46,606 nucleotides of DNA. Origin: an uncultured Desulfovibrionaceae bacterium. GTDB lineage: Bacteria > Desulfobacterota > Desulfovibrionia > Desulfovibrionales > Desulfovibrionaceae. Below are positions 1-46,606 of the stretch, piece after piece. Within the stretch, counting starts at the first letter, position 1, and the number at the start of each line of letters is the position of its first letter. The translations under genes and the position numbers were made by a program. Location of the stretch: assembly GCA_944325325.1 (NCBI GenBank), contig CALUZP010000156.1, positions 1 to 46,606 on the forward strand, read 5' to 3'. The notes under the pieces were generated by a model that made no database searches, was not told the origin of the DNA, and saw only the letters and a program-made list of their open reading frames with translations.

Positions 1-353
1 AGAGCTGTTCCGTTGCCAGATTTTGCGTACTGCGGGCCGGCAGTGTCAGCCGGCGGGTGCGGTGTCATTGACGCGGGCGCAGTTTTTATGTTCACTGTTC
101 ATAGTGAACTTTCTGGCTTATGCCAGCGGTCGAGTGTGAAGGCACCACCGCACGTTTTTCGCAGGGGGCGGACAGCGTGACGTTGAAAGCCGGACACTGT
201 CCACGACACAGTGGGCATGCGCCGGCAGTGGTTAAGATGGCAGGGGAAGGGCCAAAACGCGGCGGGAAAACGTTTTGGACCAGGAAGCAGGGCATGCCAG
301 TGCGGCAGGGCGCCCTGTGCAGAATGCTTGAAGACGTTTGACGGGAGAACAGT
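1..353. other. Intergenic region upstream of the solute-binding protein gene
   Basis: No convincing gene is visible. The notable element is a perfect 7-bp inverted repeat with a 6-nt spacer at 90-109, listed separately. A minus-strand reading frame starting with ATG at 68 stays open to the window edge and could be the 5' end of a gene lying outside, but it has no recognisable ribosome binding site. Short plus-strand frames here look like noise. Confidence 0.5.
90..109. promoter_or_regulatory. Perfect palindrome, candidate repressor operator
   Basis: GTTCACT and AGTGAAC form 7-bp arms around GTTCAT. The size and symmetry resemble operators of dimeric repressors such as the TetR family. It lies about 22 bp upstream of a possible minus-strand start at 68 and 245 bp upstream of the plus-strand gene at 354, so the controlled gene is uncertain. 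A short stem-loop is the alternative. Confidence 0.4.
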
Positions 354-1406
354 ATGAAAAACTTGGTACAGTGGGGATTGAGCCTGCTGCTGGCTCTTGT
401 GATTGCCTGCCCTGCAGGTGCGGCAGAACTCAAACGGCTTGACACGGCGTGGATGCCGGAATTCGAGGCGTTTGTCACATGGTACGCCAGGGAAAAAGGC
501 TGGGATGAAGAAGAAGGACTTGACGTGCGGATGCTGCATTTTGAGTCCGGCAAGCGGATTGTAAACGAGTCCAGGGCGTTTGACTGGGCTATTGCCGGTA
601 TCGGCGCTGTGCCTGCGGTTTCTGCGCACTTGAGTGACGATTTGTATGTTATTGCCCAGGCCTGCGATGAAACGCCGGCCAATGCGGTTTTTGTCCGCAA
701 GGACAGCCCGGTGCTTGCCGAGCAGGGTGTCAACCCGGCTTTCCCGAAGGTGTATGGTTCGGCCAAGGCGCTGGACAACGCGCAGCTTATCGGTCCGGTG
801 GGCACTTCCGGGCATTATGTCATGCTGAGCTGGCTCAAGGCTCTGGGTGTGCAGAAAGGGGATGTCAAGGTCAAGAATATGGATCCCTGGCCTGCGTTAA
901 ACGTGTTTTCCCGCGGTGAAGGCCAGGCGATTTTCCTCTGGGCCCCGGATACCTATCTTGCCGAGAATATGGGCTTCAAGATGGCCGCCAACGCCGTTGA
1001 CCTTGGCCTGAAGCTGCCGGTACTGCTGGTGGCTGACCGCGAATTTGCCGCTGCCCATCCTCAGCAGATCGAGAGCTTCCTGAAGATGTATCTGCGCACG
1101 GTGGATGCGCTGCAGGCTGCAACGCCCGAATCCATCGCGCCCGAGTACGTCCGGTTCTACAAGGAATGGGCTGGTCGCGACATTACGCCGGAAATGGCTG
1201 TGGCCGACATCAGGAGCCATACGCTGTTCACCAAGAAGGAACAGCTGGCCCTGTTTGACGCCAGCAACGGTCAGAGTGAAATGCAGAAGATCCTGCGGCT
1301 CATCGTCAAGTTCTACGAGTCTGAAGGCCTCATTAACAAGGAACGTTATGAACGCCTGGAACAGCTGAACAACGTGACTGACGTGTTCCTGAGCAAGCTT
1401 CAGTAA
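354..1406 (+). CDS. ABC transporter substrate-binding protein, NMT1/TauA-like
   Basis: A 350-residue exported protein. Residues 1-23 form a Sec signal peptide: Lys-2/Lys-3, a hydrophobic core and an Ala-Gly-Ala-Ala cleavage region. The mature part reads like a periplasmic binding protein of the nitrate/sulfonate/taurine class. It has the early 'DTAWMPEF' strand, a 'GIGAVPAV' turn near residue 84 and a 'GPVGTSGHYVMLSWL' segment near 147-161, where such proteins bind the ligand. The start follows GGGAGA at short spacing. No permease or ATPase gene is adjacent, so this is an orphan within the window. The ligand cannot be read from sequence; a sulfonate, amine or nitrate-type anion are all possible. 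A hairpin terminator follows about 95 bp downstream. Confidence 0.8.
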   Translation: MKNLVQWGLSLLLALVIACPAGAAELKRLDTAWMPEFEAFVTWYAREKGWDEEEGLDVRMLHFESGKRIVNESRAFDWAIAGIGAVPAVSAHLSDDLYVIAQACDETPANAVFVRKDSPVLAEQGVNPAFPKVYGSAKALDNAQLIGPVGTSGHYVMLSWLKALGVQKGDVKVKNMDPWPALNVFSRGEGQAIFLWAPDTYLAENMGFKMAANAVDLGLKLPVLLVADREFAAAHPQQIESFLKMYLRTVDALQAATPESIAPEYVRFYKEWAGRDITPEMAVADIRSHTLFTKKEQLALFDASNGQSEMQKILRLIVKFYESEGLINKERYERLEQLNNVTDVFLSKLQ

Positions 1407-1500
1407 GGCCGTTGCCTGATGGGCGCTCTGCCGTGTGCCGGAAGGCCTGGCGGAGCGTCTTAAGACGTGTTGGCGCGTGGGCGCCGCATGTCGAGGCAGC

Positions 1501-1546
1501 CGAAAAGCCGTCGGGTGGGGGAACCGGCGGCTTTTCGTGTTTTTTT
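1501..1546 (+). terminator. Rho-independent terminator after the binding-protein gene
   Basis: A long stem (GAAAAGCCG paired with CGGCTTTTC, extended by CGG/CCG) around a G-rich loop is followed by a run of T residues at 1540-1546. It fits termination of the plus-strand transcript from 354. Confidence 0.75.
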
Positions 1547-1944
1547 GCAGGCAATCTTTCCAGACCTCGCCGGCAGGAGGCCAGAGTTGTTCTGCGGCTT
1601 GCCATGGCCTGCGCTGGCGTCTGCAGCGTCACAGATAGATGTTGTGCGGTGTGTGGCAGGTGATGTACAGGCGTTTTCCCGGCCGGCAGGGGCCTGTCGC
1701 ATATCTGGGCCTCGAGGATGTCCAGACCGTGTTCAACGGCCAGAGAAAGGTGTTTTTTGGCCTTTGGCGTGTCGGCAACGTTCTGGCTGTGCGGCACATC
1801 TCTGGTAGTACCGGCAGGCAAAAGGAACAGATCCGGCCGGGGCGCTGCCGGTTTACCGGCATATCCTGTGCACATCACGCAGCTGAAACGGCCTGGTTCG
1901 GCAACAAGGCGACGGCTCCTGTCAAAAACGGGGCTGTTGCCTTG

Positions 1945-2094
1945 TTAGAGCGTGTTGCCATTGAAAAAGGCAGAACGCGAGGCGGCAGCACAGCGCCGCC
2001 CGGCCAGAACTGAGCGGAAAAACAGCGGTTTTCCCGCGAAACGACAGGCCGTATGGCTTGAAACGCGAAGCGTTTCACGCTGAAAATGCTCTAA
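1945..2094 (-). repeat. Dispersed ~150-bp repeat, copy 1
   Basis: The element is bounded by TTAGAGC and GCTCTAA, an inverted terminal heptamer. Its reverse complement aligns nearly end to end, with few gaps, to 45272-45420. Internal palindromes include GAAACGC-GAA-GCGTTTC and a GGAAAA/TTTTCC stem. It carries no credible gene. A frame common to both copies encodes the peptide 'SSHTACRFAG', which would create false hypothetical paralogues. A MITE-like or REP-like structured element is the likely class. Confidence 0.8.
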
Positions 2095-2143
2095 TACGCT
2101 CGTCTGCCCGGGAGCGGGCAAGACGCATGAAACGCAAGATTTC

Positions 2144-3148
2144 CTAGATTCCATAGTATTCATGGAACCAGGCCACAAACTGCTCAAGGCCCTTGCGCAG
2201 CGGGGTATGGGGGACAAATCCGGTTGCCGCGGTCAAGTCGTCGATATCCGCCCAGGTGGCTTCCACATCGCCCGGCTGCATGGGGAGGATTTCCCGCAGC
2301 GCTTTTTTGCCGAGCGCCTCTTCAAGGGTGCTGATGAAATCGTTCAGCTCCACAGCATGATTGTTGCCGATATTGTAGATTCGCCAGGGAGCGGAGCTGC
2401 CGGCCGGATCGGGAGCGGCAGGATCCCAGTTGGGATCAGGGCTGGCCGGACGTCCCAGCAGCTGCACAACCCCTTCCACGATGTCGTCAATATAGGTGAA
2501 GTCACGCCTCATCCGTCCGCCGTTGAACACCTTGATGGGCCTGCCTTCCAGGATGGCGCGGGTAAACAGGTACAGGGCCATGTCTGGACGTCCCCACGGG
2601 CCATATACGGTGAAGAAGCGCAGCCCTGTGCAGGGGAGGCCGAACAGATGGCTGTAGGCGTGCGCCATCAGTTCGTCTGATTTTTTGGTAGCGGCGTACA
2701 GGCTGATGGGGTGATCGACGTTGTCGTGGACGGAAAGGGGCATTTTGGCGTTCAGTCCGTATACGGAGCTTGAGGAAGCGAACACCAGGTGTTCAGGCCT
2801 GCTTTCGCGGCAGCATTCGAGCAGATTGGCAAAACCCACCAGATTGCTCTGGATGTAGCTGGAGGGGTTTTGCAGGCTGTAGCGGACACCGGCCTGGGCA
2901 GCCAGATTGACGACATGGCTGAAGGGCTCTTCAAACAGCTGGCGCAAGGTCGCCATATCGGCCAGATCTCCATGGACAAACCGGAAGTCCTTCCTGTCAG
3001 CCAGCTGTGCGATGCGGTCCTGCTTGAGTTTGACTGCATAGTAGTCGTTGAGGTTGTCGAGGCCGACGACGGTATGGCCCTGATCCAGAAGGCGGCGGGC
3101 CAGATGAAAACCGATGAAACCGGCAGCGCCGGTGATCAGTACGCGCAT
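2144..3148 (-). CDS. NAD-dependent epimerase, UDP-glucuronate 4-epimerase-like
   Basis: A 334-residue short-chain dehydrogenase/reductase of the extended type. The Rossmann motif GAAGFIGFH is at residues 7-15. The conserved 'FASSSSVYG' strand carries the catalytic Ser/Thr, and YAATK provides the Tyr and Lys. 'RFFTVYGPWGRPDMAL' and the 'RDFTYIDDIVEG' segment are typical of UDP-glucuronate 4-epimerases (the CapI/LspL type) rather than of GalE. The role inferred is making UDP-galacturonate for surface polysaccharide. It follows pyrC on the same strand after about 105 bp, which contain a GC-rich hairpin at about 3170-3194. A ribosome binding site AAGGAG lies just upstream of the start. UDP-glucose 4-epimerase is a less likely alternative. 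Confidence 0.85.
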   Translation of the reverse strand: MRVLITGAAGFIGFHLARRLLDQGHTVVGLDNLNDYYAVKLKQDRIAQLADRKDFRFVHGDLADMATLRQLFEEPFSHVVNLAAQAGVRYSLQNPSSYIQSNLVGFANLLECCRESRPEHLVFASSSSVYGLNAKMPLSVHDNVDHPISLYAATKKSDELMAHAYSHLFGLPCTGLRFFTVYGPWGRPDMALYLFTRAILEGRPIKVFNGGRMRRDFTYIDDIVEGVVQLLGRPASPDPNWDPAAPDPAGSSAPWRIYNIGNNHAVELNDFISTLEEALGKKALREILPMQPGDVEATWADIDDLTAATGFVPHTPLRKGLEQFVAWFHEYYGI

Positions 3149-3169
3149 GGAGTCTCCTTGAAACGTGCA

Positions 3170-3194
3170 GACCGGATGCCGGGGGCATCCGGTC
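3170..3194 (-). other. GC-rich hairpin between pyrC and the epimerase gene
   Basis: GACCGGATGCC and GGCATCCGGTC form an 11-bp perfect stem with a 3-nt loop. No T-run follows on the minus strand, so it is more likely an mRNA-stabilising or processing hairpin than a strong terminator. Confidence 0.5.
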
Positions 3195-3254
3195 GCAAAG
3201 GTCGCATGGAATAACGGTGCGGCTGTACAGGGCGGGGTCAGCGCGCCCCTGCCG

Positions 3255-4520
3255 TCAGACGATCTGCCTGCCTCCCATCCAGTGGGCGGTCAGGCGGCCT
3301 TTGAGCGTCTGGCCGATCCATGGAGTGTTGCAGCTTTTGGAGTACAGGTTTTCCGGGCTGACAGTCCAGGTCAGGTTGGGATCGAACAGGAAGAAATCGG
3401 CCGGATCCCCCTGTCTGAAGCTGTTGGTAGGCAGCTTGAACAGCGCACCCGGCCTGGTGCACCAGCGTTCGATGAACAGGGCTTCGTCAATGACGCCTTC
3501 ACGGACCAGACCGTAGGTGACGGCAACGGCCAGATCCATCCCGGTGAAGCCGTTGGGGGCTTCGGACACGGGCATTTCCTTTTCATGGATGGCGTGCGGG
3601 GAATGGTCGGTGACCAGAATGTCGATGGTGCCGTCGGCCACAGCCTGGCGGAGGGCCTGCACATCGGCCCTGGTCCGCAGCGGAGGGTTGATGCGGGCGT
3701 AGATGTTGTAGCCTTCCATGGCGCTTTCGTCGAGGAAGAGATAGTGCGGGCAGGTTTCAGCCGAGACGCGGACGCCTCTGGATTTGCCCCAGCGGATGGC
3801 ATCCACGGTACGGGCGCAGGAAACGTGAGCAATATGAACCGCCACTCCCAGGTATTCGGCCAGCATGATGTCACGCAGCGCCTGGATGGCTTCGGCGGCG
3901 TCAGGCTGGCCGCGCAGGCCGAGCTTGCCGCTGGTGACGCCTTCGTTCATGCACGAGCCTTTGGCGAGCCAGGGATCTTCACAGTGGTCAATGACCATGA
4001 GGCCGAGGTCGTCGGCGTACTCCATGACGCGGCGGAGAATGTCGGAATTTTTCAGCGGCACGCCGTCGTTGGAGACAGCCACGCAGCCGGCTTCGCACAA
4101 TTCGGCAAGGGGGGCCATCAGTTCTCCCTTGAGTCCGACTGTGGCCGCGGCAATGGGATGGACGCGCGGCCCGTAGGGCCAGGCCATGCGGCCGCGTTCG
4201 ATGATGAAGCGGGTGACCGAGCCTTCGTCATTGACAGGAGAGGTGTTGGCCATGCACATGACTGCGCCAAAGCCGCCATGCGCGGCGGCAGAAAGGCCTG
4301 AGGCCACATCTTCTTTCCATTCAAAGCCGGGTTCGCGCAGGTGTGTGTGCGCGTCGATGAAGCTGGGGAACAGGACTTGTCCCCTGGCGTCAACCTTTGT
4401 AAGGCCTTCAGCCTGAGGGGCGTCGCCGTGCGGGTACAGGGCGTCAATACGTCCTTCGCGCACGACGACATCCACTGCTTTGCCGAGGTACAGCGCATTG
4501 GAGAGAACGAAGGATTCCAT
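3255..4520 (-). CDS. pyrC: Dihydroorotase, class I
   Basis: A 421-residue amidohydrolase catalysing the reversible cyclisation of N-carbamoyl-L-aspartate to dihydroorotate, the third step of pyrimidine synthesis. The class I signature DAHTHLREPG with its metal-binding His-x-His is at about residues 56-65. It is followed by the 'ANTSPVND' segment and the later 'HVSCARTVD' and 'AETCPHYL' segments. 'LVTDHSPH' near the C-terminal third supplies the conserved Asp and His. The ATG overlaps the stop of pyrB as TAATG, so the two are translationally coupled. Length and motifs are normal, and nothing suggests inactivation. Confidence 0.95.
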   Translation of the reverse strand: MESFVLSNALYLGKAVDVVVREGRIDALYPHGDAPQAEGLTKVDARGQVLFPSFIDAHTHLREPGFEWKEDVASGLSAAAHGGFGAVMCMANTSPVNDEGSVTRFIIERGRMAWPYGPRVHPIAAATVGLKGELMAPLAELCEAGCVAVSNDGVPLKNSDILRRVMEYADDLGLMVIDHCEDPWLAKGSCMNEGVTSGKLGLRGQPDAAEAIQALRDIMLAEYLGVAVHIAHVSCARTVDAIRWGKSRGVRVSAETCPHYLFLDESAMEGYNIYARINPPLRTRADVQALRQAVADGTIDILVTDHSPHAIHEKEMPVSEAPNGFTGMDLAVAVTYGLVREGVIDEALFIERWCTRPGALFKLPTNSFRQGDPADFFLFDPNLTWTVSPENLYSKSCNTPWIGQTLKGRLTAHWMGGRQIV

Positions 4521-5473
4521 TAGCGGCCTCCGGCGTCAGTACGGGTTGCAAGAAGGAAAAGCACGGCCATGCGGACGGCCACGCCGGACTCAACCTGGGT
4601 GAGGATGAGCGAATCGGGGCTGTCGGCAAGCGCGGCAGATACGTCGTTGCCGCGCATGATCGGACCGGGATGCATGACCTTGGTCCCTGGATTGGCCAGG
4701 GCCAGATGCGCCGGCGTCAGACAGTAGCGGGCCGAGTACTCGCGCATGTCCGGCAGGAGTCCGGCCTGCATCCGTTCGAGCTGCAGGCGCAGGCACATGA
4801 CGATGTCGACGCCGGGCAGGGCCTTGTTAAGATCTGAATAGACTTCGACCGGCCAGCTGTCCACGCCGGCGGGCAGGAGTGTGCGCGGTGCGCAGAGCCG
4901 GACGTTGGCGCCCAGCATGGTGAGCAGCTTCACGTTGGAGCGGCAGACGCGGCTATGCGCGCAGTCGCCTACAATCAGCACGGTTTTTCCTTCAAAGGCG
5001 TCCCCCCAGTGCCGGCGCAGCGTAAAGGCGTCAAGCAGCGCCTGGGTAGGATGCGCGTGCCAGCCGTCGCCGGCGTTCACCACGCCGCAGTTAAGGCGTT
5101 CGGCCAGAAACTGCGCCGCTCCGCTGCAGTTGTGGCGGATGACGATGACGTCAGGGTGCATGGCTTCAAGCGTCAGAGCGGTGTCCTTGAGGCTTTCGCC
5201 CTTCTGCATGCTGGAGCCAGACCTGCCCAGGGCAAACGTGTCGGCAGACAGGCGTTTGCCGGCGATGTCAAAGGAAGTCTTGGTACGGGTGCTGTCTTCG
5301 GCAAAGAACAGGATGATGCTCTTGCCCTTGAGCACAGGGGCCTTTTTGACGGGGCGCAGGTTGACTTCATGGAGGGAGGCAGCCGTGTCAAGCAGGAAGA
5401 ACACTTCCTCCTTTGTCAGCTGATCCACATCCAGCAGGTCCTTATGCCGCCAGATGAACTTGTCCTGTTGCAT
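4520..5473 (-). CDS. pyrB: Aspartate carbamoyltransferase catalytic subunit
   Basis: A 317-residue enzyme making N-carbamoyl-L-aspartate from carbamoyl phosphate and aspartate. The carbamoyl-phosphate loop is seen as '[15 protein letters not shown]' at about residues 60-74. The '[12 protein letters not shown]' aspartate-domain motif and 'GDCAHSRV' are also present. '[10 protein letters not shown]' lies near the C-terminus. It is the first gene of a pyrB-pyrC pair. AAGGA lies just before the start. No pyrI regulatory subunit gene is adjacent, as is normal for the pyrBC arrangement outside enterobacteria. Confidence 0.95.
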
Positions 5474-5588
5474 GGCAGTCCTTGCTGTTTCGGGCGGTTG
5501 TCATGCACCGCCCTGTGGTGGATGCAAAAGCAGGTGCCCGCATCCCGTGTTTAGGGAGCGTGTGGATCCCCGCACTGTGCGGGCAGGC

Positions 5589-5618
5589 GGCTTTTGAAAT
5601 CATGCCGGTTCAAAAGCC
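5589..5618. promoter_or_regulatory. Perfect 10-bp inverted repeat upstream of pyrB
   Basis: GGCTTTTGAA and TTCAAAAGCC flank a 10-nt spacer. It lies about 115 bp upstream of pyrB. It could be an operator or part of a leader fold for pyrBC; it does not match a PyrR-type attenuator that I recognise. A second small palindrome, CCCGCAC-T-GTGCGGG, follows at 5570-5584. Confidence 0.4.
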
Positions 5619-5805
5619 TCTGCTCGAATACCAAAGGCCATTTGAAAGTCTGTCCGGACAGCGTCGGGGAGCTGTTTCTCTGTCGCAGGATTGCGGCAGG
5701 AGGTGGCCCGTCCCAGCGTCCGGTGCGCAGGCTGTTCCGTTCCGGAGCGCGGCAGCGCAGCGCTGCGCCATCAAAGACAGCTGTTGTACAGCGCTGTGAT
5801 GGCAA

Positions 5806-5832
5806 CCAAAAAAAAGCCCCACGGAGGGGGCG
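5806..5832 (-). terminator. Rho-independent terminator, minus strand, with no assigned gene
   Basis: Read on the minus strand, a GCCCC/GGGGC stem with a 6-nt loop is followed by eight T residues (5808-5815). It implies a minus-strand transcript ending here, but no recognisable gene lies immediately upstream at 5834-6265. Confidence 0.6.
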
Positions 5833-6265
5833 CATACTACAGAAACAAATACCCGGCAGCGGCACAGCCGCCGATCAGCGTATGATGAACGATGTCGATG
5901 TTGGGCATGGCATATCCGTCGGGTTTTGGGCATCATAGTCTCTTCGGCCTGCGCTGTAAAGGGTACCGTCGTGCCGCTTTCTGCCTGCAAACGTTGGCAG
6001 GTGGTGTTGAGACGTACATGCCGGGAAGACTGCACGTCTGTCTGCCCAACGAGCTGCCTACAGGCTGTCCGGCAGGGTGCCAGAGGGAACCACAGCTTTT
6101 GCCGTCACTACCACAGGCAGACCGCTCTGCCTCCACGGCTGTCCGGCAGGACACACTATCGCTGTAGCCAGGCGGCGTTGCCTCAGGGAGCTGGCAGGCA
6201 TGTGTGGGGGAAACCTGTGCGTCAGGGGTGATTTTTTATACTACGGCAGTATGCAGCAGGCATGC

Positions 6266-6298
6266 AAAAGGCCTCCCGCCCGAGAGGACGGGAGGCCT
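6266..6298 (-). terminator. Terminator of the dsr operon
   Basis: On the minus strand AGGCCTCCCG pairs perfectly with CGGGAGGCCT and is followed by TTTT. It lies about 24 bp downstream of the dsrP stop. Confidence 0.85.
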
Positions 6299-6321
6299 GA
6301 AAGGCATTCCGAATTGACAGG

Positions 6322-7497
6322 CTAGGCCTTCAGTTCGAACGTACCGGTTTCCTTTTTCACATCGATGGCGATCTTCCACAGGGCAGAGACGATCAGGCCG
6401 CCGATGCCGTAGATGCCGAGACCGACCAGAATTTCGGCCAGGCTTGGCGTGTAGTTGGTGACGGTTTCAAAGGGCGTGGGCGTGAAGCCGCCGATGAGCA
6501 GGCCGAGGCCCTTGTCGATCCAGGAAGCGATCACCAGCATGATGAGCGCCCAGGGCAGCAGGGCTTCGTTGTGGCGCAGTGCCGGGGGAATGAGCAGAGC
6601 CAGCGAGGCAATGGCAAACACGGCCGCCGTCCACATCCAGCCGTTCACCCAGGCCATGTGGCCGTCGTGACCGGAGAAGAGGAACAGGATCGGATGCTGA
6701 TGGCCCGGGATGCCGCTGTAGAAGGCGGTAAAGAGCTCAAGCAGGTAGAAGAACACGTTGATGCACATGGCATACGTGATGATGGTGGCCAGAGTCCGCA
6801 TTGCGTCCTTGCCGGGGTCGAACTTGGTAGCCTTTTTGACCACGAGCAGCAGGAGCATGAGGATGGCAGGACCGGAGCAGAATGCCGAGGCGAGGAAGCG
6901 CGCGGCCATGATGGCGGTCAGCCAGTAGTGGCGGCCGGGCAGGCCGGCATACAGGAACGCCGTCACCGTATGGATGGAGAAGGCCCAGAAGACGGAAAGG
7001 AACACCAGGGGCTTGATCCATTTGGGCGGCGTCACGTCATGGCGTTCGCACTCGAGGGTGACCCAGCCGATCAGCAGGTTCAGGATGAGATAGCCTGAAA
7101 GAACCATCATATCCCAGAACATGACCGAGTTGGGCGTGGGGTGCAGCAGTACGTTAAGCACACGCTGAGGCTGGCCGAGGTCGACCACGATGAACAGCAT
7201 GCACATGATCACCGCGCCGACGGCCATGAACTCGCCGAAGATGATCACGCGCTTGAATTTGACATAGTGGTGGAAGTAGGCCGGCAGGACGAGCATGACG
7301 GCCGAGGCGGCCACACCGACGAAGTAGGTGAACTGGGAGATGTAGAAGCCCCAGGACACGTCACGGCTCATGCCGGTAACCTGCAGACCAAGCACCAGCT
7401 GGAAGATGTAGACAATGACCCCAAGTCCCACAATGGCGGCGAGGAAAGCCATCCAGAGATAGAAACGCGGCCTGCCTTTAAAGAGAAGTTCAAGCAT
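6322..7497 (-). CDS. dsrP: DsrP, NrfD-family membrane subunit of the Dsr complex
   Basis: A 391-residue polytopic protein with about ten predicted membrane helices, of the NrfD/PsrC family. In the DsrMKJOP complex it exchanges electrons between the menaquinone pool and the periplasmic subunits DsrO and DsrJ. The sequence shows the family's helix pattern starting 'FYLWMAFLAAIVGLG'. Short charged loops follow, with a 'LDLGQP'-like segment ('VVDLGQPQRVL') typical of NrfD proteins. It is the last gene of the operon, starting about 10 bp after dsrO, with the terminator at 6266-6298 close behind. Confidence 0.93.
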   Translation of the reverse strand: MLELLFKGRPRFYLWMAFLAAIVGLGVIVYIFQLVLGLQVTGMSRDVSWGFYISQFTYFVGVAASAVMLVLPAYFHHYVKFKRVIIFGEFMAVGAVIMCMLFIVVDLGQPQRVLNVLLHPTPNSVMFWDMMVLSGYLILNLLIGWVTLECERHDVTPPKWIKPLVFLSVFWAFSIHTVTAFLYAGLPGRHYWLTAIMAARFLASAFCSGPAILMLLLLVVKKATKFDPGKDAMRTLATIITYAMCINVFFYLLELFTAFYSGIPGHQHPILFLFSGHDGHMAWVNGWMWTAAVFAIASLALLIPPALRHNEALLPWALIMLVIASWIDKGLGLLIGGFTPTPFETVTNYTPSLAEILVGLGIYGIGGLIVSALWKIAIDVKKETGTFELKA

Positions 7498-7506
7498 GGC
7501 TGCCCC

Positions 7507-8283
7507 CTAGATGATGTAGTACACGCCGGGGCCCGTCCCGAGGGTGGGTTTGCGGCGGATGGTGAAGTTTTCGGCGAGCGCCTTGCGGACGGTGGAGGCG
7601 GGATCGCTCAGATCCCCGAAGAGAATGGCGCCGTCCGAGGCTTCCACGCAGGCGGGAAGCTGTCCCTTGGCCAGCCGTTCGGTGCAGAACGTGCATTTTT
7701 CCACCACGCCGCGGGTGCGCGGGGGATAGGCGGTGTTCACATCCTTGATGAACGGCAGGGGATCGCGGAAGTTGAAGCTGCGCGAGCCGTAGGGGCAGCC
7801 GGCCATGCAGAAGCGGCAGCCGATGCAGCGGTGCGGGTCCATGACGACGATGCCGTCTTCCTGGCGGAAGGTAGCCCCTGTGGGGCACACGCGCACGCAG
7901 GGCGGGTTGTCGCAGTGGTTGCACAGCAGCAGGAAATTGCCGTGAATAATCCGATCGGGCATGTACCCGTGCGGATCATCGGGGAAGGTGTGGGCAAAGG
8001 TGTCCTTCCAAAGCCACTTGACGTTCTGGTTGCCGGGGATGTCCGGCACGTTGTGCTCGTGATGGCAGGCGTCGATGACTTTCTGGAAGTCCGCGGCGTT
8101 GGTGAAACGGCGCGTGTCGATGACCATGGCCCAGCGCTTGGCCTTGAGCTGCGCGGGGGCGGTTTCATAGGTGCCTTCAGCGGTCGCAGCCTTGGCGCTT
8201 CCAAGGTTCAGCGCGGCAGCCGAGCCCAGGGCAAAGGCCGAAAGGCCGGCAACCTTAAGAAAATCTCTTCTGCTTTTCTTCAT
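7507..8283 (-). CDS. dsrO: DsrO, periplasmic iron-sulfur subunit with Tat signal
   Basis: A 258-residue ferredoxin-like protein. The N-terminus carries a twin-arginine signal (KKSRRDFLKVAG) followed by a hydrophobic stretch and an Ala-rich cleavage site near residue 30. Cys-rich binding motifs follow: CNHCDNPPCVRVCP, CIGCRFCMAGCP and CTFCTERLAKGQLPAC. These give several [4Fe-4S] clusters of the NrfC/DmsB type. It passes electrons between DsrJ and DsrP on the outer face of the membrane. The chosen ATG at 8283 puts the Tat motif at the N-terminus and overlaps the dsrJ stop (ATGA). The frame extends 23 codons further upstream, but that would bury the signal peptide. Confidence 0.93.
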   Translation of the reverse strand: MKKSRRDFLKVAGLSAFALGSAAALNLGSAKAATAEGTYETAPAQLKAKRWAMVIDTRRFTNAADFQKVIDACHHEHNVPDIPGNQNVKWLWKDTFAHTFPDDPHGYMPDRIIHGNFLLLCNHCDNPPCVRVCPTGATFRQEDGIVVMDPHRCIGCRFCMAGCPYGSRSFNFRDPLPFIKDVNTAYPPRTRGVVEKCTFCTERLAKGQLPACVEASDGAILFGDLSDPASTVRKALAENFTIRRKPTLGTGPGVYYII

Positions 8284-8672
8284 CACTCGTTCCCCTTGGG
8301 CGCAACATGGCAGTTCCAGCAGTAGGGCTGGACGTTGTTGCTGTTGTGGCACTTGTCGCAGAAGTCAACCTTGTTGGCATGGCACCCCAGACAGGTGTTC
8401 TGGAGGCTGATGTCCCACTTCTTGCCGTCGGTTGCGACATAGGTGCGCTTGTCGAAACGGACAGCCTCATCGCGCCAGGTGTTGAGCAGTGTCATGTGCT
8501 GCGTGCGCATCCACTCCTTGGGCTCCACGCACTGTTTGCTGTCTTCGCCCGTGGGAACGGCCACGTCGGGATAGGTGTAGCTGGGCGTGCCGATATTGAG
8601 CCAGAAGGGCGCGGTAAACGCGGCCACGGCCACGACAAGGCCCGGAATAATGTATTTTGCGTTGTACAGCAT
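8283..8672 (-). CDS. dsrJ: DsrJ, triheme c-type cytochrome
   Basis: A 129-residue cytochrome with a single N-terminal membrane anchor or uncleaved signal at about residues 7-27. Three CxxCH haem sites are clustered at the C-terminus: CLGCH, CDKCH and CWNCH. DsrJ is the periplasmic haem subunit of DsrMKJOP, and one of its haems is known for unusual axial ligation. The gene overlaps dsrO by an ATGA and lies directly after dsrK. Confidence 0.95.
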   Translation of the reverse strand: MLYNAKYIIPGLVVAVAAFTAPFWLNIGTPSYTYPDVAVPTGEDSKQCVEPKEWMRTQHMTLLNTWRDEAVRFDKRTYVATDGKKWDISLQNTCLGCHANKVDFCDKCHNSNNVQPYCWNCHVAPKGNE

Positions 8673-8674
8673 GA

Positions 8675-10315
8675 TTAGGCGTCCTCCTCACCCGATGCGG
8701 CGGATTCGTCAACGTCCGGTTCGGGCAGATCTTCCTGCCGCAGGTCCATGGTGCGGGGGATTTCTCCCTTCATGACCAGCGCGTTGGCCACCAGTTCGTG
8801 CAGGCCGCTGACAGTCACGCCAGGCGCCCAGTAGTTGGCGACGGTAGGCAGGACGGCGCGGTCAAGCGCGCAGATGCAGGTCAGCCAGTTGACGTCGTTC
8901 TTCTGCTGCACATAACGCAAGGCGTTGCCGCGGGGCATGCCGCCGCGCAGGCGCAGCTCCATGATTTCTTCCGTGTTCAGGCCGGAACCCGAGCCACAGC
9001 AGAAGGTCTGTTCGCGGATGGTGTTCGGAGGCATTTCCACGAAGTTGTTGCATACGGCCCGCAGGATGCTGCGGGGTTCTTCCAGAAGCCCCATGGCGCG
9101 GGCGGGGTTGCACGAGTCGTGGTAGGTGGTGATGATATGGTTGTTGCGCTCGGGCTTGAGGTTCAGCTTGCCGTGCTTGATGAGGTCCGCCGTGAATTCG
9201 GCGATGTGGATCATCTTTGTCGCGGCGGCGTGCTTGAACACGGTGCCTGTAATGGGCGAAACCGGGGTGATCATGTTGTCGGGGGCAGGGCCGTTGTAGG
9301 TGGCCATGTACTGGTTGACCACGCGCCACATATGGCCGCATTCGCCGCCCAGGATCCACTTGGCGCCCAGGCGCTTGGCTTCGGCGTACATCTTGGCGTT
9401 GAGCTTCTTGGCCATGTCGAACGACACGAACGAGCCGAAGTTGCCGCCTTCAGAAGCGTAGGTGGACAGGGTGTAGTCCAGCCCGATTTCATGGAACAGC
9501 ATGAGGTAGCCCATGAACGTGTAGATGCCGGGATCGGCGAACACGTCACCGGAGGGCGTGATGAACAGCACTTCATGCCCCTTTTCGTTGAGGGGCGGGT
9601 TGATGCGGATCCCGGTGATGGTCTCGATGTCGTCGCACAGGAATTCGATGATGTCCTTGAGCGCATGGGGCTGCAGGCCGATGTGGTTGCCGGTGCGGTT
9701 GCAGTTGGAGACCGGTTCCATGACCCAGTTGATGCCGAGGCCGAGCTCATAGAGAAGCTCGCGCACGATGGCCGTGATTTCGGCCGTGTCAATGCCGTAG
9801 GGGCAGAACAGCGAGCAGCGGCGGCATTCCGTGCACTGATAGGCGTAGAAGAACCATTCCTTGATGACGTTCTTGTCGAGCTTGCGCGCGCCGACGACCT
9901 TGCCGAGAAGCTTGCCGACAAGGGTGAAGTCCTTGCGGTACACGGAGCGCAACAGCTCAGCGCGCAGCACGGGCATGTTTTTCGGGTCGTTGGTGCCGAT
10001 GAAGAAATGGCACTTGTCGGCACAGGCGCCGCAGCGCACGCACGAGTCAAGGAAGACTTTCAGCGAACGGTGCTTGGCAAGGCGTTCCTTGAGGCCGTTG
10101 TAGATGATTTCTTCCCAGTTTTCGGGAAGGTGCCAGTCTTCTTCGTCAGGACGCCATTCATGGGGATGAGGCATGTGCATGCCTTCCATGATTTCAACCT
10201 TGGCAGGATAGCAGAAGTTGCCGGCCTTGAATTCCGGCTTGGTATTCATCCAGCCCTTGGCAGGGAAGGGCGGACGTCCCGCCATCAGCTCTTCGGGTTT
10301 GGGCAGTTTGGCCAT
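8675..10315 (-). CDS. dsrK: DsrK, cytoplasmic HdrD-like iron-sulfur subunit
   Basis: A 546-residue protein related to heterodisulfide reductase subunit HdrD. Two [4Fe-4S] motifs are visible: CVRCGACADKCHFF near residues 92-105, and CTECRRCSLFCPYG. Further on are the CCG-domain features 'YHDSCNPAR' and 'FCCGSGSG', which in HdrD-type proteins build a noncubane cluster. DsrK faces the cytoplasm and is proposed to reduce the DsrC trisulfide made by dissimilatory sulfite reductase. Its C-terminal tail is acidic and probably disordered. A second open frame of similar length lies antisense to it and is a codon-bias shadow. Confidence 0.95.
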   Translation of the reverse strand: MAKLPKPEELMAGRPPFPAKGWMNTKPEFKAGNFCYPAKVEIMEGMHMPHPHEWRPDEEDWHLPENWEEIIYNGLKERLAKHRSLKVFLDSCVRCGACADKCHFFIGTNDPKNMPVLRAELLRSVYRKDFTLVGKLLGKVVGARKLDKNVIKEWFFYAYQCTECRRCSLFCPYGIDTAEITAIVRELLYELGLGINWVMEPVSNCNRTGNHIGLQPHALKDIIEFLCDDIETITGIRINPPLNEKGHEVLFITPSGDVFADPGIYTFMGYLMLFHEIGLDYTLSTYASEGGNFGSFVSFDMAKKLNAKMYAEAKRLGAKWILGGECGHMWRVVNQYMATYNGPAPDNMITPVSPITGTVFKHAAATKMIHIAEFTADLIKHGKLNLKPERNNHIITTYHDSCNPARAMGLLEEPRSILRAVCNNFVEMPPNTIREQTFCCGSGSGLNTEEIMELRLRGGMPRGNALRYVQQKNDVNWLTCICALDRAVLPTVANYWAPGVTVSGLHELVANALVMKGEIPRTMDLRQEDLPEPDVDESAASGEEDA

Positions 10316-10324
10316 GGGAACTCC

Positions 10325-11377
10325 TTACTGGGCAGAGGCAGGCTCAACGGGCTTGCCAGACTTTTCGTTGTCATGGGCCTGCGCTTCTTCGAGGCTGATT
10401 TCCAGGGGCAGCCCGGCCTCGGCCATGGGTTCGCGGAAGTCGTCTTCATATTCGGCGTAGGTGTGGAAGACGGTAGGCTTGTTCCAGGGGTTGACGTGGC
10501 GCACCTGACGCGTGTTGCAGGGCAGGTTGCGCGTGGGTGACAGGAACACGCCGCCCATGTGCACCAGCTTGCTGAAGGGGAAGATGATGAGCAGTACGCT
10601 CAGGAAGGTCAGATGCGTGAAGAACAGCGGATTCAGCCCTTCGACGCTCTGGGGGGAGAAGTGCACGATCCCCATGATGAAGACCTTGGCCTGGGCCACG
10701 TCAAGCTTGTCGAAATAGCGCATGCAGATGCCCGTGCCGACCAGCCCCATGATCAGGAACAGGGGGAAATAGTCGTTGGCCATCGAGATGTAGCGCAGCT
10801 TGGGATTTACGATGCGGCGCAGGAAAAGGAACAGCAGCGCACAGACAATCAGCACGTTGCTGAGGAACAGCGTGGGCACGCCTACCTGCAGGATCCCGTC
10901 AAAGAATTCGACCCATTCCAGACAGACGGGAACGGGCTCGAGGAAGAAGCGGAAGTGGCGGATAAACGTGACAAGGAAACAGTAGTGGAACAGCAGGGCG
11001 AAAAGCCACAGCCACTTGGAGGAAAAATAGGTGATCCGCATGTTCTGGGGATCAACCCTGGTTGTGGTGTTGCGGAACAGCGATCTGAACAGCAGGACTT
11101 CCAGCAGCATGCGGCCGACAACACCCGCTTTGGTCATCGGTGTGTCGAGCCGTGCGGGTTTGATCCAGTCCAGCGAGCGCTCCTGCCCGCCTGTCGTGGG
11201 GATGGCAAAGGGCACGGGCGATTTCGCCCAGTACAGGACGCGCCAGATCATGCCGCCGATGAACACCACCACGGCCAGCAGGGGCAGCGCCATGCCGAAC
11301 AGGTACTGCAAACCGGCCTGCGACCCTGTCCACGCGGCAAGGCCGATAAGCAGGGCTGCCACAAAAGAAACTATCAT
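10325..11377 (-). CDS. dsrM: DsrM, cytochrome b subunit of the Dsr complex
   Basis: A 350-residue NarI/HdrE-like membrane protein that binds haem b and oxidises menaquinol. Helices are seen at about residues 5-50 (two), 115-140, 160-185, 200-220 and 240-275. Conserved histidines include those in 'LFHYCFLVTFIRHFRFF' and 'THLTFLSV'. The C-terminal cytoplasmic tail ends in a charged stretch. It precedes dsrK by 9 bp, and the AGAGAGGTAGGG before its start is a good ribosome binding site. Confidence 0.93.
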   Translation of the reverse strand: MIVSFVAALLIGLAAWTGSQAGLQYLFGMALPLLAVVVFIGGMIWRVLYWAKSPVPFAIPTTGGQERSLDWIKPARLDTPMTKAGVVGRMLLEVLLFRSLFRNTTTRVDPQNMRITYFSSKWLWLFALLFHYCFLVTFIRHFRFFLEPVPVCLEWVEFFDGILQVGVPTLFLSNVLIVCALLFLFLRRIVNPKLRYISMANDYFPLFLIMGLVGTGICMRYFDKLDVAQAKVFIMGIVHFSPQSVEGLNPLFFTHLTFLSVLLIIFPFSKLVHMGGVFLSPTRNLPCNTRQVRHVNPWNKPTVFHTYAEYEDDFREPMAEAGLPLEISLEEAQAHDNEKSGKPVEPASAQ

Positions 11378-11397
11378 TCCCTACCTCTCTCCGGGCT

Positions 11398-11994
11398 TTA
11401 AGGTTTATCCGGCGTGGAGTCGCCGGCTGCCTGCATAATAGGATCGGGGAACAGATCCGATGCGCCCTGCGCGGCCACCCAGCGTTCAATCTGGGAATAG
11501 CGGCGGCGCAGTTCGGCCACGCGGCCCTTGAACACGGCCTGCTTGTCAGCCATGTAAAGATCAAAGGCCATCAGGGCCAGCGAATCCACTCGGGATTCGG
11601 CGTCCAGATATTCCTCCAGGGCGCCCTCAGCCAGGGCGTCCGTCAACAGATGCTTGCGCATTGCGGGCTTGAGCAGGAAAAGCGCCCCTACCGCCTGGTC
11701 GGGGGTCAGATCCTGAATCGCCCGGATGCGGATGAGCTCGGCCAGGGCAAGGCGCACCTGATCGTCATCCACGGGCCTGCCGGTCACTGCGTCATACAGC
11801 GTATCGGCCGCAACCATGGTGGCATGTCCCACGGGATTGGCAAAACGATCTTTTTGTGTACGCAGGAACCCTGTTGTTTCAAATGGATAAAGTGCAAAGA
11901 TAGCCGACGTCCATGCCTGGACGATGTCTTCCTTGCGCGCTGCGTAGATGGCTTCCACAGACACTACTCCCATTGCATCGCGGCTCGCTCGCAT
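11398..11994 (-). CDS. RsbRD N-terminal-domain protein, first gene of the dsr operon
   Basis: About 198 residues, all helical in character. The sequence resembles the RsbRD (RsbR-type co-antagonist) N-terminal sensor domain that in sulfate reducers commonly sits directly before dsrM. The motif-like 'WTSAIFALYPFETTGFLRTQKDRFANPVGHA' and 'LAELIRIRAIQDLTPDQAVGALFLLK' fit that family. A role in sensing or assembly is inferred from context only. The start is uncertain. The ATG at 11994 has a poor ribosome binding site, while a GTG at about 11958 has GGGAG at good spacing, which would shorten the protein by 12 residues. Confidence 0.8.
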   Translation of the reverse strand: MRASRDAMGVVSVEAIYAARKEDIVQAWTSAIFALYPFETTGFLRTQKDRFANPVGHATMVAADTLYDAVTGRPVDDDQVRLALAELIRIRAIQDLTPDQAVGALFLLKPAMRKHLLTDALAEGALEEYLDAESRVDSLALMAFDLYMADKQAVFKGRVAELRRRYSQIERWVAAQGASDLFPDPIMQAAGDSTPDKP

Positions 11995-12061
11995 TGCCGG
12001 CGTACCTGCCTGGAGGCACGCTGTACACCGCCATTAATACGAAGCGGCCAGTAATCTTCGC

Positions 12062-12090
12062 TTTATAGGATGAATTACGGTTTTTAACAA
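12062..12090 (-). promoter_or_regulatory. Sigma-70-type promoter of the dsr operon
   Basis: On the minus strand TTGTTA is followed after exactly 17 bp by TATAAA, inside an AT-rich gap upstream of the RsbRD gene. The predicted transcript starts near 12055, leaving a leader of about 60-100 nt. A half-conserved TTGTGA-N6-TAACTT at 12123-12138 lies further upstream and might be a weak CRP/FNR-type site. Confidence 0.65.
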
Positions 12091-12205
12091 GCATGAAAAG
12101 AAAGATAATTTTTTTATTTTTCTTGTGAATATGATAACTTGAAGACTATTCAACCTGTTGCCGCATGTCAGGGCTGTGGAGTTTTTGATAAGGAGTCTGT
12201 CTTTT

Positions 12206-13177
12206 TTAAGGAAGACAGTCCTGGCCGGGGGGCGTATCACCGGTGCAGGAGCCTGCATTGTCAAGGTTGAGGAAGGGCAGATCCTCTTCCGGCCGGCTGG
12301 CCGGGGTGCGCGGCGTGCGGGGGCGGTTCAGCAGCGCGTCAGGAACGCCGTGGAACTCCACCATTGGCAGGATGTCGCGTCCGGAGCGCAGCACATGGCT
12401 GCGGTTGATCCATAGCCGGATCTGCATGTCCCACCACGAAGGGGAGAGGCTTTGCCATACGCTGGCCGGAGCTGCGGCTCGCGCTTCGCGCAGGGCATCA
12501 GCCATAGGCAGGCCGTTTTTCAAGGCACGCTCCATGGCAAGGGCGGCAGTGGCGCTGTCAGCGCTTTCCGCCACAGGGAACCAGGCCAGTGTACCGGCCA
12601 TGTCGGGAGGCATGCCAAAGATCAGTTTGCGGCATGCTGCGCAGTCAAAGGAAAAGTAGACGCTTGCGCTGGCCTGTCCGGCCGGCGAGACAATAGCCCA
12701 TGGCTTGGACATCTCATTCACGAGCAGGCCTGCGGTGGCGATGAACAGCAGCGACCATACCGCCAGCAGCACCCGGGCAGGTGGCGTGCTACGAGTCCTG
12801 GCCGACCAGCTTTCTGCCGGTGCCCTGAAGGCGATGAAGCCCAGCGCGATGCACAGGGCTGCCAGCATGCAGGCAAAGCAGGGCGCTGAAAACAGCATCA
12901 GCAGCAACAGCGGCAGATCCGCCAGCAGCGCCAGCCCGGCCAGACAGCGTCCTGCACGGCGCTGCCCTGCAAGGGCGCAGACGGCAAGCAGGGCAAAAAG
13001 GAAGACCCCCGGCCACCAGAGGGAAATGCCGCCGATGGAAAAGGCTGTCTGAATGGAGCAGCCGGCTGTGGGGCACGGTACGGATTCTGCATCAGCGAGG
13101 TTCCAGACGGACAGAGCCAGCCCGGCCAGAGCTGGCAGCAGGGGAAGGAACAGAGGTGGGCGTTGCTGACTGGACAT
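12206..13177 (-). CDS. VKOR-family membrane protein fused to a thioredoxin-like domain
   Basis: A 323-residue protein. The N-terminal half has membrane helices at about 10-28, 52-70, 77-98, 100-118 and 135-153. The cysteine pattern is that of bacterial vitamin K epoxide reductase homologues: Cys35 and Cys40 in the first periplasmic loop ('PCPTAGCSI') and a CxxC at 100-103 ('PCFAC'). After the last helix a periplasmic thioredoxin-fold segment carries a CAAC active-site pair at 179-182. Fusions of this kind make and shuttle disulfides through quinone. In an anaerobe with many secreted cytochromes this would serve oxidative folding. The start chosen (ATG at 13177) begins just before the first helix. 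Confidence 0.75.
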   Translation of the reverse strand: MSSQQRPPLFLPLLPALAGLALSVWNLADAESVPCPTAGCSIQTAFSIGGISLWWPGVFLFALLAVCALAGQRRAGRCLAGLALLADLPLLLLMLFSAPCFACMLAALCIALGFIAFRAPAESWSARTRSTPPARVLLAVWSLLFIATAGLLVNEMSKPWAIVSPAGQASASVYFSFDCAACRKLIFGMPPDMAGTLAWFPVAESADSATAALAMERALKNGLPMADALREARAAAPASVWQSLSPSWWDMQIRLWINRSHVLRSGRDILPMVEFHGVPDALLNRPRTPRTPASRPEEDLPFLNLDNAGSCTGDTPPGQDCLP

Positions 13178-13296
13178 GCAGGTTCTCGCGGTAGTTAAAA
13201 GCACAGGCCGGACAGAGACGGCAGCGCCTGGAAGCGCTGCCGGGCATCAGACAGGTTTTGACGGCACGGTCAGAAAGATCCTGCACCGGACGGCAC

Positions 13297-13875
13297 TCAC
13301 CGGCACATACCCGCATTGCGGGCCTTGTCAAGCCAGAAGGGGGCTCCTGCTTCAGCGCCGTCTTCAAAATCGTCGCAGGCGGCGTCTTCATTTCCTTCTT
13401 CAAGGTGCAGCAGCCCGCGCACGTTGTAGGCGTGCCGGCGATCACCGCCAAGGCTGAAGGCAGACTCCAGATCAGATCTGGCCCCGCGCAGGTTGCCTTC
13501 GCGCAGCAGGACAAACGCGCGCCAGGCATAGGCTTCGGTCGTTGGCTCCAGGCGGATTGACTCGGTCAGATCCTCAAAGGCTTTCTCAGCCAGGTTCAGC
13601 TGATTGTAGGCTCTCCCGCGCAGGAGCAGGGCGTTTGCATGGTTTGGCGTCAGCTCCAGGGCGCTGTTCAGGTAGGCGATGGCCTGTTCAGGATTCTGAC
13701 AGGTGTCGCCATGCCCCCACAGGATGCGCGCTTTGGCCACCAGTTGTTCGGTGTTGGATGTTACAGGATCCGGAAGGGGCTTTGCCGGTGGTGTGGCCGG
13801 AGCGCAACTGAGCAGTGCAAGTCCCAGAATGGCTGCAAAAGCGCCGCGAAAGACAGTTTGAAACAGCATTATCAT
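13297..13875 (-). CDS. TPR-repeat lipoprotein
   Basis: About 192 residues from the ATG at 13875; starts up to 13911 are possible, none with a strong ribosome binding site. A signal peptide ends in the lipobox-like LLSC followed by Ala-Pro, predicting lipidation at that Cys. Several tetratricopeptide repeats follow, recognisable as 'AIAYLNSALELTPNHANALLLRG', 'AFEDLTESIRLEP' and 'ARSDLESAFSLG'. Such lipoproteins act as scaffolds at the inner or outer membrane, and the partner is not evident. It lies upstream of the VKOR-Trx gene on the same strand, separated by a GC-rich hairpin at about 13223-13243. Confidence 0.8.
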   Translation of the reverse strand: MIMLFQTVFRGAFAAILGLALLSCAPATPPAKPLPDPVTSNTEQLVAKARILWGHGDTCQNPEQAIAYLNSALELTPNHANALLLRGRAYNQLNLAEKAFEDLTESIRLEPTTEAYAWRAFVLLREGNLRGARSDLESAFSLGGDRRHAYNVRGLLHLEEGNEDAACDDFEDGAEAGAPFWLDKARNAGMCR

Positions 13876-13973
13876 ACGGTAGTCAGCAATAATCAGGTGA
13901 GTTACATTCATATAACCGACAGGCCTTTTGAGGGAGCATACAAAAAACGATGTTGTACAGGGAGAGGGCAGCC

Positions 13974-14429
13974 ATGTTCAGCTGTTGGGTGACACTCATG
14001 AATAGGGCAGAAGAGTACCTTTCGTGTTGTCCAGGTGCGGAAACGCCGATGGGACGGCTTGTGTGCAAGGGACTCAGGCACGTTGCCTGTCACGCCGGAG
14101 AATTTGACCGCGAAATTCATCCGGATCCACTTCTACAAAAGCATTTTTTGGAGACGCTGACAAGCCTTTGTGCCTGTGCCGGCAGCAGCCCCGGGGAGAG
14201 GAACCGCATATGTGTTGAGGATGTCTGGTTCGGGCTGTTTGAAGACCTGGCGCTGTTTGTCAGGGAACGGGCACTGCGGTGTCGTGTGCAGTCTGCTGTT
14301 GAGAAGAAAATGCTGCATTATTTTGAATCAAGTGGAGAATGGCAGTCTGATGCTCCGACGTTGGTCGGATGGATGTACTGGTATGGACTGCCAAGAAAAA
14401 TTGAAAATAAACCTCTTGAGAGACGGTAA
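13974..14429 (+). CDS. Unknown cysteine-containing protein
   Basis: About 151 residues from the ATG at 13974, which has AGGGAGAGGG six bases upstream; an earlier ATG at 13950 lacks one. I do not recognise the family. The protein is soluble, with several Cys (a Cys-Cys near residue 18 and Cys-x-Cys near residue 70) and a helical, Arg-rich middle ('FEDLALFVRERALRCRVQSAVEKKML'). It ends in a basic tail. It is divergent from the TPR lipoprotein gene and precedes the glycogen island. A small regulatory or adaptor protein is possible, but nothing in the sequence proves it. Confidence 0.5.
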   Translation: MFSCWVTLMNRAEEYLSCCPGAETPMGRLVCKGLRHVACHAGEFDREIHPDPLLQKHFLETLTSLCACAGSSPGERNRICVEDVWFGLFEDLALFVRERALRCRVQSAVEKKMLHYFESSGEWQSDAPTLVGWMYWYGLPRKIENKPLERR

Positions 14430-14470
14430 TGTAGGAAATATATCCATGTATCGGATTCAATAAAGCGACA

Positions 14471-14476
14471 TATAAT
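14471..14476 (+). promoter_or_regulatory. Possible -10 element upstream of the glycogen operon
   Basis: A perfect TATAAT hexamer lies in an AT-richer stretch 184 bp before the debranching enzyme start. No good -35 hexamer is found at 16-18 bp, so this is a weak call. Confidence 0.3.
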
Positions 14477-14659
14477 GGATAGAGCTTCGTACAACAGAAG
14501 AACTCCGGCCAGAGATGGCTTGACGGGTGGAACTGGATTTTAGTACAAAAAACGTGTAGGCAGCAGAAGCGTATAGGGGAAAGACAGTAGCACCACAGGA
14601 AACTTGACGGAGAGCGCATGCCGGACCAGGCGTGATCCGTTTATGTATGGAGGGTGGTC

Positions 14660-16762
14660 ATGCGTTTTTTGTTCGACCAGCAGAGCTGCCAGAACATCCG
14701 TCGTTCGCTGCGCAGGGAATGGCTGGAGACCAACGGCCTTGGTGATTACGCGTCAAGTACGCTCATTGGCTGCAATACGCGAAAATATCATGGGTTGCTT
14801 GTTGCTGAGCTGTCCAGCCCGCCCGGCAGGCATGTGTTGCTTTCGACACTGGAAGAATCGTTCATGGCCGGCGGCAGGGAGTGTTTTCTTTCCTGCCGCA
14901 AGCATCCGGACGTATTCTACCCCCGTGGGCATGAATATCTTGAAGAAGTCGAGATAGGTCCCTGGCCACGTTTTACCTACCGGTTTGGCGATGTCCGCAT
15001 CGTGCGGGAGATCATGCTTGTGCCTGGCCGCCGCCTGACCATCATCCGATACAGCCTCAATGTTGATGACACCGGAGTACCCCTGCCGGGCGTTCCGCAA
15101 CTGAGGATCAAGCCTCTGCTTGCATTTCGCAACGCGCATGATCTTACACGCGCCAACATGGCGCTGCAGGTCAAGACCTGGCCTGCGCCTTCCGGGTTTG
15201 GCATCCGTCCCTATAATTGCCTGCCAGCCTTCTACATGCAGCTTTCCGGCGTGCTTACCTTCCATCCGTCGCCCGAGTGGTGCCGCAACGTCCGGTATCC
15301 TGTGGAGGCCGCGCGCGGCTTTGCCGACGAGGAAGATCTCTTTCAGCCAGGCGTGCTGGATGTGGCGCTGGCACCAGGCTGCCCTGTCTATCTGTCTGCA
15401 TCGACGGAGGTGATCGAGGCCCCGGGAACGATACTGCCGGAGCTGTGGAGCACTGAAGCAGCCAGGCGTACAGCCATTGAAGCCAGGGGAGAAGCGGCGA
15501 AGCCGTCTGCTGAGCGTCCCGGTGTGCTTGAGGCGCATCTGAGCCGTGAAGCCGGCCACTTCCGGGTGCGCGACGCACAGGGCGAGCCGTCGGTGACGGC
15601 CGGATATCACTGGTTCGGCATGTGGGGGCGTGACACCTGCATCGCCCTGCCCGGGCTGACGTTTTATGCCGGACGGCCCAAGGACGGGGTCGCCCTGTTG
15701 CTGCGTCTTGGGCGCAGCGCCCGGAACGGGCTTATCCCCAACGTGTTCTCCCCTGACGGAAAGCACTCCTACAATTCTGTTGACGCGTCTCTGTGGTATC
15801 TGTGGGCCATGCAGCAGATGCTTCTGATGGTTCCTGAAACGGATATCCTTGTGCGGGAGCACTGCTGGCCCGTGGTGAAGGCGATCATCAGGGCTTACCG
15901 GACAGGAGCCGTGCCGTTTGTGCACGAGGACGAAGACGGCCTGCTGCATGTGGGGACGCCCGAAACACAGCTGACCTGGATGGACGCCACAGTTGATGGA
16001 CATCCTGTAACGCCACGTTATGGCTGCCCTGTGGAAATCAATGCCCTGTGGTACAACGCCCTGGCCTTTGCCCGCGAACTGGGTCGCCGCTATGGCGAGC
16101 CGGAATGGAGCGGGACAGAGCCGCTGGATCGTTTCCGCAAGACGTTCCGCCAGCGGTTCTGGGTTGCTTCCCGCGGCGGGTATCTGGCTGACGTCTGGAG
16201 GCCGGGAGAACAGGATCGCTCATTGCGTCCCAATCAGATTTTTGCAGCATCACTGCCGTATTCCGTTCTGCACGAGGATGACTGGCCTTTTGTTGTTGAA
16301 GCGGTGCGCGACGCTTTGCTCACGCCTTTCGGATTGCGCACGCTCAGCCCTGAAGAGCCCGGGTACCGGCCGGTATACGAAGGGGGGCCGGCCAGCCGCG
16401 ACAGCGCGTATCATCAGGGCACGGTCTGGCCCTGGCTGCTTGGCGCATACACCGAGGCGCTTCTGCGAACCGCCTGGGATACGGAAAACGCTGTGGCTGA
16501 ATATCTTGAGCTGCTGACGCCCCTGTTTGCCGAGCATCTGCCTGCCGTGGGCGTTGGGAATCTGTCGGAAATTTTTGGAGGCGACCCTCCCCATAAACCG
16601 GATGGCTGCATCGCCCAGGCCTGGAGCGTGGCCGAGACGCTGCGGTCCTTGTATCTGTTGCGCAGGGCGGCGCCAGGCGTCTATGCCAGCTGGGAAGCAG
16701 CCCTTCTGGTCCGGCTTGAGTCGGTTGTGAGCGGAGCGGAGACGTGGAGGGTGCGTCGATGA
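14660..16762 (+). CDS. Glycogen debranching enzyme (amylo-alpha-1,6-glucosidase, GH133)
   Basis: A 700-residue protein of the archaeal/bacterial glycogen debranching type. The N-terminal beta-rich domain begins with the typical 'REWLETNGLGDYASSTLIGCNTRKYHGLL'. The C-terminal (alpha/alpha)6 barrel carries 'WFGMWGRDTCIALPGL' with the conserved Asp, and 'NLSEIFGGD' with the conserved Glu. It hydrolyses alpha-1,6 branches of glycogen in the cytoplasm. The ATG at 14660 follows GGAGGG; a GTG two codons upstream overlaps that site and is less likely. Its stop overlaps the next gene's ATG, so they are co-translated. Confidence 0.9.
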   Translation: MRFLFDQQSCQNIRRSLRREWLETNGLGDYASSTLIGCNTRKYHGLLVAELSSPPGRHVLLSTLEESFMAGGRECFLSCRKHPDVFYPRGHEYLEEVEIGPWPRFTYRFGDVRIVREIMLVPGRRLTIIRYSLNVDDTGVPLPGVPQLRIKPLLAFRNAHDLTRANMALQVKTWPAPSGFGIRPYNCLPAFYMQLSGVLTFHPSPEWCRNVRYPVEAARGFADEEDLFQPGVLDVALAPGCPVYLSASTEVIEAPGTILPELWSTEAARRTAIEARGEAAKPSAERPGVLEAHLSREAGHFRVRDAQGEPSVTAGYHWFGMWGRDTCIALPGLTFYAGRPKDGVALLLRLGRSARNGLIPNVFSPDGKHSYNSVDASLWYLWAMQQMLLMVPETDILVREHCWPVVKAIIRAYRTGAVPFVHEDEDGLLHVGTPETQLTWMDATVDGHPVTPRYGCPVEINALWYNALAFARELGRRYGEPEWSGTEPLDRFRKTFRQRFWVASRGGYLADVWRPGEQDRSLRPNQIFAASLPYSVLHEDDWPFVVEAVRDALLTPFGLRTLSPEEPGYRPVYEGGPASRDSAYHQGTVWPWLLGAYTEALLRTAWDTENAVAEYLELLTPLFAEHLPAVGVGNLSEIFGGDPPHKPDGCIAQAWSVAETLRSLYLLRRAAPGVYASWEAALLVRLESVVSGAETWRVRR

Positions 16763-18207
16763 AAGTACTCATGTTTGGCTGGGAGTTTCCTCCCCATCTG
16801 AGCGGTGGCCTGGGAACAGCCTGCTATGGGCTGACCCGGGCGCTGGCGAACCGTGGGACGGAGATCATTTTTGTCCTGCCCCGGCTGGGCCCGGATGAAA
16901 TGGCCCTGCCCGGCAGGTTGCGTCTGCGGTCGGCATCCGGCGTGGTGCTGAGGACAGACGGCATGGAGGCCTTTCCCAGCTATGAACGCTGGCATCATGG
17001 CGGGCCTCTGCTGCCATCCGGGTTCACCGGCAACGCACTGGAGACGGTCTGGAAGGAGCGCCTGCATCTTGTCCATGTGGATTCAGGACTGTTTCCCTAC
17101 GCGACGGAAGAAACCTATCAGAGACGGATGGAGCGCTTCGGGCAGGCTCTGTCGTCTGGCGGTCTTGTCCGGCCGCATGAGGAAGTCGTGCCGGAGGGTG
17201 TCGCCGGCCGGCTGTCTGAAAGGATGACGGGCCATACCGAAACGATCCGTCTGCACGGCGGCTATGGCAAGGACCTGATGACCGAGGTCTTCCGGTACAG
17301 TCAGGCGGCGCTGGGCATGCTCAATGAAGATTTTGACGTTATTCATGTGCATGACTGGATGACGTATCCGGCAGGGATGGTGGTCAAGCAGGTTACCGGC
17401 AAGCCGCTGGTGGCTCATATCCACGCCCTGGAATGCGACCGGAGCGGCGTAAATATGAACACCGAGGTCGCCGCCATTGAAAAGGCCGGCCTGGAAGCCG
17501 CCGACGTTGTGGTTGCGGTAAGTCATTACACCAAGTCACGGGTCGTGTCGCTGTACGGGATCAATCCTGACAAGATTGAAGTTGTCCACAACGCCGTGAC
17601 GCGCAGCGAATCGCGGCGAGCCATGGCGGCCGGTGCACTGCACAGCCACAGCTTTGAAAAGCGGGTTCTGTTCATGGGGCGGGTCACCTATCAGAAGGGA
17701 CCGGAATATTTTGTCGAGGCGGCACGGCTGGTGCTGACGCGCCTGCCGGATACGCGCTTCATCATGGCCGGCAGCGGAGACATGCTGGCCCGCATGGTGT
17801 ATCGTGTGGCCCAGCTGCGCCTTGGCAACCGGTTTCATTTTACAGGGTTCCTCAGGGGCGAGGATGTGGACCGCATTTACGCCATGAGCGACCTGTATGT
17901 GATGCCCAGCGTGTCTGAACCGTTCGGCATTGCGCCGCTTGAAGCCATGGCGTATGACGTGCCGGTGATTATTTCCCGGCAGTCCGGCGTCTCTGAGGTC
18001 GTCAGACATGCCCTGAAGGTCAATTTCTGGGATACGCGGGATCTGGCGGACAAGATCTGCGCGGTATTGAGCTACCCCTGCCTTGCGGAAGAGCTGGTCC
18101 GCAACTGCCGGGAAGAATTGAAGACCATTCGTTGGGAAAACGCAGCGGATCGCCTTAACGCCATCTATGCCCGGTGCGTTGGGGGACATACCGGAGGAGG
18201 TTGCTGA
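16759..18207 (+). CDS. GT4-family glycosyltransferase, glycogen-metabolism type
   Basis: A 482-residue GT-B glycosyltransferase. The N-terminal 'MFGWEFPPHLSGGLGTACYGLTRAL' has the Gly-Gly nucleotide-sugar loop, and the C-terminal 'EPFGIAPLEAMAYDVPVIISRQSGVSEVV' carries the GT4 EX7E motif. 'VIHVHDWMTYPAG' and the 'HALECDRSG' segment resemble prokaryotic glycogen or alpha-glucan synthases of the GT4 group. The likely donor is UDP- or ADP-glucose, inferred from the neighbouring GH133 and GH57 genes. GGAGGG lies six bases before the ATG, which overlaps the preceding stop (ATGA). Confidence 0.85.
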   Translation: MKVLMFGWEFPPHLSGGLGTACYGLTRALANRGTEIIFVLPRLGPDEMALPGRLRLRSASGVVLRTDGMEAFPSYERWHHGGPLLPSGFTGNALETVWKERLHLVHVDSGLFPYATEETYQRRMERFGQALSSGGLVRPHEEVVPEGVAGRLSERMTGHTETIRLHGGYGKDLMTEVFRYSQAALGMLNEDFDVIHVHDWMTYPAGMVVKQVTGKPLVAHIHALECDRSGVNMNTEVAAIEKAGLEAADVVVAVSHYTKSRVVSLYGINPDKIEVVHNAVTRSESRRAMAAGALHSHSFEKRVLFMGRVTYQKGPEYFVEAARLVLTRLPDTRFIMAGSGDMLARMVYRVAQLRLGNRFHFTGFLRGEDVDRIYAMSDLYVMPSVSEPFGIAPLEAMAYDVPVIISRQSGVSEVVRHALKVNFWDTRDLADKICAVLSYPCLAEELVRNCREELKTIRWENAADRLNAIYARCVGGHTGGGC

Positions 18208-18208
18208 C

Positions 18209-19461
18209 ATGCCATCCGTATGCTTCTATTTTCAGGTCCATCAGCCATACCGGCTGAGGCACTATACGTTTTTTGACATCGGGCGGAACCACTTCTACGA
18301 AGATGAGGACGCCAACTGCGACATTCTGCTCAAGGTGGCGCGCAAGTCGTATCTGCCCATGAATCAGCTGCTGCTGGAAGAGATCCGGCGCTGCAACGGC
18401 CGGTTCAAGATCGCTTTCTCCCTGACGGGGACTGTCATCGATCAGCTCGAGGCCTGGGCGCCTGAAGTAATCCGCAGCTTCCAGGATCTGGCTGAAACGG
18501 GCTGCGTGGAATTTCTGTCTGAAACCGACGCGCATTCACTGGCGTTCCAGACGTCACGGCAGGAATTCTGCGAACAGATCAAGGTGCATGACGCGCGGAT
18601 TGAAAAGCTGTTCGGCCAGAAGCCGCGGGTATTCCGCAATACCGAGCTGATTTACAACAACGATCTTGCCAACCTGATTGAAAGCCTGGGCTATGAGGCC
18701 ATTCTGGCGGAAGGTGCGGACAAGATTCTGGGCTGGCGCAGCCCGAATTTTGTCTATCAGCCGTCAACCTGCCTTGATCTGAAGCTGCTTTTGAAGAACT
18801 ACCGACTGTCAGATGACATCGCCTTCCGGTTTTCCAATCACGAATGGCCGGAATTTCCGCTTACGGCGGAAAGTTCGCCTCCTGGGCCCACGCCAGCAAT
18901 GCGGCCGGCGAGGTTATCAATTTGTTCATGGACTATGAGACGTTCGGTGAGCATCAGGGCGAAAGCACAGGCATTTTCCAGTTCATGCGCGCGTTGCCTG
19001 ACTGTGTGCTGAGCCATCCGGACTTCGACTTCCGGACGCCCGTTGAGGTGGCCCGGACCCTGTCACCCATGGCGCGTCTTGACGTGCCTCTGTTCATTTC
19101 GTGGGCCGACGCCGAGCGGGATCTGACCGCCTGGCTGGGCAACGACATGCAAAACGACGCCATTGAAGCGCTCTACAAGCTGGAGCCCCTGGTCAGGGAG
19201 GCGGACAACCCCGACTTGCTGAGAACCTGGCGGCGGCTGCAGACCTCGGACCATTTCTACTATATGTGCACCAAGTGGTTTGCCGACGGCGATGTGCACA
19301 AGTATTTCAACCCCTACAGCTCGCCCTATGACGCCTATATCAATTATATGAATGTGCTGGCTGACTTCGAGCTGACCCTGAAGGAAGTCTGCAGGCGCAA
19401 GGAACAGGTGGCCAAGGTTTCCGTCCCCGAGGAAAAAGCCGTAACGGCACAGCCGCGCTGA
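18209..19461 (+). pseudogene. GH57 alpha-amylase/glucanotransferase-like gene, interrupted by a frameshift
   Basis: The reading frame from ATG 18209 (GGAGGAGG upstream) begins 'VCFYFQVHQPYRLRHY', the standard GH57 start, and includes 'FRNTELIYNN' with the expected catalytic Glu. It then shifts out of frame at about 18870 and ends at 19012. The continuation lies in another frame that resumes at 18874 ('FASWAHASNAAGEVINLFMDYETFGEHQ') and runs to 19461, carrying the expected catalytic Asp. Restoring one A in the AAA run at 18870-18872 joins them into one protein of about 417 residues. It is the third gene of the island. Either a real inactivating mutation, a phase-variable run or a sequencing error explains it. 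Confidence 0.85.
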
Positions 19462-20152
19462 AACGTACGAGCCTGCAGGATGCCATGAACGGCAACCATG
19501 TCCGGACACAGGGAAGGAGTTCGCTCCTCTCCTGTGTCCGTTTTTTTGTGTCAGGTCTGCCGCAAGGGCCCGATGGTGGTCAGTTGTCCGTCAGTACTGG
19601 GACGCGCTGCGGGGGAGTTCCGGAGCGCCTGCCGGGGGGAGATGTTGTTTGCCGTGCGGCCGTTGAGACGTTTTCCATTCACCCTCTGGGCTGTCCGGGC
19701 TATGTGGGGCAGGGCCTGGTTGCAGCGGTCTTCTGGCGGCTGAGGGCAGCTACAGCATGAAGCCCGTGGAAGCCGTGAAAAGCGTTTCCTTATGCCTCCG
19801 GGAAGGGAGCAACCTGTTTTTCCCTTTGAATTGTTGCATATTGGGCGTATGAAGGAGGGGTGCCGGACGCGCCCCTGGGATCTGGAGATATTTGGTCATC
19901 GACGGGCAGTGCGGCTTCTTTGTAACGCAGCCGGCGAGTCCCCTGTGTACGGGATCGCGGACGGTCAGGGCAGAATCACAATCGCATGGCGGTTCTGGCG
20001 GCTGTTCAAGACGGCCCCTGCAAAAGACCATGCAACGGATGAGCAGGTGTGCTGGAGGCCGGTTCGGTCTTGGCCGCAGGTCCTGCACTGACTGCAGCGA
20101 ACATTCAAGGGCTGTTTTTTGCGTATAACAGTCTGTTCTGTGGGTAACAAGA
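19462..20152. other. Intergenic region before the synthase-phosphorylase gene
   Basis: About 690 bp. It contains the terminator at 19503-19547 and a possible -10 hexamer, TATAAC, at 20124-20129, 24 bp before the next start. A plus-strand frame at 19792-20091 has no recognisable family and no ribosome binding site. I see no RNA gene. Confidence 0.5.
19503..19547 (+). terminator. Terminator of the debranching enzyme-GT4-GH57 operon
   Basis: CGGACACAGG and GGAG pair with CTCC and CCTGTGTCCG around a TTCG tetraloop, followed by seven T residues. It is among the strongest intrinsic terminators in the window. Confidence 0.9.
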
Positions 20153-23100
20153 ATGCAAGAAATGAAAGGAATAAGCCTGTTTGAGGTAAGCTGGGAAGTC
20201 TGCAACAAGGTCGGCGGCATTTACGCCGTAGTCAGCAGCAAGGCCCTGCATGCCGTGGAGGCTTTTGGCGGAAACTACTATGTGCTTGGTCCCGATCTGG
20301 GCAACAATCCTGGCTTTGAGGAAACTCAGGAAGCTTGCTGGGAGCCGCTCAAACAGACACTGAGCGTGCGCAATCTTTCCTGCCGGTTCGGGCGCTGGGC
20401 CATTCCAGGACGGCCAAAGGCGATTCTCGTCGCATTCAAGAACCGTTATAACCAGAACCAGCTGCTGTATGAGCTTTGGAACAGGTACGGCGTCGATTCG
20501 CTGACCGGCGGGTGGGACTATGTGGAACCCGTCATGTTCAGCACGGCGTGCGGCGAGGTCATCACCGCCATTTATCAGACAGTCATTGAGCCGGCCGGAG
20601 GGCAGGCCATCGCGCATTTTCACGAGTGGATGTGCGGGGCGGGCCTCCTGCACCTCAAGCGCGCCACGCCGGAAATCGGCACGGTGTTCACCACGCACGC
20701 CACCATGCTCGGCCGGGCCATGGCCAGCGCTGGTGTAGACATTTATCGGGAAATGACGCGGATCAATCCGCAGCGCGAGGCGGCCAACTACAACATCACC
20801 GCCAAGTGCTCCATGGAGCGCGTTTCGGCCCGCGAGGCCGACTGCTTTACCACTGTCAGCAAGATTACAGCTGAGGAGTCCCAGGCATTGCTTGGTCGTA
20901 ATCCGGATATGCTTACGTTCAACGGGCTGGATCTGCGGGTCATCCCGGATTACAGCGTGGATCGCAGCGCAGCGCAGGCCAGCCGGGCCAAGCTCTGTGC
21001 GGCGTTGTCGCGGCTGCTGCGGCGTGATGTGCCCGAGGATACCCGTCTGGTACTTATTTCCGGCAGGTATGAGTTTCATAACAAGGGGATGGACGTGTTT
21101 CTTGACGCCATGGCCGGCGTCAACGCAGCCCTGCACGGCGCACAGACGCGTGTCGTGGCGCTGTGCCTGGCCATGGGCGGCCACAGCGGGGTGAATCAGG
21201 ACGCTGTCAGCGGTGACCCTGCAAAGCATCCTGTCCGCGGTGCCGGCTGGATCACAAGCCACCATGTCTACAATTCCCTGAACGATCCCATCCTGAGCAC
21301 CTGCCTGCGGATCGGGCTGGACAACCGTCCGGATAACGCTGTGCAGGTCGTGTTCGTTCCGGCGCTGCTGGACGGGAATGACGGTTTCCTCAACATGGCC
21401 TATAACGAAGTCCTCTCAGCGTGTGATCTGGGGGTCTTCCCCTCATGGTACGAACCGTGGGGATACACGCCACAGGAAAGTGCAGCCTGGGCTGTGCCGA
21501 CGGTGACAACTGATCTGGCGGGATTTGGTCTGTGGGCCAGAGAGCAGCAGGAGCTGTCTGACGCCGATTGCGGCATTACCGTTCTGCCCAGACGGCAGAA
21601 GAGCTATGAAGATGTCGTGGCCGGGCTGCGCGACAACATTCTGAATGCGGTCTCCCTGCCGGCGGAGCGGCTGGCAAGGCAGCGCCAGGGGGCGCGTCAG
21701 TTTGTGGACGGATGCTCGTGGGAGCGGTTTTTCCCGAACTATCTGGAAGCGTACCGGCTGACGCTGGACAAGATGAAGGCCCGTTCGGGTGTTCTTTCGC
21801 AGCTGCCTTCAGGGGAAGGGTTGTCCCCCAGAGTCTTTACCGGGACCTCGTCCGTGACGCCGGTGCTGCACAAGGTGACGGCCGTGGCGCCGCTTTCCGT
21901 TTCGCTGAGCCGTTTGCGGGATCTGGCCGGCAACCTCTGGTGGAGCTGGCATCCCGAAGCGGTGGAGCTGTTTGCCGACATGGATTCGGATCTCTGGGAA
22001 CGCTGTGGTCACAACCCGGTGCGGCTGCTGACCGAAATCTCTTCAGAGCGCCTCTCCATGCTGGCACGGAACAAGAGCTATCTGGAACGCCTGCGCCATC
22101 TGGCAGAAGCGTTTGACGAATATATGGGCATGCCGCCCCGCAATGATCTGGGAGACGGTGTGAACATTGACCACCCGGTGCTGTACTTTTCCACCGAATA
22201 CGGGGTGCATGAGTCTGTCCCCATTTATTCCGGCGGTCTGGGGGTTCTTTCCGGCGATCATCTCAAGTCGGCAAGTGATCGGCGGATTCCTCTGATCGGT
22301 GTGGGACTTCTGTATAAAAACGGCTACTTCAGACAGGAAATCGATAAGGACGGGCGGCAGGTTGCCCTCTATCCCGAGAACGATTTTACCATGCTGCCGG
22401 TAGAACGGCAGACCGATGCGGACGGCAATCCCCTGCTGATTGACATCGAGCTGCCCGGCCGCAGGCTGTATGCCCAGATCTGGCTGATGCGGGTGGGCAG
22501 GGTCAAGCTGTACCTCCTCGACAGCGACGTGCCTCAGAATACGCCGGAGGACAGGCAGATTACCGCCCGCCTGTACGAAGCCGACCGGGACTGCCGCATC
22601 AGGCAGGAAATTCTGCTCGGCGTTGGCGGGGTGAAGCTTGTGGAAACGCTGAAGCTGACACCCTCCGTCTACCACATGAACGAAGGCCATTCGGCGTTTC
22701 TGGTCATTGAGCGGATACGCCGGCTGATGCAGGAGGCGGGTCTCAGCTTTGCGGAAGCCGGCGAAGTCGTGCGGGCCAGCTGTGCCTTCACCACGCATAC
22801 GCCTGTGGATGCAGGCAATGAGCGTTTCCCGCTGGATCTCATCGAAAAATACTTTGCAAACTGCAGCAAGGCGCTGGGCTTGTCGTGGCAGGAATTCACC
22901 GGCATGGGACGGCTCGAGGGAAGCGACAGAAACCTTTTTGAAATGACTGTGCTGGCATTGAATTATTCCTATCGTGCCAACGGGGTGAGCCGTCTGCACG
23001 GTGAGGTGTCGCGCTGCATGTGGCATGGCGGCTGGAAGGGCATTCCTACGGCGGAAGTGCCTATCGGGCACATCACCAATGGCGTGCATGTGCCTTCCTA

Positions 23101-24418
23101 TGCCGGTCCCGTCATGCGTGAACTTATCCAGGAGGCGATAGGCCCTGAGTGGATGCAGCTTGAGGCCGGGGATCCGGCCTGGGATCGCCTGCGGGACATC
23201 CCGGATGGCCGGCTTTGGGAAGCCCGCCGTCGCCAGAAGGGGATTCTGCTTGAAACGATCCGCCGCCGGCTGCCCGGCATGTGTGCCAAGCTGGGGGTTT
23301 CGAGATCCATGCAGAAGGATATGGCCTCCCGACTCAGCGTGGATGCGCTTGTCATTGGTTTTGCCCGGCGGTTTGCCCCCTACAAGCGCGCCAATCTCCT
23401 TTTTGCCGACCCAGACAGGCTTGCCCGCCTGCTTTCCGACCCCGCCCGCCCGGTGATTCTTGTGTTTGCCGGCAAGGCACATCCGGCTGATACCGCAGGG
23501 ATCGACATCATGCAGGAGGTCGTGCGTTATACCACGGACGCCCGGTTTGCCGGCAAGATTTTCTTCCTTGAAGATTACAACCTCGCTATTTCCCGGCTGA
23601 TGGTGCGCGGTTGCGACGTATGGCTCAACACCCCCCGCCGGCCTCACGAGGCCAGTGGCACCAGCGGCATGAAACTGTCGGTCAGCGGCGGAATTAATCT
23701 GAGCATTGCCGACGGCTGGTGGTGTGAAGGATATGACGGCAGCAACGGCTGGACCATAGGCCCTGTCGAGACGCGGCTGTCCGCCCAGGCACAGAGCGAC
23801 TATGCGGATGCCGAGGCGCTCTATGCGGCGCTTGAAGATCAGGTCCTTCCCCTGTTCTATGAGTGCGGCGACGACGGTATCCCGCACCGCTGGCTGGCCA
23901 TGGCCAAGAACGCCATGGCCACCCTCACCGCTCAGTACAGCTCTGACAGGATGGTGCTGGAATATGTGAACAAGTCCTACCTGCCCACGGCACAGCGGGC
24001 TGTCCAGATGTGCCAGGACAACTTTGCACTGGCCCGCCGTCTCGCAGCCTGGAAGCACGATCTGGCAAGCCGCTTCCTGACTGTCCAGATTACGGAAGTC
24101 CTCATTGAAGGCATGGAAGGCGACGTGCTGCTGTGCGGCCATCCCCTGCAGGCAACAGTTACACTCAAGCCGGGTACCATGCCGCCGGAAGAGCTGCTGG
24201 TGCAGCTTGTGGCCGGCCAGAGCCAGGGAACTGACTTTGCTGATCCCCCCTCCGTAGTCAATCTCAAGCAGGTCCGGCACATGGATGACGGACGGCTGGT
24301 CTATGCCGGTTCGCTTTCTGTCATGCAGAGCGGGCAGTATGCCTACGGTGTCCGGGTCATGGCCTTTACCGAAGGGCTCGGTTCTCCTGTTGACACGCGC
24401 CTTGTCCTGTGGGCGTAA
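20153..24418 (+). CDS. Glycogen synthase-glycogen phosphorylase fusion protein
   Basis: A 1421-residue two-enzyme protein. Residues 1 to about 560 resemble GT3-type (eukaryote-like) glycogen synthase: 'LFEVSWEVCNKVGGIYAVVSSKA' at the start, 'AHFHEWMCGAGLL', 'TTHATMLGR', 'RVSAREADCFTTVS' and 'FPSWYEPWGYTPQES'. From about 580 to 1420 it is an alpha-glucan phosphorylase of the GT35 short type. This part has 'LAGNLWWSWHPEAVELF', 'YFSTEYGVHESVPIYSGGLGVLSGDHLKSASD', 'RRFAPYKRANLL' and 'EASGTSGMKLSVSGG', whose Lys1174 is the expected pyridoxal phosphate site. One chain would thus extend and degrade the same polymer. It lies downstream of the debranching island in its own transcription unit. No frameshift is seen, so the fusion is continuous in this sequence. 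Confidence 0.88.
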   Translation: MQEMKGISLFEVSWEVCNKVGGIYAVVSSKALHAVEAFGGNYYVLGPDLGNNPGFEETQEACWEPLKQTLSVRNLSCRFGRWAIPGRPKAILVAFKNRYNQNQLLYELWNRYGVDSLTGGWDYVEPVMFSTACGEVITAIYQTVIEPAGGQAIAHFHEWMCGAGLLHLKRATPEIGTVFTTHATMLGRAMASAGVDIYREMTRINPQREAANYNITAKCSMERVSAREADCFTTVSKITAEESQALLGRNPDMLTFNGLDLRVIPDYSVDRSAAQASRAKLCAALSRLLRRDVPEDTRLVLISGRYEFHNKGMDVFLDAMAGVNAALHGAQTRVVALCLAMGGHSGVNQDAVSGDPAKHPVRGAGWITSHHVYNSLNDPILSTCLRIGLDNRPDNAVQVVFVPALLDGNDGFLNMAYNEVLSACDLGVFPSWYEPWGYTPQESAAWAVPTVTTDLAGFGLWAREQQELSDADCGITVLPRRQKSYEDVVAGLRDNILNAVSLPAERLARQRQGARQFVDGCSWERFFPNYLEAYRLTLDKMKARSGVLSQLPSGEGLSPRVFTGTSSVTPVLHKVTAVAPLSVSLSRLRDLAGNLWWSWHPEAVELFADMDSDLWERCGHNPVRLLTEISSERLSMLARNKSYLERLRHLAEAFDEYMGMPPRNDLGDGVNIDHPVLYFSTEYGVHESVPIYSGGLGVLSGDHLKSASDRRIPLIGVGLLYKNGYFRQEIDKDGRQVALYPENDFTMLPVERQTDADGNPLLIDIELPGRRLYAQIWLMRVGRVKLYLLDSDVPQNTPEDRQITARLYEADRDCRIRQEILLGVGGVKLVETLKLTPSVYHMNEGHSAFLVIERIRRLMQEAGLSFAEAGEVVRASCAFTTHTPVDAGNERFPLDLIEKYFANCSKALGLSWQEFTGMGRLEGSDRNLFEMTVLALNYSYRANGVSRLHGEVSRCMWHGGWKGIPTAEVPIGHITNGVHVPSYAGPVMRELIQEAIGPEWMQLEAGDPAWDRLRDIPDGRLWEARRRQKGILLETIRRRLPGMCAKLGVSRSMQKDMASRLSVDALVIGFARRFAPYKRANLLFADPDRLARLLSDPARPVILVFAGKAHPADTAGIDIMQEVVRYTTDARFAGKIFFLEDYNLAISRLMVRGCDVWLNTPRRPHEASGTSGMKLSVSGGINLSIADGWWCEGYDGSNGWTIGPVETRLSAQAQSDYADAEALYAALEDQVLPLFYECGDDGIPHRWLAMAKNAMATLTAQYSSDRMVLEYVNKSYLPTAQRAVQMCQDNFALARRLAAWKHDLASRFLTVQITEVLIEGMEGDVLLCGHPLQATVTLKPGTMPPEELLVQLVAGQSQGTDFADPPSVVNLKQVRHMDDGRLVYAGSLSVMQSGQYAYGVRVMAFTEGLGSPVDTRLVLWA

Positions 24419-24532
24419 GAAGAGCGTTAAGTCAAAATGCCGCCACGGCCCGGAGCGGGTGAATTCGGGCCGTGGCAGGCAACACGTCCATGCTGTATTT
24501 AGTGCACGCTCTCAGAGTGACGTGCTGGCTGG

Positions 24533-24548
24533 TGTGAAATTTCTCACA
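24533..24548. promoter_or_regulatory. CRP/FNR-family binding site, perfect TGTGA-N6-TCACA
   Basis: TGTGA and TCACA are separated by six bases, the exact symmetric core of CRP-type sites. In sulfate reducers CRP/FNR-family regulators such as HcpR use closely related motifs. It sits 10 bp before an uncertain ORF and about 880 bp before tctC, so the target promoter is unclear. Confidence 0.45.
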
Positions 24549-24839
24549 TCAGTCGGGATGGAGCTGTGTGATGAATGTGCCGCTCAGGAAGGCCGCCGGC
24601 AAGGTGCTGTCCAGATATGCACTTGTGTGGTACTCACAGGTGGGGCGTATGCTGTCGTGCTGCTCCTTATCTACGGCATAATGGGATCACACAAGTTTCG
24701 TTTGACAGGATCCTCAGGGGCACAGGCCAGCCGTGACACGTCAACAGCGCTAACATTGCCTGGAAGCACTGTCCGCAGAACGCAGAGTGCGTTGCGTTTT
24801 AAGGCTTCATGATGTCCATGGTGGTGACGTCGCCGTTTA

Positions 24840-24873
24840 TGATGTCTGATTATCTTGGTCTAATCAGACATCA
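24840..24873. promoter_or_regulatory. 13-bp perfect inverted repeat, operator or terminator stem
   Basis: TGATGTCTGATTA and TAATCAGACATCA flank TCTTGGTC. A weak CTTTT follows on the plus strand. The AT-rich stem and the TTGGTCTAA centre could be a binding site for the FadR-type regulator encoded at 34995, but the match to FadR-class operators is only partial. Termination of a small upstream transcript is the alternative. Confidence 0.45.
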
Positions 24874-24888
24874 CTTTTGGTATGTGGA

Positions 24889-25062
24889 TTGAGCAAGATT
24901 ATAAAAATTTAGAATACCAAGAAGTAAGTTAACAGTATGTATAAAAAAGCTACTCTGCCTGGATATTGCTTCGTGCAGTTTTCAAGATGGAAATAACACT
25001 TCCATAGTGTTACCGTTACGATTCAATTTTTCAAGCGCCTCGTTAAACGGGGCGCTTTTTTA
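24889..25062 (+). ncRNA. Candidate small RNA with intrinsic terminator
   Basis: A possible promoter (TTGAGC at 24889, TAGAAT at 24910-24915, spacing short at 15) precedes an AT-rich stretch of about 140 nt. The stretch contains AACAC/GTGTT and GGAA/TTCC stems and ends in a strong terminator. A 19-codon frame at 24937-24996 has no clear ribosome binding site, so a non-coding RNA or short leader peptide transcript are both possible. Confidence 0.4.
25033..25062 (+). terminator. Intrinsic terminator of the candidate small RNA
   Basis: AAGCGCCTCG and CGGGGCGCTT form a 10-bp stem (one T-G pair) with a TTAAA loop, followed by TTTTTA. No annotated gene ends here, which implies a short upstream transcript. 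Confidence 0.8.
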
Positions 25063-25301
25063 TTGTCCTTACAAGTCAGGCGTTGCTTTTCAGCACATAA
25101 ACAGGGTGTGAAGCCTTGCGGCTGCGGGAGGCAACAAAGGAACAGCGTCTTCATTGCGGTATGTGCAGGTGTTTCTCAATCCCGTTGGCTGTAACAGGTA
25201 AATTTTATATATCTATTTAATTTTTATTGATTATTTATTGTATAGAGAAGATTTTACGGAGACGGTCTAAACAATGTAATATTCAAATAGCATACTATTT
25301 A

Positions 25302-25330
25302 TTGACAGCTCTTAGATTCGATGCTAGTAC
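25302..25330 (+). promoter_or_regulatory. Promoter of the tct-glycyl radical enzyme operon
   Basis: TTGACA and TAGTAC are separated by 17 bp, giving a leader of about 90 nt before tctC. A palindrome AAATAG-CATA-CTATTT at 25285-25300 abuts the -35 box and is a candidate regulator site. Confidence 0.55.
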
Positions 25331-25428
25331 GTTTAATCACGAGCGTGATGGGGGAGAGCGCCGTAGGTGAATTATACAGTCGAATAGAACGATTTGGCTG
25401 TAACTTCATAACTTTTTAAGGAGTGGTT

Positions 25429-26421
25429 ATGAGACGCCTTTCTTTTTCCAAAGTGTTAGCGGTGGCCGCCATTACGGTTCTTGGCTTTTGCTTTACAGCC
25501 CAGGCCGTGGAGAAGCCTGACAATTATCCTAAACGGCCTGTAACTGTGATTGTGCCCTTTGGCGCTGGCGGTGGTGCGGACCAGATGGCGCGTGCGCTTC
25601 TGCAGGAAGTAGGCAAGAACATCGGCGTGCCGATCATTGTTGTCAACAAACCTGGAGGCAACGCCACGCTGGGCTTTTATGATTACTGGGCTGCGCCTGA
25701 GGATGGTTATACCCTGCTGCAGTATAATGACGACGGCGTTACCCATAAGGTTTCCAGCATCCTGAAGCAGGATCCCACAGTGGATTATCAGCCGCTGAGC
25801 ATTGCCATGATTGTGTATAGCCAGATTTATATTCGTGGTAACGACAAGCGGTTCCATGACTGGGATTCCTTCATTGCCTATGCCAAGGCGAACCCGGGCA
25901 AGGTAACGCTGGGCAACATCGCACAGAAGGGCAATCTGGAAGAAGTGCAGGCTACCCAGCTGATGAAGGCTGCAGGCGTGGAGTTCCGCCAGATCAGTTT
26001 TGACAAGCCCAGCGAACGGTATGCCTCTCTGGTCGGCGGGCATGTTGATGCACTGCTGGAACAGCCGGGTGATGTGTCCCCCTACATCAAGTCTGGCGAC
26101 ATGAAGCCGATCCTCTCATACACCGACGTCCGTCCTGTTGAATTCCAGGATATCCCCTGCATTAAGGAACTCGATGATAAGGTCGTCAATATTTACAAGG
26201 TGCGCGGGTTCTATTGCCGCCCCACTCTGGACAAGAAGATTCAGGACTACCTGCGGGAAGCCTTCAAGCAGGCCTTCCTGTCTGAAAACTTCCAGAAGTA
26301 CATTTCGGACAAGTACCTGGTAGACACGGAGTACCGCGATCTCGATCAGAGCATTGAGCTGCTGCGGGGCATGATGGAAACCTACGCCAAGACCTATCGT
26401 GAACTTGGTTACATTAAATAA
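25429..26421 (+). CDS. TctC-type solute-binding protein of a tripartite tricarboxylate transporter
   Basis: A 330-residue periplasmic receptor. An N-terminal signal peptide covers about residues 1-25 (Arg-Arg start, hydrophobic core, 'AQAVE' cleavage site). 'YPKRPVTVIVPFGAGGGADQMARAL' is the Bug/TctC family hallmark, with its glycine-rich ligand loop. 'NKPGGNATLGFYDYWAAPEDGYTLL' is also typical. Family members bind small carboxylates through water-mediated contacts, and SlcH-type relatives bind sulfolactate. The start follows AAGGAG at ideal spacing. It heads the operon with tctB and tctA. Confidence 0.9.
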   Translation: MRRLSFSKVLAVAAITVLGFCFTAQAVEKPDNYPKRPVTVIVPFGAGGGADQMARALLQEVGKNIGVPIIVVNKPGGNATLGFYDYWAAPEDGYTLLQYNDDGVTHKVSSILKQDPTVDYQPLSIAMIVYSQIYIRGNDKRFHDWDSFIAYAKANPGKVTLGNIAQKGNLEEVQATQLMKAAGVEFRQISFDKPSERYASLVGGHVDALLEQPGDVSPYIKSGDMKPILSYTDVRPVEFQDIPCIKELDDKVVNIYKVRGFYCRPTLDKKIQDYLREAFKQAFLSENFQKYISDKYLVDTEYRDLDQSIELLRGMMETYAKTYRELGYIK

Positions 26422-26496
26422 CGCATGCGCATTTCGTTTCCCTTTCGCCAGAGTGCGAAAAGAAAACGGAATGCGCCGGTGTTGAGGAGAACAGGT

Positions 26497-27003
26497 ATGA
26501 ACAGACAGAAGACATACCTTGGAGAGTTCATCGTAACCTTTGGGATAGGTCTTGTTGCCTTCCTTCAATCCTTTAGCTTTGATGATCCCATTGAACTTTA
26601 TCGCTATGGAGCAAACTGCTGGCCTGCCGCCATTGCCATAAGCATGATGGTCTGCTCATTGTGTCTGTTCCTTTACAGGCGATATGTCCCTGCTTCCTCA
26701 GCGGATACGGAGGAAGAGGAGGATCATATACCTTTCCGGCGTCGGATTCCTGTCTTTGTAATTCCAATTATTTTTGTACTACTTCTGCCTTATATCGGAT
26801 TTTATGCTGGAATTTTAATATTTCTTCCTGTGTACGCATGGTTTCTTGGCCAGCGCAATATCCGTAAGACGCTTTCAGTTTGCTTTTTAATTGCAGCTCT
26901 TATCATAGTTGTTTTTACAAAATACTTGTTTGTACCTTTTCCTGTTGGCACATGGCCAGGATTTTATGAGTTCAACTCGGCGCTGGTCGCCTTCCTGTAT
27001 TGA
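26497..27003 (+). CDS. TctB-type small membrane subunit
   Basis: About 168 residues with four predicted membrane helices (roughly 10-26, 41-62, 83-105 and 118-150). An acidic loop, 'SADTEEEEDH', lies between the second and third. This is the usual layout of the small subunit of tripartite tricarboxylate transporters, which is poorly conserved in sequence. The start at 26497 has GAGGAGAACAGGT before it; an in-frame start at 26425 would add a basic, non-membrane extension and lacks such a site. Base composition is more AT-rich than in its neighbours. Confidence 0.8.
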   Translation: MNRQKTYLGEFIVTFGIGLVAFLQSFSFDDPIELYRYGANCWPAAIAISMMVCSLCLFLYRRYVPASSADTEEEEDHIPFRRRIPVFVIPIIFVLLLPYIGFYAGILIFLPVYAWFLGQRNIRKTLSVCFLIAALIIVVFTKYLFVPFPVGTWPGFYEFNSALVAFLY

Positions 27004-27014
27004 GGAGAGCTGTT

Positions 27015-28514
27015 ATGGAACACATGCTCATGGGGTTGCAATATCTTTTTTCAGACCCCTTCAACATCGTGCTGTTTCTAGCGGCCCTGTTCGGAGGCAT
27101 GTTCTTCGGGGCTGTTCCGGGCATCAGCGTCACTACGCTGGGGGCCATTCTCCTGCCGTTCACGGTATACCTCACTCCTGCCCAGGCCCTTATGGTCTAT
27201 GGCGTCATGTACTGCTCGGGAACTTACGGGGGAGCCATCATGGCCATCCTCTTCAATATCCCGGGTGCTGCTGAAAATGCTCCCACGGCCTTTGACGGCT
27301 ACCCTTTGACCAAGCAGGGCAAGGCCGGCCTGGCCATCGGCGCGGCTGTGACCTGCTCGGCTATAGGGGGGCTGATGAGCTGCATCGGCATGATGCTCGG
27401 CACGGATGCCATCGCACGCTGGGCCATTGTTTCCTTCGGACCGCCGGAAATGTTTGCCGTTATTTTCTGCGGCTGTGCGTTGGCGTCCACCATGGGGGCT
27501 TCTTCCACATTGAAGGGATGGCTTTCTCTTGCCTTCGGCCTGCTGCTGGCAACGGTCGGAGCTGACCCTGTGGGCGGCATATTCCGCTATACCTACGGCA
27601 GTGTCGGATTGATGGGCGGCATCAGCTTCATTCCGCTTCTTCTTGGCTTCTTTTCCATTTCTGAAGTGTTCTCCAATGCCAGTATTGGCGTGAGCAAGGA
27701 AAGCATCAAGGCCTACAGTAATGTGGGTGTGGAGTTCCCCTCGCTGCGCACGTTCTGGCAGCAGCGCGTCAACATTCTTCGTTCGGCCGGCTGTGGTTTC
27801 TGCTGCGGGATGCTGCCGGGCCTTGGGGCCACTCTGGCTGCTTTCATGAGCTATGGTTTTGCCCGCAGCACATCCAAGCATCCTGAACGGTTCGGCAAGG
27901 GTGAACTGGCAGGCGTCATCGCTTCTGAAACGGGCAATAACGCGGCCACCGGCGGGGCCATGATTCCCATGCTGGCTCTGGGACTGCCTGGTGGATCCAC
28001 CACAGCGCTCATGCTGAGCGTGTTCCTGCTGCACGGGCTGGAACCCGGGCCGCTGATTATGACCCAGCAGACGCAGATGGTATGGGCCGTATTTATGGCC
28101 ATGTTCCTTGCCAACTGCAGTATCCTGGGCCTCGGCTATGTCGCGAGCAAGACCGTGACGAGCCTGTTGCGCATCCCTACGTCTTTCCTGATGCCCTTCA
28201 TCTTTGTCCTGTCTTGCATCGGGACCTATGCGTTGCGCAATTCCGTCTTTGACGTGTGCATCATGCTGGTGGCAGGGCTGTTCGGCTTCCTGGTGAAGAG
28301 GCATGGCTACTCTGCCGCAGGGATTGTGCTTGGCAGCATCCTCGGTTCTCTGGGTGAGTCCGCCTTTGCCAAGACGATGCAGATGAGCGACTATGACTGG
28401 ACCATCTTCCTCACTCGTCCGTTCTGTGCGTTTTTCATCGGGGCAGGCTTCCTTTCGCTTGGCATCATTGCCTATCGTTCTTTGAAGTCCATTCGCGTTG
28501 CCACGCATCATTGA
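27015..28514 (+). CDS. TctA-type large membrane subunit
   Basis: A 499-residue permease with about 10-12 membrane helices. The family features are 'GAVPGISVTTLGAILLPFTVYLTPAQALM' near the start and 'IPGAAENAPTAFDGYPLTKQGKAG'. The repeat of the first motif is seen in the second half as 'CGMLPGLGATLAAFMSYGFARSTSK'. 'GVIASETGNNAATGGAMIPMLALGLPGG' is the most conserved segment. It drives ion-coupled uptake of the ligand delivered by the binding protein. GAGGAG precedes the ATG at 27015. Confidence 0.93.
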   Translation: MEHMLMGLQYLFSDPFNIVLFLAALFGGMFFGAVPGISVTTLGAILLPFTVYLTPAQALMVYGVMYCSGTYGGAIMAILFNIPGAAENAPTAFDGYPLTKQGKAGLAIGAAVTCSAIGGLMSCIGMMLGTDAIARWAIVSFGPPEMFAVIFCGCALASTMGASSTLKGWLSLAFGLLLATVGADPVGGIFRYTYGSVGLMGGISFIPLLLGFFSISEVFSNASIGVSKESIKAYSNVGVEFPSLRTFWQQRVNILRSAGCGFCCGMLPGLGATLAAFMSYGFARSTSKHPERFGKGELAGVIASETGNNAATGGAMIPMLALGLPGGSTTALMLSVFLLHGLEPGPLIMTQQTQMVWAVFMAMFLANCSILGLGYVASKTVTSLLRIPTSFLMPFIFVLSCIGTYALRNSVFDVCIMLVAGLFGFLVKRHGYSAAGIVLGSILGSLGESAFAKTMQMSDYDWTIFLTRPFCAFFIGAGFLSLGIIAYRSLKSIRVATHH

Positions 28515-28575
28515 TTGCAAAACCGGCTGGCTGCCGATACCGGCAGCCAGCCTTATCCGTGTGGGGGGAAAGCTC

Positions 28576-31077
28576 ATGGCCTATCATGTTGAGCCAGCTT
28601 GTTGCGGTGAGTCCGCCTTTCTGACAGCCCATGAAAGACGCATCCTTCATGATGATGGTGCCTTTCGCAGATTGCGGCCGAGAATTGCCAGCATTCTTGA
28701 TACATTTTCGGGGAAAATGCCCATGCTGGATGTTGAACGGGCGCTGTATTTCACCCGTTCGATGCGCGAGACCGAAGGCCGTCCTCTGGTTTGGCGCTGG
28801 GCAAAGGCTCTGCATTGTGTGGCAGAGAACATCACTGTTTCCATTGATCCCCATCAGCTTCTTGCGGGCCGTATCGGCAAAAGTCCCCGATACGGGATTA
28901 TGTATCCTGAAATTGAAGGCGATTTTTACAGGGAAGGTTTGACCGGGCTTTCTTCCAGGGACAATTCCCGTGCCGGCATCCCCGCGGAAGATCTCCATAT
29001 TGCTGTCACGGAAGTGGCCCCTTACTGGGAGGGGAGAACGTATCATGAACAGTTCACCCGAAAGCTTCAGCCGGAGATCAAGAGGCTGCTGTTCAAGGAC
29101 GAGCGGGGAATAGCGCCGCGGTATATCGTCAACGAGTCTTCCTCATTCCGTTCTTCACTGCAGTGGGTGCATGACTATGGTCGTGTCATCCAGCGTGGAT
29201 TTGTCGATATCCGGCGTGAAGCCGAGGAAAAGCTGGCCGCCCTGGATCCGTATGATCCTGAAGTGATCAATGTGACGCGTCCGTTTTATGAGGCGGTGAT
29301 CATCGTCTCGGATGCCATCATGCTGTGGGCAAAGCGTCATGCCGATTTGGCCAGGGAGCTGGCCGCAAAGGAAACGGATGCCCAGCGCAGGGCAGAGCTG
29401 GAAAAGATCGCTGACATCTGTGACCGGGTGCCTGCCTATCCTGCCCGCACATTCCACGAAGCGGTGCAGTGTCAGTGGTTTGTACAGCTGTTTTCCCGTC
29501 TGGAGCAGCGTACGGGCACGACCATTTCGAACGGCCGGATGGATCAGTACCTTTATCCGCTTTATAAAAAAGACAGGGATGAGGGGCGCCTGACGCCTGA
29601 TGAGGCCGTGGAGCTCCTGGAATGCCTGTGGGCCGGAATGGCCCAGTTTGTGGAAATGTACATCATGCCTCAGGGCAACGCATTTACCCAGGGATACGCC
29701 CACTGGGAAGCCGTGACCATCGGGGGGCAGACTCCTGAAGGGGCAGACGCCACAAACGAGCTCAGCCATCTTTTCCTCCAGTCAAAGCGTGAATTTCCTC
29801 TGCACTATCCGGATCTGGCAGCCCGTCTTCATGCGGGCACTCCGGACAGCTTTCTTGAGGATGTGGCTGAAACCATCCGATATGGCACCGGACACCCCAA
29901 GCTCCTCAATGACGAGGAAATCGTGCCTCTTCTGGTTTCCAAGGGGGCGAAGTGGAGTGAGGCCCTGGACTACGCAGCCTCTGGCTGTACGGAAGTGCGG
30001 ATGCCCAACCGGGACACCTTGACTTCCAGCTGTGCCAGGCTGAGCCTGCCTGCCATGCTTGAGCTCACCCTCTACAACGGCCGGATGAAAAAATATGGTG
30101 ATGAGATACTGGGTGTTGAGACAGGCGACCCACGTACATTCAAGACGTGGGAGGATTTCTATGACGCCTTTATCATGCAGATGCGCGAACTTTTGAAGAC
30201 GGCATTTGCTTCGCAGTATGTCATCAACAAACTTCGTCCTCAATGCTTTGCACAGCCAATGGGCTCTGCGCTGCATGACTTATGCATGCGCTATGGACTG
30301 GATCTCCATACGGAGCACATTCCTGAAGGTCTGGAACTGGGGTTTGTGGATTTTATCGGTTTTGGAACGCTCATTGACTCGCTGTCGGCAATCAAGACCT
30401 TTGTGTTTGAGCGGCGTGAAATTGATATGGAAACCCTGCTTAAGGCGCTTGAAGCCGACTTTGAGGGCTACGAGTCCTTGCAGAAGAAACTGCAGACAGC
30501 GCCTGCTTACGGAAACAATGATCCTCGGGCTGACTCCATTGGCAAGGCCGTGGAAAGAGCGGCCATGGATATGTGCGAGCGTTACGCGCCCAAGCTCGAG
30601 ATGCAGGTCGACGTGCGTTATGTGCCGGTTACCGCGCATGTGCCCTTCGGACATGTCGTTTCCGCCATGCCTAACGGCCGTAAGGCCTGGATGCCACTTT
30701 CTGACGGGACTTCCGTTTCGCACGGGGCAGATCTGACCGGTCCCACGGGGGTTCTGCTTTCCAATGCAGCGAGCAAGAATCGTTCCTGCTATCACCGGGC
30801 GTCACGGATGCTCAATCTGGCGTTCACGCCCAAGGTACTGGAAGGCGAAGAAGGGATCGCCCGTTTTATGGCTTTCCTGAGGACGTTTGTTGATCTCAAG
30901 CTGTGGCATGTGCAGTTCAATGTGGTCAACACCGAGACGCTCCTCAAGGCGCAAGCCAATCCTGATCGATACAGGAGCCTGATCGTGCGGGTAGCGGGAT
31001 ACAGTGCTTATTTTACGGATCTTTCACCCGTCATGCAGCAGGACATCATCGATCGCAGCAAATATACATCTCTTTAA
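28576..31077 (+). CDS. Glycyl radical enzyme of unassigned substrate, PFL-like dehydratase/lyase group
   Basis: An 833-residue glycyl radical enzyme. The active-site loop reads ASGCTEVRMPNRDT, with the thiyl Cys471 and the general-base Glu473 two residues on. This Cys-x-Glu pattern marks diol dehydratases and C-S or C-N lyases and is absent from pyruvate formate-lyase (Cys-Cys). The C-terminal radical loop is RVAGYSAYF with Gly808. Length and spacing are close to isethionate sulfite-lyase and glycerol dehydratase, but the Thr and the 'VRMPN' tail differ from the 'GCVEP' of glycerol, propanediol and choline enzymes. It needs a radical-SAM activase, and none is encoded in this window. The ATG at 28576 follows a GGGGGGAAAG stretch; an in-frame start at 28498 overlaps tctA. 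Confidence 0.88.
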   Translation: MAYHVEPACCGESAFLTAHERRILHDDGAFRRLRPRIASILDTFSGKMPMLDVERALYFTRSMRETEGRPLVWRWAKALHCVAENITVSIDPHQLLAGRIGKSPRYGIMYPEIEGDFYREGLTGLSSRDNSRAGIPAEDLHIAVTEVAPYWEGRTYHEQFTRKLQPEIKRLLFKDERGIAPRYIVNESSSFRSSLQWVHDYGRVIQRGFVDIRREAEEKLAALDPYDPEVINVTRPFYEAVIIVSDAIMLWAKRHADLARELAAKETDAQRRAELEKIADICDRVPAYPARTFHEAVQCQWFVQLFSRLEQRTGTTISNGRMDQYLYPLYKKDRDEGRLTPDEAVELLECLWAGMAQFVEMYIMPQGNAFTQGYAHWEAVTIGGQTPEGADATNELSHLFLQSKREFPLHYPDLAARLHAGTPDSFLEDVAETIRYGTGHPKLLNDEEIVPLLVSKGAKWSEALDYAASGCTEVRMPNRDTLTSSCARLSLPAMLELTLYNGRMKKYGDEILGVETGDPRTFKTWEDFYDAFIMQMRELLKTAFASQYVINKLRPQCFAQPMGSALHDLCMRYGLDLHTEHIPEGLELGFVDFIGFGTLIDSLSAIKTFVFERREIDMETLLKALEADFEGYESLQKKLQTAPAYGNNDPRADSIGKAVERAAMDMCERYAPKLEMQVDVRYVPVTAHVPFGHVVSAMPNGRKAWMPLSDGTSVSHGADLTGPTGVLLSNAASKNRSCYHRASRMLNLAFTPKVLEGEEGIARFMAFLRTFVDLKLWHVQFNVVNTETLLKAQANPDRYRSLIVRVAGYSAYFTDLSPVMQQDIIDRSKYTSL

Positions 31078-31085
31078 GGTACGTG

Positions 31086-31113
31086 TGCGCCTCTGAAAAA
31101 TTTTTCAGGGGCG
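31086..31113 (+). other. Long palindrome between the glycyl radical enzyme and amidohydrolase genes
   Basis: GCGCCTCTGAAAAA and TTTTTCAGGGGCGC form a 14-bp stem with one G-T pair and essentially no loop. It lies 9 bp after the stop of the radical enzyme gene. It may be a processing or stabilising hairpin that sets different expression of the upstream and downstream genes. The 3' side lacks a T-run, but the 5' arm could form the U-tract of a cruciform-like terminator. Confidence 0.5.
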
Positions 31114-31359
31114 CACCGCCCGTCTGATGTCCCAACAGTACTGCTTGTCCTTGTTTCTCTGGAACAGGGTATGCTGTCACACCTGCGCGCTTTTCTGACA
31201 ATAAGGTGCGCCGGGCAGGATGTGCTTGTCATTGCAGAGGGCCCCTGCACCCGCTGTGGGATTCGCGCCGTATGCCGGCGGCAGTCATTTTTGGTGTCGG
31301 AAGGGGCTTTTCATAAAGAAGTTGCCCTGACGTTTTCTCTACGTCTACTGGAGCCTACG

Positions 31360-32211
31360 ATGATTATTGATTTTCGTGTTCGCCCGCCGTTTCCTGGGTT
31401 TGAGAAGATCGGGATTCTGGGAAAGAAAAAAGGGTACGAGATCTTTCCGTGGAGTTTCCCCACAACGGAGCCTGTCAATTCTGCCAAGGCGTTTTCCGAA
31501 GAGCTTTTTTTTGCTGAGATGCAGGCTGCAGGCATTGCCAAAGGTGTGGTCATGCCCCGGGCTGTTGGCAATACGGCAGGCGGCGTAAGCAACGAAGAAG
31601 TGGTGGCCGGAACGTCCCGCTATCCTGACCTGTTGATTCCTTTTGGGTCTGTGGATCCCAGCGGGGACATCCGGACTGTGGCCCAGGAAATCGAACACGC
31701 TGTCAGAGATTTGGGGTGCCGGGGCATTGTTATTGAGCCCGGGTGCTCTGTGCCCCCGCTGCGGGCCAACGCCGCGCGTCTCTATCCTCTGTACGATCGC
31801 TGCGCCGAGCTTGGCGTACCTGTTGTGCTCACAATGAGCATGAAACAGGGCCCCTCCATCGCGCTGTCCAATCCGGCAGACGTTCAGGAAGCGGCGCGCG
31901 ATTTCCCCAGACTGAATTTTGTCATTGCCCATGCGGCATATCCCTTCGTGCTTGAAGCGGCCGCCGTAGCCTGTGTGACTCCCAACGTATGGCTTCTGCC
32001 CGATGTCTATATGAACATCGGTGAAATTCCTGCTGGCAAGCTGTACGCCGAGACCGTGTACCTGCTGCATGGCCGACGGGTGCTGTATGGTTCGGCGTAT
32101 CCGCTCCGCGGCATGGCGCAAAGCCTTGAAGGGCTGAAAAGCTATAACTTCCCCAAGGAATACTACACGTTACTTACATATCAGAATGCCGCGGATCTGC
32201 TTGGCCTGTAG
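31360..32211 (+). CDS. Amidohydrolase-fold protein lacking most metal ligands
   Basis: A 283-residue TIM-barrel protein of the amidohydrolase-2 (ACMSD-like) type. The overall pattern is clear: 'MIIDFRVRPPF' as strand 1, 'GCRGIVIEPG' in the middle, 'LNFVIAHAAYPFVLEA' and 'RVLYGSAYPLRG' at the end. The expected Asp-x-His-x-His of strand 1 reads D4-R6-R8, the strand-5 His is replaced in 'VPVVLTMSMKQG', and the late Asp of 'GSDYP' is Ala246. Only His191 is kept. It is therefore probably metal-free and either non-catalytic or changed in mechanism. The ATG at 31360 follows CTGGAG; an upstream in-frame start at 31171 adds 63 residues that look unrelated. It lies between the radical enzyme and the aldehyde dehydrogenase. 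Confidence 0.8.
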   Translation: MIIDFRVRPPFPGFEKIGILGKKKGYEIFPWSFPTTEPVNSAKAFSEELFFAEMQAAGIAKGVVMPRAVGNTAGGVSNEEVVAGTSRYPDLLIPFGSVDPSGDIRTVAQEIEHAVRDLGCRGIVIEPGCSVPPLRANAARLYPLYDRCAELGVPVVLTMSMKQGPSIALSNPADVQEAARDFPRLNFVIAHAAYPFVLEAAAVACVTPNVWLLPDVYMNIGEIPAGKLYAETVYLLHGRRVLYGSAYPLRGMAQSLEGLKSYNFPKEYYTLLTYQNAADLLGL

Positions 32212-32305
32212 AAGTGACGGGTTTTGATTTTTGGCAAGGCTCTGAAGACTACCGGCATCATACAGGCGCAGCCTTGACGATGCCACCAACCCATAAGGAG
32301 AAAGT

Positions 32306-33892
32306 ATGTCCTCCTCTCAGCGTTACTTCACTGTGCTGGAAAAAGCCGGCGAAAACGGACGGCGTGAAGATCTGCTTCTGCTGAAGCATTACATCAATGG
32401 GGAATGGCGCGATTCGACATCGACAGCTCCCCTTCGGGATGGATACAACCCTTCTACCGGTGAAGTCATCGCCAAAGTGCCTCAGTGCACCGTGGCGGAG
32501 CTGGGCGATGCTGTCGCCGCGGCAAAGGCTGCTTTCCCCGCGTGGTCACACACTCCGGTGCGTACGCGTGTACAGGTGCTGTTCCGGATGAAGGCGCTTC
32601 TTGACAAACATATCGACGAGCTCACCCTCCTGCTCTGCCGTGAACAGGGAAAGAGTCTTTCGGAATCGAAGGGTGACATTGCCAAGGCCATTGAAGTGAT
32701 TGAATTTGCCTGCGGCATGCCTCAGCTTTTGAAGGGCGAATCGATCATGAACGTCTCAAGGAACTATGATACAGTATTGTATCGTGAGCCTATCGGGGTT
32801 TTCCTTGGCCTGGTGCCATGGAATTTCCCTGCAATGATTCCGCATGGATGGATGATTCCGCTTTGCATAGCCGCGGGCAATACCTTTGTGCTGAAAGCCG
32901 CGACGAACTGTCCGCAGAGCGCCATGCGCTTTATAGAACTCTGGGAAGAAGCCGGCTTGCCCAAGGGGGTTGTGAATCTGGTGACGGCCAATACCCGCGA
33001 TGTGGAGTATCTGATCAAGCATCCGGATATTGTGGGCGTGAGCTTTGTGGGATCGACGAGTGTGGGCATGCAGGTCTACAGGCAGGCGGCTGAAGCCGGA
33101 AAGCGGGTGCAGTGTCTTGGAGAGGCCAAGAATCATGCGCTGGTTCTGGCCGATGCAAAGCTTGAACGTAGTGCTGCCGGCATCATCAATGCGTTCTGCG
33201 GTTGCGCGGGCCAGCGCTGCATGGCCCTGCCTGTTGTCGTTGCCGAAGAGAAAATTGCAGATCGCCTTGTCGGGCTGATTGCCGATCTGGCGCGTAAGCA
33301 GACGGTAGGATGCGCCTATCTGCCTGAAACCAAGCTGGGCCCGGTTGTCAATGCCAAGCAGAAGGCGTCTATCCTGCAGTGGATCGACAAGGGCCTTGCA
33401 GAAGGCGCCAGGATGGTCCTTGACGGGCGCAACGTCACGGTCCCCGGCTATGAGAACGGATTTTTCATCGGGCCTACCATTCTTGACTACGTTACCGAAG
33501 ACATGACGGTGGGGACACAGGAAATCTTTGGCCCGGTTCTGTGCATCAAGCGCGTCAAGAACTTCGAGGAAGGCCTGGCGCTCATGAACAGGAATCCGTT
33601 TGCCAACGGTTCGGTAATTTATACGTCCAGCGGCTACCACGCCCGGGAGTTTGCCTTCCGTACGCATGGAGGCCAGGTCGGGATCAACGTGGGCATCCCC
33701 GTGCCTATGTGCATTTTCGGCTTCACCGGGCATAAGAAGAGCTTCATCGGAGACTTGCATGTCATGGGTACGGACGGCGTGCGGTTCTACACCGAAAGCA
33801 AGAACGTCACCAGCACATGGTTTACTGAGGAAACGGAAGCCAAGGTAGATACCTGGGACGGCATGGTCGCTGAGGATTCTTCCGCCAAGTAA
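32306..33892 (+). CDS. CoA-acylating aldehyde dehydrogenase, MmsA/IolA (methylmalonate-semialdehyde dehydrogenase) family
   Basis: A 528-residue NAD-dependent dehydrogenase. 'LGLVPWNFPAMIPHGWMIPLCIAAGNTFVLK' and 'GEAKNHALVLADA' are typical of the methylmalonate-semialdehyde dehydrogenase group. So is 'CAGQRCMAL' with nucleophile Cys305 and Arg304. Members turn (methyl)malonate semialdehyde and CoA into acetyl- or propionyl-CoA plus CO2. The residue aligned with Arg107 of Bacillus subtilis IolA, which binds the substrate carboxylate, is Lys127 here. The substrate acid group may therefore differ. The N-terminus is about 20 residues longer than usual. AAGGAG precedes the ATG, and a perfect inverted repeat follows the stop. 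Confidence 0.88.
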   Translation: MSSSQRYFTVLEKAGENGRREDLLLLKHYINGEWRDSTSTAPLRDGYNPSTGEVIAKVPQCTVAELGDAVAAAKAAFPAWSHTPVRTRVQVLFRMKALLDKHIDELTLLLCREQGKSLSESKGDIAKAIEVIEFACGMPQLLKGESIMNVSRNYDTVLYREPIGVFLGLVPWNFPAMIPHGWMIPLCIAAGNTFVLKAATNCPQSAMRFIELWEEAGLPKGVVNLVTANTRDVEYLIKHPDIVGVSFVGSTSVGMQVYRQAAEAGKRVQCLGEAKNHALVLADAKLERSAAGIINAFCGCAGQRCMALPVVVAEEKIADRLVGLIADLARKQTVGCAYLPETKLGPVVNAKQKASILQWIDKGLAEGARMVLDGRNVTVPGYENGFFIGPTILDYVTEDMTVGTQEIFGPVLCIKRVKNFEEGLALMNRNPFANGSVIYTSSGYHAREFAFRTHGGQVGINVGIPVPMCIFGFTGHKKSFIGDLHVMGTDGVRFYTESKNVTSTWFTEETEAKVDTWDGMVAEDSSAK

Positions 33893-33911
33893 TCCAGCTT
33901 GACGCTTGTCT

Positions 33912-33947
33912 GTTCTCCCTGCAGATGCTTATGGCTGCAGGGAGAAC
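33912..33947 (+). terminator. Perfect 13-bp inverted repeat ending the operon
   Basis: GTTCTCCCTGCAG and CTGCAGGGAGAAC flank a 10-nt loop, 20 bp after the aldehyde dehydrogenase stop. There is no T-run, so it may act as a weak or factor-assisted terminator or as an mRNA 3' cap. Confidence 0.6.
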
Positions 33948-34920
33948 ACCTCGAAGCACTGCTACAGGAGGAGTGTTGCATGTATGCAACTTTCCCTGTA
34001 CCGTTTGAGACGAAAAGAAGGCAAATAGTCCAGGAAAAACTGTAGCCGTGCAACTTGAAGCAAACGTTCTTTCCTTATAGCCAGAAAGAAGCAATCGACG
34101 CTAATGCAGGGGCTGAAAGCAGCCATGGCCGGCCCCGTAGCAGCTATATAGATGCCCAGTAATTGGAATGAAATAAATAAAAATACCAATGAGTGGAAAC
34201 GCAGCAGGCGCACGGCTTGGAGGCTTGGCCGGCACCGTACTGGCAGCATGGTGACAGTGCAGACGCTGTGACTGCTTGTGAGACTTCTGGAAATTTTCCT
34301 CATACTGATTGATGCGTGGACGCCGGAGGAATGTGGGGACAGGAACCCCGGACGCAGCATCCGGACAAAATATTTTTTCTGTGCAGGTCTTGATATAGGC
34401 CTGATGGCTAACCAGGCAACGATGCGGTGTGTCAGCTGGAAGCAGGATAAAGCAGAAGATGTCCTGTATGCGTCTGACAGGTTCGGATCCGGCTGGCACA
34501 CTCTTGACAAGGCTGCTTGATAGCGTGGAATACAAAGAAGCCCGCGCGATCCTGTTTGCACATATGCAATCGGGATGAGTATACCCAAAGGATGCCGACT
34601 TGTTCTGGAATGGCTTTGGGAGAGAAGCCTTGGAGCAGATCCGGCTGCCGGCGGGTTCCCTCAGAGTAGGGAGTACGAAGGGAGTGCGAAATGCGAGATA
34701 GATGGCCGTCGAGTGTCCGCTTGCAGGCAGTACATGACTGCATCAGCGTTGTGGATCATCGAGCCTGCGCCAATGTGACAGGCTGCTGTCTCGTTGCGTG
34801 CGCAATCAGCATCATGTTTGTTATAAGCCTGTTTTTTACCTGAAGCAAAGCAGCGCGTCATAGCTTAGTTCATGTATGAAGGAAGCCGTGGCCTGATTTA
34901 GCCGATCCAAATGGAAATTA

Positions 34921-34949
34921 TTCTGAAAAGATATAATTATCAATATAAT
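34921..34949 (+). promoter_or_regulatory. Possible promoter of the GntR regulator gene
   Basis: TTCTGA and a perfect TATAAT are separated by 17 bp in a very AT-rich stretch. A second TATAAT-like hexamer overlaps. The -35 match is poor. Confidence 0.4.
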
Positions 34950-34962
34950 ATTATAACAAAAG

Positions 34963-34980
34963 CCATCTTTTTGTAGATGG
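34963..34980 (+). promoter_or_regulatory. Hairpin or operator covering an ATG of the GntR gene
   Basis: CCATCT and AGATGG form 6-bp arms around TTTTGT, and the second arm contains the ATG at 34977. It may be an autoregulatory operator or a stem that masks this start, in which case translation begins at 34995. Confidence 0.4.
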
Positions 34981-34994
34981 TACAGAAGAAAAAT

Positions 34995-35738
34995 ATGTTT
35001 GCATTACAAGAATGCTGTGCTGTCAAAAGAGATAAGCTGCCTCAGCAGATTATTCGCAATATTCGAAATATGGTGCTGGAAGGCCGTCTGAAGCCTGGTG
35101 ATAAGCTTCCGTCCGAGCAGGAACTTATAAAGACTTTTTCTGTCAGCCGGCAAACAATACGCGAAGTCTTGCGGGTACTGGAGGCGCAGGGGCTGTTAAG
35201 TATCCGGCCTGGAGCCGGAGGGGGCACGTTTGTGTGCGAGGTGGATATTGATGTCACGCGTCAAAGTCTGATCAATTTCCTCCACCAGACGGACTTGTCT
35301 CTTGAGCATCTCTTCCAAATCCGTCAGATCCTGGATCCCTATTTCGCAGAAACAGCCGCAAAAGTCATGTCGCCGGAGGATCTCGAGGCCCTTGCGCAGA
35401 TTGTGGCAACGCAAAAGCTCCATCTGGATGAGGGAAATCTGGCCGAAGCCCGAAGGGCTGAAATACAGTTTCACCGCGATTTGGCGCGTGTTACTGATAA
35501 TCCCCTGTTGATTCTGCTTCAGGATTTCATTGAAACGCTTTTGGAAAAGGTCAAGGCTCAGCTTTCTCCGGATCATGCCTTTTCGCAGCATTCCTTTGAC
35601 TGGCATTCCCGGGTTATTGAAGCGTTGAAAAAGCATGATGCCGTCAGTGCGCGCGCGGCTATGCTTGCTGATTTGGCGTCTGTAGAGTCTGATCTGCTGA
35701 AGCTTGGCGCTGAAAAAGACAAGATTAACTGGAAGTAG
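34995..35738 (+). CDS. FadR-type GntR transcriptional regulator
   Basis: About 247 residues. The winged helix-turn-helix domain at about residues 12-75 reads 'PGDKLPSEQELIKTFSVSRQTIREVLRVLEAQGLL' followed by the wing 'RPGAGGGTFV'. The C-terminal FCD domain (about 90-235) is helical and includes 'EIQFHRDLARVTDNPLL' and 'DWHSRVIEALKKHD'. These His, Asp and Glu residues form the usual metal or ligand site. Such regulators sense small carboxylates and usually repress an adjacent catabolic operon, so control of the tct-radical enzyme genes is the natural inference. An ATG at 34977 lies inside a CCATCT/AGATGG stem; the ATG at 34995 follows AGAAGA and is preferred. Confidence 0.85.
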   Translation: MFALQECCAVKRDKLPQQIIRNIRNMVLEGRLKPGDKLPSEQELIKTFSVSRQTIREVLRVLEAQGLLSIRPGAGGGTFVCEVDIDVTRQSLINFLHQTDLSLEHLFQIRQILDPYFAETAAKVMSPEDLEALAQIVATQKLHLDEGNLAEARRAEIQFHRDLARVTDNPLLILLQDFIETLLEKVKAQLSPDHAFSQHSFDWHSRVIEALKKHDAVSARAAMLADLASVESDLLKLGAEKDKINWK

Positions 35739-35842
35739 CAGACAATATGCTGACAGGCGTTTGAGAATGGCGGCAGCGGTGGTGCCGTATGTGAGACAGC
35801 CTCTGACCTGAAGGCTCCGCAGCGCTATAGCTGCCGATAAGG

Positions 35843-35876
35843 AGAGGCCCTGAGTAGAGTTACTCAGGGCCTCTTT
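35843..35876. terminator. Bidirectional terminator between the GntR gene and a small membrane peptide gene
   Basis: AGAGGCCCTGAGTA and TACTCAGGGCCTCT form a perfect 14-bp stem with a GAGT loop. A short TTT follows on the plus strand. It lies between convergent transcripts and could end both. Confidence 0.75.
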
Positions 35877-35900
35877 AGCGTTATTTGCATGAACGACCTG

Positions 35901-35990
35901 CTAATTGTACTTCTTTACACCATAGATAGCGACAGCAATTGAAAAGAGCATGCACGCGCCAGAAATAACCATAACGGGGAACATTTCCAT
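35901..35990 (-). CDS. Small membrane peptide, 29 residues
   Basis: An unannotated short gene. The ATG at 35990 is preceded by AGGAG with a 6-nt spacer, better than most genes here. The peptide starts MEMFPVMVISGAC, has one hydrophobic helix (about residues 5-24) and ends with the basic tail YGVKKYN, predicting a single-span membrane protein with the C-terminus inside. A perfect hairpin terminator follows the stop. The shape resembles small accessory subunits of membrane transporters or oxidoreductases, but I cannot name a family or a partner. The nearest membrane complex is the tct transporter about 7 kb away. Confidence 0.6.
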   Translation of the reverse strand: MEMFPVMVISGACMLFSIAVAIYGVKKYN

Positions 35991-36858
35991 GATTGACTCC
36001 TGTTTTGGTTAAATGGTGTAATGGAATTTTTGGTGGAGTACCTTCTCTGCATTAACAGCCAACCTGTTTGCGTGATTCCTTTCTAGCACTGTCTGCAAAA
36101 AAAGCACAAACGGAAAAAGCTGATCTTTTTGACAAGTAAAATTTATTGATAGACACGATATGCCTTGCAGAACGTGGGGAAGACAATCTTTGACTGACTT
36201 CAGGGGGCATGGCGAGAGCAGGCCGGGTGCGCCAAGGGGCAGATCGCCTGCCGGGGCAAGGGAGCGCATCAGGGACAGGCCGCGCCCCGGACAGCCTGAC
36301 TGCGCGGGTGTCAGAGCTGCAGTGATGACAGGGCGGTGGCCTCTGCGGCGATTGTGGGGGAGCGAGTCTTTTGCAGCGCCGGGGCAGGCTGCACAGGCGG
36401 CTTGTGCTGCGGATCGAAACGGAAAGTGTCTGAGCGGGAGCAGGTCAGCCGTTTCTGTATTCATGGGGCGCAGAGTCTTTTTCTGCATCTGTTGCAGAGG
36501 AAAGCCTGAACGTGCTCAGTGCAGTCCGCAAGGACCCGACGGCGGATCAGGTCACACGGGACAGCGCCTGCTTGCCAGCCGGACGATTTTCGATGGCAGG
36601 CATGTATGGAAGAAGGCCGCACAGGAATGCCGAAGGAACCGGGAATAGCACGGCCGGCATTGAATTCTTGCGCCTGCCGTCAGGCAGATTCGTGCCTGCT
36701 GGCATGCAGTTGCAGGACGCGGGAGCCCAGGATTTTTGCTGTGCCGGTCAGGGGAACAATTTGTGCGGATTGATGCTTTGACAAACGCAGGCCTCTGGCC
36801 TAAGCTCTGCCCTTTAAACAGACTTTTGCCTGAAGCCGGCGATCCGAAAGGATGACAT
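35991..36858. other. Intergenic region between the small peptide gene and hisS
   Basis: About 870 bp. It is AT-rich from 35.99 to 36.15 kb, probably holding the small peptide promoter on the minus strand, and GC-rich beyond. Frames on both strands (for example 36009-36488 minus) have no family resemblance. The hisS promoter is at 36778-36806. Confidence 0.45.
36778..36806 (+). promoter_or_regulatory. Possible hisS promoter
   Basis: A perfect TTGACA is followed by a 17-bp spacer and TAAGCT, about 53 bp before the hisS start. The -10 match is moderate. Confidence 0.5.
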
Positions 36859-38106
36859 ATGAGCAATATTACTGCGATCAAGGGGTTTGAGGATCGGTTC
36901 TCTCCCGAAAGCGATCAGTTTACCTATATTGAACGGGTGGCCCGTGACGTGTTTTTCCGCTATGGCTACACGGAGCTGCGCACACCAGTGCTTGAGCACA
37001 CCGAATTGTTCTGCCGCGGGATCGGCACGGAAACCGATGTGGTGCAGAAGGAAATGTACACGTTTCCCGATCGCAAGGGCCGTTCACTGACCATGCGTCC
37101 TGAAGCCACGGCCGGGGTCATGCGTGCCTGCATCGAACATGGCCGCTGTGCGCCTGACGCGGTGACCAAGGTGTTCACCTGCGGCCCCATGTTCCGTTAC
37201 GAGCGGCCCCAGAAGGGGCGCCTGCGCCAGTTTCATCAGCTGAACTGCGAATGTCTCGGGCCCGTCGAGCCTGCCGCTGACGCCGAAATGCTCATCATGG
37301 TGATGCGGTTTTTGACGGCCATCGGGCTGACGGATTTGTCGTTGCAGATCAACTCGCTGGGTTGTCCTTCGTGCCGTCCGGCCTATCGTGAACGCCTGCA
37401 TGACTGGCTGCATTCCCTGCCGCAGGAGGCGCTGTGCGAGGACTGCCGCCGCCGGATGGAAACCAACCCCCTGCGGGTGCTGGACTGCAAGGTCCCCGGC
37501 TGCAAGGAGCTGACCCGCGATGCGCCGCGCATTCTTGACGCCAACTGTCCGGATTGCCGCGCGCATTTTGAGACGGTTCTGCGCCTGCTCGATAAGGCTG
37601 GCGTGCCCTATGTCATCAACCACAGGCTGGTACGTGGTCTTGATTACTATGTCCGCACCACGTTTGAAGTGGTTTCCGACAAGATCGGTGCGCAGGGCAC
37701 GGTAGCTGGCGGTGGTCGCTATGATGGTCTTGTGGCGCAGCTTGGCGGTCCGCAGACGCCCGGCCTGGGTTTTGCCTGCGGTATGGAACGTCTTGCGCTG
37801 CTGCTGCCCGAGCGCGAAACCGCTCGTCCGGATTTCTATATTGCCGTTCTGGACGAAGCTGCCCGTGAAGCGGGGTTCCTTCTGGCACAGGCGTTGCGTG
37901 ATGCAGGGTTTACCGGTGAAATGGGCTTTGCCGCCAGAAGCATGAAAAGCTCCATGCGCCAGGCGGGCAAGTCTGGTGCGCGCCACGCGCTGTTGCTTGG
38001 CTCGGACGAGTTTGCCGCCGGCACAGTGACGGTCAAGAATATGGACAGCGGCGAACAGGTTGCTCTGCCTATGGACAAGGTGGTTGCAGCGCTGCAGGCG
38101 CAATAG
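36859..38106 (+). CDS. hisS: Histidyl-tRNA synthetase
   Basis: A 415-residue class II aminoacyl-tRNA synthetase. Motif 1 lies in 'FRYGYTELRTPVLEHTELF', motif 2 in 'MFRYERPQKGRLRQFHQLNCE', and the histidine-specific 'RGLDYYVRTTFEV' is near residue 258. Motif 3 is 'GLGFACGMERLALLLP'. The C-terminal anticodon-binding domain follows ('PDFYIAVLDEAAREAGFLLAQALRDAGF'). The ATG follows AAAGGATG. A strong terminator separates it from ispDF. Confidence 0.96.
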   Translation: MSNITAIKGFEDRFSPESDQFTYIERVARDVFFRYGYTELRTPVLEHTELFCRGIGTETDVVQKEMYTFPDRKGRSLTMRPEATAGVMRACIEHGRCAPDAVTKVFTCGPMFRYERPQKGRLRQFHQLNCECLGPVEPAADAEMLIMVMRFLTAIGLTDLSLQINSLGCPSCRPAYRERLHDWLHSLPQEALCEDCRRRMETNPLRVLDCKVPGCKELTRDAPRILDANCPDCRAHFETVLRLLDKAGVPYVINHRLVRGLDYYVRTTFEVVSDKIGAQGTVAGGGRYDGLVAQLGGPQTPGLGFACGMERLALLLPERETARPDFYIAVLDEAAREAGFLLAQALRDAGFTGEMGFAARSMKSSMRQAGKSGARHALLLGSDEFAAGTVTVKNMDSGEQVALPMDKVVAALQAQ

Positions 38107-38111
38107 GTTTT

Positions 38112-38147
38112 CGGGCTGGAGACACCGTGCTCCAGTCCGTTTTTTTA
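38112..38147 (+). terminator. Intrinsic terminator after hisS
   Basis: CGGGCTGGAG and CTCCAGTCCG form a 10-bp stem with one G-T pair around an 8-nt loop, followed by seven T residues. It ends 20 bp before the ispDF start, so some readthrough may feed ispDF. Confidence 0.85.
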
Positions 38148-38167
38148 TGCCTCTGGAGGATGCGCGG

Positions 38168-39364
38168 ATGGATGCGTGGGCCGTTATTGTGGCAGCGGGC
38201 CGCGGGGAGCGTCTTTTGCCTGCAACAGGGGGCGTGGCCAAGCAGTTTTTGGAATGGCAGGGGCATCCTCTGTACTGGGCTTCGGCGCGGGTGTTTGGCC
38301 GGTGCGCACGGATTCATGGGCTTGTATTCGTGTTTCCGGAAAACGCGCTGGAGGATGAGCGTTGCCGGGTGCAGCGTCTGGCTGGGGATCTGGGATTGCC
38401 CTGCCGGGTTGTGGCTGGTGGCGCAAGACGGCAGGATTCGGTGCGTCATGGCCTGGACGCCCTGCCGGCTGAGGCCGGTCTTGTCCTGATTCATGATGCG
38501 GCGCGGCCGTTCGTTTCTGCTGTGCTGGCAGGACAGGTGCTTGATGCGTTGCAGGCCGGTGCGGCCGGGGTAATTCCGGTGACGCCTGTGACAGACACGA
38601 TCAAGGTCGTGCAGGATGGTGTGGTGCGCATGACGCCTGACCGGGCTTCGCTGGCTGCGGTGCAGACGCCGCAGGGGTTTGTCGTGAGTACCCTGCGTGA
38701 AGCTCACTACCGGGCCGAGGCTGAGGGCTGGGATGTGACCGATGACGCCATGCTGCTTGAGCGCTGCGGGCATGAGGTGCGTACCGTGCCTGGCGAGAGC
38801 GGCAATATCAAGATTACCAGGGCAGAGGATCTGAGTATGCTGGAAAGGGGGGTGCCGTCTGTGCGGATGTGCGTCGGGTATGGCTACGACGTCCACCGGT
38901 ATATCGAACCCGGCGCTCCCAAGGCCAGGCTGCTGCGTCTGGGCGGTGTGGCCATCCCCGCCGAGGGCTTGGCCGTGCAGGCGCACTCTGACGGCGACGT
39001 GCTGCTGCATGCGCTGATGGATGCCCTGCTGGGCTGCCTTGGCGAAGGCGACATCGGCCAGCTGTTTCCAGATTCGGATCCTGCACTGGACAACGTGTCG
39101 TCGTGTGTGCTGCTTGAGGCCGTGCTGGAGCGTGCGCGCCAGCGCGGTCTGCGCATAGAGCATGTCGATCTCACTGTTGTGGCCCAGAAGCCCCGCATCA
39201 GCCCGCACCGCGAGACGATCCGCGGCAATGTGGCCAGGCTGCTTGGGCTTGCGGCAGGGCATGTCTGCGTGAAGGCCACGACAGAGGAGCAGCTCGGGTT
39301 TACCGGACAGGGGCTTGGCCTCAAGGTCGTAGCGCTGGTGACAGCCAGCCTCCCTGTGGCGTGA
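38168..39364 (+). CDS. ispDF: Bifunctional IspD-IspF isoprenoid synthesis enzyme
   Basis: A 398-residue fusion of two non-consecutive steps of the MEP pathway. Residues 1 to about 230 are the cytidylyltransferase IspD: 'VIVAAGRGERL' with the nucleotide loop, 'RRQDSVRHGLDAL', 'IHDAARPFV' and 'DDAMLLERCG'. Residues about 235-398 are the cyclodiphosphate synthase IspF: 'GYGYDVHRY' with the Asp and His zinc ligands, 'AHSDGDVLLHALMDALLG', 'DIGQLFPDSDP' and 'KATTEEQLGFTGQGLG'. The fusion is known in several proteobacteria. The ATG at 38168 has GGAGG upstream; earlier in-frame codons extend back into hisS and are not used. Confidence 0.95.
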   Translation: MDAWAVIVAAGRGERLLPATGGVAKQFLEWQGHPLYWASARVFGRCARIHGLVFVFPENALEDERCRVQRLAGDLGLPCRVVAGGARRQDSVRHGLDALPAEAGLVLIHDAARPFVSAVLAGQVLDALQAGAAGVIPVTPVTDTIKVVQDGVVRMTPDRASLAAVQTPQGFVVSTLREAHYRAEAEGWDVTDDAMLLERCGHEVRTVPGESGNIKITRAEDLSMLERGVPSVRMCVGYGYDVHRYIEPGAPKARLLRLGGVAIPAEGLAVQAHSDGDVLLHALMDALLGCLGEGDIGQLFPDSDPALDNVSSCVLLEAVLERARQRGLRIEHVDLTVVAQKPRISPHRETIRGNVARLLGLAAGHVCVKATTEEQLGFTGQGLGLKVVALVTASLPVA

Positions 39365-39825
39365 GGCGAGCCGAGCTGGCGATCCTGAAGGAAAGCATGT
39401 TGTCCCCGGCGGATGAAGTGAGCGGCCGGTATGGGCAGCAGCCGTGTGATGCACTCTGTGGCGTTCCAGGAGGCTACGGTCAGGCGTGCTGCAGGCGCGG
39501 TAAAGAGAGCCTGCCTCCGGCCGGGGGGGCGGCCGTTTCCGGCATGGCGTTTGTCTGAGCCGCAATGCGGAAGGGCATGGCCCCCTGATGCGCTTTTTGG
39601 ACGTGGCACATTTTTGTTGAAAGGGCGCGGGACGGGTTCCCGTGTCCGCCAGAGAGAGCGGCCTGCCATTTTATTGGTGGCTGGGCCGTTCCGGCGTGAG
39701 GCAGGCCGGAGCCGCCTGGGGCGGAGCCGGTCCGTGGGCGCGCGCGGTGCGTCGGGCTTGGCTGACGAGTCTGGCGTGCGGTGGCGAATTCACCTGAGAA
39801 CAGGATTTCCAAACGAAGAGACATC
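39365..39825. other. Intergenic region between ispDF and the acyl-CoA ligase
   Basis: About 460 bp of GC-rich sequence. Frames on both strands have no recognisable product. I see no confident promoter, RNA or repeat. Confidence 0.45.
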
Positions 39826-41625
39826 ATGATGCGTCAGAACCCGTCTTCTTGTTCCGATACTGTCCAGTCCCGTCCGTGGTTCGCGTTCTATGATGAGGGG
39901 GTGCCCCATGACGTCGTCGTGCCAGACAGCCCCTTGACGGAACTGCTGGATACGGCGGCGGCCACGTTTCCCAAACAGGTGGCGGTGACCTTTCAGAATC
40001 TGGACATCACGTACGCGGAGCTGAAGGACAAGGCCGAGACGCTGGCAGCCTCGCTGCGCGCCAGGGGCGTATGCCCGGGGGACAGGGTCGCTGTCATGCT
40101 GCCCAACCTGCCGCAGACGTTCATTGCCTTCTGGGGAGTGCTCAAGGCCGGGGCGACTGTCGTGATGACCAACCCGCTGTACATGGAGTCCGAACTGACC
40201 CATCTGGTGACGGACTCCGGCGCGCGGCACATGATCCTGCTGGACATTTTCTGGCCCAAGATTGCGGCGCTGCGCGAACGGCTTGGTCTTGAAGTCTGCT
40301 ATGTAACCCGCGTGGGCGATGCGCTCAAGTTCCCGCTCAACCTGCTGCAGCCGTTTTCTGCCCGCCGGCACAACACCTGGGTCGATGTCCCCTTTGACGG
40401 GAAACGCGTCGTGCGCTGGAAAGACCTCTTCCGTACGGAAGAGCGCCTTTCGGAGCCGTCCGCGCATCCTGCCGAAGAGCCGGCCGTCATTCAGTACACG
40501 GGCGGCACCACGGGGTTGTCCAAGGGTGCCATGCTTTCCCACCGCAATATCAGGGCCAATGTCGAACAGATTTTTCTCCTTCTCGGCCCTGAAGCGAAGA
40601 AACAGCAGGTCATGCTGGCGCTGCTGCCGCTGTTCCACGTGTTCGGGCTGACATTGACGCTCATCCTGCCGCCGCGCATCGGCGGCAAGGTCGTGCCCAT
40701 GCCGCGCTATGTGCAGGGGGATATGCTGGAAGCCTGTCGCAAATACCGCTTCACGTTCTTCCCGGGTGCGCCTTCTGTCTATATTTCTCTACTGCAGCAG
40801 AAGAATCTTGGCAATTATGACCTGCACCACATCCGTTTCTGCATATCCGGTTCCGCCCCCATGCCCGGAGAGTGGCTGCATCGCTTCGAGGAGGTGACAG
40901 GCACGTCGATCACCGAAGGGTTTGGATTGACCGAAGCGTCCCCTGTGACGCACGTCAACCCGCCGTACGGGATGAAGAAGCCGGGTACGGTGGGCTGTCC
41001 TCTGCCTGGCACCGATGCCCGCATTGTGGATCTGGAAGATGGCGTGACACCCATGCCTGTGGGACAGCCTGGCGAACTGGTGATCCGTGGTCCGCAGGTA
41101 ATGCTCGGCTACTGGAACCGGCCTGAGGAAACAGCTAGCACGATTCGGGACGGCTGGCTGCATACGGGCGACATTGCCACGATGGATGAAGACGGTTACT
41201 TCACGATTGTTGACAGGAAAAAGGATCTGATCATCGTGGGCGGCTACAACGTCTATCCCCGTGAGGTCGACGAAGTGCTGCATCAGCACCCCAAGATCCG
41301 TGAAGCCGTGACGATGGGCGTGCAGCACCGCTCCCGGGGTGAGATCATCAAGGCCTATATCGTTCCCAAAGAAGGCGAGACGCTGACGGTGCCCGAGGTG
41401 GTTGCCTATTGCCGGCAAAAACTGGCTTCGTACAAGGTGCCGCGCATTATCGAATTCCGCGACGAGTTGCCCAAGAGCTTTGTGGGCAAGGTGTTGCGGC
41501 GCGTGTTGCGCGAGGAGGAGGAACGGGCCCGCCAGGCAGGCCATGACAGTGACGCCGCCTGCCAGAAAAAGCAGTCGGACGGGGCTCCCGGCAGCACAGC
41601 GCCCTCTTCTGGAGAAAAGGCATGA
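39826..41625 (+). CDS. fadD: Long-chain acyl-CoA synthetase (AMP-forming)
   Basis: A 599-residue ANL-superfamily enzyme that activates fatty acids to acyl-CoA through an acyl-adenylate. The P-loop-like motif reads 'YTGGTTGLSKGAMLSHRN'. Then come 'FFPGAPSVY', the 'GFGLTEASPVTHVNP' adenine motif, 'GWLHTGDIATMDEDGYFTIVDRKKDLI' with the conserved Asp and Arg, and the C-terminal Lys in 'PKSFVGKVLRR'. The tail after about 575 is Ser/Ala-rich and probably disordered. The start is one of two adjacent ATGs at 39826 and 39829 after GAAGAGA. The stop overlaps the dtd start. Chain-length preference cannot be read. Confidence 0.88.
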   Translation: MMRQNPSSCSDTVQSRPWFAFYDEGVPHDVVVPDSPLTELLDTAAATFPKQVAVTFQNLDITYAELKDKAETLAASLRARGVCPGDRVAVMLPNLPQTFIAFWGVLKAGATVVMTNPLYMESELTHLVTDSGARHMILLDIFWPKIAALRERLGLEVCYVTRVGDALKFPLNLLQPFSARRHNTWVDVPFDGKRVVRWKDLFRTEERLSEPSAHPAEEPAVIQYTGGTTGLSKGAMLSHRNIRANVEQIFLLLGPEAKKQQVMLALLPLFHVFGLTLTLILPPRIGGKVVPMPRYVQGDMLEACRKYRFTFFPGAPSVYISLLQQKNLGNYDLHHIRFCISGSAPMPGEWLHRFEEVTGTSITEGFGLTEASPVTHVNPPYGMKKPGTVGCPLPGTDARIVDLEDGVTPMPVGQPGELVIRGPQVMLGYWNRPEETASTIRDGWLHTGDIATMDEDGYFTIVDRKKDLIIVGGYNVYPREVDEVLHQHPKIREAVTMGVQHRSRGEIIKAYIVPKEGETLTVPEVVAYCRQKLASYKVPRIIEFRDELPKSFVGKVLRRVLREEEERARQAGHDSDAACQKKQSDGAPGSTAPSSGEKA

Positions 41626-42101
41626 GGCTGCTTGTTCAGCGCGTACTGCACGGCGAGGTGGACGTCGACGATCCTGACGGGACGTCGCGCCTGACAGGCC
41701 GCATCGGCAAGGGGATGGTCGTGTTTGCGGGGTTTGGCGCTCAAGACGCCATGGAACTGCCGCAGACGCGCCTGTGGACAGCCATGATCGACAAGCTGCT
41801 GGGCCTGCGTATTTTTCCTGACGATGCCGGCCGGTTCAACCGTTCTCTTGATGATGTGCAGGGCGGGCTGCTGCTGGTGTCGCAGTTTACGCTGTATGCG
41901 AACTGCCGCCGTGGCAGGAGACCGTCGTTTGACGGCGCCCTGGCGCCTGTGCCGGCGGAGGCCCTCTATAACAGACTGGTTTGCGATCTGCGTGGGCGCC
42001 TTGGCGAACGCCTGCAGTGCGGCGAGTTCGGCGCGGCCATGCGGGTGGGGATTGCCAACTGGGGACCTGTGACGATCATGTTGGATTCCAAGGAGTTTTA
42101 G
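41622..42101 (+). CDS. dtd: D-aminoacyl-tRNA deacylase
   Basis: A 159-residue DTD-fold enzyme that removes D-amino acids wrongly attached to tRNA. 'MRLLVQRV' starts the fold, 'LLLVSQFTLYANCRRGRRPSFDGA' is the signature SQFTLY motif, and the second signature is 'ANWGPVTIMLDS'. In most family members the latter reads Asn-Asp-Gly-Pro-Val-Thr; here Trp replaces Asp while the essential Gly-Pro pair is kept. The ATG overlaps the fadD stop (ATGA), so the two are coupled. Confidence 0.93.
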   Translation: MRLLVQRVLHGEVDVDDPDGTSRLTGRIGKGMVVFAGFGAQDAMELPQTRLWTAMIDKLLGLRIFPDDAGRFNRSLDDVQGGLLLVSQFTLYANCRRGRRPSFDGALAPVPAEALYNRLVCDLRGRLGERLQCGEFGAAMRVGIANWGPVTIMLDSKEF

Positions 42102-42121
42102 ACGACAGGAAACCCCTGGGC

Positions 42122-42150
42122 TTGACCGCAAAAGGCCCTCTGCGTATAGT
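42122..42150 (+). promoter_or_regulatory. Promoter of the NIF3-like gene
   Basis: TTGACC and TATAGT are separated by exactly 17 bp. The predicted leader of about 97 nt contains a small hairpin (GCCTC-TTTCG-GAGGC at 42154-42168) and a second stem at 42203-42228 (GGCATC / GATGCC) followed by TTCTTT, which could act as an attenuator. Confidence 0.65.
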
Positions 42151-42253
42151 AACGCCTCTTTCGGAGGCAGACAGATTGTATCCAGCATCGGTAAAGTTCA
42201 GGGGGCATCTCGCAAGTTGCGGCGATGCCTTCTTTCATACTTAAGGAAGATGT

Positions 42254-43084
42254 ATGGAACTTTGTGAAATCATTAGTACTATTGAAAAAACAGCACCGTT
42301 GTCCATTGCGGCCGGGTGGGATCATTCCGGTATGCAGGTGGCGGCGGAACGCACCTTGATCCGCCACCTTGCGGTCTGCCTTGATCCGACACCGTCGTCA
42401 ATTGGCAGTGCGCTGGAGCTGGGTGCGGATATGGTGCTCAGCCATCACCCCCTGAGTCTTGCACCCAGGTTCCCGGATCGGCTCGACAGCTACCATACGG
42501 TGCTGAAGTTGCTGCTGCGGGCCAATGTGCCGCTGTACGCGTCGCATACCTCGCTTGATGCCAATCCCGAAGGGCCATCCGGCTGGCTGGCCAAAAAGCT
42601 GGAGCTGGCTGACACCAGCGTCCTTGAAGCTACGGGCGTGCTGCGGGATGCGTCCGGCCGGGAGCGTCCGGCCGGATTCGGCATTGCAGGCCGTCTGCCT
42701 GCACCGCTTGCCATTGCGGACATCCTGGCTGCTGCCGGGGTGGGTACCGCCCGGCTTGTGGGGGCTGAGCCCTCACGGCGCATCGAGCGTGTAGCCATCT
42801 GTCCGGGCTCGGGGAGCTCTCTGGCGGCGCTTGCGGCCGCGGCCGGCGCACAGCTGCTTGTAACGGGCGATCTGAAGTATCACGACGCCCTTGATGCACC
42901 ACTGCCCATACTTGATGTGGGCCATTTTTCACTTGAAGAGCGCATGATGCACCTGTTTGCTCAGGAGCTGCGCGCGGCTCTGCCGGAACTCACCGTATCG
43001 TTTGTGCCCTCGGCAGATCCGTTTGTTATGTGCCAACCCTTTTCAACTTCCGTTCCGGAGGATCAACATGAGCCTTTATCTTGA
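42254..43084 (+). CDS. NIF3-like dinuclear metal-centre protein (DUF34)
   Basis: A 276-residue NIF3/YbgI-type protein that forms hexameric toroids with a two-metal site. Metal-binding His/Asp/Glu residues are visible in 'GWDHSGMQV', 'VLSHHPLSL', 'ASHTSLDANPEG' and the late 'LDVGHFSLEERMM'. The molecular function of the family is unsettled. The start follows AAGGAAG. The C-terminus overlaps the next gene by 17 bp in another frame. Confidence 0.88.
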   Translation: MELCEIISTIEKTAPLSIAAGWDHSGMQVAAERTLIRHLAVCLDPTPSSIGSALELGADMVLSHHPLSLAPRFPDRLDSYHTVLKLLLRANVPLYASHTSLDANPEGPSGWLAKKLELADTSVLEATGVLRDASGRERPAGFGIAGRLPAPLAIADILAAAGVGTARLVGAEPSRRIERVAICPGSGSSLAALAAAAGAQLLVTGDLKYHDALDAPLPILDVGHFSLEERMMHLFAQELRAALPELTVSFVPSADPFVMCQPFSTSVPEDQHEPLS

Positions 43085-43829
43085 ACAAATCAGACAGCTT
43101 GTCCAGCTTCAGGGCGTGGATGACGAAATCCATGCCGTGGAACAGGAACTCAGCAAGGCACCGCAGACCGTCGAGCGGCTGACCGCCGAGTTTGCGGCGG
43201 CTGAAGCCGAAAAGGCCAAGTGCGACGACAAGATGACGCTCCTGTTGGAGCAGGACAAGCGCGTTGCGCTGGAAATTGAAGAGGATGACGCCCGCATCCA
43301 CAAGAGCAAGAGCAAGCTCATGCAGGTGGCCAACTCGCGGGAATATCAGGCCATGGCCCGCGAAATGGACAGTATGGAAAAAAATATCCATACCCGTGAG
43401 GAAGAGCGCGCCCGCATCAAGGAAGCCATCAAAAGCCATACTGAAGACGTTGAAGCGGCCAACCAGACCTGGGAAACGCTGAAACAGGCACTGGAGGAAG
43501 CCCGTGCAAGCCTCGACGCGCGTATGGCTGAAGCCCGGGCCAAGCTGGAAGTGCTCGAGCAGCGCCGTGCGCACGCGGGCAGCGAAATCCCCCGGCCTGT
43601 GCTGGAACGGTATGAATTTATCCGCCGTCGTCTGGCGCATCCGGTCATTGTGCCTGTGCATGACGGGATCTGTGACGGCTGCCATATTGCCATTCCGCCG
43701 CAGGCGTTCATCGACCTGCAGAGCGGACAGAAGATTCTCAACTGTCCCAACTGCCAGCGTCTTATCTACTGGAGCGAGCATTTTTCCGGCAATACCGGCA
43801 GCACCGCGCCAGATGCCGCTGACGCATAA
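43068..43829 (+). CDS. Coiled-coil zinc-ribbon protein
   Basis: A 253-residue protein. Residues about 5-180 form a long antiparallel coiled coil of charged heptads ('EEEDARIHKSKSKLMQVANSREYQAMAREMDSMEKNI'). The C-terminus (about 195-240) is a C4 zinc ribbon with CDGC and CPNC pairs. It belongs to the DUF164/CT398-like family, which in bacteria commonly sits beside NIF3-like genes, as here. GGAGG precedes the ATG, and the gene overlaps the NIF3 stop. rnpB follows. Confidence 0.88.
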   Translation: MSLYLEQIRQLVQLQGVDDEIHAVEQELSKAPQTVERLTAEFAAAEAEKAKCDDKMTLLLEQDKRVALEIEEDDARIHKSKSKLMQVANSREYQAMAREMDSMEKNIHTREEERARIKEAIKSHTEDVEAANQTWETLKQALEEARASLDARMAEARAKLEVLEQRRAHAGSEIPRPVLERYEFIRRRLAHPVIVPVHDGICDGCHIAIPPQAFIDLQSGQKILNCPNCQRLIYWSEHFSGNTGSTAPDAADA

Positions 43830-43961
43830 GGGGGGCGGCCTGTGCCGTCAGGCCGTTCATGACGGTTCCGGTCACTGGCAGCGGTAATGTTGTCAGACGC
43901 CGCGGGCTCTGCCGTCCTGGGAGTGCAGAGCTTCAGGGGCAGGCAAAAGAACAGCATTTTC

Positions 43962-44332
43962 GGGAGTCGGACGGGCTGTCGCCGCGTGTCAGGTCCTATG
44001 GCCATGATGCGGAGAGGAAAGTCCGGGCTTCGCAGGGCAAAACGCTGGGTAACGCCCAGAGAGAGCGATCTCTGGAAAGCGCAACAGAAAGCAGACCGCC
44101 AGGCGGCCTTGTGCTGCACTGGTAAGGGTGAAAGGGTGGAGTAAGAGCCCACCGGTCGTCGTGGCGACACGGCGAGCCAGGCAAACCCCGTTTGAAGCAA
44201 GACCAAATAGGGGAGCGGGCCGGCCCGGCCAATCGCTCCCGGGTAGGTTGCTTGAGCCGCCGGGTAACCGGCGGCCTGGATGAATGACAGCCGCCCGCAA
44301 GGGTACAGAACCCGGCTTACAGGCCGGCTCCC
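43962..44332 (+). ncRNA. rnpB: RNase P RNA, bacterial class A
   Basis: About 371 nt. The P1 helix closes GGGAGTCGG (43962) with CCGGCTCCC (44332). The universal core blocks are present: 'GAGAGGAAAGTCCGGGC' at about 44010, 'AAGGGTGAAAGGGTGGAG' with 'TAAGAGCCCACCG' at about 44125-44153, and 'GATGAATGACAGCCGCC' plus 'ACAGAACCCGGCTTA' near the 3' end. It is the catalytic RNA that trims tRNA 5' leaders. A strong terminator follows at once. Open reading frames through it are meaningless. Confidence 0.97.
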
Positions 44333-44333
44333 G

Positions 44334-44366
44334 AAACCGGAGAGGTTTGCCTCTCCGGTTTTTTAT
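44334..44366 (+). terminator. rnpB terminator
   Basis: CCGGAGAGG and CCTCTCCGG form a perfect 9-bp stem with a TTTG loop, followed by six T residues. Confidence 0.92.
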
Positions 44367-44444
44367 TTGGCGGCACAGGGGGAAGGTCCGGGCTTTGCAG
44401 GACAGCCGGAAACCGTGTGCGGCGGCCCCTGTGCAGCAGGAGTG

Positions 44445-45023
44445 TTACAGCTCGCGGATCAGAATATCCTTCAGTGCCCGCTTGGGCACATAGTGGACGC
44501 CGTCACTGTCGCGCCAGTAGTTGAGGCAGCCGTTTGCGGGCACGTCCGTCAGGCGGCGGATTTCGACAGGCTTTCCCAGTGCAATGACGAGCACAATCGC
44601 CAGATCGTCGGGCAGATCGATGATCGGCGCGATGACGTGCGGGTCAAAGGACAGGAACATACAGGCAGCCAGTCCCCGGCTGGTCGCGGCCAGCTGCACG
44701 GTCTGCCCTGCGATGCCCATATCGATGCGCACGGTGGGACCGGCGTCCTTTGGAGCGCACATGACCAGGTACCCTGCGGGGCGTTCACCCGGCTCAGGCC
44801 CGTTCCAGTCTGGCAGCGCGCCGGCCCAGCGCAGTGCAGGGAACAGTGCGGCGCGGGCCTCGGGCGAGCTGACGGCAGCAAAGCGCAGCGCCTGCTGGTT
44901 TTTGGCGCTGGGCGAGCAGCGGACGCAGTCCACAAGCCAGGGAAGGGCGCCTTGCGGCAGCCCGGCCGCTTCATCAAAACGCCGGCAGGTGCGGGCGTCT
45001 TTGACCAGTTGCAGAAAATCCAT
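44445..45023 (-). CDS. Nitroreductase-family flavoprotein
   Basis: A 192-residue FMN-dependent oxidoreductase of the nitroreductase superfamily. The N-terminal 'LVKDARTCRRFDEAAGLP' has the Arg residues that hold FMN phosphate, followed by 'CSPSAKNQQALRFAAV'. 'DMGIAGQTVQLAATSRGLAACMF' is the second family block and 'VIALGKP' the third. It is short and probably a homodimer. The substrate is unknown. AAGGAGG precedes the start. It is convergent with rnpB and alone on its strand. Confidence 0.88.
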   Translation of the reverse strand: MDFLQLVKDARTCRRFDEAAGLPQGALPWLVDCVRCSPSAKNQQALRFAAVSSPEARAALFPALRWAGALPDWNGPEPGERPAGYLVMCAPKDAGPTVRIDMGIAGQTVQLAATSRGLAACMFLSFDPHVIAPIIDLPDDLAIVLVIALGKPVEIRRLTDVPANGCLNYWRDSDGVHYVPKRALKDILIREL

Positions 45024-45271
45024 ACAACCTCCTTGAACAGACTGTTGATGCCTTTAAAACTACACAATCCCCGCAGGCTATGGAAGGGGTCCCGCGCCGG
45101 GCTGCTTGTGTCTGCAGTGTTGCAGCCGGGCGGCTGTGCAAAGGCGCTGCCGGATGCGGGACGCCATACTGTCAGCCCATACAGACCGGATGATGGCAAA
45201 ACATCTTCGGGCTGGTCTCGTATCCGGGGCAGGTCGACCGTGTTTTTGCCGTACAGATGCCGGCCTGCACC

Positions 45272-45420
45272 ATAGAGCATGTTCAGTTTGAACCGCTTCG
45301 CATTTCAAGCCATACGGCCTGTCGTTTCGCGGGGAAAACGCGGTTTCCCGCTCAGTCCTGGCCGGACGGCACTGTGCTGTCGCCTCGCGTTCTGCCTTTT
45401 CCAGTGGCAGAACGCTCTGA
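45272..45420 (+). repeat. Dispersed ~150-bp repeat, copy 2 (inverted relative to copy 1)
   Basis: It aligns nearly end to end with the reverse complement of 1945-2094, bounded by TAGAGC and GCTCT. The shared core includes TTTCAAGCCATACGGCCTGT and CGCCTCGCGTTCTGCC. Internal palindromes are partly conserved with compensating differences. It lies between nitroreductase and ruvX. Confidence 0.8.
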
Positions 45421-45525
45421 CCGGCGCTTCAGAACTGGCGCGGCGTTGTCAGCCGGACCGCCGGCTGTGGCAGTCCTCCTGCCCAGGAACCACTGTCCCT
45501 GATGCGTAAGGGGCAGACCGTGATC

Positions 45526-45554
45526 TTGCCACGGTTTCAGCGGCAGGTTACACT
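45526..45554 (+). promoter_or_regulatory. Possible ruvX promoter
   Basis: TTGCCA and TACACT are separated by 17 bp. The predicted start near 45561 leaves only about 13 nt before the ATG, just enough to include the TAGGAG ribosome binding site. Confidence 0.5.
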
Positions 45555-45573
45555 GTCTGTTAGGAGTTGCCCC

Positions 45574-46002
45574 ATGAAATATCTGGGAATTGATTACGGG
45601 ACCAAGAGGACGGGACTTGCCGTGAGCGATCCGGAAGGACGGATGGCCTTCCCGCGCTGCACGCTGGTCATGACGACGCGGGAAGCGTTTTTTGTCGAGC
45701 TTCTCGCGCTGATAGAACGGGAAGGCATTGAGGCTGTCGTGGTGGGGTTGCCGCTGCACACGGATGGTACACCCCAGCTGATGACACGGCAGGCCATGAA
45801 TTTTGTCGATCGGCTCAAGCGCCGCACCTCACTGCCTGTTTACTGGATGGAAGAGGTGCTGTCGTCTTACGAGGCTGAAGATGATCTCCGGGCAGCAGGC
45901 CGCACGGGCCCCGGTGTCCGATCGATTCTTGATCAGCAGGCGGCTGTGCGCATTCTGCAGTCGTTTCTGGATCAGCCCGCTGACCGACGGAGGCCTGCAT
46001 GA
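45574..46002 (+). CDS. ruvX: RuvX/YqgF-family nuclease
   Basis: A 142-residue RNase H-fold protein. '[22 protein letters not shown]' carries the first catalytic Asp, '[12 protein letters not shown]' is the second block and '[19 protein letters not shown]' includes the later acidic residue. The family takes part in 16S rRNA 5'-end maturation and is also called a putative Holliday junction resolvase. The ATG at 45574 has TAGGAG upstream; longer in-frame starts would add non-conserved sequence. It overlaps mltG by an ATGA. Confidence 0.92.
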
Positions 46003-46606
46003 GTGAAGCCGCTCCCTGCCTGCAGCCGCCCCGGACGAAACGCCGCTGGTGGCGCGTCGTGCTGCTGGTGCTGGTGTGCCTTGCGCTTGTAGTCCTGGGT
46101 GGTGCTGGCGCCGCCGTTTACTATTTTTTGCATACGCCGCCTGAAACACCGGGCCGTGATGTGGAAGTTCTTATCCCGTCCGGCTATCCACTTGCCAGAC
46201 TGGCTGAACAGCTTGAAGAGCACAAGGTCGTGCTCGACGCGCGGGCGTTTCTGCTCCTTGCGCGCTACCGGGAAGCCGGGGGCAGCGTCAAGACCGGGCG
46301 GTTTATGGTCAACACAGGCTGGACGCCGGATCAGGTGCTTGATCAGCTGACCAAGGGGCGCCCGTATCTTGAGCGGATTACCATCCCTGAGGGCCTGCCC
46401 TGGTGGGAAGTCGGCAAACGGCTTGAAGCGGCGGGGTATGTCCGCTACGCTGACTTTGCGGCTTTGATCCACGATCCCGCGTTCCTGCGCCACTGGGGTA
46501 TTCCCTTTGACAGCGCCGAAGGGTTCCTGTTCCCTGACACCTACCTCATCATGCGGCCGCTGGAACTGAATATCGATACAGCCCGCTCGGTGGTCGGCCG
46601 ACTGAT
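45999..46606 (+). CDS. mltG: Endolytic murein transglycosylase MltG, 5' part
   Basis: The gene runs off the window end; 202 codons are visible. A basic N-terminus is followed by one membrane helix at about residues 21-45 ('[25 protein letters not shown]'). A LysM-like subdomain follows ('[24 protein letters not shown]'). The catalytic domain starts with '[12 protein letters not shown]' and includes 'EGFLFPDTY', whose Glu is the expected catalytic residue. MltG cuts nascent peptidoglycan strands. The pairing ruvX-mltG is common. Confidence 0.92.

Follow-up and report, generated by a model that had tools for sequence, protein, structure and literature searches.

Which reaction is catalyzed by a glycyl radical enzyme (GRE) whose gene stands between those of a tripartite tricarboxylate transporter (TTT) and of a CoA-acylating aldehyde dehydrogenase (ALDH)? 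The question is raised by a locus on contig C156 of an uncultured member of the Desulfovibrionaceae, the genome of which comprises 2.18 Mb and is 84% complete; the whole stretch of DNA analysed, 46,606 bases, is hereafter called the window. An earlier note on this DNA had proposed an undescribed anaerobic pathway and had offered two schemes, the dehydration of glycerate and a C-S cleavage releasing sulfite. The analysis described below suggests that this oxygen-sensitive enzyme probably cuts sulfite from a sulfur-containing acid taken up by the cell; gut hydrogen sulfide would then have a source that has not been mapped. The carriers are a chicken-gut-type relative of Desulfovibrio and the common human-gut species Desulfovibrio piger.

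Organization of the locus

The GRE of the window is 93% identical to that of Candidatus Avidesulfovibrio excrementigallinarum (L008), and the host can be assigned to a species in the same genus as this organism. The TTT transporter, the GRE with a Cys-Thr-Glu site, the degenerate amidohydrolase-fold protein (AMH), the ALDH and the FadR-type regulator named in the earlier note were all found on the forward strand where it had placed them. The features are as follows.

25423..26421, +, TctC, substrate-binding protein of the TTT transporter (PF03401, 91.6 bits)
26497..27003, +, TctB (PF07331, 61.5 bits)
27015..28514, +, TctA, large membrane subunit (PF01970, 424 bits)
28525..28552, +, stable hairpin in the tctA-GRE spacer (fold z-score -3.7, over 28510-28580)
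28576..31077, +, GRE, 833 amino acids, third clade of the sulfonate C-S lyase group (PF02901, PF01228, NF048011, tree, AU tests)
29149..29163, +, Arg192 and Gln196 of the GRE (IslA Arg189 and Gln193), sulfonate-site residues (alignment to 7kq3, 5ymr and 6lon)
29986..29994, +, Cys471-Thr472-Glu473, Cys-x-Glu catalytic motif of the GRE (sequence motif)
30037..30039, +, Arg488 of the GRE (position of IslA Tyr485 and CutC Tyr506), unique to the operon subclade
30616..30630, +, Arg681 (IslA Arg678) and Val685 (IslA Phe682) of the GRE (alignment)
30997..30999, +, Gly808 of the GRE, glycyl radical site (RVAGYSAY motif)
31084..31117, +, strong hairpin 3' of the GRE gene, without a T run (-28 kcal/mol, z -5.95)
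31360..32211, +, AMH, Amidohydro_2 (PF04909, 87.7 bits; nearest solved structure 3irs)
32306..33892, +, MmsA-family (CoA-acylating semialdehyde) dehydrogenase (TIGR01722, 540 bits; active-site residues; iol context of a relative)
33911..33948, +, hairpin 3' of the ALDH gene, probable operon end (z -4.6)
34977..35738, +, FadR-subfamily GntR regulator, GntR-FCD (PF00392, PF07729; D. piger counterpart in the same place)

The TctA, TctB and TctC families were all found together, as is expected of a tripartite tricarboxylate transporter; the reading frame of TctB opens at 26425, and its start at about 26497 was judged from L008. The TctCBA-GRE-AMH-ALDH set spans 25423-33892 and is probably carried on a single transcript. 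Its gaps, measured ahead of start-codon refinement, are 3 and 11 bases within TctCBA, 61 to the GRE gene, 279 to the AMH gene and 94 to the ALDH gene, and the regulator lies 1.1 kb past the latter. The hairpins, two of which bracket the GRE gene while the third closes the operon, may set unequal expression or tune mRNA stability; the GRE gene of D. piger also has one behind it (z -3.2). The GC content of the operon is 54.7%, compared with 60.1% in the remaining window, which fits lateral transfer.

Conservation in other genomes

The order TctC-TctB-TctA-GRE-(AMH)-ALDH-FadR recurs in Ca. A. excrementigallinarum and in D. piger ATCC 29098, and these were the only operon matches in a first scan of genome contigs. 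In a set of 288 genomes of the family, both the TctC type and the GRE subclade are confined to these three, and the next-nearest TctC in the set has at most 33% identity. No additional GRE of the operon subclade was found in the phylum sample searched, and the best matches on the plasmids searched were GREs with no more than about 35% identity.

The operon proteins of D. piger are 69-71% identical to those of the window, except for TctB and the regulator at about 42% (43% for the regulator); the AMH gene is missing there and the flanking genes differ. A random grouping of unrelated genes was ruled out because D. piger keeps the order amid different flanks. The single operon claimed earlier is likely: the order is conserved in three genomes rather than random, with the qualifications of the hairpins between genes, the distance of the regulator and the missing AMH gene in D. 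piger. The TctC family was also considered as a clue to the substrate and failed, its relatives outside the operon being too distant (at most 33% identical).

Phylogeny and active site of the GRE

The best matches to the GRE among solved structures were IseG (1126 bits; 5ymr, 60% identity), IslA (1070 bits; 7kq3, 57%) and HpsG (1059 bits; 6lon, 56%), compared with 500 bits for choline lyase. In the tree, the enzyme groups with IslA and HpsG rather than with the CutC-like GREs, and it belongs to a third clade of 8 sequences (100/100 support) that stands beside these two. AU tests rejected the joining of this clade to IslA (p 1.1e-6) or to HpsG (p 8.6e-6). Close clustering with a characterised clade and a random gene order in related genomes had been named as results that would overturn the proposal; the enzyme clusters inside neither clade, and the gene order is conserved. 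The loci of other third-clade members are typical of sulfonate GREs and contain TRAP, activase and AMH genes.

Both the Cys-x-Glu motif (C471-T-E473) and the glycyl radical loop (RVAGYSAY) are intact. The triad Arg189/Gln193/Arg678 (IslA numbering) is conserved in the window GRE and missing from the CutC-like control GREs. In IslA, this triad holds the sulfonate of isethionate and each residue was found to be essential by mutation (PMC8473560), and it was reported to be absent from non-sulfonate GREs (PMC6453916). The triad marks an anion site without telling which anion is bound. The NCBIfam model NF048011 is named "(2S)-3-sulfopropanediol dehydratase", but this name was not accepted as a label of function; it misleads annotation because the model passes every triad-bearing GRE scanned, the top score among these being that of D. 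piger IseG (1557 bits).

Around the triad, the pocket differs from those of both characterised enzymes. The residues at 192, 312, 682 and 684 are Ile, Thr, Phe and Ser in IslA and Leu, Ala, Ile and Ser in HpsG; the window GRE has Leu, Thr, Val and Ala. The changes F682V, S684A and I192L occur throughout the third clade, and Y485R, Y479L and G482S are confined to the operon subclade within it. The mutations F682A and F682Y lowered the activity of IslA by 1-2 orders of magnitude (PMC8473560). These data bear on the idea of a second isethionate lyase, an IslA paralogue with a local acetaldehyde dehydrogenase. The nearest solved relative is indeed IseG, and MmsA-type enzymes can use simple aldehydes, but the idea is very improbable: the Phe682 that is costly to mutate is Val here, the clade is separate, and a TTT transporter replaces TRAP. 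The role would also be redundant, because the window genome already has IslA, accompanied by BMC shell genes and an aldehyde dehydrogenase, and D. piger already has IseG.

Among the changes of the operon subclade is Arg488 (position 485 in IslA). In the structure of IslA, strand beta-6 bends away from the site near 485 and leaves a water site, so that an Arg there could reach a second anionic group; with the strand displaced in this way, however, Arg488 may also fail to touch the substrate. A structure prediction of the GRE from three sequences gave a mean pLDDT of 36 and was left unused.

Taken as a whole, the window GRE represents a new, conserved and uncharacterised lineage inside the group of sulfonate-cleaving GREs, and it is most likely a C-S lyase. 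In the literature searched, which included a 2026 review (PMC12890257), there were no sulfite-releasing GREs besides IslA and HpsG and no assayed enzyme of the third clade, and no described pathway with this gene set was found, as the earlier note had supposed. "Undescribed pathway" was nonetheless too strong a term for a new lineage in a known enzyme group.

Activation of the GRE

No activase was found in the window or adjoining the GRE in any of the three operons. The absence noted earlier is correct for the operon but not for the genome, which holds four full-length activases elsewhere; the isethionate locus has one of them, and the remaining three adjoin other GREs. In D. piger (99% complete), there are 4 GREs and 3 activases, each activase lying only a few kb from a GRE other than that of the operon. 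An activase of its own has apparently been lost from the operon subclade, because the GREs of the sister subclade keep one directly adjoining. Activation of the operon GRE in trans is implied, since all three activases of D. piger adjoin other GREs, and the activator is most likely IslB/IseH of the separate isethionate locus. A precedent for such activation is given in E. coli by PflA, which serves TdcE.

The amidohydrolase-fold protein

In AMH, the metal motif HxH of strand 1 is changed to Arg-x-Arg and the Asp of the last strand (strand 8) to Ala, while one His of strand 6 remains; the protein is predicted to be catalytically degenerate. Members of the Arg-x-Arg family are found at IslA, HpsG and third-clade loci alike. 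The family was seen near 26 of 34 triad-bearing GREs and near 1 of 9 triad-lacking GREs (Fisher p 0.0006, descriptive only, the genomes being related); the counts cover GREs flanked by 7 kb or more, and the loci were picked by GRE and not by neighbour. AMH-type proteins also occur elsewhere in the window genome without a GRE, and D. piger has a gene of the family in its IseG locus and none in its TTT-GRE operon. The published isl cluster of B. wadsworthia carries a gene of the same family, which was listed only as a predicted amidohydrolase (PMC8667426). The tight link of AMH to sulfonate GREs points to a missing accessory part.

Other triad-bearing GREs

A second TTT operon is present in the window genome (L060, G000:C126). 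It contains a triad GRE at 7113-9608 on the reverse strand, 43% identical to that of the window, with its own activase and a GntR regulator, and it lies near a nickel-pincer isomerase, an HpcH-type aldolase and an aldehyde dehydrogenase; counterparts of its activase and TctC also occur together in G008:C49. More triad GRE lineages were seen in gut Desulfovibrionaceae (L126, L143, L070, L076, L132, L133, L135, L142, L128, L130 and L131). Their motifs are CAE, CNE and, in one case, CAS; none groups with IslA or HpsG, and some have an Arg-x-Arg AMH gene within 50 bases. In a neighbouring GRE lineage, that of L125, L127 and L129, the triad is Asn/Asn/Lys, possibly a changed substrate class, and two of the three still have an AMH neighbour.

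The aldehyde dehydrogenase

The ALDH scores 540 bits against TIGR01722, the cut-off of which is 448.5, and it keeps the Arg beside the catalytic Cys (QRC motif). At the position of the second carboxylate-binding Arg, at about Arg107 in B. subtilis, the window protein and its whole subfamily have Lys. The contexts of its relatives vary (TPP enzyme with TRAP, amidase with TRAP, Fe-ADH pair, iolD-iolG), and relatives of 85-87% identity stand beside TRAP genes with other enzymes and no GRE. Hence, the substrate range is not directly readable from the context, and the ALDH need not use the product of the GRE. The iol case alone is informative on substrate: a relative of 57% identity with the same active-site Lys/Arg pair adjoins iolD and iolG, both above their cut-offs, and this relative is likely a malonate-semialdehyde dehydrogenase (IolA), because inositol breakdown needs the oxidation of malonate semialdehyde.

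A subfamily that includes a likely IolA suits the glycerate scheme, in which the GRE would dehydrate glycerate to malonate semialdehyde and the MmsA-type ALDH would give acetyl-CoA and CO2. Every gene but AMH would be explained (carboxylate transporter, Cys-x-Glu eliminase, MmsA family). Glycerate differs from isethionate by a carboxylate in place of the sulfonate and by an extra hydroxyl, and the carboxylate could occupy the Arg site. The scheme is unlikely nonetheless: the hosts are sulfite-respiring, IslA-type sites show no evident acid that would protonate the departing hydroxyl, and the ordinary glycerate kinase route is simpler. Of the two schemes offered earlier, C-S cleavage is favoured and that from glycerate is the weaker, since the full sulfonate triad of IslA is intact and the enzyme stands among C-S lyases.

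Proposed function and host metabolism

A complete DsrMKJOP is encoded in the window (6322-11377, reverse strand), and no sulfate adenylyltransferase turned up in the two Avidesulfovibrio genomes, which are 84% and 79% complete. A sulfite-respiring, organosulfonate-dependent life of the host is plausible on these grounds, although both genomes are incomplete. The operon, on balance, probably combines TTT import of an organic acid, a third-clade glycyl radical sulfite-lyase and an acyl-CoA-forming ALDH, with sulfite passing to DsrAB/DsrMKJOP. The acid would be taken up by the transporter and passed to the GRE, where the glycyl radical, installed in trans, would pass to Cys471. The thiyl radical of Cys471 would abstract hydrogen from the hydroxyl-bearing carbon while Glu473 deprotonates the hydroxyl, and sulfite would depart from the adjacent carbon, with Arg192, Gln196 and Arg681 as the residues that hold it. 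The substrate would be a hydroxysulfonate, neither isethionate nor DHPS; it probably also carries a carboxylate, which the extra Arg488 would bind. The product would be an aldehyde, most likely a semialdehyde, which the MmsA-type dehydrogenase would convert to an acyl-CoA, and DsrAB with DsrMKJOP would reduce the sulfite to H2S.

Sulfolactate is one candidate for the imported acid: the GRE would act as a radical 3-sulfolactate sulfite-lyase giving pyruvate and sulfite, and the ALDH would serve another compound. In Taurinivorans, the import of sulfolactate is putatively assigned to TTT transporters (SlcHFG; PMC10507020). Sulfolactate is known to serve as an electron acceptor in the gut, and the added Arg488 suits a carboxylate. 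Pyruvate as the product, however, leaves without a substrate an ALDH that is kept in all three operons, and HpsG widens the hydroxyl-carbon side by T312A (residue roles in HpsG being read from sequence only), whereas the window GRE retains Thr. Sulfolactate is thus rather unlikely.

To return to the sulfite-lyase with an aldehyde product, 3-hydroxy-2-sulfopropanoate would suit the transporter, the GRE and the dehydrogenase, its product being malonate semialdehyde; to our knowledge, it is not known as a metabolite. It can tentatively be suggested that D. piger has a third radical C-S pathway, in which a carboxylated hydroxysulfonate, new as a respiratory substrate, is converted by a trans-activated GRE to a semialdehyde (e.g. 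malonate semialdehyde) and further to acetyl-CoA. That D. piger carries a third-clade enzyme in a conserved operon for import and oxidation implies that H2S in the gut is fed by an organosulfonate not yet mapped. The operon is directly testable there, because the type strain is cultivable and has already been grown on isethionate (PMC6453916).

Comparison with known systems

The likeness of the ALDH to MmsA/IolA (1t90, 9q0d) is at the level of the family; the Arg preceding the catalytic Cys is shared, and the second Arg of the carboxylate site is Lys in the window ALDH and its subfamily. With HpsG (6lon), the GRE shares the triad, Leu192 and a small residue at 682, and differs in its own clade (56% identity), in Thr312 in place of Ala, in Val in place of Ile at 682 and in its neighbours. 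The sister subclade (L040-L043, L051) belongs to the same third clade, with the L-T-V-A signature and an Amidohydro_2 companion of about 41% identity; unlike the window operon, it has TRAP and an adjoining activase, neither TTT nor an MmsA-type ALDH, and Tyr or Met at 485. IslA/IseG (7kq3, 5ymr) have in common with the window GRE the fold, the Cys-x-Glu motif, the Gly loop, the Arg/Gln/Arg triad and Thr312, together with sulfite-respiring hosts and an Arg-x-Arg amidohydrolase-fold neighbour. The window enzyme is set apart from them by its own clade (57-60% identity) and by Phe682 to Val, Ile192 to Leu and Tyr485 to Arg, and its operon by TTT instead of TRAP, the lack of an adjoining activase and an MmsA-type ALDH within the operon.
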